A stretch of DNA of 64,000 nucleotides from contig JADNRY010000251.1 in the NCBI GenBank assembly GCA_015501585.1, forward strand, positions 25,895-89,894. The letters run 5' to 3'. This document shows positions 1-64,000 of this stretch, in pieces. The translations under genes and the position numbers were made by a program. The notes under the pieces were generated by a model, which was given only the letters and a program-made list of their open reading frames with translations, was not told where the DNA came from and did not search any database. The number at the start of each line of letters is the position of its first letter. Within the stretch, counting starts at the first letter, position 1. Source of the DNA: Rhodocollybia butyracea. Lineage: Eukaryota > Basidiomycota > Agaricomycetes > Agaricales > Omphalotaceae.

Positions 1-1
1 A

Positions 2-961
2 GAGAAGTCTTCGTCCAAGTCATCGACAAAGTCGACAGACAGTAGTGATTGTACTGGAATTGCCATGCCAGTACCTAGACTGCCGGACGAACGCCCGCCA
101 GTAGTGCCGGAAATCTATAGGAATACATTGTACTCGAACACCTCGACAGGAAAATGGAAAGATTCCATGCTCAATGTATTGCAGGCAATAGGTCCATCAT
201 CCATAACACATAGAAACTATGTGGGATTTGGACAAGTAGGAGAATTACCTCCTACAATAGGCAAATTGCTATTAAAACAGCGAGGCTATACAGACTCACG
301 TCAAAGACGTCTGTCATCGCTACCAGATATGCCGACACCTATGTTCCTTGCAGGAACAGGATATACGCCTAAAATGAGACAAAGTCCCACTGGGAGAACT
401 TCTCCAGCACCAAGAGGACCGAGGTCACTCCCGATACCGCCCAAATCCAGGGCTACAACACCGAAGTCAAATGACTTCATATTTGAAGAGCCAGAAATAA
501 TATCTGACTCTGCGGCGCAACTTACGGATCACACTCGTAATGCATTCGGAGTGTTGGCGACACCGTCAACGCCCATAAATATATTGTCCACATTTGTGGA
601 TGACAAAGCTACCATTAAAATGGAATTCGTGCGTGAAGCAGCCACGGAACGCGAAGCTCAAGAAGCACTTGAGCGAGACAATGCTCATATCAACAACGAT
701 ACAGCCAATCCAAGCGTGAAACCACACAAGACTAAAAACAAAGGCAAGGGCAAAGCCCCAGCCCCCATGCAGATAGTGGTAGAAGGGTCTCATGACACTA
801 CTGCCAATATCAATGCACCTAGTGTGCGCAATCCAACGCGGCTGTCCTCACCTGAGGAATGGGCTGCTTACCTCGCTAGCCCCTCTGGGGCTAAAACTCC
901 TCTAGCCGGCGTATACCGGCGCCGTTCTGATAGAGCTATCAGTATGCGTACTCATTGGTAA
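2..961 (+). CDS. Unrecognised ORF of an LTR retrotransposon, 5' partial
   Basis: The frame is open from the window edge (base 2) to a TAA at 961, so the first ATG at 65 need not be the start. The part upstream of that ATG is Ser/Lys/Thr rich. The rest is hydrophilic, with Pro/Ser-rich and Lys-rich stretches near residues 110-140 and 220-235 counted from the ATG, and no recognisable protease, reverse transcriptase, RNase H or integrase motif. It lies 0.8 kb upstream of a polypurine tract and an LTR start, so it probably belongs to that element, in the place where an extra 3' gene would sit. It could be a diverged gag-like protein; I do not recognise the family. Confidence 0.45.
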   Translation, partial: EKSSSKSSTKSTDSSDCTGIAMPVPRLPDERPPVVPEIYRNTLYSNTSTGKWKDSMLNVLQAIGPSSITHRNYVGFGQVGELPPTIGKLLLKQRGYTDSRQRRLSSLPDMPTPMFLAGTGYTPKMRQSPTGRTSPAPRGPRSLPIPPKSRATTPKSNDFIFEEPEIISDSAAQLTDHTRNAFGVLATPSTPINILSTFVDDKATIKMEFVREAATEREAQEALERDNAHINNDTANPSVKPHKTKNKGKGKAPAPMQIVVEGSHDTTANINAPSVRNPTRLSSPEEWAAYLASPSGAKTPLAGVYRRRSDRAISMRTHW

Positions 962-978
962 CCTCCCGCAGGCCAACC

Positions 979-1593
979 ATGCCTGCTAATACGCCACCTC
1001 ATGTCGCTGCGCGATATTATTTGTTGGCGGCTGAAGTTATACTTCGGCCAAACTATTATAACAATTTGGTCACTAGTGGCCAAATTACTATTGCTACTGG
1101 GACACCTGTCCCTCCAATCGCGTTTGACGACTCGTTCAACGCCACCATGCTGTCTGTGGCAAGGTTCTTCGCTGAACAAGGGCTGACGGTCGCAGACATC
1201 GAGGACGCAGCATTTTACGCTGCTAATTGGGTATATTCATACGCACCGAGTAACTCGGACGTAATATTCGCCGCTAACGCGTTACGCGCTAGCTTCACTT
1301 CAAATGTACACGTACCATTAGGGTACAACAAAGACTACTGGGTCCCTGGGGTAGGAATTGTTCCTGGCCCCGCACAAGTTATAAATGCACACATTCATAA
1401 CAACGCTGTTTCAAATACAGCCTCTTCAAGCAACACGGGGGCAGTCGCTCCCCCAACTACATCCGCAACGACAACGTCGTTTGCACATAACGCCACCCCC
1501 GTCGTGGCAAACAATTCAGTCAGCGTTTGCATCTGCTGCAGTGCCCGCTACATCCATCGCTCCTTCCACCAAAGCAGCAACTATGTCCGCTGA
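979..1593 (+). CDS. Second unrecognised ORF of the same LTR element
   Basis: The first ATG is at 979, 17 bases after the preceding stop and in a different frame. The product is about 204 aa. Its first two-thirds look globular and Ala/Asn rich with many aromatic residues; the last third is Thr/Ser/Asn rich. No catalytic motif is visible. It ends about 130 bases before the polypurine tract of the 3' LTR, supporting membership of the retroelement. It could be the 3' half of one protein joined by frameshifting to the upstream ORF, or a separate accessory protein. Confidence 0.4.
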   Translation: MPANTPPHVAARYYLLAAEVILRPNYYNNLVTSGQITIATGTPVPPIAFDDSFNATMLSVARFFAEQGLTVADIEDAAFYAANWVYSYAPSNSDVIFAANALRASFTSNVHVPLGYNKDYWVPGVGIVPGPAQVINAHIHNNAVSNTASSSNTGAVAPPTTSATTTSFAHNATPVVANNSVSVCICCSARYIHRSFHQSSNYVR

Positions 1594-1733
1594 AGCCGTT
1601 CAGCAGATGGATGAGACGTGAGTCTTGAAGGTTATGCCAACCTTCGAGGCGCCCCGCGTTACGCCAACACTGGAGTCTCCTATCCACCTATATCATCGCC
1701 TCGCTTCTGCGAAGCTTGTCTTGCGGGGGAGGG

Positions 1734-1951
1734 TGTAACAGCTATGCCGTTACTGGTCTTAAGGCGCTGCATCACCATTTAATTTCTTTATATTCAATAT
1801 ATTCACTTTTTCTATATACTGCATACCGTATGACTTACATAAGTAAGTCTTCTTTTATACTGGTACACTACATGCTATAAAGCTTGTCGTGTTCACTCGT
1901 GTGAATTAAGCAACGCCTCGTAGAGGCCTTACAGCCTTGCAACTACTGACA
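1734..1951 (+). mobile_element. 3' LTR of an LTR retrotransposon
   Basis: A purine-rich tract at 1722-1733 (tgcgggggaggg) is followed at once by TGTAACAG, the usual polypurine-tract/LTR border. The proposed end ...TACTGACA falls at 1951, where homology to a hAT transposase begins, giving a 218-bp LTR with TG...CA ends. Direction matches the two upstream ORFs. The 5' LTR lies outside the window, so neither LTR identity nor target duplication can be tested here. Confidence 0.5.
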
Positions 1952-2785
1952 TGTCCCGTACAAGCAAGCCCATGCTCTCCATTGTACACAGCATATTTCG
2001 AGAGCTCCAAGCTGATATCCAGAATAACCTACGCAACCTTCCAGAAAATACACCCCATCAAATCAAAACTGGCATGCTAGCTGCTCACCGAAAGCTCAGC
2101 GACTATTACACCAAGTTTGATGAGTCGCCGTTCTACCTGTGGTCTAGTCGCGAGTATTTTCATTTAACTATATGCATTTTTCTTACATTGCTTGGCAGTT
2201 CTCGATCCAAGGATTATGTACATCAGACTTGCAGAAGACTTCAGAGATGATTTCACCCTTGCTGCCTTCGTTGAGGATTCAAAGAAGGGCCTTCAGGAGT
2301 ACTACAAACGCCACTATGAGGGCACAGTTCAGCCAGCTAGCACAGGACGGGGTGTTGAGCCGGATATCCGTTCAAATCCAAGTTCTGGATCGCCACAGAA
2401 GCGGAGCTTTATCTCACGTTACAAGGGACTTACCATTGTTAAAGATGAGCTTGATGAGTTTTTCAAGCTCTCACCTGAAGATATTGACCGCTGTGACCCC
2501 ATCCAATGGTGGTTTGCTCGCCATGCACAATTCCCAAATCTTTATCACTTTGCTCATGATATTTTGGCCATTCCAGGTACATTTCTCTAAACTTTATCTA
2601 CAATGAGCTTATCATAATAATTAGGCTCTGCCGTTGCTGTTGAGCGAGTTTTTTTGGGTGGGCGAGATACTATTTCATTGCGCCGAGCTAGCCTCAAGCC
2701 TGAAACTATTTGTGCACTTATGGTTGTGAAGCATAGGCTTTGTTTGGTACGTAATGCGGTTCTTGAGCTGACTAGAGAAGAATAG
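1951..2785 (+). pseudogene. hAT transposase, C-terminal part, truncated by LTR insertion
   Basis: Exons 1951-2146, 2199-2576 and 2625-2785 join to one frame of 245 codons, with introns 2147-2198 and 2577-2624. The product ends in a hAT dimerisation domain: a conserved Asp-Pro-Arg segment after intron 1, a DELDEFF...WW core in exon 2, and after intron 2 the SAVAVERVF...GG...R..L motif. A hAT transposase is normally over 600 residues, so the zinc finger and RNase H-like catalytic core are missing. The apparent ATG straddles the LTR junction and is not a native start. Frame and splice signals in the remainder are intact, so the break is recent. Confidence 0.8.
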
Positions 2786-2982
2786 AAGTATGTAAGGTTA
2801 AATTTCTGCAGTACAATTGATCCGTATTTATCGTATGACCGGATTACGGCCGTATTTGTATGGTTACCGTACCGTTTTGGTTTTGAAAGTAAAATATACG
2901 GTACGGTGACAGCACTCACTGCCACCATATTTATCCGTACATTATACGGCCGTCACCATATACGGTATGGTGCAGAGCCCTA
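2786..2982 (+). mobile_element. 3' terminal region of the hAT element
   Basis: This AT-rich stretch contains inverted copies of ACGGTACGGTGAC / CCGTCACC-like motifs. Read on the minus strand it starts TAGGGCTCTGCACC, a hAT-type end. The 99-bp satellite resumes directly at 2983, so 2982 is the likely right end of the element whose transposase remnant lies upstream. Confidence 0.5.
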
Positions 2983-3345
2983 ACCTGGGTGTGATCTTTG
3001 GACAGGACAGGTATGGAACAGGTAAGAAGCAGCAAGATCCCAGATATGTACTAGCTATGCTCCACCAGGCATCCCAATAGAAACCAGGTATGATCCAGAA
3101 AGGCCACAGGTATGAAGCAGCAAGGCCCCAGTTGTGTAGCAGGGATGCCCCACCAGCCATCCACATAGAACCCAGGTGTGATCTAAGGACAGGACAGGTA
3201 CAGAACCAGTATGAAATAGCAAGGTCCCAGATATGTACCAGCTATGCTCCACCAAGCATCCAGATAGAAACCAGGTATGATCCACAGCGGCCACAGGTAC
3301 AGAACAGGTATGAAGCAGCAATGTCCCAGGTAGGTAAAGATGCAC
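2983..3345 (+). repeat. 99-bp satellite, plus orientation
   Basis: Monomers of about 99 bp alternate between two types: one carrying CACAGAGGCCACAGGTA and ending ...GTTGTGTACCAGGTATGCCC, the other carrying GGACAGGACAGGTA and ending ...ATATGTACCAGCTATGCTC. The dimer is about 198 bp. ORFs across it are artefacts of the period being divisible by three. The last part runs into a hAT-like end (TAAAGATGCACACGGGTCC) near 3334. Confidence 0.85.
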
Positions 3346-3610
3346 ACGGGTCCGAGTCCAAGTCGACTTGGACTCGTCAGACAGGTACCTGAAGCTCAAA
3401 AAAGTTGACCTGTGACTTGGCAAAGACCCGTGAGAACCTTGACTTGGACCTGCAAGTAATTTACACAAGTAGACCCACAGGTACCTGTGACCCAAGTCAG
3501 CACAGGTACCTGCAAGTATACTTGCAAGTATCTGGAAGAATTAAAATAAGAAAAGTAATTATATAGTACAACAACAAACAAACTGTAATTGATACAAAGT
3601 ATTAGCCAAA

Positions 3611-4115
3611 CTACAATAGCTCAATCTCGGAATCTGACTTGTCAGCATCAGCAACACTCTTTCCTTTTCCCTTGTGACGGCTTTTCAAATTACGCAGATA
3701 TGCAAGAACCTCATCAATAGGAACAAGACCAGCATCAATCCAGGAGTGTAAGACCATTCAACATCGCACAGTTTCAAACTCCAAGTTATGACATCTTTTG
3801 GAAACTTGAAGTCCACCATGCGAAAAGAGACGTTCAACAACAGTTCATGTAGCTAAAGGTTCGGAATCAAGATCAAAGAACAATAAAATGTAGTGCAAAA
3901 ATAATCACCAGGTGCAGTAAGATAATCTAAGCCCATACAAGCAAAGGCACATCAAGGTGTAATTTTTGCACCTGGCTTGTCTAATCGGGAGGCATGATAC
4001 TTGATTGGGTCAGTCTCAGCATCAACAGCACTGTTAAGAAAAGATTCAACAACATCCAAAGCAGCAGTACGTCCAAACTGATCAAGCTCTTTAAGGAGGC
4101 CATCAAGATCCTGAA
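3611..4115 (-). pseudogene. hAT transposase C-terminus, decayed
   Basis: Reading right to left, an exon encodes an Asp/Leu-rich helix ending in PIKYHASRLDKPGAKI. After a probable intron comes the hAT dimerisation motif VVERLFSHGG...R.HNLEFETV, then HSWIDAGLVP and a Lys-rich tail ending at 3611. Two in-frame stop codons interrupt the last exon. The flanking bases 3346-3610 hold repeated GTACCTGCAAGTA motifs typical of hAT subterminal regions and shared with the element at 4321-5697. This is probably a remnant of the autonomous partner of that element. Confidence 0.7.
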
Positions 4116-4149
4116 AATAAAATTAGAAGCAATAGTGAAATAAGAGTAA

Positions 4150-4320
4150 AACATACTATCCACAAAGGCCACAGGTACAGAACTGCTATGAAGCAGCAAG
4201 ACCTCAGTTGCATACCAGGTATGTCCCACCAGGCATCCAGGTAGAACCTGGGTGTGATCTATGGACAGGACAGGTACAGAACAGGTATGAAGCCCCAAGA
4301 TCCCAGATATGTACCAGCTA
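4150..4320 (+). repeat. 99-bp satellite block
   Basis: Continues the same two-monomer satellite in plus orientation, broken at 4320 by a hAT insertion exactly after the satellite sequence ACCAGCTA. Confidence 0.8.
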
Positions 4321-5697
4321 TAAAGATGTCCACAAGTCCAGATCCAGGTATACCCGGATCTGTTTCACAGGTACCTGTGGACCTCAAGGGGCTACCCGTG
4401 ACCCGCACGGATCTGTGGGGAACAGATATCGGGATCCGCAGGTATTTTAACACAGGTACTTGCAGATACTTGCGGATCCCAGTCAACACAGGTACTCACA
4501 AGTAACTTGTGAGTACCTGCAAGTATTTAGTACTTATACATGTAAGGTATGAGTGTGAGATATAGTACATAGAATAGAGCATGATGTGGTATGGAACAGG
4601 TATGAAGCCGCAAGATCCCAGATATGTACCAGCTATGCCCCACCAACCATACAGGTAGAACCCAGGTTTGATCCACAGGGGTCACAGGTATGGAGCAGGT
4701 GTGAAGCAGCGAGACCCCAGTTGTGTACCAGGTAGACCCAGGTGTGATTTACAGACAGGAGTCAGGCCAGGTATGGACCAGGTATGAAACAGCAAGGTCC
4801 TAGATATGTACCAGCTATGCTCCACCAAGCATCCATATAGAAACCAGGTATCATCCACAAAGGCCACAGGTACAGAACTGCTATGAAGCAGCAAGACCTC
4901 AGTTGCATACCAGGTAGAACACGGGTGTGATCTATGGACAGGATAGGTATCGAACAGGTATTTTGAAGCAGCGAGATCCCAGTATGGCCGTAAAAGTGTG
5001 TAATAAATCAGGGGTCTTTCCATTTGTTGCAATGTTCTCAAGTCCTGATGCACTCCAGTTCAACACAGCTGAATTGGCTACACAATGTGCCATAATAGAA
5101 AAAAATAAACCTCTCAGGCCAAGTTAGTGACCTGGTCATTGGAACTGTACTAGCACTACAAAGTAGTCTCCTATACATTTGCATACATAATTTCAACTTC
5201 AGTGAAGGACTCAAAGCTTGGGTCTCAGGAGTGGCAAGTTTCATGCTCACAGTCAGCTGTGATTGGGTGTGGGTGGGGCTGGGTGGGCACAATATGGCTA
5301 CTGCAGAGCCTTTCCCTGTGCTTGGATTGCATGTTTTGGCACTGGCACTTGGTGCTGAAGAACTAATATTTATTCATGCTGCCACAAACCTAAAGTGATG
5401 GTAGCATACATAAGCAATACTAATGCAGCTATAACCTCAGAAGGGGAGGTTGCTTTTGGGTGTGAGCATCTGGTGAGTATGTCCTTTGTAGCTGTGGCGC
5501 AATTCTGCCAATCTTGCCCTCCCCACAAATACTTGCAGGTACCTGCATGTAGCTCAAATTTCCTTGGATCAATACCAGTGACCCACACGGATCCGTGGGA
5601 AACAGATACCGGGATCTGCAGGTAGACATACCTGCAAGTATTCTCATGGTCATACCTGCGAGTACCTGCAGATAACCCGGACTCATGGACATCTTTA
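4321..5697. mobile_element. Non-autonomous hAT element with 8-bp target duplication
   Basis: The left end reads TAAAGATGTCCACAAGTCC and the right end, reverse-complemented, TAAAGATGTCCATGAGTCC. Flanks are the identical 8-mer ACCAGCTA (4313-4320 and 5698-5705), which belongs to the satellite monomer. Subterminal regions are full of GTACCTG, CAAGTA and CGGATC motifs. The interior (about 4583-4985) contains 99-bp satellite, and 4990-5530 shows no recognisable gene. No transposase is present, so movement would depend on a partner such as the decayed copy at 3611-4115. Confidence 0.75.
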
Positions 5698-5950
5698 ACC
5701 AGCTATGCTCCACCATGCATCCAGATAGAAACCAGGTATAATTCACAGAGGCTAGAGGTACTATTAAGCAGCAAGAGCCCAGATAGGTACCAGGTATGCC
5801 ACACCAAGCATCCAAATAGAAGCCTCGTGTGATCTAAGGACAGGCCAGGTATGAAACAGGTATGAAGCTGCAAGATCCCAGATATGGACCAGCTATGGAT
5901 CAGGTATGAAGCAGCAAAATCCCAGTTGTGTACCAGGCATGCTCAACAAC
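5698..5950 (+). repeat. 99-bp satellite block
   Basis: Satellite resumes on the right of the hAT element with the duplicated ACCAGCTA, and runs to about 5950. Bases 5951-6097 contain a short unique stretch that recurs at 7525-7595 (ATTTATTACACACTATTATGG core). Confidence 0.8.
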
Positions 5951-6097
5951 AAATTATAGGGCCTAGGATAACATGGTGATATGCCAGGAAGAACATTTAT
6001 GTAAATGCAAATCATTGCCCTAACATTGTTGCATTTGATGCACTTCACTCAGGCTGCCTGATTTATTACACACTATTATGGCCAAACTTCATACCTG

Positions 6098-6650
6098 TTA
6101 AACAATTTTACCAGAATGTTCACTAATGCTGTTTGGGAGGCGCATATAGAGCTCCTCTTCCAACTCACCATTAAGGAATGTGGTATCAACATCATGAGGG
6201 TGGAAGTGAAGGCCTAGATGCACAGCGAGGGCGCAAAGGACACAAATGGAGGTAAGTTTGACCAGAGGGGAAAATACCTTGTCAAAGTCTGAGCTAGGCA
6301 TCTGGGAGAAATGTTGAGCAACTAAGCATGCCTTGTGCCACTCAATGGTCCCATCAGGAAGGCGCTTAATGTTAAAGACAAGCTTGGAGCTAATAGCACA
6401 GTGACCTTTAGGCAAATTGTTAATAAACTCAAAATCTCCCAAATCAATGAGAGACTTGAGCTCTGTGTCTACAGCCTTCAGCCAAGAGGCCAAGTTAGGA
6501 CCGCGGAATGCTTCCTGCAGAGTGCGGGGCTCTGAGGCTCCCTGAGCATGGACAGTGGCCACAAAGGCCATGGCAACACCTTCTGCAACATCTGGTCTAT
6601 TGCCTGGTGCAGCTTCTGGAGGATCTGGGGCAATGTCAGGCTCTTCACGG
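6098..6650 (-). pseudogene. Ty1/Copia reverse transcriptase, N-terminal fragment
   Basis: The minus-strand frame shows the start of a Copia-type reverse transcriptase: a LQEAF..W..AVDTELKSL segment, then LPKGHCAISSKLVF, KACLVA.HFSQ, the FSPLVK..S.. segment, and DVDTTFLNGELEEELYM. This is the fingers/early palm part; the catalytic YVDD, RNase H and LTR are absent. It passes directly into satellite at about 6650. It may be a displaced part of a Copia copy like the half-element at 7734-10799. Confidence 0.8.
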
Positions 6651-6654
6651 AAGC

Positions 6655-7345
6655 AGGCAGGTATCTGTACCTGTGGCCTTACCTGTTTTCTACCAGGATG
6701 CATGGTGGAGCATAGTTGGTACATACTGGGGATGTTGCTGTTTCATACCTAGTTGGTACCTATCCTGACTCCTATCCGTAAATCACACGTGGGTTCTACC
6801 TGGATGGCTGGTGGAGCATACCTGGTACACAACTGGGGTCTTGTTGCTTCATACCTGTTCTGTATCTGTCCTGTCCATAGATCACACCTGCTTCATACCT
6901 GTTCCATACCTGTGGCCTCTGTGCATCATACCTGAGTTCTATCTGGATGCATGGTGGAGCATAACTCGTACATATCTGGGATCTTCCTGCTTCCTATGTA
7001 TTCCATTCCTGTCCTGTCTGTAGGGCACACTTGGGTTCTACCTGGATCCCTGGTGGGGCATACCTGGTATGCAACTGGGGTCTTCCTGCTTCATACCTGT
7101 TCTGTACCTGTGGCCTCTGTGGATCATACCTGGTTTCTATCTGGATGCATGGAGGATCATAGCTGGTACATATCAGGGATCTTGCGGCTTCATACCTGTT
7201 CTGTAACTGTCCTGTCTTTAGATCACACAAGGCTTTTATCTGGATGCTTGGTGGGGCATAACTTGTATGCAATGGGAGCCTTGCTGCTTCATCCCTGTTC
7301 TGTACCTGTAGCATCTGTGGTGTGGATCACACCCGGTTTCTATCT
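6655..7345 (-). repeat. 99-bp satellite, minus orientation
   Basis: Seven or so monomers of the same satellite in reverse orientation (TGGTGGAGCATAGCTGGTAC, CCTGTCCTGTCC). Orientation flips relative to the blocks on either side, so the array has been inverted or built from opposed blocks. Confidence 0.85.
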
Positions 7346-7419
7346 GGATGCACTGCCCTCAGGTTGGCTGGGGGGTCAGCCAGGTTGGCTTAAGGTTACT
7401 TGAGTGTAGGGGGCATTTT

Positions 7420-7733
7420 CCTGATGATGCTCCACCATGCATCCAGAGAGATCCCAGGTATGATCCACAGAGGCCACAGGTATGGAACAGGTATGAGGCA
7501 GCAAGACCACAGTTGTGTACCACTGTACCAGGTACCAACATTGTTGCATTTGATGGCTTCAATATCTGATTTATTACACACTATTATGGCCGTAATGGAG
7601 CAACAAGTTCCCAGTTATGTACCAGGTATGCTCCTCCATGCATCCAGATAGAACCCAGGTTTGATGCACAGAGGTCACGGGTACGGAACAGGTATGAAGC
7701 AGCAAGACCCCGGTTGTGTACCAGGTATGCCCC
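7420..7733 (+). repeat. 99-bp satellite block
   Basis: Plus-orientation monomers interrupted by the short unique insert at about 7525-7600, and cut at 7733 by a Copia LTR. Bases 7346-7419 are unassigned. Confidence 0.8.
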
Positions 7734-8037
7734 TGTTGAGTAAGTACAAACGTGTTCCGTGTAAGATAGCCTGTAGTATTTGATTTTCATTTTGGCTATT
7801 ATCTAACTTACTTGTACTTGTAGCTACTCACGTATGTAAGCTACCTCAGACGTTTACTCCGACTAGTATTCGCGCTGAGGTTAGCCTTTCTTTTATTCTC
7901 TTTGTATATTAGTTTACTTACTTATCCTGTACTAGTCCGTACATTTACTTTACAGGTATATGAGACGTTTACTCCGACTAGTATTCGCACTGAGTCCGTA
8001 CATTTACTTTACAGTGCTATAAGAAATTACTACAACA
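7734..8037 (+). mobile_element. 5' LTR of a Ty1/Copia retrotransposon
   Basis: Starts TGTTGAGTAAG, ends ...CTACAACA, and is followed by GGTTATTGGGCCC, a primer-binding-site-like sequence. Inside, GTTTACTCCGACTAGTATTCG and AGTCCGTACATTTACTTTACA each occur twice, an internal duplication. No matching 3' LTR is found downstream. Confidence 0.7.
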
Positions 8038-8100
8038 GGTTATTGGGCCCCGAGTTACCCTCCGTTCTGCTGCGTCTCCAGATAAAACAACCTGTTTACG

Positions 8101-10799
8101 ATGTCCTCCGTATCCCGCCAGGCTAGTCGTGCCGCTTCCCATGACCCTGAGGTCAATATTGAGGAAGAAGAAGAATTTACCCCTATTCATGAAACACCCC
8201 AAACTCCTATTTCTACCCGTATTCGTGCTACCGCGACCTCGAAGGCTGCGCCGAGCACACCCTTTTTGAATCCCGTTGAACCTCCTTCAAGCTTACAGCT
8301 CTTTACTCAGTGTACCGACCACTTCGCTCAGGTTCCACAACTTGATCCTAAAGGAAAAAATTTTACCCTCTTCAAGCAGCGATGGCATATTGCTATTGCC
8401 GCTGCCGGTATTGCCCATCTCTTCGACAAGAAATACAAGCCCCCCTAGTCAACCAACTGATCCGTCAGACCCGAATTACGAGAAAATCAGACTTACATGT
8501 ACTACACCAGAGTAGAAAAATCAGGCCCGTTCAGTCTTGGTTTCACGTCTTGGTGACCGCTTGATGCGCAAGGTCACTAGGAAATCCACTCGCGTATATG
8601 ACATTTGGTTGAATTTAGTCGAGGAACTGCAGGTAAAATCAGAGGTCATGATTCCGGATATGAAACAGAAATGGGAGCAAAATACCTTTGACCCAAGGAC
8701 TATGGAGCTCCCAGACTTCTTGGATTCTGACGTCGAGATGGTAGAAGAGATAGAAAATTGCGGTGGTTCAGTCTCTGATACAGAATATCGTTCCCATGTT
8801 TCTGAAAATCCTGCCAAACTCCTATAAAGACTACATCAACACAATCATCCAGGTTTATGACCTGAAGGGCGAAGTGTTGAAGACCGAAATGCTTATTTGT
8901 CTTCTCAAGAGTCACTGGAAGTACAAAAATCCCGAAGGAAGAGTCCGTAACAAGTCAGTATCAGCGAAGGACAAAGAAAAAGATGCAAAAGATACCGCAC
9001 TTACCGCTGAAGCCTCCTCCGCTAATGCTTCTGGGAATACACCAAATCGAGGAGGGCGAGGGGGCGGTCAACGTGGTTGTGGAGGACGTCGAGGTGGTGG
9101 TACCGGACAGGGACCTCGTTGCTATAATTGTAACGAATATGGTCATATTAGTCGCAACTGTCCAGCAAAAGGGTCAAAAACTAACTCACCTACAGGCAAC
9201 AAGAAAAACTCCACTAGCACTAAGGCACCAGAGAAGAAAAAGGACAAATCCGCCAATACTGTTGACGACTTCGCCTACCTCGCAGAGGATGATTCCGACT
9301 CAGACTCTGACCTTGATAGCCTATTCGATACTCCACCAGCGAGCGACTCCGAAAGTGATGAAGACCCATTCGAAAGTCTCATCAGCAATGACGATATGCC
9401 AGGGCTTGTACCCATTTCTGATTCGGACTCTGAGGAGGAATATCCCGAGTTTGAATTTGTACCAGCTCCCGCACCTTATTCAGAGTCAGACCCTGAAGAA
9501 GAAAAAGGAGAGACCGTACTCGAGAAGGCCAATTTTCGTGACCTCTACATCCTCTCCACAGACATTCCCTTTGCCGATCTTGATGCTGCTAAACACGTTA
9601 GCGGAGAAAGTGATGAGAAGGTATTCTCTCACATTCTCGACACTGGATGCACCAAGCATATGTCCCCTGATGGGACAATCTTTGATTCGGCACCCAGTGC
9701 TTGCCCTGCAAGACGTTTCCGTACAGCTACTAAAGGGGAATTCAGTGCGAATTTACGCGCTGATGCGAACGTTCGAGTAGGAGAGAAGAATGTACCGCTA
9801 CCAAATGCGTTGTATGTTCCCGAGCTTTCTAACACATTGATATCAATTGGAAGTCTTGATGATGCCGGATACACGATTACCTTTGGGGGTGGTCAAGCTA
9901 CCATTGTCAATGCTGATGGTGACCTTGTAGGTTGCGTCCCGAAATCCAATGGATTATATCGCATTGTTAGTGATATTACACCTGGGGAAGTCAATGCCGT
10001 GGTTGAGAAAGTCACATTGGAGGAAATGCACCGACGTATGGGCATATCTCCTATCCCACTGCGAGAAGGATGGTTGAAAACAGATTTGTTGAGGGAGTCG
10101 AACTTGAAAACATCGATGTTGACCAATGCGAGACTTGTATCTTCGCAAAACAATCTAGGAAACCAATTCCAAAGGTACGCCAAGGTGAACGTGCACAAAG
10201 TCTTGGAGAACACGTACACTCTGATGTTTGGGGTCCAGCATCGATAGAATCTAAAGGCGGAAAGCGTTACTTTGTTACTTTCACTGATGACAGTACACGC
10301 CTAACTCACCTCTTGCTGCTCCGCTTGAAAAGCGACACGTTCCGAGCTTACCAGCAATACGCGGCGCTCATGAAAAAATCTTTTCGGAGTAACTATCCAG
10401 ATTTTCCATTCAGATGGAGGTGGCGAATATATGAGCAAGGAATTTATAACTCACCTACGTGATAATGGAATAGTCCACCGAGTCACTATACATGACACTC
10501 CCGAAGAGAACAGCGTTGCGGAACGCCTAAACCTCATACTACTTCAGCGAGTCTGAGCTATGCTTCATGCTAGCAATCTACCAAAGTCTCTATGGGCCGA
10601 ATGCGTAACTCACGCTGTTTGGTTGAAGAACCGCACGCCGACTCATGCCCTAGCCGACAAAACTCCCTATGAAGCGGCATATGGAAAGAGGCCAAATGTT
10701 GCTAATACACCGGAATGGGGAGCAAAGGTCTTCGTGCTAAAGAAATCCATTTCTAAACTCGACATTAGAAACCAGAGTTGGACGATGGGTTGGCCATAA
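8101..10799 (+). pseudogene. Ty1/Copia gag-pol, frameshifted and 3' truncated
   Basis: Gag begins at ATG 8101, 63 bases after the LTR. Frames change near 8440, 8800 and 10080, and beyond 10462, so several indels are present. Landmarks in order: gag; a CCHC zinc knuckle CYNCNEYGHISRNC at 9120-9161; an acidic linker; the aspartic protease motif LDTGCTKHM near 9636-9662; a gag-pre-integrase region; integrase motifs HSDVWGP and FTDDSTR near 10215-10290; and a late integrase segment WAECVTHAVWLKNRTPTHAL near 10580-10640. Reverse transcriptase, RNase H and 3' LTR are absent; sequence runs into satellite at about 11008. Confidence 0.88.
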
Positions 10800-11007
10800 T
10801 GACAGTACCAAAGAAATTGAAGTCAGTCAGGGGCACAGAATCTGGTGGCCGGACACGAAAACAGTTGGAATTGAGCGGTCTGTTATTTTTAGGCGCGAAG
10901 ATAATGAGATTCGAGGTTTCATTGAGGTGGAAGAGAGAGAGAGTGATGTTGGACTTGAGGGGGAGAGAGTTGAAGTTGAAAGGGCCCCAATCAACGTTGA
11001 CAAGCCC

Positions 11008-11370
11008 GACAGGTATGAAGCAGCAAGGCACCAGTTGCATACCAGGTTGGATGCCCCACACCTCCAGGTAGGACCCAGGTGTGATTTAAGGAGAGGACAG
11101 GTATAGAACAGCAAGATCCCAGATATGTACCAGCTATGCTCCACCAAGCATCCAGATATAACCCAGGTTTGATCCACAGAGGCCACAGGTACAGAACAGG
11201 TATAAAGCAGCAAGAGCCCAGTTGTGTACCAGGTGTGCCCCACCAGTCATCCAGGTAGAACCAAAGTGTGATTTACTGACAGAAGTCAGGACAGGTACAG
11301 ACCAGGTATGAAATCAGCAACATCCCAGATATGTACCAGCTATCCTCGACCAGGCATCCAGGTAGAACCC
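11008..11370 (+). repeat. 99-bp satellite block
   Basis: Satellite resumes after the truncated Copia copy at GGTATGAAGCAGCAAGG, in a different phase from where it stopped at 7733, so the Copia segment is not flanked by a simple target duplication. Confidence 0.8.
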
Positions 11371-12170
11371 TTATGAATCCTATGGCATCCAAGGATTTTT
11401 GGCTTGTCCCTTGCCTGTCAAGGCTCTTGAGGATTCCCTCAGTATCCTAGGCAAGCCTAGGCTTGCCCAGGTTTATGCAGGTTTGCCCAGGTTCCATGCT
11501 ATTGGCTGGACAGGCCCCATGTCACAACAAAACATGGTAGATCCAAGTTCCACATCAGATCTGATCAATTGATCAATTGGGCGCTCCTGATGCAAGAAGG
11601 GCACTTTGCTGTCAAACAAAGAATAATTTTGCCGCAGTTTTGGCGCAGATCTCAGCCAGTAAAACAAACAGCATCCTAAAATGTTTACTATTAAACAATT
11701 ACAACTTCTCTGAGCTGTTTTCCAACAACAGTGTGAGTGCTGGGAAGTCGCCATGTTGCCACATCACATACCAGCTTTGGTCATCCATTTGATTGGTCCA
11801 AATTAGGTGAGAATTGATCAATGACTGGCAAATCTGCAGCACACAGAGGAGGCCACTTTATGTGCATTCTTCACTTGTACCCTCATATACTCAACTTAAT
11901 TCAAAAAAATGATTCTAAGCATGTTTCATGTTTTACACCTGTTGGCTGAAAGAGATACAAACATTGCCATCGACAAGGAACTCAAACAATAGGCTAGAAT
12001 TTACTATCAATTTGGAAATTGATCCATAAGTTGATATGCACTAGTCGCAGTTGGGCGCTTCGCACTCAGGTAGGCGCCATAAAATCCCAAACTGATGACT
12101 TTATTTATGTTTCGGTTGCCTGATCACATCAACCCGGGAAAACAGCAGGGCTGGACCAATCCGCAACCCA
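11371..12170. other. Intergenic, no gene seen
   Basis: Begins with short GCCTAGG / TTGCCCAGG repeats (11400-11510), then AT-rich unique sequence with scattered TTGATCAATT motifs near 11560-11580 and 11810-11820. No open frame with protein-like composition is visible. Confidence 0.5.
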
Positions 12171-13490
12171 CCAGTCATGTTACACCAAGTGCCAGATATG
12201 TACCAAATACACAGTTACACAGATATGCACCCAGTATAAAACACTGAGGGCACAAATAGGAGTAACAGGTATGTATCACTGAGGCTACTTATAAGTACCA
12301 GTCATGTTTCAGTACTGTATAATTATGACCGGATGCCGCATAATGCATAATGGGACCCCCAAGCATGGGGCATTTTGCAATCTGTAATGCATAACAGGAG
12401 GGTCCAAGCATGGTATCTCTCAAAATGTCACAAATTTTTGCGGCGGGCCTTTGGCCCACCTATTTATTTGTAAGGATGGACACAACTCCTGTGGGAATAC
12501 CTGGAAACCTGTAACCCACAGGTGCCAACAATCATGTACACACCTATCAAGGGAGTACAAGATGTACATAATTGTGGCTCAGTGTTACATACATGGTGCC
12601 TATCTGTATCCTTAGTGACATATATTCAGTACATATCTGGTGCCTTGGTGTAATGGAACAGGTACCTATTTGTACCCTCCGTGTTTTATACTGGGTGCAT
12701 ATCTTGGGTCTTGATGCAGTGTATCTGGTACATATCTGGCGCTTGGTGTAACATGACTGGTATCTATCTGTAGCCTTGGTGGACCATTTCTGATACATAT
12801 CTGGTGCCTTGGTGAAACATGACCAGTACTTATGAGTAGCCTCAGTGATACATACCTGTTACTCATCTGTACCCAATATTGTCCTGCAAGGCTCTAGATA
12901 GGCACCAAGCATAGAACATGGAGGCTGTCAATAGGTACCAGTTCAGATGGTGCAAGATATGCAGGTACTGTATATGATCCACTTGGCTACTTCTAGGTAG
13001 TATCAAGGCACCAGATATGTACTGAATATGTTCCACCAAGGCTACAGCTAGGCACCAGGTATGTGACAACAAGGCAACATGCATGTACTGGATATGTTCT
13101 ACCAAGGCACCAGATAGCCACCAGCCTGAGGGTACTCATAGGTACCAGTTATGTTACACCAAGGCACCAGATATGTACCAGATATGCCCCACCACGGCTC
13201 CAGATACACACCAGGTATACAGCACTGCAGCAACAAATAGGTATCAGTCATGTTACACCAAGGCACCAGATATGTACTGGATACACTCCACCAAGGCTAC
13301 AGATAGGCACCAAATATGTACCAGTCAAATTACACCAAGGCAACATACATGTACTGGATATGTTTAACCAAAGCACTATACACTGCTGTGGCTATACACA
13401 TGTGTGAGATATGCTCCACCATGGCTACAGATGGCCACCAGATATGCAATATCCAGGCTAACACTAGATACCAGATTATACTCCAGCAAT
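12171..13490. repeat. Satellite of about 33 bp, mixed orientation
   Basis: Degenerate units around CACCAAGGCACCAGATATGT. Plus orientation at 12171-12330 and 12960-13490, minus at about 12550-12960. The stretch 12331-12545 between them is a unique insert. Long open frames here are by-products of the repeat. Confidence 0.75.
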
Positions 13491-14238
13491 GTGCACAACT
13501 TAACATTTCTTCAACATTATTTCTTTGTTTTGTAGAAATTTTACAAAAATTTATTTGGTATCACTTTGCTACACCTTTTGCATACTTCGCACACTATTTC
13601 TATATCATTGCCCACAATTGTTTGCAAAAATCATTGTCACATTCATGTACTTTTTAACATAATTCTATCATATAATTGACAACTCATATATCCCCCATGT
13701 TGCCACATCATTAGACCCCAACTTGCAACTCAAAAATCAATAACATCCACACTTGTCCTTTGTACATTTTCTATCAGATCATCCAAATCTGCTAAAGTAA
13801 TGATGAATATATAGATCAGTGCAGATGTCAAAGTTATCATAGTTTCCTCATTATTTATTGTGTTTAAACCCATGTTTTTTTAATAATGCAGTATCCTCAT
13901 TGTGAACAGATAGTAAATGTGTATGATATCATAGGTATAATAGTTTACAGATGTATTCCCTGTATGTGGTAATGATTACAGTGAAATTATGCTAATCACA
14001 TACATCATAGCTCCCCCACATTTATACCCAAACTTGCCACATTTACAATGGATTAACAGTGATATTAACCATTCATATGTTCATTATAGTTTCATTGTTC
14101 ATAAAACAGCTTACATGAGCCTGTGTTGACATAACTTTAACATTTATCTTTAGCATATTTTCAAAATGTAATCACCAGCTCTTGTGATTAATTATGAAGA
14201 TGCATTTGAATAGTTTGAGTATTAATTGTGCTCATTTG
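13491..14238. other. AT-rich intergenic, nothing recognised
   Basis: Strongly AT-rich sequence with no supported coding region on either strand and no clear repeat unit. Confidence 0.5.
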
Positions 14239-14712
14239 TTCAGCATACATCCTTTGCAATTCTGGCTTGTTATAGGTAAAAACCCAGAAAGCAACTTCCA
14301 GTAAGTTAAGTGGAATTATAGGAGATGTTTTGCAAAACTTTTCTGTATGTTTTTCATATATAGCACAAAGAATGTGTGATATATAAGCATTATATATCTT
14401 TATATGCTCAGCATACATCCTTCACAATTCTGGCTCATTATTGGTAAAACCCAGAAAGCAACTTTTATAGTAGATGTTTTGCATAACTTTTCTGTATGTT
14501 TCTTGTATATAGTACAAGGAATGGATGACATATAAATATTATATATCATCATATTCTCAACATACATTTCTCACAATTCTGGCACCTTATAGGTAAAAAA
14601 CCAGAAAGCAACTTCCCATAAGTTAGGTGAAGATGTTTTGCATAACTTTTCTGTATCTTTTTGGTATATTGTACTAGGAACAGATGGCATACAAGCATTT
14701 TATATTGACTTT
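14239..14712 (+). repeat. Three tandem units of 145-170 bp
   Basis: Units start near 14239, 14408 and 14557 with CAGCATACATCCTT-like sequence. Each carries CAATTCTGGC, AACCCAGAAAGCAACTT and TTTTGCATAACTTTTCTGTAT in the same order. Units differ by indels, so the duplication is old. Bases 14713-15063 are AT-rich with no gene seen. Confidence 0.75.
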
Positions 14713-15063
14713 AAGCACCATGTTTCCATCATACCTCCAGAATAACTTCTGCCCCTTGTAAATATCTAATGACAAATCTATATATCTTAGCTTTGACATG
14801 ATTTTACAATGATTTTACCAAAAGCATCAAAAATTATGTGATTCCCACTTGGTGAGATTTGCACATTTGTTCAGCATATATCACGGCAAATCACGTGAAC
14901 CTGCATCCAGTGATAGCTCACTTCTACCTGAAGAGGGCATCAGTCTGTTAACACCATCCAAAATCTTTAGACTTTGATTCATTGTTTGGCATTGCTACTT
15001 GCTACAGGCCAGTGCTCACCACAAGGAGCACCCCACTGCGGTGCAGTGGGCCTCCGCGGCAAG

Positions 15064-16374
15064 TAGTGCACAAAAAGTCCGGTTCGGTCCGGTTCACAGT
15101 AAATTTTTGAGGACTGAGGACCAAACTTCTGGTCCGGTTCAGAGAATTGTCGGACCAAAAGACTGGACCATTGGTCCGCCGGACCTCCGTCCGGTTCAGG
15201 TTCTGAATGCGTCCGGACTCTGAACGCAAAATTTATTGTGATTAAAACCCTATTGTGAGCCGCGAAATCCCAGTAAATTCTTTAAACCAAAGCTAGCAGT
15301 AGGAATAGAGTGAATCCTTTCATAGCAATGGAGAATCTTACAACTGACCAGATAAATAGGGAAGCTATTCCAGTTCATGCTCCCTACATAGCAACTTATC
15401 TGTAAAACTATTACAGAGTGGCATCCTGGCTAACTCTGCCATAGCTTGGACAGAATTGGCACTTTAAGTTTTGAGTCAGGTACTGTTTCAGAGCTCTGAT
15501 GCTCGTTCAATACCTAACATATGTAGCAATATATCAAGCTTAACTGGTGGTCACAGCTCACAGCCATGGATTCAGTTCTCGTTGCTCCTCAAGAGTGATA
15601 GAATCACTTCAGATGGATGGCAACATGGTCAGCTTGATGGCGCGTCCGGACGCGTCCAAACGCGTCCTAAACTTCTGAGATTGGCTGGACGCTGGACGGG
15701 ACTTTAGGTCTGGTCCGAAAAATTACTGGACCATTAGTGATAGGGCTCTGAGCCCTCGAGCCCTCTGAGCCCCAGCCTGAGCTGACCTTGGCAAGGCTCA
15801 AGCAGGGCTCAAGGCCGGGCTGAAGATTTCTCTGAGCCTTCAGCCGAGGCTTGAGCCGGGGCCATCAGCACTGGGATTAATGAGTGAGTTCAAGGATTAT
15901 CGTGGCCTAGATATCATACAAACCTTCTATATTCCATTAAATCTGGGTCTATTTGACTATTCCCTCTATACATGGGCTCAAACTAGATAATCACAAGTGT
16001 ATATTGGGTTTTGATGGAACAGATGTCACTTTATGTGACTCCCTATGAGCTTATACTGGCATAATTGTGAGGTGTATGACTCTGATAATATGTTTGTGAG
16101 TGAATTACTTACTAATACTCACCGCAATGTACCTGTTTTTCACCAATACACCAACAAAAAGGACAAGGCATTGAGCCGCGGCCTGAGCCTCTGCCCAGCC
16201 CTGGCCGGCCTTGGCCCTGGGGAAAGGCCGGGCTCAGGATTTTTGTCAGCCCTGGCCGCGGCTCCTGAGCCCGGCCCCAGTCCGCACATCACTATGGACC
16301 ATGAACCAGACTTTGAGTCCCGTCTCAAAAAGTTCAGTCCGGACGCGGTTCAGGACTGAACTTTTTATGCACTA
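15064..16374. mobile_element. Outer non-autonomous hAT element
   Basis: Left end TAGTGCACAAAAAGTCCGG; right end, reverse-complemented, TAGTGCATAAAAAGTTCAG. Flanking 8-mers are GCGGCAAG (15056-15063) and GCGGCGAG (16375-16382), one mismatch, as expected for a hAT target duplication that has aged. Subterminal GGTCCGGTTC and GTCCGGAC motifs are abundant. No transposase is encoded. Confidence 0.75.
15735..16294. mobile_element. Inner hAT MITE nested in the outer one
   Basis: 560 bp with ends TAGTGATAGGGCTC and, reverse-complemented, TAGTGATGTGCGGA, flanked by a perfect 8-bp duplication TGGACCAT (15727-15734 and 16295-16302). Ends are rich in GAGCCC/GGGCTC motifs. It inserted later than the outer element, whose own duplication has already diverged. 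Confidence 0.85.
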
Positions 16375-17786
16375 GCGGCGAGTGGTAAGAAGGGGTCTGC
16401 ATTTCCCCAGCAAATGAAACAATGCCCTCTGCATAGTGGGCCTCCAAGGCGAGCTAACAGAGAACATCACAGTGACATTGAGCACCTGGGTTCTTGCCAC
16501 CGGTTAACCCAGGCGAGCTAGGAGGGATGGAGAAAGAAAATAGTAATAGTTGTCAGCGCTGTAAACAGCACATAACCTATAATCACAAATCTGGACGTGG
16601 AGATGAAGGAGAAAGATAACAGGTTTACCAACTCTCATCTAAGGCCATCAGCAAAACGTGGGTGAGCTGGCGCCGTTGTCAGGCACTCTACAGCCGTTTC
16701 CAGCGGCTCCCAGCACTGTACAGTGCCGGAAAGCGGCTTCCCGTGCACCCACATTTTGCTGATGAAAGTGTTGGACACATCACTATCCCCAGGCATGCAG
16801 ACCTACAGTACTGAAAGCACGCAGGCTGTTTCCTTTCAAGATATACAGATCCGTTAGCGATGATGGACCGCAAAATAACTTGCTAGTGGCAGCAGATTTC
16901 AAGGTCTCTTCCTTTCTATACTTACTCTTCTATAGAACCCGGCTGTGACACCATTGGTCCTCGCTAGGACAATAAGTTCCCTTATTTCAGGTAAGAGGCA
17001 TTTTGGATCTTTTTACAGTTACGGCTCTACCTTCTACTGTAAAATTTACGGACATAACCATATCTATAATCTTGCATATTCTTTGCAGTGGCTTCTCTTC
17101 CGCCCCACTTCTAAATCAGACACAGCATACTATACCTTTTTCCATGTGAACAGCTTGGTGCCCGCCAATTACATGAGTTGCTAGTGATCACCACAGGGTA
17201 CCACGGGTCAAAAATTCTAACCCGCACCTGGCCCGCCATGGGTTGTTGAACCATGTCAGCATGGTATGGGATTGCCCACTGGTCTGTGGGCACGGCACTC
17301 CCGCTACCTTGTACTGTATTGATAATAACAACTTAGTAGTGCAAAGCAGTACAATTCTCCATGATGTCATGCAATGTTTATGAAATTGCATGACATCATT
17401 GAGCAAACCCGCTACTAGTAGTAGGAAATCTGGATAATGTTACAAGAACAATTCAATTCCCTTCCACTTCAGCTGCTAGCCTGGTGTGTTACAACGGGAT
17501 CAGCCGAGTCATGACATCTGACCCATACTTGTCCTGCCGATTCCCGATTCTGGCTATTAACAGTATTTAGGTTTCGTCGCTTGCCCGCACTTCCCAGATA
17601 ATGGGAGGTGACGATGTGAGTTTTGCTGAGTCAAACCCAGGAGCGTAGAACACAGATTTTATATATTTTCCGTTGATATAACAATGGATCAGTAATTTAT
17701 AATTCCTTGCATCTATCTACCAGCCAGAATATAATCAACCTTGTTATTAGGAACTCCGGTGTTTATTAATTATGTAACTGTAAGTG
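16375..17786. other. Intergenic, no gene seen
   Basis: Mixed-composition sequence. A short inverted repeat (AATGTTTATGAAATTGCATGACATCATT region, 17360-17400) pairs weakly with its neighbour. No reading frame has convincing protein character. Confidence 0.45.
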
Positions 17787-17966
17787 ACGCGTAAATTTCG
17801 GGCCCGCCTCCGCTTCCCTCCCCTCCCTCGCAAGCTCGGGGGTCCCCCAAGCCGGGAAGTCGTCGGCGGGCACCCTAAAGCCTCATTTACGCAGGATATA
17901 TATGCGGAGCGCCTGCGGCGCACCCTAACCCTAACCCTAAACCCTAACCAAACCCAAACCCTAACA
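17787..17966 (+). repeat. Dispersed block followed by telomere-like repeats
   Basis: Bases 17787-17892 match, reverse-complemented, the block at 37275-37350 (GCCGGGAAGTCGTCGGC, CTAAAGCCTC and TTTACGC in the same order), with an extra C/T-rich insert here. It is followed by CCCTAA-type units at 17921-17966. The copy at 37 kb is also bordered by a short TTAGGGG motif, so the telomere-like DNA is part of the repeat family and not a chromosome end. Confidence 0.7.
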
Positions 17967-17984
17967 AGTCTTACCGCACTTCTG

Positions 17985-18052
17985 GCAATGCCAACGGTTA
18001 CTCTGTTAGGGTTAGCTAAAGCTAACCCTAACGAGAGTAACCTCGGCATTGC
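17985..18052. repeat. Long perfect-to-near-perfect hairpin
   Basis: Arms of about 33 bases, GCAATGCC..GGTTACTC..GTTAGGGTTAGCT and its inverse, meet almost without a loop. A GTTAGGG telomere-like unit lies inside each arm. It could be the fused ends of a small element or a hairpin made by inverted duplication. Confidence 0.8.
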
Positions 18053-18261
18053 TTAATACTAGCTTTAGCTCACAAATACAAGAGGGAAACTTGAGCACAA
18101 TGACCACTATAAAGGGACTTAGGATAGAAAATTAAGAGCGCCTCACACTGTAGCCTTGATATTAACAACAGTAATAATATTTTACCCTTTGATAATAGCA
18201 AGGGATTATAAATTCTCAACCTGTAGGTATTAACAACTTTGCTGATATATTATCAGTGTTT

Positions 18262-18654
18262 CTAGTTGAACCCAGGTAGTTCAGAAACCTCTGTGTTTCC
18301 ATTGTAGCTGTCATGATTGGCGGATAGGCGAGGGAAATATCTGGGATCCTGTTTACTTGGTGACAGTGTTTCCTCTGTTTCTTTTTTTGAAGACTGATGC
18401 TCACTACTTTCACTGCTGTCTCCAGGTATGGTCAAGGAAGAGATATTGGTCCTAGCAAGGACCGGTGGGATCTTCCAGTTGGGTCCTACTTGAGAGTAAG
18501 TAAGAAAAGATGATTGGGGACTTAACTTGACTCTTCTGCATTCGCTTGTAGTACAGTATTCATGATCCATCTTTGCTAATGGAATAGGATGATTCAAAAG
18601 GAGAAGTCCTGTAATTTCTGTACCTACAAGTGATACAGGCACATACTCTCGCAC
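18262..18654 (-). CDS. Hypothetical Ser/Pro-rich ORF
   Basis: A 130-codon open frame from ATG 18654 to a stop at 18262, rich in Ser, Glu and Pro in its second half, with no recognised domain. It lies just inside the region homologous to the interior of the 36.4-43.1 kb transposon and could be a remnant of a gene of that family. Coding status is uncertain; no clear splice sites were assigned. Confidence 0.25.
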   Translation of the reverse strand: MREYVPVSLVGTEITGLLLLNHPIPLAKMDHEYCTTSECRRVKLSPQSSFLTYSQVGPNWKIPPVLARTNISSLTIPGDSSESSEHQSSKKETEETLSPSKQDPRYFPRLSANHDSYNGNTEVSELPGFN

Positions 18655-18879
18655 TACCTGACTTGTACATGTAGTACATAATAAATCAATTAAGAAAAAT
18701 AGTCTAAGAGAAATTGAAATGCCACCTTCAAGTACATTAGTCTAAGGCTTTTGTAGAACAGTGCAGGCAACATACAAGACTAAATTGAGACTAAATTCTA
18801 AATCTCTCACCTACAACCATTAGCAAGGCAACCGTCGAACCATGAAACTCGTTGGAAGCGGGAAGGAATAGTGATGAAG

Positions 18880-21355
18880 TAAAATGGAAATCAAAAAAAT
18901 CAAATTAAGGAACAATTTATATCAAAGATAAACCGAGCCCATAAAACGGTTACAGCCGTCCCGTGGCTAAACTGAAGAGTGGGATTGATAGAGGACATGC
19001 TGAGGGTCCTGCAGAAATCTATTTTGAGTGGATAAGGTGCGTCAATAGGTGACTGAGGAATGGCCAGCAAAGTCAACGTGAATTTGTAATAATAGCCATC
19101 AGTGATTTTGATGTGCCAAATCACTGATAGCCAGTTCTGGCTTGCTGAAAGTGTCGTGTCTTTGTGTCAAGGAAGCAGCTAAATTGTATCTGAGGATTGA
19201 ATAAATTACCTTTGCTCAACCCTGACATTAGTCAAAATGATTTTCCTAATTCTTGGCACTCTAAGTGATTGTTTGCTCAAGGGCAATCCAAATGATTGTC
19301 CTCAATAGGAGACAATCTCACTGATTGTCTTGGGTTGGGCACTCTAAATGATTGTTTGCTCAAGGCAATCATTTTGATTGTCCTTAATAGTATGCAATCC
19401 AAATGATTGTCTTAAATTGAGCACTCCAAATGATTGCTTACTTAAAACAGTCATTTAGAATGCCCACAACTTAGGACAATCATTTGGATTGTCCTAAGTT
19501 GTGGGGTGGGTGACAAAGGTACTTGTCGGACTTTAAATTTTCGTACTTGTCCTTACAAAAGGTACTTTAAAGGTACTTAAGGTACTTAAGTTACTTTGTC
19601 ACATACAAGTACGACAAAGTAACTTAGTGTACTTTGATGGTACTTGGCTACTTAGGTACTTATATTGATGATTGTGATGTATTTCCTATAATTTTGCAAT
19701 TCTTAAGCTTGAGCAAGCCTGGCCTAATCGTAGTAACCTTCAAGCACCCTAATTGATTATGTAGAGCATCGAGGGTAACAAAATAACATGTCAGCATTAC
19801 ATGTCAAGAAGTTCCCAAGTAGCGGAGTTTGAATTTATTGATGCGGCCAAGTACCCGCCAAGTACTGGTCAAGTACACTTATGGGGCCATTGCAAATGTG
19901 CACAGCCCAGATAGCAAATCTATGGACCGCAAAAATGTTGAAAAAAAGTCAGAGCATGATGCTCGCTTCCCAGATCAGGTGCTCAGAACAACAGTGCTCC
20001 CAGCACACTGCTCCACCCAGTTTCCCGTTCCGTCCTTACCACTATCACACATACTTTGTACCCTCAAGTAGCTCATTAGTGCTATGTAACTTACTTTCTC
20101 CAAGCTGTATGTACATAATTAGACGCAAAAATGACAATGTACACTCAGAATGCGATAGAATCAAGTCATATCTTATTATTGATGCAGACATCATGCTGAT
20201 ATCCATTATCTTCAAGTTGGCTCTTGGCGTCTACTTCTGCGCACAATCAACTAGCCAGTTGGGGCACAGCCAATTTTGATCTTGACCATTGACATCCACC
20301 TCCGCCACTACGCAGCTAGCAATACTACCGTTCCTAGTAGCCGTTTTTGCGACTTCCAACTTGCTGAATTGGCTGAAGAGCCTCTTCTCAAGGAAAAGGC
20401 ACCCAATGATAGTTGAACAGATGTTGGCTGAGCTCAACTCAACCCCAACGGTGCCGACTTTCTGGCTGCAGGTGGTACCGCCCCGTTTCCACCTCCCAGG
20501 TCTTTGTTTGCACCACAAGCCCTTCTTAGAATCCCAAATCAATGCTTTTATCCCGGCTATGGCGTTTACTTACTTTGTTGCTTCTAACATGGCATACTGG
20601 CCATACCATTTTGGTGAGGGAATTCATGGTCCTAGATAACAAATAAAGGAAGAAGAGGTAGAGGTCAAGGCAGAGGCAGAGTTTTTTTTTTTCTATATCT
20701 ACCTTCAGAATTGTATATCAAAACCAAATTCTACTTATATTGAAATGAGCTCATATGTATGGTGTTCAGTGTGAGACTTCAATTGAGTCTGTACTCGGAT
20801 TGAAGAATCGAGTTCGACGGGGGATCTGCCTGAGATATAGCCAGTCCCTATGCATCTCTGAGAGGTATCTCCAAGGTACCGAAGTAGTGGTGACTGTTGG
20901 GAAGAAAGAGATCTCTATGCTGTCTCAGTATGAGTATGTAGTTATATACTGCAGAGATACTTAGATAATATGACGAGTTTCGTGCATAGACATGCATGAA
21001 GCTCGACATCAGTGGTGGTGAGCTTATATAAACACAGTCCGAGGTGTGCAAAAGGAGAGGTATAACATGCTATTAGTACATCCAGTACTCAAGTACTCTG
21101 CCGAAGTATGGCATCAAGTACCTGTCAAGTACCTGTCAAGTATGTGAAAATAAAGTAACTTGATTATATTGATAAAAGTACGATAAAAGTACGAAACCCA
21201 GTACCTTTGCTAACACTCAAGTTGTGGGCATTCTAAATGATTGTTTGCTCAAGACAATCAAAATAAGTGTTTGGCAAAAAAACATCTAAATGATTGTTTT
21301 TTCAAAAAATGATTGTCTCAGACAATCAAATTCATTGTTTTTCCTTCCCGTAGTG
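18880..21355. mobile_element. Right part of a CACTACGG-ended DNA transposon
   Basis: The right terminus (..AATCAAATTCATTG.. ..TTCCCGTAGTG, ending 21355) is the inverse of the CACTACGG end at 36381. Many AATGATTGTC subterminal motifs fill 19230-19500 and 21228-21340. Internal bases 18890-19160 match 37800-38060 of the 6.7-kb element (ATGCTGAGGGTCCTGC, GATAGCCA). No left terminus is found, so this is a truncated or rearranged copy. Confidence 0.65.
19505..21218. mobile_element. Nested element in the subterminal repeats, 9-bp duplication
   Basis: The subterminal region is interrupted between two copies of AAGTTGTGG (19496-19504 and 21219-21227). The ends share CAAAGGTACT in inverted orientation, and AGTAC/GGTACTTAAG motifs crowd both termini. 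A 9-bp duplication fits a Mutator-like element, but no MURA-type transposase is seen. Short frames near 20289-20639 and 20755-20964 have no recognised domain. Confidence 0.6.
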
Positions 21356-21360
21356 AAATG

Positions 21361-21510
21361 TAGTACAAGGTTACGCTAAATAGCACAAGGGTTACGCCAA
21401 ATATAATAAAGGTCACGCTAAATAGCACAAAGGTTACGCCAGATATAAGAAAGGTCACCCAAATTGTAGTAAAAAGTTACGCTACATATTTCAGAGGTCA
21501 CGCCAGGGTT
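21361..21510 (+). repeat. Minisatellite of about 24 bp
   Basis: About seven degenerate copies of GGTTACGCTAAATAGCACAAA / GGTCACGCC, starting right after the transposon terminus. Confidence 0.7.
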
Positions 21511-21527
21511 ACATAGTCTATGAGCTT

Positions 21528-23651
21528 GTGGCCCGTATTTTCTGCAGCAATAATCATTTTATCTCACATCTTGTTGTGCCTACAACTTCGCGTTCTTCGG
21601 CTGTTTTTTCCCATGATGGCTTGCGGTACAATGGATATAGTCAATTGTTAACCGGAAAAGTAGTTGAATTGATGAGTGGTGCCTATCCAAAGTGCCGATC
21701 ACGATTCCGCCCTCATTCTGTCATTTACAAACTCAAAGGAGGATTGCAAGCTCAGAAGCGCTTTCAAACCCTCCAAAATGACGCCGCCAAATCACTACTA
21801 GGCTTGGATTTATCCTTGGATGCTGCAGGAGCTCTTGATTCCTCAAATGTCCTTGACAGTACTCGCTGGACAAAGGAAAATGCCAAGAGTAATGGATTGG
21901 TCCGTGAATATGTTCTTGCTAAGAACTGGGGGATTGAATCCACAAGGATTGGAAAAAGTTTGTCTGCAGTTTTAGAGTCAGTCGATGACCAGGAGTCTTT
22001 AGGGGATGATGTGGCAAGTGATGAGTTGCATAAACCTAAACAATCCCCAACAGTGGAGGAAATGTTATTGGGCACCATCGTAGACATAAGTATGTGCTCA
22101 GATGGTGATTCAGTAGCTCCAATCAGCCCAATCAGTTCATCCCCCCACCATCAACTCCGCAGCATGTGTTTTGCAGATGTGGTGTTGAGTCTGATGGGTA
22201 TCGTGAGCCCATGCTGCAGGATATAGTTCAATGTGACCAGTGCAAACGCTACACTTATACTGGATGTCTAACTATGCGACTGAAGAGCTCATTCCCACGA
22301 AAGTTCTATTGCCATGTGTGCAGTGATCATGAGCAAGATTTCAATACATACAAGAACCTATTTCCCCAAATTACCAAGCCACAAGAGCTGGAAATGGTTG
22401 AGAAGCGCCCATTGTGAGTACTGTCCTATCTTTCAGATTTGGAATCAGCTACTGACTATTTATGACAAGTGCGGGGAAAGGGGTTCTGGTTAAACATAGC
22501 AATAACTTTTATTACCCTGGCCGCATGATATACTGGGACAAACATGCAAAGCATGGAAGTGTACAGATGTGGCGGGGAATTCAGAATGATCTTGCTGGAA
22601 CAATAATTGAGAAAATTCCAGTCAAAAATATTGTGGATGGGTTGTCGATGGATCAAAAGGGTCGGCGAAAAATTCAAGTAAGTTCTTATATATTACTGTT
22701 TTTCCTTCCTTTTATGAATGTACTTTGCCTATTCATAGCTTGGATATTACACACGGCCACTCCTGGAACATGTGAGAAAGCTTGAGGAAGAAGATGGTTC
22801 TTTGTTGAATTTTGGAGACATCCATTGTCCTGCTGAAATCCAGAATGTACTCATGCCTCACAGGAAAGTACTTCTTGAGCTGGCTATAGATCCCACCAGA
22901 TTGGGGTGAAACAAATACCTGCACTTTCTTTGCAGAGTGGCAGACATCTGATGGCCAATCCACTGGTTTACACAGGAGGATTATTGGATACCGAGCTTGC
23001 AGCCATCAATGCATGGGTTCACACCCGATTCCCAAAGTCGGTGGAGATGGATCACCTCACAATGCTTCATAATAGCATTACCCATGCTCGCACCCTCCTT
23101 GTTGCTCACAAATTTCATAGTGAGCTGGCCGAAGTGGCCGCTGATGCTGATAATCTGCATCTGAAGGCCTGGGAGAGATTGACTGAGTGGACTGGGCTCA
23201 CTGCAGATGGAAAGGCCAAGAAAGTCAGGGGAGCAGATGTAAATTTCGAGGCCATTGCACTCTTGGCCAAGGTGATGTTTGATGAGTCGGTCAATGCAGG
23301 CATGGCAGGTAACCATCAATGGGGACTTGGTGTTGGCCCGCATGAGTTGGCTTGGAGTCCAAATATGAGTGGACCGAGTGTGACCAATGCTCCACTTAGG
23401 GATGGGGATGATGAAATTGAACTTGCAGTATGATGTTTCGTTCTTTTTCTTCAATACATTTCTAACCAAATGAATTTATGTAGAAAGGGGCCAATTATGA
23501 TTATGCGGCAGAGCTCCAAGAGGAGGAACGCCGTAAAGCAAAGAACCCGCCGGCGCCTCTCTTGAAGCAGGCAAGGCCACAGCCAAAACTCCGGAAAAGA
23601 GTATTTGATGAAGATTTTGCCGAGGAATTGAGTACGTTCCAAAAAAGGTAA
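21528..23651 (+). CDS. Multi-exon PHD-finger-like protein, function unknown
   Basis: The first exon covers about 21560-22079. An intron 22080-22126 joins it to an exon with a zinc-finger pattern C-R-C-G...VQCDQCKRYTYTGC...FYCHVC, PHD-like with the central His replaced. Later exons include about 22480-22679, 22739-22907 (LEEEDGSLLNFGDIHCPAEIQ), 22915-23430 (Leu/Ala-rich helical, no motif known) and 23485-23651 (basic tail). An intron lies at about 22680-22738, and a shift occurs near 22905. The true start and the join near 22413-22490 are uncertain. It lies beside transposon remains and may be transposon-borne, but intact frames suggest a gene under recent constraint. Confidence 0.55.
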
Positions 23652-23659
23652 AAATACTG

Positions 23660-24900
23660 CCTACAGCACCCAGGTCAAAGAAGGGCTCTGGGTCAAGAAA
23701 GTAAAGATGATATTGTATGTATGTATTTGAAACTTGTAGCTACAGAGCTACCAATTGTCTGTAGGTAGGCAATTGGCTTCTACATCTACCTACGGACTTT
23801 AATATTATAATACTCATGTAACTCCACTATTTATATCAAGCTGTAAAGTACTTAGGAATGTTTTAAGCAAGATTTGTACTGGTTCAAGTTTTCAAACCCA
23901 CAATGATATGGAGAAGGCATATACTCCACCTGTTGAAAACCACTGTATAGAACCGAGTGTGCACTCACGCATCACCTTGGCTTGTGAACAATGTGACAGC
24001 CAAGGTGAAGAATAACAGTAGTGCAAGACTTGAGTAAGACTTGAGCACAACGTGAGAAGACTTGACTTAGACTTGACTTAGACTTGACTTAGACTTGACC
24101 AAGACTTGAGTAGACTTGAGTTGAGTGAATTAGACTTGACCAGATTTGTATGAAGTTTCTCAATATATGTCCTTAGTTCAACATTAAAGTAGTATAGGTA
24201 AGATATTTTCATGGTGGTGTGTTGACTTAGACTTGTTTTTGATTGCCATCACTGTCCAACACCAATAATGTCAATTCGTTGTAAGAACAACATCATTATA
24301 GGAGCTCTAGTGTATGTTAATGTATGGTAGTATCATATTCAAGTCTTACTGAGCCGTATCTCAGCTATATATACCGTGCGAACTGCAATCAAACTCACAT
24401 CAGTCACTTAGATGATCGATGTAAATGACAGCATTTACATTGAACAATACATTAGACTTGAGACTTGGGCTAGACTTGGAATTCTATGTGCCGGAGGGGA
24501 TACCATCAAGAAGACAACAATTCACTGTTTGGTCAATGATCATGCATATTTGGAAACTTCGATGCCATGAACGTTGCCGATGGATACTTTACACGATGCA
24601 GCCTGGCAATACAAATCCTCCTGAGCCATGAAGCCTAATGAATGCCTTGAACATGCGGCAGAATTGGGTAGCATCTGCGATCTGAAAAGCAAAAATGGTA
24701 TGTATCAATGTATGGCTTGTTTTTGGCTCAATTCTACTGCAGTTTGGTAATATTGGTAACCAGAAAGAAGGTCTTCTTAAATAACAGAGAGATGCTACTG
24801 TACTGTAGTAAGTACGGGGAAAGCTACATGGGCTTGGGCTACACTGTGTGATTGAAATGATACAGTAGTAAGTATGTAGCAATACACCCATGCGATAGAA
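23660..24900. other. Intergenic with an AGACTTGACTT minisatellite
   Basis: Bases 24020-24150 hold about ten imperfect copies of AGACTTGACTT. The remainder has short frames without recognisable protein character and a small inverted repeat (CAATTG/CTACAG) near 23740-23790. Confidence 0.55.
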
Positions 24901-25643
24901 TCAGTCCCAGGCTGAAGTTAGCTGGTTTTGATGAACAAAATCATACACTGTCTCCCAGTTCCGGCAAATATGGGTCTGCCCTATCCCGTCTGTCCCTCGC
25001 AGAGTCCCATTGGCCTCAATATTCAATGGGTCGAGCGTGGTATCTGATGCGCATAGCACCGCCTAACAGTCATTTCAGTAATTTCAATACAGTTATCGGA
25101 TTAGAGAGAAAAAATTATTTGCCTGTCTAAGGAAGTTTAAACAGTGCTGAGTATGTTCAGATACATCATTCAGGAGGATAGAGCTACGAAGGATCTGGAG
25201 ACAATGCATCTGATGAAACATGCTGATACCAAATGCACGCCCTGCAATGATATTGAGCACTACCACGTCTTTGTAACAGATAAGGCGCACCTTTGGAGCC
25301 CAGTCTAACAAACCCGTTTCCCTTCGGAAATGCATCCATTGCGCGCCACTCCGCCCAGGACTCGAATCCTGTGAGGGAGAACTGCGCCGAATTCTCAAAT
25401 GTTAGTGCAACAGGGGGAACATGAAGAGGTAGCAAGGTGGGGTAGTCGTTTCCTTCGTAGCCTGCTGTAATGAAAAACTTGGATTTCCTAGTGAGAAAAG
25501 AACATACTGTAATCACCCGCATTCTCTGAGGTTTCCCGAAGAAGCTTGAGAGTGACCCAAAGGTTCATGCTAAAGCTTGCAAACAGAGAGAAAATCAAAA
25601 AAATGACAACAGACTTTGGGAGGGCCCAAAATTTTTGAGTCAT
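24901..25643 (-). CDS. UstYa-family (DUF3328) oxidase-like protein
   Basis: Four exons, complement(24901-25062, 25123-25241, 25291-25464, 25508-25643), give 196 aa. Introns are 60, 49 and 43 nt; the last (25063-25122) uses a GC donor. Residues 7-28 form a transmembrane anchor. The diagnostic pair of HxxHC motifs is present: HQMHC near residue 113 and HTQHC near 133. These are followed by LRQ, C.SDTTLDPL and G.THICRNW, as in UstYa proteins. Known members act in the secretory pathway and oxidatively cyclise repeat-derived peptides in ustiloxin/asperipin-type RiPP pathways. The family is about 200-260 aa, so this is full length though short before the first HxxHC. The start ATG is chosen because it gives the membrane anchor. 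It is divergent from the gene at 26164. Confidence 0.85.
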
Positions 25644-26163
25644 GATAGTTTCAAATGGATCAGAGACCGATAACGACTAAAAAACAGGTAGGGTATAGGG
25701 CTTAACTATAAGATTTCACACGTTGTTTGAGTTGACCAAACCTTCCAAAATCTGCTCAGTTCTAGTCGTGTGTCACGCAGAACATATTATACACACACGG
25801 GAAGGGAAGTAAAGGAAAGAAGCCGGCAGGCAAGGGCTCTCTGTTTAAGGTTTAAGGAAACAGTCCAAAGTAAACATGTGAGTTTTGTTTAGAACACAAG
25901 TTTCCCCGGGAGAAGCCTATATTAAAAAAGTGACAACATCGATCCGGACAGGCTCAATGATTGAATAATTTACCAATCGGTTGGTAATGTTGATTTCATA
26001 TCCTTCTCCAAACACGAAGGTCAGAGAAATAGGTTCTTCCCCTTTTCTCAATACAACCACATAAGCTCCCAACAGGTCATTATCCACAACTGGCGACTGT
26101 CTCTGTCTCATTTGCTACCCCATCTCCCTCAGTACCTGAATTGGTATCCAAACAAGTCCGAGA
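25644..26163. promoter_or_regulatory. Shared divergent promoter region
   Basis: The 520 bases between two diverging start codons would contain both promoters. No clear TATA box is seen on either side. A 64-codon minus-strand frame (25917-26111) lies inside; it has no known domain and is not supported as a gene. Confidence 0.4.
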
Positions 26164-27059
26164 ATGCGTCGCTCTAGAAACTCATCTGTCGAGGACTATA
26201 TTCCACTCATACCAGAAGACCCAGGGGACGGCTGGCAGTCATTGCATATCGTACCCGTGCCGACACATCGCAGGATCATATTCATAATTTCAGCTGTCCT
26301 GTCGATCCTGACCGTCTCAGTTTCATTCTGCCTTGTCGGGACTTCTTTCAAGAGGAACATGTTTCCCAGAACGCTTGACGGCCTCGCAATTCTCTCACCG
26401 TATCCCAACAGAGATGAAGCAAACATATTGAAGGCCTCAAGGAATGGTCTGTGTGCCTTCATTTTCTTGTACCAACTCACATATGTTTGTTTCAAGCTCC
26501 AAAGATGTGGTTTCCTAATTGGATTGTCAATGTCAACTCAAACGAACCTAACAGAGTGAAAACTCCAGGAAGTCATGTTGTAATCGGTAGTACCGTACGC
26601 CACTCCCCTCTCATACACCATTCCAGCTCATTTTGAGGTCCGGGAGTATAGGATTCTACTTTTTTCCACTGGGTGACCAATCTTTCTCCTACGGCATCCT
26701 GTTACATCGAGGCCGTAGTGAGTAATACCTCTGCCCTTGCGGCTGGTGGGAAATCTTCGTACGCTTCTACTGGTAACATATCTGCGCTCGAAGTATGGAA
26801 CGTCACTGCGCTCCCAGAGTCCGGAATTACATGGAGTACCCGTCCGCAGCGGCTGAATCTTTTGGGAACAATAAATTTCACAGAAGATATACTTAGATCT
26901 TACGATACAGGGTGGCAACTAAGAAATCCAACACCGAGGTTTGGATGTGAGGGCAAGAGAGAGACAGTTGTTGAAGTTGCTTGTCCTGTGGATGCGGTGG
27001 AGGATACTGGATGCTGGTTAGAGTTTGAGCAAGTGTTTTTCAACTCCCCCTTTGTGTGA
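26164..27059 (+). CDS. Single-pass membrane protein of unknown family
   Basis: Exons 26164-26446, 26497-26594 and 26652-27059 join in one frame (262 aa), with introns of 50 and 57 nt. A short basic N-terminus is followed by one hydrophobic span at about residues 37-60, then a long domain containing PKMWFPNWIVNVNS, VVIGSTDSTFF, several predicted N-glycosylation sites (NxS/T) and three or four Cys. This suggests a type II membrane protein facing the secretory lumen. The last exon may be spliced further: GTGAGT follows at 27056 and a good acceptor lies near 27110. I do not recognise the family. Divergence from the UstYa-like gene suggests shared control and possibly a shared pathway. Confidence 0.65.
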
Positions 27060-29286
27060 GTTGTGCCATTTTTCGAAATTGAGTGCCTTAAGTTAAATAT
27101 TTTGTGCAGCGTTTGACTTGCAAGAACTTCGTTAAATACGACGAAGCACAGAAGGAGCTATATTTCTCCCTGTTTATTGCCTGTTCCATATGTATCTCAA
27201 TCGTCTCCGGTGCTGCTATACTAAAATACACTTTGGTTTATGAAATAACAATGGACATCTACTAATCCTTCCGGGGGCCGCCATTGCTTCTGTTTAGGGC
27301 CCGTGATTGCTTGCACTTGATTTTCATATCTGAGATTCGTTCTTACAGCTAGCAAGGGGGCATGGAGATAGTTAGAGTTTAAAACAATCCAACTGAACGA
27401 CTGCCAAATCACACCAGAAAGCACTGAAAAGTTGCAAAAAGGTGCTGGGTGGGTTTGTGTACTGATAAGATCAGCGGTGGGTTCCAGTTTGCCCGGAATG
27501 GTCATTAAAAATTTCAGTACACATTTCTACCGGACAGTGTTTTGGAACTTTACTGGCTGTATTACTGCTGGTTGCAACGTGTCCTTTTACTTGGAAAGAA
27601 GGATTGATCACACAGCTGCCTGTCACGGTCCAAGAGTTGGACACCGGTTTCCTCAGAATGCTACAAGATCAGCTTTGAGGGTTCTTTTATCCCCATTTCT
27701 GCTTTGGTTGCCCTAACCCGGCCCCTAACAGCACCAGCCCCAGGGCTTACCAATTGATCAACATCTCTTCCATCTCTTACTACTTTATATGACCATTGAT
27801 GACTCGGATGTCAGTAAACCAAAACAGATCTAGGTACTGTCTGGTGTGAGTAGAGAAGTGGACAACAGAGAAGAGGAAGACAGATTCTCTGAACAATGGG
27901 AGTGGCCCGGCGGAAGTCGCATCTGATGACCCATAGTAAAGCTTGAGAAATTTCTTGGTGGCCAGATCACAGAACCATTTGATTAACTTGTGACATCATG
28001 TACAACGAGGGAGGTGAAGCGGGGCTACGGATGGAACTTATTGCAGCAGAGTATTCTGTTGTACTGCCGGTCTGAAGGATTGGACACTGAATCACACTCG
28101 TAATAGGGAATATTCTGCTATCTATAGCTAAGTTTCATCTTCGGCCCTATTAAGCTTGGCTTGGTCCACTTAGCGCCGCTATCTGATATCGTTATCGACG
28201 ACTATCTCTAGTTTTTTCTAGTTTTTTGATCCACCATATACCTTGGCAGAAGATTCACTGGTGAGTAGTTGCTAGTGGGAGCAAAGTAGGAGCGAGTATT
28301 TTCACTAAACTTTGAACTTCTGGAATCAGGTACAGTCAGGACTCAGGGAATAAGTGGATGAGCTTCTATATTGCAATTTGTTCCGCCCCCAGGCTCCGGC
28401 CACATCTACACAGCATAGCTGTGAGTTAGGCTTCATGTCTTGGTTATTTTTGCTATCTGATTTTGTCAGCAGGGATATGGTAGCCGTCAACACGATGCAG
28501 CCTGTTGGTGGGCATCCATCAGCGGCTTCTCTTTCACACTTGACTTCTTTGGCCCCCCTCGTTGATCGGCGTCTTGTCAATTCAGTAGCAGGGGATCTGA
28601 GCACTGCAGTCCTCAGGAGTTTATGGCCTTTGGCTGGGACACTGGGCCTCAAATTGCAGCCGGTGCAATAACGCATCGCAGAGTTGCGCTGGAATTTCCA
28701 GTAGCCATGCATGCATCACAATATCTAGTATCCAGGTCCAGTCACGAGTAGCCTAGTAGAGCTACTTATAGCCACTTCGGGGGACATCCGCCTTTCGTTT
28801 ACTCACTGAGAAGTAATACAGGGCAGTAGAAGGTGACGGAAATAAGACAAGTAGCGGGAAGCAGACAGTTCCCTATTGTGGGATGATTGGATAGCCTTCA
28901 CACGTTCTCTGACTTCTAGGCCCATTAGGGAAAACTCCTCGTGGTGCGAAGTAGTGGCCGTAGGTACTGTACGATTACGACCGTAAGTTCAACCCTCTGG
29001 AGCATTACGGGCTAGGTTTAGGTCACACGCAGTTTAAGGCCCAATTTTTTGCGTTACTCCTTGGTTCAGGCTCCGTAGGCGCCGCTAAAATTGCATATCA
29101 AAGCACAAAAATACAGTTTTAATACCTTATGACGAGAATTTTTACAGTTCAGGCAGCTGCGCTATCATTACAGATCTGGAATTGTCTGAGTTCAGAGTGC
29201 TTGCGTAACGCGTTACTGAACTTACGATCGTGATTGTACAGTAATTTGCTAAATTAACTCTTACCCAAATGTCCTGCGAGACTATA
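27060..29286. other. Intergenic, no supported gene
   Basis: Several 90-130 codon frames occur on both strands (for example 27432-27716 plus, 28354-28671 plus, 28326-28712 minus), but none shows a domain, splice support or consistent composition. A short 3' exon of the preceding gene could lie at 27113-27145. Confidence 0.4.
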
Positions 29287-29346
29287 GCCAATATCAGACA
29301 AGGAACACATGCCAGCATAGAAAAACTTGAGAGTGTATATAAAAGG
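29287..29346 (+). promoter_or_regulatory. Core promoter of the repeat-precursor gene
   Basis: A GCCAAT box at 29287-29292 and a strong TATATAAAAGG box at 29336-29346 lie 136 and 82 bases upstream of the ATG at 29428, which matches normal spacing for a well-expressed fungal gene. Confidence 0.7.
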
Positions 29347-29427
29347 GCAAGCCCCAAGAATGAACTGCCAAACTTCCAGAGTCAAGCCACCTCCTTGATA
29401 CCACTTCTAAAAACTACTCCCTTCGCC

Positions 29428-30401
29428 ATGCGTTCCAACGTCGTCATGACTATCCTTCCTCTTGTTCTTGTTGCTGTTCAAGCAGCTCCTCTTGTAAACC
29501 GTGAGTTTGGCCATCTCCCAATATTTGTTACTTGCTATCCATCACTTTGCTGATCTCATGCCCGTATTCCAGGCATCAATGATGGTAATAAAACTACTGT
29601 ACTGAGCTCAATAACCGTCCTGCGCAAGCTTACCAACATGGAAATGTAAGGGCACAAACAAGAATGGCTACGAAGTCACCGTACCTGATATCACCGTACG
29701 CAAGACTGTATGCCTACTATTCAGATCATTCTCTGCTAGAAACTTACACATCGTCAAAATGCTAGGGCACAGACAAGGAATTCTACGAGTTCATCCCTGA
29801 TGTTACTGCACGCAAGACTGTATGTCTCACTACTCATTCTCTGCTAGCTTACAAACTTACACATCGTCAAAATGCTAGGGCACAGACAAGGAATTCTACG
29901 AGTTCATCCCTGATGTCACAGCACGCAAGGCTGTATGTCTACTACTCATTCTCTAGATCTCTGCCGGCTTACAAACTTACACATCGTCGAAATGCTAGGG
30001 CACAGACAAGGAGTTCTACGAGTTCATCCCTGATGTCACAGCACGCAAGACTGTATGTCTACTACTCATTCTCTAGATCTCTGCCAGCTTACAAACTTAC
30101 ACATCGTCAAAATGCTAGGGCACAGACAAGGAGTTCTACGAGTTCATCCCTGATGTCACAGCACGCAAGACTGTATGTCTACTACTCGTTCTCTAGATCT
30201 CTCTAGATCTCTGCTGGCTTACAAACTTACAAACTGTCAAAATTCTAGGGCACAGACAAGGACTTCTACGAGCTCACCGTCCCTGATGTCACTGCACGCA
30301 AGATTGTACGTCTCACTACTCATTTTCTACAGACTTAGTAACCCTCAAAACCCAAGGGCACTAACAAGAATGGCTACGAAGTCACCGTGCCTGCAATCTG
30401 A
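29428..30401 (+). CDS. Secreted tandem-repeat protein, candidate RiPP precursor
   Basis: Nine exons: 29428-29500, 29573-29598, 29651-29707, 29766-29819, 29879-29932, 29999-30052, 30119-30172, 30249-30305, 30357-30401; 157 aa. Exon 1 encodes a typical signal peptide (cleavage probably after Ala 20). Exons 3-8 each encode one repeat of 18-19 residues following GT(D/N)K-x2-YE-x3/4-PD-(V/I)-T-x-RK-(T/A/I). The last exon carries a partial repeat and stop. Every repeat exon is phase 0 and most end ACT before the GT donor. Repeats contain one Tyr with aromatic neighbours and a basic pair (Arg-Lys). Fungal Kex2-processed repeat precursors have this layout, though their sites are usually Lys-Arg, so processing is uncertain. 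The UstYa-like gene 3.8 kb away supports a RiPP role. Alternatives are a cell-wall or adhesion repeat protein. Confidence 0.75.
29651..30356 (+). repeat. Tandem exon-intron units of 108-130 bp
   Basis: Each unit is one micro-exon plus one intron. Exons 6 and 7 are identical and their introns nearly so, which shows recent unequal exchange or conversion. Introns share GTATGTCT donors, a CTTACAAACTTAC branch-site region and a TCAAAATGCTAG acceptor; later introns carry an extra CTCTAGATCT step. Confidence 0.9.
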
Positions 30402-32030
30402 TATCACTGTAAGTTTTTCTCAAGGTTTTTTTTTCTGGGCATTCTTGACCAACTTACAGCTAAATTTGCAATATTTTGAAACAACAAGCATGAAGGTACT
30501 AGGAATAATGATGATGTGGTCAAATAACAATTAGGTTATGTAGTAACATGTGACTAGTGCATAAGCAGCAGAACAAATGAGCAATAAACTCTCACAGCAA
30601 GGATTTTGGCAAGGATGGGAGACAACAAAGAGTCAAGGAGAGCATGATATGAACATAGTGCTGTTTGTTTAATACTCTTTATTCCTGAAGTGAATAGTTT
30701 TCTACCCAATGTGAGTCGTGACCATTGTTTATACCACTCCTCAATTGCTCCTCAAACCATTATCATGGAGTGTGAGCAAATGTCCTTATTTGATTACATT
30801 TTCAACCTTCCTTCAGTATAAATCAATATTCAGGGCTTCTTATTCTTTACCGCTTGGACACTGACTGGACAGTGGGCACTTATGCTGAACTTGTACATTG
30901 AATGTTTAATTTTAAGACCACCAGCAATATTCCGCCAATAGATTCAAATATAGCAATTCCTTGCCTTCCTGGTGTCCACATCAAGGGGTCTTCAAAAATT
31001 TAAGTGCTGACATGACCTTAGGGGATGGGGGTCTAAAGTTGACTTATGGCCAAAAGCTCCAACCCATGTTAACTTCTAATGATGATTAAATGATGCAAAA
31101 CTTTTAACTCATATTTGGGGCTAACCTGTCCAAAATGCGGTCACAAAGGCAAAATACTAAGTTTCCCTCTCAGCTGGGCTCAGGAACTGGGTAGACCCAA
31201 AAATAAGTTTCATTCATATCTCCACCAGTTTTCCCTCAATTTTGACAATATAGGGCGCGTTCAGAATTGCCCATAGGCCATCTCTATACTCTATAAGTTT
31301 CAGGCCTCCTCCTCGGGCCTCAGGCTTCTTGAATTCCGAAATAAAGCACTCATAGTACTCACTTGGATTCACGAATTTATTATTTCACAGTCTTTGCCTC
31401 CCTAATCAAGTGTGTAAAAAGGGCCCAGCAATACAGAAGTACCTCGCAAGGGTCATTCGAGCCTATGATTACCGCAGACAGGAATTTAGCACCACCCCTT
31501 TCATCCTTGAAGATCTTTTTGCTCAATCTCTGAAACGTCTCGGATGATTCTAGGTCTTTCTCCAAATGATAGATGATAGGCTGTTTGGGCTTTGGCGATG
31601 AAAGAGAGAACTTGCAAGGACATGATGGCTACGAAGGATAATTTTACCGCCGCCTTGCGGCACGTTGGCCACCGTGACGCTCAAGCCCAACAGTATCAAC
31701 TGAGCCGAATCCTAAGCGAATGGATGGAATTATGCGTCCAAGAAAGCACTCATGCGACATCTGCGAGGAAGGCGAGCCGTGGAACGAGACGTTCAAGGCT
31801 AAAATCGCAATGTAACATTGATAATGAGCTAAAGCGCATTGCATTGATTAGCGGTTCGGTGGGGCTCGGATATGAAAGGTTGGACAGAGCGGTCACGTCC
31901 GAAGCATACTTGGTGTCCAACCAAGCAAAAAAAAAAAGCAGTCAACGGTACAAGGTATACTTATGTGTAAGCTATATGTCCAGACAGTATCCAGTGTGAA
32001 GCCCGCATAAAAGGAGTCGGTGCAACTGAG
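30402..32030. other. Intergenic; one weak minus-strand ORF
   Basis: Most of this is AT-rich without a gene. A minus-strand frame at 31380-31565 (61 codons from ATG) has protein-like, Leu/Lys-rich composition and stays open upstream to about 31600. A plus-strand frame at 31592-31999 overlaps its upstream part. Neither has a known domain. A GATA microsatellite lies at about 32139-32155. Confidence 0.35.
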
Positions 32031-32039
32031 AAGCTGACG

Positions 32040-33060
32040 AGAGGTACTAGCATTAGCCATCGATGGATTTTTAGGTGTCAAAATGCGCAACAGTATAGGT
32101 CGGAAGGGTAATAAGAGACGGCCTGGATCAGCTGGGGATAGATAGATAGATAGGTAGATGTGTACACGGCTCCGCCACTGAGCGGGGTCCCGTTTGGGAC
32201 AGCTGGCTCCACACGGCCACACCGCAGCAAGCTCCTTATCATTGCATCAGCTTCCTGTCGTTGTTAACCATGCAACCCAACAGCCTGCCCATCCATTCCA
32301 TTACAATTCATCTCATTCCATCAAAATGATCAGCTACTATCAAAATCCTGTCCATAATGGGTGGAGCAAGTGAAGTACTGTATATCGTGTGGATGAATAA
32401 CAACGAGAGTAGGACCAGTCATATGAGAGGTAGAGCGAGGATTCAAGATACAGGTCGAATGGACAAGCTTTGATTCCTGCGAATCAAGCACTGCTAGTAG
32501 CTCTCCAGAGGCTCCCAGCGCCGTTCATACTCAAGTCAACATCGATGTGAGAACTATCAGCCGTGTGTTAAAGCGTCTCCGAAAGTCCAAACGCTACCCA
32601 GGTGTTTATGGCGCTCGATCCGGTCTGCAACTCGACCAAAAACCAGAAGACAACACCAATAGTCCTGTCAGCCGTCGATGGATTTCCGGGTTGCAAAGTG
32701 CGCAGAGGGGCATTGGCCGGAAGGGTAATAAGAGAATATGGTTCGAGTACAACAGATTGTCAGATCGCTACCACGCAACCTGACAGTGCACGAGGCTCAT
32801 TCCACCATTGCGATTCATCTCACCACACCGAAACGATGAGCTACCGCCAAAAGCTATCGTAACACTGTCCACGACGTGTACAGCTAGTGAATGAGATGAA
32901 TAAGGACCAAGCCAAAACAAATCAGTCGTACGGCAGGTGGAACGAGGAAGTGTGAAAGGACAGGCCCCAGGGAATTTTCGATTCCTGCGAATTAGGCGTT
33001 GCCAGAGTATCTCCCAGCGCCGTCTAACAATGACAGAGCAATAAATCGAGTCTGAACGCT
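32040..33060 (+). repeat. Old tandem duplication of about 500-600 bp
   Basis: Bases about 32050-32560 and 32660-33060 share in order CATCGATGGATTT / CGTCGATGGATTT, GGAAGGGTAATAAGAGA, ATTCATCTCA, GATTCCTGCGAAT and CCCAGCGCCGT. Divergence is high and no conserved reading frame is evident. Confidence 0.65.
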
Positions 33061-34188
33061 GCCCGGGTTTTTTCGCGCGTGAGGTAAGAATGCCGGAACT
33101 CCTCCAAATTCATCAATATATCTGCGCGTTTAGTGAGTAACACTTTCTGTGCAATATCGTCAAAAACGCACCTCTGTTATCACCACCACCAGCAACAAGG
33201 GTCCGTCCTGTTCCGTCCATTTCCTCTGAGGCATAGAGATTGACTTCAAGCGACAGTACCGATTCGCATGGGAAGGGATATGGAAGCAGAGTCTGGGGTT
33301 GTAGTGAAGCGGTTGGAAAATGGATCGGGAGAAAAGGCGGTTGGACTTTGTAGTGGGAGCCGATGACATGCGAAAGAAGACATAAGACTGGAAAGATACG
33401 AAGAGGGAAACCTACCTTGTCAATTACATCCTGCACTCAGAGTTCTAATTTCGCTTCTATCCATTGGCCCATGTTCTATAGATTGGCAGCACACCGAGAA
33501 AGAATCAGTGGAGGTTTAGTCTTCCTGAGATCGGATAATTTGTGGTGTCACTGCAGAGGATATAGGGGGCGCGTCAATGGGGTGAGTCAAAAGGAGGTTT
33601 GGATCGGTGAAACAGGGCACAGACTCATTAGATGTGTAGATATGGATACGGGGCCTGTACGGTACAGGTATGGTAGATATATGATACAAGATCGTCATAG
33701 AAAAGTTTATTCGAGTTATTTAGTTGGATAAGTGTAGGAAGTAGGTAACCTGGTATCCCCGCAACCCCCTTTTTAAGGAACACCGATACCAGGCTCTAAC
33801 GTCTGGTCTGATCGAGAGTCTGAGACCAAAACCTGTTCATTACTTCCAATTTCTCGGAGCCAGGTAACAAGTTCTTGCCTTCAGGTCAGTCTGAATCTCG
33901 GGACTTTACACTCTTCTCTGGTGGGTCATGAGGTCAAGTATGCATCTTCCAAGGTACTTACTATGCAGTGTAAAGGCACGATACAATGGAACTGAATATT
34001 GCTGAAACATGGCTTGCCAGTGACTGTTTCCGTCAGTCAAATTATTGATCAACCAGCATTAAATTGTATGATACTCGTTTGTTCTTGAAGAACAAAGACG
34101 AACTCAAGTTGAGCACCTGGAAACAATCAGTTGTTTGGTCTCCGCAAGACATTGAGGGGGAGGGCTGTCCGTTCCTCCTATCATCTCT

Positions 34189-34300
34189 CCTCTGTTCAGC
34201 CTACTCCTCTCTGTTCAGTTTACTCCTCTTTGTTCAGTCCACTCCTCTTTGTTCAGTCTACTCCTCTTTGTTCAGCCTACTCCTCTTTGTTCAGTCTACC
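34189..34300 (+). repeat. 17-bp tandem repeat unique to copy A
   Basis: About seven copies of TACTCCTCTTTGTTCAG. Copies B (about 46860-46885) and C (about 53300-53325) have a single unit at the same place. Confidence 0.85.
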
Positions 34301-34913
34301 CCTCCTTTCAATCTGCATGCCCACCCCCGCCGATGAAGGAATGCTATATTAGATATGAAGCCCAAGGTCAACCAGGTACCTTGATGCTCTTATGCTTAGT
34401 GTGTCAGACAAGCTGGTCTTGCTTGGGCCTTGCACAGGGGCAAGGGCGATAATAATAGGGGCCAAACAAAGTCCACATGTCCGTTTCATTCATGAGTCTT
34501 ACTATGGTATAGAAAAGTTAAAGTTGATGATCATGGCACATTGGCACCGCTTGTGATAGGAGAAACTCTTTGAAAGGCTGTCTTCAGTATTGTGTCGGCG
34601 ATTCGGAGATCAAACAACACTGACTTGAAATGAGAATTAGACTGCAGTTGATCGCTTCTGCTAAGTTACACTATTGCAGACAGAGTCGCGTAGTGCTCAA
34701 CCTTATCTATCCCCCACTCAGCTAACGTGTAAGGTAGAGATGAACAGTCAGGTTTTCGTAGTACTAATCAGTAAAGGAGGCTTATCACTTCGTATGTATC
34801 AAGCCTGAGAGATAATGATGTTACAGTGTGATAATACGATAGATTTTTGCGGCTGTGTTTCACAGTGCTGTATAGCCTACTCCATCATAACCTGTTCCCA
34901 TGGAATGATCATG

Positions 34914-35034
34914 AACAAACACAGTGTTGTTGACTACAGTCCGGTGTATTGATGAGCAGCTAGAAATATCACGTCTTTTGGATCAATCATACCTCCTATA
35001 GGGCCTTTACACCGGAATAAAAGCAGCTTGTGGA
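34914..35034 (+). promoter_or_regulatory. Conserved promoter of secreted-protein gene A
   Basis: About 120 bases nearly identical in all three copies, including GTTGACTACAGTCCGGTG and GGATCAATCATACCTCC, with a TATA-like GGAATAAAAG at 35014-35023, 112 bases upstream of the start position. Retention while genes decay suggests recent duplication or a functional promoter. Confidence 0.6.
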
Positions 35035-35134
35035 TGGAAATATTCTAGCAGTTCTGCTGGTCAGTCCCCTACTCAAGTACAGCTTTCTGGAAAATCTGTA
35101 TCCATTTCTATCGCCTGTAAAATCCATATCAAAA

Positions 35135-36405
35135 ACGCACTCTGCTCTTCTTCTTCTCGCGCTTATAGTTAGCTCCATACTTTCTGTATGTTCTCCCAGG
35201 CCAATGCCAAACGAAGCAGCCGGATCTTCAGGCCAACCGCAGGGTCCATCAGCGCCGCATCCACCAGCGCTCCCTCGATCTGTAAATCTTTGCTGACTTG
35301 GTAATCACAATATACCTAATTACCACATGTTGCCAGAACAATAGATATGCTGTGACCTTCCTTGATGTCGATGGTCAAGGCAGGAGCCCTACTCGAGAAC
35401 CTCCAGATACACAAAAATCCAGTATCAGTAAGATGATCAACATAGCCTTGAAGACGCCAGGAAATAAGGTGTACTACGAAGGTGTATATGAGCCAGATAC
35501 ACAGAATAACAACATGCGCTATTTCAAATTGATAGGGGGGGGATGTTATCCATGTTTCGGGTGGATGGTACGAGGTCGTGGGTACTTGTTCGCAGATTTA
35601 GTTTTCCTTGTGTGCCTCATATGCCTTGCAAGGTAGTATCCTTAAGACCAGATGGCCGGACGAGGATGAGGTCTTATGTTGGTATTAGCATCGGCGCGCC
35701 AAGCCCAAATCGGTTCGAAGAGGCGGTTCATTCTCATGGGGTCTATCCACAGCAGATGACGGGGAGCCTAAAAATTGAGTGGAATGTACATATGCGGGAC
35801 GCAAACTTAAAGTTCATGGCACAGGTACGTGTTTGCTACTGAATAACTTTACTGTTATATCCAACCTACATATTACAATGCAGCCACCTACCATACAGCC
35901 ACCTACCATACAGCCACCTATCATACAGCCGCCTATCATACAGCCACCTACCATTACATTCCTGACCATCGAAGGACAAACAATATTGGGAGACCACGTC
36001 CATGATCCAGTGGTCGCGAAAGACATAACCGAAGCGATCCAGGAGATCTTCCACATACACTTCCCAGTAACCGTGACATACCAGGGTTCAATGACTCCAC
36101 ATGATCCGCTGGATTATCAGGATCAACGGCTTTATTTCAAGTTTGTCGAAGGGAACTCGGGCTCACAACGCTGTACAACTCAGAACACATGTTTTGGGTG
36201 GACAGGGATAGGTGGTGAGCACTTGCTCTTGAATCTAGTTTTTTTTGTGTTCCTCATACATCCCGGCCCCTTGGCAGCGAACGCAGCGAATGGAGGCCTC
36301 CCGCCTAAACGCAGATATCTGGTAGCTTATCACCCAAACCCGACGCCAGCCCACGGCGAGAACCGGTTCAAACTAGTGGGCACTACGGAAAGGAAAAACA
36401 ATTAA
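35135..36405 (+). pseudogene. Secreted two-module protein, copy A (no ATG, TE-truncated)
   Basis: Exons 35135-35281, 35337-35574, 35637-35824, 35884-36214 and 36278 onward join in one frame. The start position reads ACG where copies B and C read ATG. A Leu-rich signal peptide precedes a Pro-rich spacer. Module 1 has YAVTFLDVDGQ, VYYEGVY, YFKLIGG and CYPCFGW, then a segment with PNRFEE. Module 2 follows a PPTIQ repeat with TFLTIEGQ, VTYQGSM, LYFKFVEGNS and NTCFGWTG. After residue GTG GGC the 6.7-kb transposon begins and translation stops at 36405. I do not recognise the family; the signal peptide suggests export. Confidence 0.7.
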
Positions 36406-37002
36406 TTTGATTGTCTGAGACAATCATTTCTTGAAAAAACAATCATTTAGATGGTTTTTTGCCAAACACTCATTTTGATTGTCTGCTCAAGCCAATCATT
36501 TAGAATGCCCACAATTTAAGACAATCATTTGGATTGCCTACTATTGAGGACAATCAAAATGATTGTCTTGAGCAAGCAATCATTTGGATTGCCTACTACT
36601 ATGCGCAATCAAAATGATTGTCTTGAGCAAACAATCATCTAGAGTGCCCAAATTAAGACAATCATTAGGATTGCCTTGGGCAAACAATCATTCAGAGTGT
36701 CCAAAAATTTGGAGAAGTTTTTCAAGACAATCATTTTGAAAGAAACCATTTTGACTGATGTCAGGCTCAGTAGACTAAAGGTAAATTTTATCTATTCCTT
36801 AGTGAAAATAGGATCTAATGTTGAGAAACAAGCAGTGGGGAAACCTCTATAGACTCTAGAGAGGGGATCTCAAGAGTGCAATGAAAACAGATGGGAAAGA
36901 AGATCAGATAATGAGTAATACAGTAGTACAAGTATATATAGACAAATGGAAGCATATATGAGACAAGCAGAGTGGCCGGACAACCCATTACCCAGCACGC
37001 TT

Positions 37003-37446
37003 TTAATAATTATTGACTTGTTACAACAAGTCCAGAGATTTTACAATTATTTATTGTTAGTAACAACAGATATCAATGACAGGTGGCACATAATTAAATG
37101 TCAATCAAAGATTATCATGTGCATATGGCAGAGTGGTTCTTCCGCTGCCACGATGTGGCTGTTGATCGGGAGGCTAATGGTTCAATCCCGCCTGGTAATG
37201 TTTTATTATTTCTCCGTTTTATTCTCGCGCGAAGCGCGAAATTTAGCGGTTAGGGGTTAGGCATATTTTGATAGCGTAAACGAGGCTTTAGCGTGCCTGC
37301 CGACGACTTCCCGGCTTGGGAAGCGGAGGCAGGCCGAAGTTTACGCGCCTGCGGGATTACAATAGAATAATTATTGCATGGTCTTGTTATAACAATAAAT
37401 AATCATACAATCTAGTCACTTATAATAACAAGTAGATAATTATTAA
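37003..37446. mobile_element. MITE with 63-bp inverted ends carrying tRNA-like DNA
   Basis: Left end TTAATAATTAT.GACTTGTTA and inverse right end TTAATAATTAT.TACTTGTTA remain alignable for about 63 bases. Inside are Pol III box-like sequences (37126-37189), GC-rich palindrome CGCGCGAAGCGCG, TTAGGGG motif (37248-37261) and the block shared with 17787-17892. Confidence 0.7.
37126..37189 (+). other. tRNA-like A box and B box (SINE-like promoter)
   Basis: TGGCAGAGTGG (37126-37136) matches the A box and GGTTCAATCCC (37179-37189) the B box, 42 bases apart. The flanks do not fold into a complete acceptor or T arm, so it is a tRNA-derived remnant. Confidence 0.55.
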
Positions 37447-38048
37447 ATCTGTGTCCTGAGCTCGGTATATTTAGAATCCACTAGGACAGCACTATTGAAC
37501 AGCCATGTTTGTAGAGCATGTGAATGGTACTGGTGAAAGAGGTACAATGAGAGGAAGGGAGGACAACAGGAGAATGAGGGAGTCAGAAAACAGAAATGAA
37601 ACAGAAATGAAAAAATAGGAATACAGAGTATAACAAATAAAACTGAATCCATCTGACTGCTACAGTCCATCTGTGCTCACACTGAGATATAAAAGTGAAA
37701 GAGGACATGATAGGGGCCCTGCAGAAATGTATTTTGAGTGGATAAGGTGGATTGATACATGTTGGCAAGTGATCAAGTGAAGCCAGAATCAAAAGAAATC
37801 AAAATCAAGGAACAAAACATACCGAGAATAAACTGAACCGCTAAAATGGTTACAGCCTTCCCGTGGCCAAACTGAAGAGTGGACTCGACAGAGGACATGC
37901 TGAGGGTCCTGCAAAAATGTATTTTGAGCAAGTAAGGTGTGTTGATGCATGAAACATTGACAAGCGAAGCTGGTTGAATTTGTACTAATGGCTACCAATG
38001 ATTTTTGATGTGCCGAAATTACTGATAGCCATTCCCGGTTTGCTGAAG

Positions 38049-38571
38049 TTATTGTGCGGTCATGTCCAGAGGTGTGGAAAATAGAGGTAAAGAATGAAGA
38101 GGAAAGATGTGAAGTGATAACGTTTCTCGTGTACAATGTGATTTGTAATGTAAGTATATCCAATGTAAAGGGATAAGAGAATACAACTGTTGTTCTAGTC
38201 CATGGCCACTTGGCCTTGATACCACTATCACATCTCCTTCCTCGTGAACATTGCTTAAGCCACGCCCGACTGGAACACACTGAATGAAACCGTCGGAAGG
38301 CAACTGCATAAAGCTACACCATTCTCCTCGCCTAGGTTCCCGGACTTTGACGGTATATCGGTACCTTGGAATGCAGCGAAGTGAAAAATCATTCAAGACA
38401 AACTAAGCTATGTTAATGGAACTTGAATGGAACTTACTGCTCCTCACGATTCATAAACTTGATGGACACTGGGAGTTGTGCATGAGAACTTCTGCCGAAT
38501 GCACGCTTGACTCTAGTGACCTGAGTGATTCTCTTTGTTGCCTCAGAGTGACACGAAGATGTCGAACGACT
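38049..38571 (-). CDS. Hypothetical spliced gene inside the 6.7-kb element
   Basis: Two exons, 38438-38571 and 38049-38364, join in frame across a 73-nt intron (38365-38437; GTAAGT donor, CCAAG acceptor). The joined frame is Arg/Ser-rich and then shows a compact region with YRYTVKVREP, FMQLPSDGFIQCVP and GDVIVVSRPSGHG, suggesting a small beta-rich domain. An upstream exon ending near 38658 has a repeated SSC.SE motif and may belong. No known domain is recognised. It may be the transposon's own protein or a captured gene fragment. Confidence 0.4.
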
Positions 38572-38699
38572 CTATAAGAATAATAGCTACCTGAACTAAG
38601 TAAGCTAATAATAAGTTCATAAGTCAACTAGATAGATATAATAGAAAAGAAGCTTACCCTCAGAGCGACACGAAGATGTGGAATGACTGGGGGCCAAAA

Positions 38700-40498
38700 G
38701 CTGTTGTAGGTATTCGCGCAGTGGGGACTTGGCGCCGTGAGACTCTCACAGCAGATTGAGAATACAAGTGCTCTAAGTATATGCTCTCTTATACTACTTG
38801 GCCTTTGTACCTGACCTTATATACTACAGTATGGTACTCTATGAGGTGTCTGCCGGGTCTGTAAGTATTAGCAAGTAGCTTGGTGTTGAGAACGGACCGC
38901 CGGTCCGACGACGGTTGTTTCGGGCTCAAGTAGCACCACCAGCATGATACCCGCCACCCCGTGCTTTACTATATTTGTTATTGATATACTATTTATATTG
39001 GGTACCGTACTTTTGAATAGAGGGATCGTTTGCGCCCCCCGTTTCCGCGCCCCCTAAAATCCCGTTGATAAGATTATCACTTCTTACTGGGATCAAAGTC
39101 TATCGCTCACACTTGTAAGTATATCAGTATGCTACATCGGAAGACTATCAGTTCCGGATTGACATGACATCATCGTTAGATCAGCTTGAACTACAACAAA
39201 AACAATAAAGTACTATATATATGGAAATCAAGTACCAGAGTAAGTAATGTCACTAATTAGGTTAAGGTCTGAAGCTAAATTAATAGTCCAAAGTGTCCAA
39301 ATCAATAGATATGAAAAGAATAAGCCCAAAGGGAGAGAGATTAAATAATTAAGTCCAAGAGAGGATAGAAACACACGAGAATGAATAAAGGAATACTTAG
39401 GATAAAAGAGGATGTGAAACAATGGGACTCATCAGATAGAGGACGCCGTCCTTTAGTGAGTCCCATTGTCAATAAAGAATTCCAGTCATGATTTTCGGAG
39501 TCTTTCCAGGTAGGTTGAGCAATATTGGATCTCTGGGACTCTGGGTAAGTGAGGTAAGTGAGTTATTTCTACTAATGCTTTGACTCACAAGGGGCTACTA
39601 GACCCGTAACTTGGACCTCCTCAAGGTCACTCCCTTCATCTCCCAAGCCTAATTTTGAATTGTAGATCTGAGACTTGTCTGAGACCATAAGATTATGCAC
39701 AGATGGATCCTGTGCAAATAACAATAATGGAGAACCTCCATGAATAGATAGCCAACCTAATCTGACTGGTAAAAACTGTACCCATATTACAACCGTGACG
39801 GTATTTTACAGACGGGAATATATGTGCCGTGACTGTATGTACGGAGCAAGACGTCCAAATTCTCTGGGACCTAGTGAGATTCACGAGTACCTCTGATTCA
39901 AGGATGGGAAGAGGTACGTGGGGCCTACATTATACATTGATCGGAGATTGGCTTATAATTTGGTATAAATTTCTATGATTCTATCATATGTCGATCTTCT
40001 TGGTACCACTTACTCTGCTTCAACACTGGCCACGGGACACAGATTGTATATTGCGCAACCGTTGAAGGGAACGAAGATACACTCACCGAGGACGAAGCTG
40101 TAAAGATTCTTGAACAAAGTATGAAGGTGTTGTTTTACTGCGACGCGTGAAGTCTGAACAAGGTGTGTCACTTTTTTATTTTGACTTCTTTATTGCTTAT
40201 GTGTATCTGGAAGCATGAACAGCGCACATCACGTTGCGTCATACATCATGTCATTTTGGACTTAGACTGAATGCTACAAGCTGAATGCTACCCGGCTGCG
40301 GCAGCACTCAGGTTCGGGTTTCCCACTTAACAGATTTCGGGTCAGGTCTCCTACTTTTGTTCCTAGTTTTGTATCTTGTTAACTAGTCAAGTAATAACAA
40401 TAGCACGCGGCTGGGAATCTTATCTTTATCGGAAACAATTTTGTTGTTATCAAGAGTTATTGCTGTTTCCCGCTGTTCCCGGCCCTTCTTGCTTATTA
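38700..40498. other. Transposon interior, no gene recognised
   Basis: Mostly AT-rich sequence within the 6.7-kb element. At 39420-39468 CAATGGGACTCA and TGAGTCCCATTG form a perfect 12-bp stem around GGACGCCGTCC. Scattered short frames have no protein character. Confidence 0.4.
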
Positions 40499-40940
40499 GG
40501 GGAGCTCAAAGTTGAACTCGACTCCGGCTCCGATTCCGATTACGGGTCACATCATATGACAAGAAACCAATTTTGCCATCAAGGGGTGGTAACGAGGGTG
40601 TACGTGACAATATGGAAGATGTTCCACACAGGTGTCAGAAAAGAATCTTCAATCGCGTCCAAAGCGCGTCGCGCCCAAATTGATGAAAACACGCGATTTT
40701 GCCGCAGTTTTCCGTGTTTTGAACATACAGATGAATGATTTACAAAATATTATGGCCACAAAGCAACCAAAATTCTTTCAAAATCCTTCTTTTGACCATG
40801 AGAGATTTTACAGCGCTTACTTGAGTGCCGAGCGTCCAAGTGATAAAAATTTGATCGATGTAACCTCACGTAACTTTGTTTTTGGCAGTTTGCTGACAGT
40901 CGGAATCGGAATCGGAGTCGAGTTCAACTTTGAGCTCCCC
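40499..40940. mobile_element. 442-bp MITE
   Basis: Ends GGGGAGCTCAAAGTTGAACT on both sides in inverted orientation, similarity extending about 45 bases with TCCGATTCCGATT repeats. Flanked by TATTA (40494-40498 and 40941-40945). The interior contains an apparent reading frame but no known domain. Confidence 0.8.
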
Positions 40941-41459
40941 TATTATGTCCAACAGGAATTGTACATGGTAAACTCGGAGCATACGGAAAATGCGGGACGA
41001 GCGGAATGATCGGATGAACGGAACGAGATTGACAGATCACATGACTACGTCAGTTGAACTTACCGCAGCACCAACACCACCAACGTACGCCGTTTCCTTA
41101 CCCGTCATAACAACTGCTGGATACATGCAACTTCTGACTTAAATCATTAATTTCTGAGTGTAATGCTCAGCCCTCTCTGCCCCTTGTTCGCCGAGAAGCC
41201 GTTTTCAAGTTTTGAATGTTGCCGTTGCTCTTACTCAAGCGTCTGGTCTCGAGCGTTCTGGGCAATAAGTCTTTCTGAGTATGTCAAAGGTACGCAGTCC
41301 ACCCTATATCCTCTTGTCCATTGCTCACCAATCCCTTTCATTCCCCTGGCACTGGTGAACTCCGCTGGTGGCAGGATTGTCTTGACATAGTGCCAGCCAC
41401 CATCGTGAGGCCACTCAAGTCAGACGCTAGGAATCGTTCTCCCTTTGATCACCGCTCCC

Positions 41460-42370
41460 AGTCCCCTAGCGCAGCACCAAGCCTAGGCATCCTCATGTTC
41501 GTAGTGGCTGCACGCCACTTCCAGTCCCTTAGCTCGACACCCGGCCTAGGAATCACATTTGTAGTGGCATGTTTGTAGCGGGACATTCGTAGCGGGACGT
41601 TCGTAGCAGGATCTTTGTAGCAGGATGTTCGTAGCGCGACGTTTGTAGGGGGACTTTCGTAGTGGAACGTTCTTAGCAGATACGCATGCGGTCCCTTAGC
41701 TCAATCACCCAGCCAGGCATCCTCATATCTGTAGCGGCTGCATGTCCGGTCTGAGCGTCATCGCTCATCACGTTCGTAACAGGTGCGCCCCACTTCCAAT
41801 CCCTTAGCTGAACACTTAGTCTAGGTATCCTCACGTCCATAGCAGAACATTTGTAGTGGAACGTTTGTAGCAGATGTGCGCGCGGTCCCTTAGCTCAACG
41901 GCCGGTCTGGTCGCCATCACTCTTCACGCTCATAGCAGGTGCGTGCCGCCTCTAGTCCCTTATCCTCACATTTGTAACGGATGACATGTGATCCATTAGC
42001 TCAACGGTCGGTCTGGGCGCCATCACTCTTCATGTTCATAGCAGGTGCGTGACGCCTCTAGTCCCTTATCTTCACATTGTAGCGGATGACACGTGATCCC
42101 TTAGCTCAATACCCGGTCTGGGCGCCATCAACGCCTGGCCTAGGCGTCCTCACATTTGTAGTGGATGCATGCGCGGTCTGGGTGGCATCACTCATTGTGT
42201 TTGTAGTGGGTGTGCGCCACTCCTGGTCGCTTAGCTCAACACCCGGCCTAGGTATCTCCACATTCATAGCGGATTGTTCGCAGTCCTCCCTTAGCTCAAC
42301 GCCCAGTCTAGGTGTCATCACTCATCACCTTTGTAGAGTATGTACGTCACGCTTGGTCCCTTCGTTTGCT
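41460..42370 (+). repeat. Minisatellite of about 100 bp with short sub-repeats
   Basis: Degenerate units of CCCTTAGCTCAACACCCGG, CTAGGCATCCTCAC, TTTGTAGCGGATG and GGTCTGGGCGCCATCACTC. Around 41570-41670 a shorter sub-unit GGGACGTTCGTAGC repeats alone. Bases 40941-41459 before it hold no gene. Confidence 0.75.
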
Positions 42371-43112
42371 CTAGTGAACGGTGAGATTTTCTCACACCTC
42401 TAACGAGACCACAACCACTGAACTTGGGAGATAAGTAAGTTTAATTTCTCTCTGGACCTTCTTTTCAGCTAGGTAATTGAGGATAAGTAGTAGTTTATGT
42501 AGTAAATATATTTCTATCTCTATTACTGAACCCTTCAGAAGCCATTGAAAACCATCTAAGTGATGGTGTAAGACACCCCAAATGATTGTCCAAGAGACTT
42601 AGAAAGAGTGTCTGAGGCAGTTCAAATGATTGTTCCAGGCACTCAGAATGATTGATAGACAATCCCAATGATTGTCTGAAGACACTGTGACCCATTACCA
42701 AAAACAATCATTTAGACTGTCCTGAACAGTCAATATGAGTGTTTCATACCATCCTTTGGAGTGTTTTTGACAATCATTTAGATAGCCCAAAACTGTTATA
42801 TAGAGTGGTTCAGACTATCATATTGAAAGGTTAGGACAATCATTGAAAGTAGTTCAGACAACCTTAATGAGTGATTTAGACAATCATTAAGATTGGTTCA
42901 GACAATCAATATAAAGGTATAAGACAATTTTTTTGAGTAAACTGGACAATCAATAAGATTGACTCAAACAATCAATATAAAGGTATAAGACAATGTTTCT
43001 GAGTACACTGGACAATCATTAAGAATGGTTCAGACAATCAATAAGAGTGCAAGACAATCATTTACATTGTGTTTTTGGACAATCAAATTAATTGTTTTTC
43101 CTTCCCGTAGTG

Positions 43113-43230
43113 CATGGGGATATTCCCTCAGGACGGACTCCCGCCCAATGCACCGCATCATAACATGCAAGTTTTGATCACACTGGCCGAGAGATTTGAG
43201 GATCATTTTGTGATCCCCCACCAATTATAG
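43113..43230 (+). pseudogene. Detached 3' end of secreted-protein gene A
   Basis: Right of the transposon, the frame interrupted at 36380 continues without shift to a TAG at 43228-43230. Its end (EDHFVIP) matches the ends of copies B (INHFVIP) and C (IKHFVIP). Together with 35135-36380 it would complete a gene of 374 codons. Confidence 0.8.
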
Positions 43231-44389
43231 GGCAAGGTCATACATGAGTGGTTGTCGCTTGACCAAGCTTGGGTTGATATGGCGGTTATACATACAGTAG
43301 TCAAAGTTTGCCGGATACAATTTATGTATGCTAAGCTAGTGTGAGAATTTTGTTTGAACATCATCAGCAACAAAGCGAGCTGACAGAACGATGCCTCGAG
43401 GTTTACAGACATTGAAAGGGACTCTGGCCGCTCGCGCCAAGTTGCAAAACTTGTAACACCAGTAAATCAATATCCCACGGCACGAGTGAAACAACTTGTT
43501 GATAAATGAACTAATATCATGGTCTTGCAACCCTTCCAAGCACGACGAGCTGGTCTGAATTTCAAATCGGTATTTTAAAAAATTTGTACGAGCAACTTTT
43601 GAAAACTCCTAAGAGATAGTTTGTGGGATCTTGGAACATTGAACGCCTTTAAACTGACAGTGATGTGTGGATCGATCATCAATGTACAGGGTTTGTTCTG
43701 CAAATCTTTCCTTGATCGATTGAGCCAATTTTAAGAGCAAGATAGCTAAAACGCAACTTGAAGTCTTGAGGAATACGCCCAGGAACTCGGGAATTGATGT
43801 CAAAGGAGCCACGAAAACACACAGACAAGAAGAATAATCTGTCAAAGACCCGAACAACAAATCGAGTGGCCAATAATGAATAATTACTAACAAGTATTCA
43901 CACATGTAGCAATACATTCATATTCCAGCGCAACTACTACACAAATCATTGAGCTGGGGGAAGGGATAAGAATGTATCGTACTAAATAGGCGGTAGTAAG
44001 TGGTAGTGGCAGTAGTAGTAACCGGAATCCCTTCCTTTCTTCGAACACTTTCAACACCCAGAACACCCAAAGAACCAAACGAACGAAACATCTTACGCAG
44101 CCGCCGCATACCTTCCGTCACTCCAGCCGGTATACAAACCACATCATAAGATGTGCAACCAGCTCATCCAGCACGTCTAACGTAGTATATACATATAGCA
44201 ACGCATAGGATGTACACCCCGCCTACACTCAACATGGGAAGGCGGGCTCGAGCAGGGTGAGAACGGGGGAGAGTAGTGGTGAGCGTAATAGCACAAACAG
44301 TGAAAAGTGGGTAAGTAGACATTCGAATCGACACCCTCTGTCATAATCTCAACGCCAATCCCCTGCCTTCCCTGCCTGCCACATCCCTC

Positions 44390-45020
44390 TAAACTAGCAA
44401 GGACCACGTCATTCATCTTCTTCAGCCGTGATTCAACGTCCACCCCGGAGGTATGTATAAGTGAGGAGTGTGTTGGTGGGAAGGAAGGGATGCCATGCTC
44501 CGTGGGGTATCGAGGGGCAGAGGCTCCTTCTTGGTCGTCCTTGCCGCTGACCCCGACGCTGGCCCTGAGGCGGATCCTCTTCACTCGTCAACAAGAATAA
44601 CATTCCCTAGCGGCGAAGACGGTGGGGAGAGTCCCAGAGCAGCACCTATGATATCCAAACGCGTGTAGGACAAGCGTTGGGGTATCGGTTTGGGTATCGG
44701 TAAGGAGGTTGGTGATGAGGCGATGAAAAAACGACGAGGACTTAATGCGGACGTTGGGCGCCGTTGGAGTTGGCGAAAGCGGGGTTGGGAAAAGAGATGA
44801 CAAAGGAGGGTGGAAGTAGAAGCCGTTCGTGTCTCTCTTGGTCCCTCCAGCAAAGGCGGACTCTGAGTGAGCCGGATCGTCTTGTCTCTATGCCAACATC
44901 TACAACAACTTCACCCGTACCCGCCCTTGACTGTGCAGCAAATATCCTCACATGCCCACTAAGTGGTTTCCGGGTAGTGCTAGTGGTGCATGAACAGCGA
45001 TATCTCGTCGGAGTCAATTT
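44390..45020 (-). pseudogene. Degenerate copy of the Ser/Pro-rich gene
   Basis: Minus-strand frames carry the same landmarks as the intact frame at 51289-52278 (AAQSRA.TG, SASTLL.HLF, GLSPPSSPLGNVI, SFPPTHSS, LKKMN), but in different frames, with shifts near 44590 and 44850. It is the copy-A counterpart. Confidence 0.65.
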
Positions 45021-45400
45021 GGAGGAGGGGATCGGAAGAGCGACAGGTATGCGTGTGGATAGGGCTTGCCTGGAGATCTGAATTTGCGGTGAGGATTGGG
45101 CTTGTCTGAGAGGACGAGTTAGTGACATACAGTAACAAAGAAAAGAAAGAATAGAAAAGAACGAAATACACACATCTCTTCTACCGCACTGCCTTCCCTA
45201 TCCCCCTCCCTCCACTCCTCCCACTCTTATCACTATCCCGTCCTACAGTTCCTACTCCGCCGCTATTCGCTACTATCACTTTGACTACTACCCATACTGA
45301 CCCAGGTGTGTCATCAGGTTTTCCCCTCGTGCTGCCCCTAGCAGGAGACGTGCTCGCTATACTGCCCCTCACAGGCGGCGAATAGCAGGACTCCCTGTAC

Positions 45401-46389
45401 CAGCACCCGTAACCGCACCCACATTTGTGTTCGTGTTTGTATTAGTGCGACGTTCTAGCGACCTGCGGTATTGCTACCGAGCGATTCGAGTCGGGCGGCG
45501 AGGCCGGAGAGGGCTTGATTCTGGATGAACGGGGAAGTGGTGGTTGTGGCATGGTAAGAGGATCGTTGAGGTGAGTACCGGGTCGGGAAGATGTGACGAG
45601 GCGTACACGAATGCAAGTGTGTTTGTACAGGCAAAAACGGGATCCTGTAGATCTAAAATTTAATAGTTACACCCACGTTGGGCAGACAACATATGTCTGT
45701 CCGAAATCCATAAGCTTGTGAGTATCGACGAGAATGATAGTTACACACCTTTATTATATGCCAGGGTACTCCTTGAGGTACTTCCAAAATCCAATGAGTC
45801 GTGCAAAGCTGAATGCGATCCTGATTCTTGATGGTTCTTTAACTGAAAATGGCAACGTCGAAATGAAAAGAGCAAAAAAGAACGAAGATGGGTCGAATAA
45901 GAGAGAACCGAAGAGGAATTTTCAAGGCAGAGGTCGAGTATCCAATGCTGCAAGAAGAAGTGAAAAGATTTTCACGAATCACGGCTGCAGTGTAACCTGT
46001 AGTAGCCGCACGATGGCGCTCAGTGGTGGTTACGGTTATACCCGAGTCCAGTCACCGCGGCCGGCCCGTGACGGCTCTCCTGCGCCTGGCGTTACGCAAT
46101 GGTGAATCTGATTGTGTCGATTACACGCCCTTCCGACGCTTCCTCGCAGATTTGCCAAAGGAAATTCTCGGGAAATTCTCCAAGTGCTGAACGTTCGAAC
46201 CCTGAGTGCTCGGGCACCTACTGCACCGCTTCGGTTTCTACACATCCCCAGGTTCAGTTCTACGGGACTTGGCTTGCAGACTCCTGAGGAGGCTTTAGAT
46301 TCGAAGGCATTAGGACCAAAGTGCCATTTCAGGGCAATGGATATCTTTGATTGGGAAAGGAATAATAGATATGGATGCAGTGCTTGCGA
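45401..46389. other. Spacer between duplicated segments A and B
   Basis: No gene supported. Short frames (45734-46105 plus, 46112-46396 plus) have no domain and no counterpart in the other segments. Confidence 0.45.
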
Positions 46390-47450
46390 AGAGTAGGGCT
46401 GTGGTGATGGAAGATATAGGCGGTGCGTTGATGGGGTGAGCTAATGAGAGGGGGCAGAGAATCACTAGACGTATAGATATGGATGCTGATGTATGGTACA
46501 GGTATGGTAGATATATGATATAAGATCGTCAGATAAAGGTTTGTTCGAGTTATTGTTATATGTATAGGAAGTAGGTATCCTGTTAGCCCCGCAACCCCCT
46601 TTTTAAAGAACACCGATACCAACCTCTAACGTCTGGTCCGATTCAGACAAAAATCTGCTCTTTACTTCCAATTTCTCGGGGCTAGATAGCTTCCTGCCTC
46701 AGTCCGAGTTTCGGGACTTTACACTCTAGTACCTGGTGGGTCATAAGGGCAAGTATGCGTCTACCAAGGTACTTACTATGCAGTGTAAAACCTGGAAACA
46801 ATCAGTTCTTTGGTCTCCACAAGACACTGAGGAGGAACGCTGTCCATTCCTCCTATCATCTCTCCACTGTTCAGTCTGCTCTCCTTTCAATCTGTATGCC
46901 CAACCCGCCGATGAATGAACACTATATTAAATATGTAGCCCAAGCGCAGGGACCTTGATGCTCTTATACGTAGTGTGACAGACAAACTGGTCTTGCACAG
47001 GGGTGATATCAACGAGGTCCACATGTTTGTTTCACACTCATGAGTCTTGTTATAACGTAGCAAAATTAATGATCTTGGTACCGCTTGTGATAGGAGAAAA
47101 TTGGGAAGGCTGTCTTCAGTATTCTGTCGGCGACTCGGAGATCAAACAACACTGATTTGACGTGACTGCAATTCATCACTTGAATCAGTACTCCTTACAC
47201 TATTTCAGAATCACGTACTGTTCAACCTTGTCTATTGCCCACTCAGCTAACATGTAAGGTAGAGAGATGAACAGTCAGGTTTTCGTAGTATTAAACAGCA
47301 AAGTTGGCTTATGACCTATTATGTATCAAGCCATCAAGCCTGAGAGATAATGATGTTACTGTGTGAATGATAATACAATAGATTTTTACAGCCGCGTTTC
47401 AAACTGTATACTACATCATAACTTGTTCCCGTGGAATCATCATGAACGAA

Positions 47451-47568
47451 CACAGTGTTGTTGACTACAGTCCGGTGTATTGATGGGCAGCTAGAAATAT
47501 CACGTCTTTTGGATCAATCATACCTCCTATAGCCTTTACACCGGAATAAAAGCAGCTTGTGGATGGAA
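47451..47568 (+). promoter_or_regulatory. Conserved promoter of secreted-protein gene B
   Basis: Same 120-base block as in copies A and C, with GGAATAAAAG at 47543-47552, 112 bases before the ATG at 47664. Confidence 0.6.
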
Positions 47569-47663
47569 ATGTTCAAGCAGTTCTGCCGGTCAGTCCCCCA
47601 CTCGAGTACAGCTTGCTGGACAATCTGTATCCCTTGCTATCCCCTGTAAAATTCATATCAAAA

Positions 47664-49582
47664 ATGCGCCCTGCTCTTCTTCTCCTTGCCGTTATTGCTA
47701 GCTCCTTAATTTCTGTATGTTCTCGGCCACTGCCAGACAACGAAGACGCAGCCGAGTCTTCAAGCCAAGTGCCACATCCACCAATGCCGCCCCCACCGCC
47801 TCCACCAGCGGATCTTGTAAGTGTTCGCTAACTTGGTAACTCTATATCTGATGATCACATGTCGCCAGCCCAAAAAATACACTCTGACCTTCCTTGATCA
47901 CACAGGGCAGAGCACGAACTCTGACCAAGTGTCAACAGGCATAGAACATAGTCTGGGTCTCAGTATTGCGATCAATATAGCCTTGACTTCGGGGGATACA
48001 AAATAGAATACCGTGGTGTATATGAGACACATAAACAGAATCTCGGCATCCTCTATTTCAAATTGATTGGAGGGAATTGTAATCCATGTTTTGGGTGGGC
48101 AGCACGAGGTCGTGGGTACTTGTTCCCAAATTCAATTTTCCTTGTGTGCCTCATATGCCTTGGTAGCATACTATCTCGCCTTGACGGGAAGTCTTAGTAA
48201 CAGGAGGCCAATATACTATATTGGTATTAGACACGGCACGCCAGGCCCAAATCAGTTCGAAGACTTCGATCAGTGCTTTGCGGTCAACCCTAAACGGGAC
48301 TCAGTCGCACGGAAGGCAAAAGAGGTGTGGAATCAACTTAGGGATGCGGTGAACTCAGTGTTCATGGCGCCGCATCCACCCTTGCTTCTACCAGGGCCGC
48401 TACCGCCACCTCAACGACAGCCTGTAAGTGTTTGCTAACTTGGTAGTCGTACTATACCTGATGACCACATATCGCCAGGCCCAAAAAGGGTATACTGTGA
48501 CCTTCCTTGACCACCAAACAGGTCGGCCATGAGCGATAGGCAAGCACAACCCTTTCGCCGGAAAAAGAGTATCACCAACGCGATCAATAAAGCTTTGGGT
48601 ACAGTGAATGCCGGATTCAAAGTAAACTACTTGGGTGTGTATGCGCCACACGCACAGAATGGCATGCTCTATTTCAAATTAATCGGTGGGCCCCGCTGTA
48701 ATCCATGCTTCGGGTGGCAGCACCAGTTACTAGTGGGTAGTTGTTACCAGATTTTGTTTTCCTTGTGTGCCTCATATCCTTCAAAAGACTCAGAATACTA
48801 TACTGGTATTATCCACGGCGGCGTCGAACATTGGCCACACCCAAATCAGTTCGAAGACCAGCATCATTGCGTTGGTTATCATCCACACGTGGCCAGGGCA
48901 CTAGCCAGGTGGAACACCCTTAAAGTTGCAGCAAACTCAGCGTTCATGATAGAGGTACGTGTTTGCTACTGAATAATTGTACTACTATATCCAACCCACA
49001 TATTGCAGCCATCTACCATACACCCACCTGCCATGCAGCCACCTACCATGCAGCCACCAACCATGACATTCATGACCCTCCAAGGACAAATATTGTCCAC
49101 CAACCATGATACAGCGGTCCAGCAGGCCATAACCAACGTGATCCGGGAAATCTTCCAAATGCCCCAACAGTCCTCAGTAGAATACCGCGGTTCAATGGGG
49201 TTTAACTTTGGGGGGATCCGCCACGCCTGCTTTATTTCAAGTTTGTCGAGGGTAACTCGGGCCATGAAACCGACACACAAACCTGTACAGATGCGAACCC
49301 ATGTTATGGGTGGACAGGATTAGGTGGTGAGCACTTTCTCTTGAATCTAGTTTTTTTGTGTTCCTCATATGTGCTTTGGTAGCTTCCAACGTACATCACA
49401 CACATCCTGGCGGGGAGTCTAAGCAGAGATATCTGGCACTTTTTCAACCAAGACCAGCGCACGAGGTGGGAGAGAGATCGCGGTTTGTCTTGAAGAAGAT
49501 GTACCCTGAAACGGACGCTCAGGCTGAGTTGGTCAAATTGGGGAGCGAATTTATCAACCATTTTGTGATCCCTCCAAGGTAG
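47664..49582 (+). pseudogene. Secreted multi-module protein, copy B (frameshifted)
   Basis: ATG 47664 begins a clear signal peptide, then a proline-rich spacer. Exons: 47664-47816, 47869-48108, 48167-48423, from 48479, one ending near 48955, from about 49009, and one ending at TAG 49582. It carries an extra module relative to copy A: two N-type modules (CNPCFGW near 48085 and near 48705) and one C-type module (NPCYGW near 49305). Frame breaks occur in exon 2, after DHQTG in exon 4, and near 49215; one donor (near 48720) is altered. Each intron resembles its counterpart in A. Probably a decaying gene, unless unseen splicing repairs it. Confidence 0.65.
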
Positions 49583-49699
49583 GATAAGGTCATATGTGGG
49601 TGCCCATTGCTTGATCAAGCTTAGGTTGAAATGGTGGTTATACAACGTATACTTGAGTTATAGATAGTCCAACTTGTTTCCTGCATTCATGTATGCTAA

Positions 49700-50233
49700 G
49701 GGCCTGTTCGGCAACACGAATCTCAGATTTTGTTTGGATTTTGCCAGGTATTGCCACCATATAAAAAAGGCATCAAGCATTTGTAAGTATTACTCGGATC
49801 AGCCAGTTGAGCGCTCCGTGTAAACGCGCATGCTGTCACAGCCTGTCAGACGTTTCTTCCATGTTGAGGTCAACACCCCGCTCGATGCTCAGACATGCCC
49901 GCCGCTCTCAAATGTAGTTTTTACTTTAGGTTTCACTTGCTTAGACAATGTAGAGGAATAAAATCGCTTTAACAATAATATACAATTACATTAAACTTGA
50001 AAGATGATGACCAGAACATGTTGGTCACTGTGTGGCATCATTGAGAGTGGTCGGGACGACTTGCGGGACAGCGAGAGGAACGTCCGACATGTCAGGGCAG
50101 GAGTTATGTCATTTTATGACATTTCCAGAGTCATGGGGACCGGCCAGCTGATCCGAACATTTTATATAAGTCTTCAAAATCTTGCCTCTGGCAAAATCAC
50201 ACAAAATCCAGATTTGTGTTGCCGAACAGGCCC
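49700..50233. mobile_element. Tourist-like (PIF/Harbinger) MITE
   Basis: 534 bp with inverted ends GGGCCTGTTCGGCAACAC extending about 46 bases, flanked by TAA (49697-49699 and 50234-50236). Copies A (near 43330) and C (near 56375) have the uninterrupted sequence TATGCTAAGCTAGTG, which confirms a 3-bp TAA target duplication. No transposase. Confidence 0.92.
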
Positions 50234-51288
50234 TAAGCTAGTGCCACTAGAAGTTTGTTTGAGCATCATTAGGATTCAGCAAAAAAGACTAGCTGACGAA
50301 ACAATGCCTCGAATCCTACATGCCTTGTGAGGGACTCTGCCAGCCGCTCGCGCCAACTTGCACAACTTGTAAAACTAGTAAATGGATATCCCAGGGGACG
50401 AATGAAACAACTTGTTGATAAATGAACTAATACTATGGTTTGCTCAATAAGCGTGATATATTTCTGTCTTGGCTAAACAGTGGCGGCCTTTCACGGGGTC
50501 AAGAGGAGCGGCAACCCAATGAATCATGTGTTAAGAGCTGGGGTCTCGTATTTCTCGCCTTCCAAGCAGGACAAGTTGGTCTGAATTTCAAAGGGTGTTT
50601 TGGAAAATTTGTACAACAACTTCTGAAAGCCCCTAAGAGGTAGTTTCTGGGGGCGCTGGGACGTACCGCAAAGTTGTCCATTGTACAATTGAACCTCCAT
50701 TTTTCCAAGAGCAAGATAGCTGAAACACAACTTGAAGTCTTGAGGAACACACTCAGGAATTCAGGAATTGATCTCCACCGAGAAAAAAAAAAGGAGCCAT
50801 GATAACACCCAGGCAACAAGAATAATCTGTTAAAGGCCTGAATAACAAATTGAGTGGCCAAGAATTGATAATTACTAACAAGTATCCCGTATAGCCATAC
50901 ATCTATCTTTCAGTGCAACTACTTCTTAAATTATGGAGCTGGGGTAAGGGGTAAGGATGTAGGTGCTAGTGGTAGTGGCAGGAATCCCTTTCCTCGAACA
51001 CTCGAAGCACCCAGAACACCAAAAAATCAAACAACCGAAACATCCGCACACCTTTCGTCCACTTCAACTGGTAAATAAACGCACCATATGACAGCTCATC
51101 CTCGTTTACGTAGTATATATATAGTAACGCATAGGATATATACCCCGCCTACACTCGCAAAGCCTTCGCGTTACCCCTCACTGAATCGAACCAGCACGGG
51201 AAGGTGTGAGAACGGGGGAGAGTACTGGTGAGCGTAGTACCGAGAGAAAAGTGAAAAGATGGTAAGACACTCGAATCAACACTCTCTG

Positions 51289-52278
51289 TTATAACCCCAA
51301 CCCCAATCCCCCACCCAACCCCTCCAAACTAGCCAAAAATACATTGTTCATCTTCTTCAGCCACGCTTCAACGTCCGTGGGCCTACGTGAGGAGTGTGTT
51401 GGTGGGAAGGAAGGGATGACACGCTCCGGGGGGTATAGAGGAACAGAGGCTTCTTCCTCATCTTGCCGCTGCTGACCCCGACCCTGACCCTGAGGCGGAT
51501 CCCCCTCAATTGGGAAGGAAATAACATTCCCTAGCGGTGAAGACGGCGGGGAGAGGCCAACACTTGCATCTATGACATTCGAGCCCATGTAGGACAAAGC
51601 GTTTGGGTATCGGTATGGGTATCGGTAAGGAAGTTGGTGAAGAAGAGTATCCGAGTGGAGGAAAACCGACGAGGGCTTCCTAGTGCAAACGCTGGGGTCG
51701 TTGGAGGCAAAAGTGGGACTGGAGAAGGAGGTGAAGAGATGACGAAGGAGGGTGGAAGCAGAAGCGTTTCGTGTTTCTCTCGATCTCTCCCGCAAGTGAG
51801 CTAAGAGAGACTCCGGATCGTCTTGCACTGTCCTTTCTCGTTCTCTCCGTTCTCTATCTTCTTTCCCATCATCTCTCACATCTCCGACATTCCCCATACT
51901 GACATGTCCGCCCGTACGCGCCCTCGATTGCGCAGCAGATATCCTCGAGCCCCCACTGGAAAGGAGAAAGAGGGATAGGCCGGGGAAGGGCTGGGTCGAG
52001 GTAGCTAGATACAAGTTGGAAACAGTGCCTGCGATATTGCTACTGAGATTCATGGAAGTGGAGGGTCGGGAAGATATGACGAATCTTTCGGCGAGAGGCT
52101 GCCGTTGGAGCTGTCGGAATCGGAAGAACTCGTAAAAGTCTTTGAGAGTTAGGTCTAAAACCCATCGTTTGAGTAGCACATATTTGTACCTTGACTCGAT
52201 AGGAATTCTGGATGAGTTGACAAATCTGGAGCTGTAGACCAGGCCTTGGTTGTTCATTATGCTTTCCAGACCAGACAA
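51289..52278 (-). CDS. Ser/Pro-rich protein of unknown function (copy B)
   Basis: An open frame of 329 codons from ATG 52278. It is low-complexity in the middle (Asp/Glu/Arg-rich, residues about 130-170), then has SASTLLRHLF, GLSPPSSPLGNVI and a conserved C-terminal SFPPTHSS...VEAWLKKMNNVFLASLEGL. It may extend upstream: on the minus strand an open stretch with TAANELGSGTVDKW and QPGYTGFGLV lies at about 52280-52460 around a 60-nt intron, though a TAG interrupts it. No domain is recognised. The duplicate at 44390-45020 is broken. Confidence 0.5.
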   Translation of the reverse strand: MSGLESIMNNQGLVYSSRFVNSSRIPIESRYKYVLLKRWVLDLTLKDFYEFFRFRQLQRQPLAERFVISSRPSTSMNLSSNIAGTVSNLYLATSTQPFPGLSLFLLSSGGSRISAAQSRARTGGHVSMGNVGDVRDDGKEDRERRERERTVQDDPESLLAHLRERSRETRNASASTLLRHLFTSFSSPTFASNDPSVCTRKPSSVFLHSDTLLHQLPYRYPYRYPNALSYMGSNVIDASVGLSPPSSPLGNVISFPIEGDPPQGQGRGQQRQDEEEASVPLYPPERVIPSFPPTHSSRRPTDVEAWLKKMNNVFLASLEGLGGGLGLGL

Positions 52279-53397
52279 TGCACGAGGAGCTAGGATTGTC
52301 CCCTACGGTTTTCGCACTTCCTTTGTCACAAGTCCAAATCCGGTGTATCCAGGTTGAGCTGTAAAATTATCAGTCAGTGGCTTCAACGACGACATATACT
52401 CAGTACACGCACCCATTTATCCACTGTCCCGCTTCCTAGCTCGTTTGCCGCAGTAACCCGCACATCGTTGACAATATAGAAAAGCTTGGTATAAAAGTGT
52501 GATGTGATTTGTAATATGGTCGTATTTCCGCGTAAGTTTTCAGCTGTCCATTAGCATCGAAAGACCAACGTGTTTTGTCTACTGTCCTGCAATCAGACCA
52601 CCAGTGTTGCAAAGAAAGGTGTGCGTGCTGGCGCTCAAAATAGACGCGGGTCTGTCTCCGTCGGGCCGTCGGGCACCGCTGTATGGTACGCGATACAAAA
52701 TAAGTCTGGGGTTGTAGTGAAGCGGTTAGAACATGAATCGGGGGAAAAAGCAGTTAGACTTTGTAGACCGTGAGCCAAAGATCAATTGATGACATGTGGA
52801 AGAAGACATAAGTATTAAGAATAGACCTACCTAATCCTGCGCTCAAAGTTTGAATTTCACTTCTATCCGTTAGCCCGTCGCCGAAACCCAAGAATCAATG
52901 GGGTTTTAGCCTTCCTGAGATCGACTAAAACCTGTTCTTTATTGCTAATTTCTCGGGTCTAGATAACTTCGGATCTTACAATCTACTTACTCTGTAGTTT
53001 CGCGGAGCCTGAGAGTCCAGACCATCTTACATACTTACTCAGGTAAGGTCAAGTATGCGTCTACCAAGGTACTACTCACCATGCAGCATAAAGTCACCAT
53101 ACTATAATGGATGTGGCAGTTCTGAATATCGCTGAAACACTGCCTTGGCTGTTTCCGTTGTCATAAATTGTTGATCAACCAGCACTGAATTGTACGAGAC
53201 TCATTTATTCTTGACAAACAAAGACGACCGACTGGAAACGGTCAGTTCTTTGATCTCCGCAAGACACCGAGGAGGAGGGCTGTCCGTCCCTCCTATCATC
53301 TATCTGTTCAGTCTACACGTCCAGTCAATCTACATGCCGATGAATGAATGTTATATTAAATATGTAGCCTGAGGTCAACCAGGGACCCCAATGCTCT

Positions 53398-54510
53398 CAG
53401 TGTTGCCGGGGTTCGGTTCGGTGCGCGAACCCCTTAATTTGGCCGAACCCCGAACCTGAACCTCAGGTTCGGTTCGACATTTTCCGAACCTCGCACCTGA
53501 ACCCCAGGTTCGGGTTCGGAGGTTCGGGTTCGGGTTCAAGCCTTTGAACCTCAAAAGTTTCAAAAAATTGCTAAGATTAATTTACAGACCTACTTTTTTG
53601 GCCATATTTAGGCTGTATGTACCCATGATAGTGCATTTTTCTGACTTAGTACTTTGCTAGAATCACTGGTGGCCTGTGAGCATGATGCTCCTCTGCCTTC
53701 CATGTCTCTCACTGCACAATTTTAGTGATGTGGACCCTCCAAGCCCAGCTGAAGGGCTCAAGGCCAGGCTAAAACTTCTCAGACAGGACTCATGCAGCAG
53801 TCACTGCAAGCAATTACTTTTTTGAGAGATCACAAGCTGGATAGTTGGAGACAACAATCTAACCATATCATCTATAAATGTGGGTGTGTTCAATATTGGA
53901 ATGTAGTTTATTTCTTCCTGTCATGGCTATTAGTCTGAATTTAGAAATTTATTTGCAAAAGCCTTGGAGGATAGTATTTGTGTTTCCCACCTCTAGGCCC
54001 TCCCAAAGCTTTGCAGTAGAGTTTAGCATGGCCTTATATATCTGAAGCTTGTCTGAAGCTTTCTTTGTGTGCCTCAACCAGGTCTGCAGTCAACTTTCAA
54101 GGAGTTTTTCACTAAATATTATGAGTGCCAAGCTGTTGCAAGTTCACTGATTTTACAGATGATCAAGCATGCCAAGAAAAAAGATTACAAGGCATGAAAA
54201 AAACACTGTCCCAAGGAAAATAATTGCATTCTGAGACAAGGAGAAACACTTCACATTTGGTTCTCCAGGAAAAATAGACACAAGGCCTGAAATACCTGGT
54301 GCACAGTGCTAAAATTATACCCAAAAATTCTATGGGGTTCGGAGGTTCAAACCTCGGTGCACCTCAAACCCAGGTTCACAGACTTCCCGAACCTGCACCT
54401 GAACCTTGAGGTTCGGTTCGAAGAAGTTGTCGAACCGCACCTGAACCTTAGGTTCGGTTCGGGTTCGAACCCGGTGCAGTAGGTTCTCGAACCGACTCGC
54501 GGCAACACTG
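53398..54510. mobile_element. Non-autonomous hAT element, 1.1 kb
   Basis: Ends CAGTGTTGCCGGGGTTCGG and, inverted, CAGTGTTGCCGCGAGTCGG; flanked by a perfect 8-bp AATGCTCT (53390-53397 and 54511-54518). Copies A and B have the uninterrupted site (TTGATGCTCTTAT). Subterminal regions consist of many GGTTCGG units; the interior is AT-rich without a gene. Confidence 0.92.
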
Positions 54511-54658
54511 AATGCTCTAACCTCTTACTTATACCACGAGCTGGTCTTTCACAGGGGCGTACTTATTGACAAGTTAAATCAATCTAGAGAAAGACTACTA
54601 ACCTCAACTAATCGGGAAAGTAGTAGACTTTCTCACTCAATGTAACAGTGACATTATG

Positions 54659-55069
54659 TGTTGAGGCTAGAACCGCCCCCATTACTATTAGGAGTCCCGC
54701 TTCTCGGGCCCGTTGCCGGTATAAGGGGAGGTATTTCTCCGCTCTGATAGTTTTTCCTTTCTTTATCTTATAGGCAAATACTTTACCTTTGTCGCTTGAT
54801 CTTTACTTACTCGCCTCATTGAAAGGCCGCCTCGGGAGGCGGCATCGATACTTTATTTATATTCCGATACTTTTCTTTATTCCCCTCAGTCGTTGTACAC
54901 TCGTGTACTACTGAGGGTAAGCTAATTTGTCTATTTACTTGTGTTCTTCGTACTGATATTCACTTATAGTTTAGATTACTTACTGAGTTCACAGGTACTT
55001 ATATTTCACAATGCAGAGTCGTTGTACACTCGTGTACTACTGAGGTTTAGATTACTTACTGAGTTCACA
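54659..55069 (+). mobile_element. Solo LTR, Copia-like
   Basis: 411 bp, TGTTGAGG...GTTCACA, flanked by 5-bp TTATG (54654-54658 and 55070-55074). The CGTTGTACACTCGTGTACTA and TAGATTACTTACTGAGTTCA segments each occur twice inside, the same internal-duplication style as the Copia LTR at 7734, with which it also shares the TGTTGAG start. Internal element sequence is gone, as after LTR-LTR recombination. Confidence 0.85.
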
Positions 55070-55537
55070 TTATGATACACTATCGCGTCGCATGCATGCA
55101 ATAGATACTAATAGAGGCCAAACGAAGTCCACATCTCCGTTTCACACTCATGAGTCTTACTACAGTGGTTAATGATCTTGGCACCGCTTGTGATAGGGGA
55201 AACTTTGGACAGCTGTCTGCTTCAGTATTCTATTCTATCGGCAACTCGGAGATCAACCAACACTGACTTGATATGAATGCAGTTGATCGCTTGAATCAGT
55301 AACTGCTACCTTGTTGCAGAATTGCATAGTGTTCAATCTTATTATCCCCCACTCAGCTAACGTGTAAGGTAGAGAGATGAACGGTCAGGTTTTCATAGTA
55401 TTAAGCGGCAAAGTTGGCTTATGACTTGGTATGTATCAAGCCTGAGAGATAAAGATGTATGATAATACAATAAATTTTACAGCTGTGTATGGCCTACTTA
55501 CTACATCATAACTTGTTCCCGTGAATCGATCATGTTG

Positions 55538-55652
55538 AACGAACACAGTGTTGTTGACTACAGTCCGGTGGATTGATGAGCAGCTAGAATACCACGTCCT
55601 TTCGATCAATCATATCTCCTATAGGGCCTTTACACTAGAATAAAAGCAACTT
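55538..55652 (+). promoter_or_regulatory. Conserved promoter of secreted-protein gene C
   Basis: Same block as A and B, with AGAATAAAAG at 55637-55646, 112 bases before ATG 55758. Confidence 0.55.
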
Positions 55653-55757
55653 GTGGATGTAAATGTTCTAGCAGTTCTGCTGGTCAGTCCCCTACTCAAG
55701 TACAGCTTTCTGGGAGATCTGTATCCCTTTTGATCCCTTGCAACAGCCATCACGAAA

Positions 55758-56357
55758 ATGCGCTCTGCTCTTCTTCTTCTCAGGCTCGCCCTTATTGCTA
55801 GCTCCATAATTTCAGTATGTTCTCCGATGCCGGTGCCAGACGGCAAATACTCAGAAGCAGCCGGGTCTTCAAGCCAAGTGTAGCATCTACGGCCGATTCT
55901 ACAAACGCCGCCCCCACCAGGACAGCTTCCACCACCGCCGCTTCCTGTAAGTATTTGTGAACTTGTAATTGTACTACTAGATCCAACCTAAATATTGCAG
56001 CCACCTATCACTGTGACTTTCGTGAGGCTCCATGGACAAGAATTGATCAAAATTGCCGGCTTTATTTCAAGGTTGACGGCTCACAAATCTGTACAACTGA
56101 GACCCCATGTTTTGGGTGGACAGGGACAAGTGGTGAGTACTTGCTCTTGAATGTGATTTTTTTTTGTGTTCCTCATATTACCTTTGGTAGTTTTCGTACA
56201 TTACAAGCGTCCCGGCGTGGAGGTTAATCAGAGATATATGGCAATTTATCGTCAGGTTGGCCCGCAGCTTGTCTTGCAGCATACCTACCCTGGCGCTACA
56301 CAAGAATTTACCTCATTGGGCGCCGATTTTATAAAGCATTTTGTGATCCCTCAGTAG
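55758..56357 (+). pseudogene. Secreted protein, copy C (short, nonsense codon)
   Basis: ATG 55758 starts the family signal peptide, but a TAG at 55881-55883 stops the frame after about 41 residues, where copy B reads on into its proline spacer. Beyond it, C-module exons are recognisable: TFVRLHGQ, YFK, TPCFGWTG, intron at about 56132-56190, then a final exon with QRYMAIYRQ and FIKHFVIP ending 56357. The N-type module is missing. Probably non-functional, though a minute secreted peptide could still be made. Confidence 0.65.
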
Positions 56358-56700
56358 GATGAGGCCACTGATATATGCTAAGCTAGTGCTAGAAGTTTGG
56401 TTGAGCATCACCAGAACTTACCAAAAAGACTAGCTGACAGAACGATGGCTCGAGGTCTACATGCCTCGTGAGGGACTCTGCCAGCCGCTCGCACTAACTT
56501 GTACAACTAGTTAATCAATATCCAGAGTGAAACAACTTGTTGATAAATAAACTAATATTATGGTCTTCTCAATAGGCATGATATATTTTTGTCTTGGCTA
56601 AATGGCAGTCTCTCAAGGGGATCAGGAGGAGCGGCAACCAGAGCCTCCATTTTTCTAAGAGCAGATCCTGGCAAATTAGCCAAACACCAACAGTCTTGAG

Positions 56701-57480
56701 AAACCATACTCGGGACTGTAGAAACAGCGGTCAGTCAACAAATGGTTGACAGCATACTCACCTAGAGTGTAAGGGTGTTTACACGAGATGTGAGAGAGCT
56801 TGTTGAGACCAGAACAAGTGTCCAGATGAGTAGTAGCATCCTTGGTTATTGTTACAGGAAAATATCTACAGTATTTATACTACAGAATACAATAAACCCT
56901 ATAACAATGTATGAGTCTACTTGAGTCGTACTGCTAAACATAGTGCATATATACATGTGCATAATGTACCCTAGAAGATGGAGTCCGTATGGTAATTCTA
57001 CAGATAATGTTCATAGGTACTGCAAGGCAGCGTACAAGCTATGTATCATAAGACTAATAGCGAATGACATAATTGACTACATCTATACGAACCTGCGTAG
57101 AGGCTGCATCTAGTGTTTGAGGGTGAGCTTCAACATAGCATATATCGACAGTTCATTGATCATATAGCAAGTGCATCTAGTCGACTCACATTACTGATTA
57201 GATACAACTCATAAGCAGGAATCTAGTTTCAACATCCCAGACTTTTCCTAGCAGGAGACATAGAAGACCTAGAGTACCTGGGATTCCTAAGCAGTTTAAA
57301 AGAGCCTCTGCAGCATCAGGCAGCAGGCTCATCCAAGGCGAACTCCAAGCTTCCTCCAGGGTTCCCAAGGAACAGTAAGGGCAACATAGGGCACTCTAGA
57401 GTTTAGACAGCCTCTGTGCCCTGAGGCTCATCTAGGGAAGCATAGGCTAGAAGCATATTTCCTGATGTATGCCTTGGTAG
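56701..57480. other. Unassigned spacer
   Basis: AT-rich sequence starting with a TGTTGAGACC motif near 56796 reminiscent of the LTR starts elsewhere, then GC-richer short repeats (GAGCCTCTGCAGCATC) at 57290-57430. No gene seen and no LTR end could be proved. Confidence 0.35.
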
Positions 57481-57683
57481 ACTACTATAGACCCAGCAAT
57501 GGATATGTTGATCCCCATTATGAAACATATTATACCGGTATTAGCCAAGGCAGGCAAGGCCCAAGTCAGTTCCAAGACATAAAACATTGCTTTGGGGTCA
57601 ACTCTCCAGGCAAAATGGTAAAGAAGGCAGAAGTTCTGTGGGATAAGCATAGGAATGCGGCAAACTCAGTGCTCAGGGCACAA
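57481..57683 (+). pseudogene. Orphan exon of the secreted-protein family
   Basis: An intact exon preceded by the family's ..TATGCCTTGGTAG acceptor and followed by its GTACGTGTTTGCTACTGA intron. It encodes the module segment with YYTGIS.G, PSQFQD, HCFGVN and AANSVL. No upstream or downstream partner exon is intact, so it is a stray piece of a fourth copy or of copy C. Confidence 0.75.
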
Positions 57684-57807
57684 GTACGTGTTTGCTACTG
57701 AACAACTGTACTACTATATCCAACCCACATATTGCAGCCATCATCAGGAAAACCACCCACTCGAAATATTCCATAATTTTGAAAAAATTTCTTGAAATAC
57801 TGAAAAT

Positions 57808-57905
57808 GCTACTAAGATCACCAAAGTTTTCGCGAAATATGGAAAAGGTAACTAAGATCGCCTAAGTATTCGCGAAATATGGAAAAGGCGGCTAAGGTAA
57901 CATAA
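57808..57905 (+). repeat. 42-bp tandem repeat, about 2.3 copies
   Basis: Units contain ACTAAGATC, AAGT.TTCGCGAAATATGG and AAAAGG in order. The flank to 58058 shows nothing else. Confidence 0.7.
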
Positions 57906-58058
57906 GTTTGAGCAATTTTGCACAATTGGATAATTTTGAGAATTAATAAAAAGTACAAAATTGTCAAAGAAAAGATTTCAGAAATAAAGGGAAAGCAATG
58001 GATAAGCAATTATAAAGTTTAGTACCAAATCTGCAGCTCGCCAAAACGAGCAACCATC

Positions 58059-60470
58059 CTACATCTTCAAATTAAAGTAAATGTGGCTATCAGCAAATGG
58101 ACTCAAAAGAAACATAGGGCAGGAATCCAGAATGGACTCGAAAGTCCATTCTGGGGGTACAGTACCTCCCCACTTTGGATACAGATGAACACTCTGCTGA
58201 ATCATTTCTACTGGGACAACAGATACTGCTCGCGATCCATCTCTCTGGAATTGAAGCTTGATCCGATGAAGACCGGTATGAGGTTCCACGCTCCGTGTAA
58301 ACTTTGTAAACCATTCGATGTACACCAGGTGTTGAGGTGGCGTGTTGTTTTCAGAAAATAAGCGACCCAGTTGCTTTGCGGGAAGGGAGAAAACAACACA
58401 AACTCGACCAATTTGCAACCCTATTGCAGATGTAGGAACAAAGAATTGCAACAACGTGAATCCAAACCCAACTCACCTTGAAGGAAATCACTGCCATCCT
58501 CCGATTTCCAAACGCGGATGAGAGCAGGACTGAAATTAGAGGTTTCGGTGACCTGGTTGCGGGAATTATAGCGGCGTGGATGGCAGGAAACAACATCAAG
58601 AGTCTTGTTAGCATACAATTCTTTGTTTCGGAAGTTGACTCTGTGCCAGACGGCAACACTTCGGAAAGGAAGAGCAAGAAAAACTGCCATCTCCTCAATT
58701 TGACAAGGTCACCACCCTGGATTCTGGAACTGCGCTATAAGTTTTTGGAGCGCCTTTTCAAACTGGGTTGCACTGTATCCCCGATCCCCTGTATCTTCGA
58801 GCTTCGAAAAGGATACTGACCGCACACTAGAATATTTTGTGAGGTGCTGGTCGAGAGGGCATCTCATGTCTAAAAGTGAGCGTTGAGAGCCAGGAAAGCC
58901 GTAGCGCACCCCAGGTACAATGGTAGATCTGCCAGTGGGATGGGAAGTGATTTGGACCCGAGAGCGGCGCCATTCTAGGTACGCAGTGTGATGCAAGACC
59001 TTTTCGCGCCACTCCAGCCATTTCGTCATCTGCAAATACTCATCCTTGTGATTGGACGCTCGATAGGCATCCTTTGCAAAGTCTATGTGGAGGCGCTCTG
59101 TCGTCTCGGTGTTGTAGTTGTTGGATGAGCCAAAGAGCTTGAAACCGCGGACGTAGTGGCATAAGAAATGAATTTTCGGAAGATTGAAATGTTCTCAAGC
59201 ACCTAGTTCAATGAAAATGTTTTTGTATTCATGGAAGAGACCAAGCGAAGCTTCAATAGAATCCAATGATTTGTCACTCTGGATTGGAAAACATGAAATG
59301 TATATGAAGTCAAGCAAAGCCTGAGTCCCTGAAGCTAGGTTTTGTGACTGCGAGGCCGTTAACTTGGGAACATCGACAAATAGGCTGAGTAAAAAAGTGC
59401 ACATCTGCTTATGTTCGAGTCCACTGATGCGAGAAAGAGAGGTAATTCCCTTGTGGAATTGCCAAATACCATGCTTTGCTGGAAGCCATCGCATCCGCGC
59501 ATCGACTTTGTCAGCTCCAACAATTTCTGTTATCCATCCAATGAGATGTTTCATAACACCTTGGTAAAGCTGGTGAAGGATATCTGGTGTGATCGCACAA
59601 AAGATGTCGGTGTAGGGGAGGTCTTCCCAGAAAGGATGCTGAACTGGTTTGATGTTGGCGTCAAGGCACGCTTTTATCCATTCATCAGTACCAATAAGTT
59701 TTGCAGCACCAGCTGATTGAACATGGTCTTGATAAGCAGCAGTGCAAGGATATTCACCCAACTGATCTTTGGTGACCCCGCAGACTGGACTTTTGCCATA
59801 GTAACCACAAGTAACTAGCATCTGCTCAGGATAGTCACCAACGTAGGCTGCAAGAATGGGATGGCAGCGGCGCTTAATGCCATCCCCACTCGTCATGGCA
59901 ATGCCGCCGATACCTGTGCTTTTCAGGGGAGCGAGGATATTGGCCATGCAGCCATGGAATAGATTGGATACAGCTCGGCGTCGGGCAGCTTTGTTCGTTA
60001 TGTGCTGGAGGCGGGTAGTGGGAAGGTACGCAAGGAGAATTTGGCCTTGTTGGGATGGTTTTTGCCGAATTTCTTTCAGAAGGTTTCCAATAGTCAAGTA
60101 CACAGGGTACGCAGATTTGTTGCGAAATAAGGTGACCTGGGTCTTATTGCTTGAGATAATAACAGGAACGACAGTGGCACCTGGTTTATCCTTCTCAAGC
60201 TGCTTCTAGTAAACACTTTAGAACTTTTGATTGGGATCAATGGCAGAGAAAGGTCCTACTTGAGTGCTCCACCACCATTTCCCACTGTACATATCATGGT
60301 ACAGGCGATTTGTCTTGTCCGTGTCGGAGTAATGCCGCTCTGGAGCCACACATAAGTACTGTGCATGTTGAGGAGCGCCATACAATGAGCATATGCACTC
60401 AAGTAATGGCCGCTTGAAAAGGTCAAATGCCTCTCCAGCCACAACCACTTCTGCCCGGTGACACCCCGAA
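58059..60470 (-). pseudogene. Plavaka (CACTA-related) transposase, central and C-terminal part
   Basis: Minus-strand coding in order: EVVVAGEAFDLF, PERHYSDTDKTNRLYHDMYSGKWWW; intron 60206-60259; KPGATVVPVIIS, SAYPVYLTIGN, LAYLPTTRLQHITNKA; CDANIKPV.HPFWEDLPYTDIF..ITPDILHQLYQGV; IGWITEIVG; then NNYNTETTERLHIDFAKDAYRA; and the C-terminal end with GRVCVVFSLP and EWFTKFTR to a stop at 58059. An in-frame TGA at 59195-59197 breaks the frame where relatives usually have Arg before EHFN; a CGA-to-TGA change would explain it. Frame changes near 58700 and 58450 are probably introns. Plavaka elements are widespread in Agaricomycetes. Confidence 0.85.
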
Positions 60471-62093
60471 TTACGCTGTACGCCAAAATTCAAGCAAAAT
60501 GTCATCATTTAAAAGACCCGTGAAACACGTCACGTCACTACCTAGGGTACGTTATGTATTAGACACTTTGAAGGTCCACTTCAGGTATCTAGTATGTAGA
60601 AACCCATTTGAAGGGAGATACACTATGTTTTAAGAGGCTACATTACTGTGCAAGGATGCATCGTTGACCCACAAACTCAAAATCAATCAAATTGATTTAC
60701 CTAGATTGATTTAGGCTTGCCAGATCTAAAGTCTATTCAATTAATACTACATACTACAAAAAGTCCTATACAGGGATATACAAGACAGGATTAAAATAGA
60801 TGAAGAGAGACGAATGAGGGCAACCATAATGCGAACCCATATCCGTTTAAAGTAAGAGAATCGAAGCACTGGTTCCCTGGAACGAACCACAGAGAGAAAC
60901 TAGACGATTAGTGATGAATTAGGCGCCGGGGATCAAAGTGGCCCGGCGCCGGCAGTAAAAGAAAGGCGGGGCGCGTCCTAGCGACATGCCTATAATAAAA
61001 TTTATTCGGACCGACCTACAGGACGGTCCACATGTATACAAGTACCCGGTAGGACCCGGGAGGAGAAGAGAAAAGGGGAGATACGGAACGACGCCGCAAA
61101 CTTGAACCGCGGGACGGACGGACCGCCCGGCGCTTAAAGCGCATCAAAGTCGAACCACTCATCGGGAATGCATCGTTCTTCCCTCCCCTCCGTTACTTAT
61201 TAAATAAAAGATGTAGAAAAGGTGTAATATGGGTAGAGGACCCATGAGACAACGATATAGAGCCCTGGGGACAGTGTAGGAACCAGGAGAACACTTACAA
61301 GCTCACTTATGGCTTAAAAGGGCAACATGAGATTTATCATCTTGGCTCTTGGCAAGCCAAGAGAGTCTTACCAACCCATGGTACCTTAATTAAGAAAATT
61401 TCAAGGACCTAGGAGTATAAAAAGGCAAGGAAATGAAGAAAAAAGCATTCTTTCTTACCCCCACCAGGTGTAGCAGCTCCTTATCAGGCTACTACTAAAA
61501 GATTGAATTGATATAAAGACTGGGATTTACAGAGAGAAATTGACAAGCAATTGAACTTGAGTAAAGAGACAGAAAGAGATTCAGTGTGAACTGAGTGCAG
61601 AGAAGTTAAGACAAAGACTTAGAAAGGACTTTGAATATTATTTTCAAACCACAGTTAGGCTGCAGTCAGAGCTCTGTCTGAGTTATAGGGACACCCTCTG
61701 GTCAGTTGTGACTTGTGTTAATTTGTGATTTTACCAAGGGACTTAGGAATAGTATTTGTTTGACAGCTCAGAGCTTGGGGATCAGCTTAAATAAGTCTGT
61801 ACTTTGAAAGGGAAGGCACTTAGTGAAATAACACTCAGTGTAGCAAGGAAGCACTTGAATAGATTGAAGTTTAAAATATATATTATTTGGCTGAACTAAA
61901 AACCCGAACTGAGTAATAAGTTGTGTGTGTGTTTGGTGTGGTTGTGTAAGCCATTTCTAAGTTCACCCCAGTTTAGACCTCTCACCGGGCAAACGAAGGT
62001 CGTTGGTTTGGAAGTTCAGTGTCAATGATCTTATTTAATTCCGCACTGTTCCGATATGAAAGATCCAGGGCGTTGCAGACCTTGGGAGCAAAT
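60471..62093. mobile_element. Insertion inside the Plavaka gene, unclassified
   Basis: Separates the N-terminal from the central transposase part. It holds a GC-rich section (60925-61160), a long AT-rich section with a TATA box (GTATAAAAAGGCAAGG near 61417) and no coding region. The TATA and length suggest LTR or LTR-like DNA, but neither terminus nor a duplication could be fixed. Confidence 0.45.
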
Positions 62094-62906
62094 TAGTTAC
62101 CCTTGCAACCACAGAATGATTCGATGCACGTACACCATCAATGGCCAGCAATTCAGAAAAGGCAGTTGAGCTTGATCCTCACATCTCAGCCATCGGGCTA
62201 CCTCCCAATCCAATCTCGATGCAAAAGGGGACCATTTGTTGTCACAAATCCCTGGAATTTGAGACTCGTAGAGCTGGTACCCATCTTCTGAGTCATAGGA
62301 GACTGGCATGAAAGTCCCAGTGTCGATGATAGCTCCAGCCCGCCCTCCAAAAACTTCAACATAGATATCATCCCGATGCAAAGGAAGGTTTCGCAAAAGC
62401 GGATTCACCTTTGGTGGAGCCAGATCTTCGGACTCATCTACGGCCATATCATCGGACTCTGGAATCAATGCAGGTTCCCGCCTAGGCTCCCATGTCTGCT
62501 CAAGTTCAGGTGCAAGGCTACTGCACCCATCTTCATCTGAGTCTTCATCTGAGTCTACATTTGGTTTGCCAACTGGCACTGCAGGACCTTTGTCAAACCC
62601 GGGAAAATCATCTTGGCTATAATCTTGGCCGAAAAAGTCGCCCTGGAATTGTTGCAGTTCTTCTTTGTTCAAGTCATTGTCAAGCTTGTTCTCCTGAGAT
62701 GCTGCAGCAGTGCGAGTACGCCTGGAAACACTAGGATTTTTTCGAGGCATGAACTGGCTGTGCCAGATGGTCTTTTTGAGCGCTTCATGCGCATCACAGC
62801 AATTTGGTTTCTGAGTGAGCTTGAGGTGCTGAATGAGATGCCAAGTGCGCTTAAAAGGTTTTCCACATCCATTGCAGAGGTACGATAAGTTGGAGGCAGA
62901 GGACAT
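62094..62906 (-). pseudogene. Plavaka transposase, N-terminal part
   Basis: ATG 62906 begins a protein with an N-terminal zinc-finger-like C-x2-C...H...C motif (YLCNGCGKPF, LIQHLKLTQKPNC), a long acidic linker and a conserved segment NKWSPFASRLDWEVARWLR. After this a one-base shift leaves the family frame, and the sequence stops matching near 62094 at the insertion. Upstream bases 62907-63168 hold no coding sequence and may include the promoter. Confidence 0.75.
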
Positions 62907-63168
62907 AGAAGTAGCTGGTTGTGCGGGCTAATGTAGTAAATGGCAAGTTAGAATCGGGTGATTTTCGTTCCGAAACTAAATACACATATCCATAACCATA
63001 ACAAAACTTGAATTAGCATCGGTTCTACTATCAACATAGATACAGCCTCAAAATGTAATGGTTTTTGAATGCATCTTCCAGTCCAATCTCTTCACTCACA
63101 CTTGCTTCTCGCCTCATTGCAGCCTCAGTCAGTTCACCTTGGCAAAATTTAGCAAAAGCTTTGGGCAA

Positions 63169-63773
63169 TCAAGGTGAAGTAACAATGGCTAAACCACTCT
63201 GCAGTAGTGGCCCATCTCCCTTTGCATCAGGTTCCAGCATAGGAAGACTGGTTCCATGCCAGTCACTAGGTTTCCAGAACACGGCTTTGTTTGAAGATGC
63301 TTGAATGCAAATCCCATACTCTGCAATGTAAAAATGACCGCCCATGTCATTTCTGCGATCATCCCGGAAGGTTGTCCATGATACCGACCAATCGTGCGGT
63401 TGGTTCTCTTTATGAACAGCTCTAATGACCAGCGTGAGCAAACAAGCTGTGTCCAAACCAAAATCCCCACCTTGTGTAGTTCCGGGCAAAGACGCCTGAG
63501 GGTGGTGCCAGATCCGCATCATGAAACGTCAAAGGTACATTCTCATCAACTGTGAACATCTGCAATTTTCACGCAGTCATTGTGGGTGTTGATCAAAAGA
63601 AGGTTTGCGAGCTCTCGCTTATGCTTGGTTCGTTCGTGGCGAACGGCCGCAGCAACTCGGACAGCCTGGAGGGCTGCAGGTGATATGGGATGCGTAGACA
63701 TAGCAACCCATGATTTGAAGTCGGATAGGCTCTGGTCTGGAGGTTTAGCTGGAAAATGGTCATGCAGAAACAA
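63169..63773 (-). pseudogene. Possible 2-oxoglutarate/Fe(II) oxygenase-like protein, frameshifted
   Basis: Reading right to left, one protein is spread over two frames: a helical segment with RHERTKHKRELANLLLINTH, then VPLTFHDADLAPPSGVFARN, then FGLDTACLLTLVIRAVHKEN, ending DDRRNDMGGHFYIAEYG, AVFWKPSDWHGTSLP and a stop at 63169. Single-base shifts near 63550 and 63460 break it. The GGHFYI...WHGTS pattern resembles the end of a double-stranded beta-helix oxygenase, where the distal His binds iron; TET/JBP-like members accompany transposons in basidiomycetes. This is only a resemblance. It lies on the same strand as the Plavaka gene. Confidence 0.4.
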
Positions 63774-64000
63774 AAGGATTTTTTGATTCAGAGGTCACCA
63801 AGTCAGCTGTATTGGGGATTCTCCAGTTCTTGTGCCCAAGATCTATTGTTTGCAACATGGGCGCACAATTCCTGGAACAGCGTGTCTATATCCTTGGGGG
63901 GTTTAGTGGGTATTTAGAAAGTGGTGGAAGTTCCAAGGGAAGTTCGGGAGCTTGGAGACGCCCAGTGATTGTTGCGTGATCCGGTATTTGGCGCTCTCAT
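63774..64000. other. Window end, not assigned
   Basis: May contain more 5' coding sequence of the preceding minus-strand gene, but no continuous frame could be established. Confidence 0.3.

Follow-up and report, generated by a model that had tools for sequence, protein, structure and literature searches.

A UstYa-like gene, a membrane-protein gene and a micro-exon repeat gene recur together in the mushroom Rhodocollybia butyracea

The window analysed here is a stretch of 64,000 nt from the litter-decaying mushroom Rhodocollybia butyracea (GCA_015501585.1, JADNRY010000251.1, positions 25,895-89,894, forward strand). It contains, at what we call locus A, a UstYa-like gene on the minus strand, a divergent membrane-protein gene and a gene encoding a repeat protein, the putative precursor. 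An earlier sequence-only reading had placed the UstYa-like and repeat genes 3.8 kb apart, which agrees with the positions of their start codons (ATG 25643 to ATG 29428). The first two genes are laid out as follows:

25508..25643, minus strand: UstYa-like gene exon 1, with the start codon at 25643 and a putative membrane anchor; public model agrees
25291..25461, minus strand: UstYa-like gene exon 2; public model agrees
25123..25241, minus strand: UstYa-like gene exon 3, encoding both HQMHC and HTQHC; Pfam UstYa matched by the whole protein
24901..25062, minus strand: UstYa-like gene exon 4 and stop; the donor of intron 3 is GC
26164..27053, plus strand: divergent membrane-protein gene, coding approximately 26164-26445, 26496-26597 and 26652-27053; 3' end approximate

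Joining the four exons of the UstYa-like gene gave a protein of 195 aa with a hydrophobic N-terminus; the sequence-only reading had described four exons and an N-terminal membrane anchor. The public protein BDP27DRAFT_1494225 is identical to our model (100% over the full 195 aa), and the unusual GC-AG intron 3 was therefore chosen independently; the donor of this intron is GC in the window copy versus GT in the copies at two related loci, B and C. The membrane anchor, like the signal peptide of the precursor, was judged by eye. The spliced protein scored 61.9 bits (cut-off 25) for the Pfam UstYa/DUF3328 family (PF11807) over residues 103-187, which places it within the family to which it had been provisionally assigned. 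Both halves of the HxxHC(x)nHxxHC signature are intact (HQMHC at 112-116 and HTQHC at 132-136), and when 40 of the 72 proteins found were aligned, both Cys proved invariant and conservation of the four His was at least 90%. In CctR, a DUF3328 enzyme that has been characterised, this motif pair constitutes the copper site (PMC12435403). The gene at 24.9 kb was not among the matches of a genome-wide UstYa profile search, since that search scores split exons singly. The AlphaFold model of the protein had a mean pLDDT of 61.7, with a well-predicted helix at residues 10-38 and most of the remainder poorly predicted, and a comparison with solved structures gave no match for UstYa, returning only two agglutinin chains at E 0.64.

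The main exon of the divergent membrane-protein gene matched no Pfam family. No tyrosinase, peptidase, methyltransferase or other tailoring gene was recognised by Pfam in 20 of the 35 window ORFs of at least 130 aa, a search that intron-split genes can escape.

The precursor gene is on the plus strand and runs from ATG 29428 to a stop codon ending at 30401; the splicing that we infer would join 9 exons into a protein of 157 aa:

29336..29341, plus strand: TATA-like box, 92 bases upstream of the precursor start codon
29428..29500, plus strand: precursor exon 1, signal peptide MRSNVVMTILPLVLVAVQAAPLVN
29573..29598, plus strand: precursor exon 2, stub repeat of 9 residues
29651..29707, plus strand: repeat exon 1, GTNKNGYEVTVPDITVRKT
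29766..29819, plus strand: repeat exon 2, GTDKEFYEFIPDVTARKT
29879..29932, plus strand: repeat exon 3, GTDKEFYEFIPDVTARKA
29999..30052, plus strand: repeat exon 4, GTDKEFYEFIPDVTARKT
30119..30172, plus strand: repeat exon 5, GTDKEFYEFIPDVTARKT
30249..30305, plus strand: repeat exon 6, GTDKDFYELTVPDVTARKI
30357..30401, plus strand: last exon, truncated repeat GTNKNGYEVTVPAI and stop

Each of the six full repeats and the truncated one occupies a separate exon of 45-57 nt. All seven repeat exons are multiples of 3 nt, begin in phase 0 and are separated by GT..AG introns, two of which have an AAG acceptor. The sequence-only reading had already noted six complete repeats, 18-19 residues long and all containing a Tyr and a basic pair, and these were confirmed, the pair being RK; the shortening of the seventh repeat by the stop codon (GTNKNGYEVTVPAI) and the stub in exon 2 had not been mentioned. 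Tyr is present in 7/7 units, with V, F or L two residues further on, and candidate peptides centre around EFYEFIPDVT. RK occurs 6 times in the whole protein (in 6/7 units), and neither KR nor RR, the classic Kex2 site, occurs at all (0/7 units), so that the canonical Kex2 cutting proposed earlier is not supported for this precursor. The array scored 858 in TRF, far above chance; the window is otherwise repeat-rich (48 TRF rows). Exons and introns of the array are about equally alike, and no coding constraint is therefore seen on the repeats of locus A. The protein is probably secreted, judging from its signal peptide.

An unspliced ORF at 29766-30206 runs through introns as if they were coding and lacks a signal peptide, and the equivalent read-through at locus B hits many stops; the ORF was therefore rejected as the real product. 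The precursor's weak Pfam matches, FKBP26_C and Styelin among them, all fell below the cut-off and were attributed to chance.

The three genes occur together at three loci of this genome, namely the window, locus B (contigs C509/C427) and locus C (C1161/C24), the contigs of each pair being haplotypes. The membrane-protein gene, which the sequence-only reading had included with a "perhaps", was found at A, at both haplotypes of B and on C1161, the C24 contig ending short of its place; 13/13 rows of its relatives fall at cassette loci. Relatives of the precursor, the window's own included, were detected in 7 places (4 genes once haplotypes are paired), and at every one of these a close UstYa relative lies 1.2-9.4 kb away, in line with the earlier proposal that the two genes form one locus. 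None was detected elsewhere in the 95.6 Mb among the best candidates scored (10 rows at E up to 1, 26 rows at E up to 10). Gene order at A is unlike that at B and C, although the cassette genes stay together all the same, and the repeats of A have no detectable DNA similarity to those of B and C. Two further candidates, P0073 and P0074, were inspected and judged unrelated, and 26 pattern matches in viral contigs included no relative. The precursors of A and B were both missing from search results in the protein collection that holds the neighbouring UstYa; in one of these searches, the best 7995 candidates were scored.

With at least 12 UstYa loci after haplotype pairing and many repeats in the genome, an ordinary UstYa gene could have come to lie beside an unrelated repetitive gene by chance. 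We consider this very improbable, since all 7 places with a precursor relative and all 13 membrane-gene rows sit in the same cassettes, both genes being found only with the close UstYa family. The linkage at A, B and C does not amount to three independent observations, however, as the cassettes descend from duplications.

The precursor of locus B contains 13 copies of DRKGYDIT (core KGYDIT), with Tyr in 13/13 and KR or RR ahead of 9/13 cores on C509 and 10/13 on C427. All 12 of its repeat exons past exon 2 are in phase 0, and over their last 30 nt the repeat exons of the C509 copy are on average 87% alike, compared to 67% for the introns. Candidate peptides at this locus are DRKGYDITGGDVE and variants. 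The C1161 precursor has Tyr in 3/3 repeats and KR/RR in 2/3, and in both B and C the residue two positions after Tyr is I. The possibility that the window precursor is never cut, being either a repetitive protein secreted to the wall or surface or a decaying cassette copy that has lost its dibasic sites, would accommodate both the missing KR/RR and the truncated last repeat at A, and decay finds a parallel in locus C, which has 3 repeats against the 13 of B and a C24 allele that is frame-shifted as assembled. We regard it as improbable, because the frame and splice borders of the A precursor are intact across 9 exons, and its UstYa gene is also intact, with a dN/dS of 0.18-0.24 against its relatives (A-B, 0.235; A-C, 0.178). 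Together with the value for B-C (0.079), this indicates that the enzyme is under purifying selection. The earlier proposal of a basidiomycete RiPP locus is thus supported in part: the UstYa family assignment stands, and the recurrence of the gene set, which that reading could not have seen, strengthens the proposal, whereas canonical Kex2 cutting of the window precursor is not supported.

The closest known systems are the dikaritins of ascomycetes (ustiloxin, phomopsin and asperipin), which share with the cassette a signal peptide, repeated Tyr cores, a UstYa/DUF3328 gene nearby and a Tyr two residues ahead of a hydrophobic V, L, I or F. In ustiloxins and phomopsins, Tyr is linked to an internal Ile (PMC9233826). 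A tyrosinase is required for both, and asperipin has one DUF3328 gene (PMC7329392). Unlike these systems, the present cassette is from a basidiomycete, has no recognised tyrosinase or other tailoring gene and, in the window, has a precursor without KR/RR. One core per micro-exon may be a further difference. The epichloecyclins of Epichloe, also an ascomycete, similarly derive from a multi-core secreted precursor, GigA (mentioned in passing in PMC6374014), that is likely Kex2-cut, and their product carries a Tyr-Ile cross-link (PMC9233826).

We therefore favour, as likely, a three-gene RiPP-type mushroom cassette in which UstYa modifies Tyr cores and proteases release the peptides. The signal peptide would direct the precursor into the secretory pathway, where a membrane-anchored, luminal UstYa copper enzyme would act oxidatively on the Tyr core of each repeat, the likeliest change being a bond between Tyr and the side chain of an aliphatic residue close by. 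Proteases cutting at basic sites would free the peptides. The membrane protein would be accessory. Each core copy would correspond to one in-frame micro-exon, so that gaining, losing or skipping copies would leave the reading frame intact; if so, duplication of an exon with its intron, or exon skipping, would alter the number and mix of cores. Alternatively, the repeats may be linear peptides released by proteases as signals or for defence, with UstYa acting elsewhere or merely hydroxylating them. The KEP peptides of the agaricomycetes Coprinopsis, Lentinula and Pleurotus are described as linear and minimally modified (PMC9769878), and hydroxylation and halogenation are also reported for DUF3328 members (PMC12435403). 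This alternative appears rather unlikely, given that this one genome keeps precursor and UstYa together at several loci and that Tyr is kept in every repeat of the A, B and C1161 precursors. The gene set is probably a micro-exon, dikaritin-like cassette, present in several copies that probably make secreted, enzyme-modified peptides. Its general kind is already known, and the micro-exon form is a new variation; the inferred enzyme-substrate pair comes with natural core variants for testing.

Two more UstYa loci, D and E, lie near dibasic repeat genes, and one is again of the micro-exon type. The gene at D, unrelated to those of A-C, comprises KRSSDVDDAFPGWN micro-exons and starts 0.8 kb from another UstYa match; KR/RR is found at 4/5 of its AFPGWN copies, the first having QR. 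Tyr is absent from the cores of D and E, and the precursors of A-D are all split into micro-exons. A spaced-repeat detector flagged C431, C921 and C1160/C305 beside the other UstYa loci. It also fired in 12/32 control tiles of the window (4/32 for a repeated-peptide test) and missed the true locus C; a dibasic scan, blind to micro-exon arrays, missed C431. As the detector is neither specific nor sensitive, loci were retained only if they showed dibasic sites in an open frame whose start resembles a signal peptide. The repeat at C1160/C305 was dropped on reading, as was a C223 frame with VSDLV three times (short repeats, no dibasic bounds). No precursor was found near six other UstYa loci, on C827 (two loci, about 3.9 kb per side) and on C1160/C305, C517, C223 and C14 (about 1.5 kb), which are weak negatives.

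In total, five loci have a UstYa gene near a repeat precursor, one of them read in part. The precursors of B and D fit the KEPs of Agaricomycetes (signal peptide, repeats mostly bounded by KR/RR) and that of E is similar, whereas the window precursor, with RK only, falls outside the KEP definition; the micro-exons of A-D and the nearby UstYa gene also set these loci apart. A survey of 1461 fungal strains reported a DUF3328 neighbour for only 103/1680 basidiomycete KEPs, and suggested either another cyclisation factor or hardly any cyclisation in Basidiomycota (PMC7329392). The single mushroom genome analysed here has five such loci. The one-repeat-per-exon layout may help explain why such genes were overlooked in mushroom genome surveys, and if micro-exon precursors are common, this peptide class is under-counted. 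More tentatively, and with less confidence than we would need to favour it, there may be a largely unseen mushroom class of UstYa-type RiPPs with splicing-modular precursors, the scarcity of KEPs with DUF3328 neighbours being partly an annotation artefact because gene predictors miss micro-exon genes.

By description only, the precursors also resemble the SP7-like effectors of arbuscular mycorrhizal fungi, which are likewise secreted and repetitive and share a conserved intron ahead of the first repeat (PMC11333574); the passages on them mention neither a separate exon for every repeat nor a linked UstYa gene. The precursor genes of B, C and D have boxes like the TATA-like box of the window precursor, located at -73.

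A RiPP locus had been proposed here, combining a UstYa-like oxidase gene with a secreted repeat precursor. Both genes were confirmed as observed, and the coordinates given for the finding were exact. The genes of the window locus (locus A) are as follows.

25508-25643, 25291-25461, 25123-25241 and 24901-25062, minus strand: UstYa-like gene, four exons, predicted protein of 195 residues
26164 to about 27053, plus strand: divergent membrane-protein gene
29428 to 30401, plus strand: repeat precursor gene, nine predicted exons, protein of 157 residues

The spliced UstYa-like protein was recognised as UstYa (DUF3328; PF11807) at 61.9 bits (Pfam; cut-off 25) and carried the two HxxHC motifs claimed for it, HQMHC and HTQHC. 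It was identical across all 195 residues to the public Rhodocollybia butyracea protein BDP27DRAFT_1494225. A six-frame UstYa profile search of the genome did not list this gene, since that search scores exons singly. The AlphaFold model of the protein was too weak for judging the metal site.

The precursor began with a signal peptide (judged by eye) and a stub; six full repeats, as in the sequence-only reading, and a truncated one followed. Its repeat exons measured 54 or 57 nt, except for the final one at 45 nt with its stop codon; all began in phase 0, started 108-130 bases apart and were separated by GT..AG introns of 51-76 nt; the unit types were GTNKNGYEVTVPDITVRKT and GTDKEFYEFIPDVTARKT. 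Kex2 prefers Arg at the cut. An RK pair was present in six of the seven units, but the canonical Kex2 site, KR or RR, was found in none (0/7), so the site that defines Kex2-processed repeat proteins (KEPs) is lacking from the window gene itself. Between-unit identity was about equal in exons (91-100%) and introns (89-98%), indicating that the units are young and that coding constraint is not discernible.

We searched the genome (95.6 Mb, 1381 contigs) for relatives of all three genes. The UstYa search returned 24 rows, among them the window gene itself and members of the family at greater distance; close relatives lay on contigs C509, C427 and C1161 (59-78% per matched stretch), with another at the end of C24 (81% across 21 residues). 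Among the best candidates of the searches, precursor relatives numbered two each on C509 and C427 and were otherwise confined to C1161 and C24. Identity between contigs C509 and C427 was 96.9% across 5.3 kb; for C1161 and C24 it was 98.2% across 1.6 kb. On these identities they look like haplotype pairs, which leaves three loci: A, B (C509/C427) and C (C1161/C24). All 13 rows for the membrane gene (from 26164) fell at these loci and nowhere else, the C24 contig stopping short of the gene. Several contig pairs (C509/C427, C1161/C24, C1160/C305 and C921/C1161) shared about 95-99.7% identity, which would fit a partial assembly of both nuclei of a dikaryon.

Gene order at locus A was UstYa (minus), membrane (plus), precursor (plus), whereas at loci B and C it was membrane, UstYa, precursor, all on the same strand. 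For the UstYa gene, dS was 0.48-0.65 and dN/dS 0.18-0.24 between A and B/C, and 0.196 and 0.079, respectively, between B and C. Linkage thus outlasted a rearrangement, seen in the changed order, and some divergence. The loci stem from duplications and are therefore not independent proofs of functional linkage. UstYa intron 3 of the window (25063-25122) has a GC donor (GCAAAT), whereas the B and C copies have GT.

DRKGYDIT occurred 13 times in the locus B precursor, within units such as GGDVEKRDRKGYDIT; exon 2 and another 12 micro-exons (tiny exons holding one repeat each) carried these copies, and a short final exon, GGDIDE, came last. The predicted gene had 15 exons in both alleles with the frame intact throughout, although unit content differed between them. 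KR or RR preceded the core in 9/13 copies in C509 and 10/13 in C427, with QR ahead of the remainder. Mean between-unit identity in C509 was 87% for the last 30 nt of exons and 67% for introns, a sign of coding constraint. Locus B also holds a second precursor.

C509:1-340 and C427:1-339: second locus B precursor, its core distinct from that of the first (KRITALYYITGG in C509), truncated at the contig end in each apparent haplotype

C427 departs from C509 by a small deletion at KRITALYYITGG, and a DNA search for the rest of this gene yielded no additional contig carrying it. At locus C, C1161 had three units, two with KR; the C24 allele was frame-shifted as assembled. The B and C repeats resemble each other. 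Between A and B (blastn, E 1e-5), the UstYa gene, membrane gene and signal-peptide region aligned, but the repeats did not. Past the single residue following Tyr, the next is V, F or L at locus A and I at loci B and C.

Repeat genes were also found beside other UstYa loci.

C431 19042-19296: UstYa match, 74.9 bits (genome profile search)
C431:20122-20812: gene D, complete predicted micro-exon gene unrelated to A-C, 0.8 kb past that match
C921:13005-13614: putative gene E, repeats in one open frame, signal-peptide-like start

The exons of gene D encode, in order, MKLTTFSAVLVLAVTASAQPVIHI, AQRDVNDGAANPDRAFPGWN, four times KRSSDVDDAFPGWN (42 nt each) and RRADSDTVSNIQL. Gene E has RR-bounded repeats such as SDAEDGETLTSLGDFRR and lies on the strand opposite to a UstYa gene ~0.9 kb away at C921:14k (allele C1161:150k). 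The D and E cores contain Phe or Trp, without Tyr. Counted by haplotype, there are at least 12 UstYa loci, five of them (A-E) with a nearby precursor; a sixth, at C921:21k, lies ~6 kb from E's UstYa gene. Six further loci (C827 twice, C1160/C305, C517, C223 and C14) showed no such precursor in short flanks, a weak negative given the flank length and a detector that also overlooked locus C.

A RiPP-type pathway is the best-supported account of the cassette: UstYa family membership and recurrence of the cassette support the original interpretation in part and extend it, while the absence of KR/RR from the window precursor counts against it. A multi-core precursor would be secreted, a luminal UstYa-family copper enzyme would oxidise its Tyr cores, and proteases would free the peptides at basic residues. 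We infer that this UstYa enzyme acts on this precursor, that Tyr-core oxidation is the kind of modification, and that the locus A precursor is cut at RK. Work on CctR describes DUF3328 proteins as copper enzymes that bind the metal through the HxxHC pair (PMC12435403), and a review places ring closure in ustiloxin and phomopsin cores between Tyr and an internal Ile (PMC9233826). The locus is dikaritin-like in design (dikaritins being the ustiloxin, phomopsin and asperipin RiPPs of ascomycetes), short of a proven dikaritin.

UstYa genes near basidiomycete repeat precursors are not new as a count, since a survey of 1461 fungal strains counted 103 of 1680 basidiomycete KEPs as having DUF3328 neighbours; it suggests for Basidiomycota either a different cyclisation factor or that cyclisation hardly occurs (PMC7329392). 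Agaricomycete KEP peptides were linear and minimally modified by mass spectrometry in the accessible portion of PMC9769878, which mentions an R. butyracea homologue of one KEP with another core. The new element is the micro-exon precursors: the accessible open-access literature yielded no description of one core per exon, the SP7 paper being all that searches aimed at this layout brought up, neither 'intron' nor 'exon' occurs in the available text of PMC6339444, and 'intron' is absent from that of PMC7329392. The A and B precursors had no match among 5.8 billion proteins (one of the searches scoring just the best 7995 candidates), a collection in which the neighbouring UstYa protein is present.

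Elsewhere in the window, mobile elements and simple arrays were observed.

6101-6742, minus strand, and 8754-10244, plus strand: fragments of Copia-type retrotransposons (RVT_2; zinc knuckle and Pol beta-barrel)
59198-60205, minus strand: part of a Plavaka transposase (278 bits)
17922-17965: interstitial repeats of ACCCTA, a telomere-like unit
3018-13352: several arrays whose 11-22 base units look alike and resemble CAGGTATGAAGCAG
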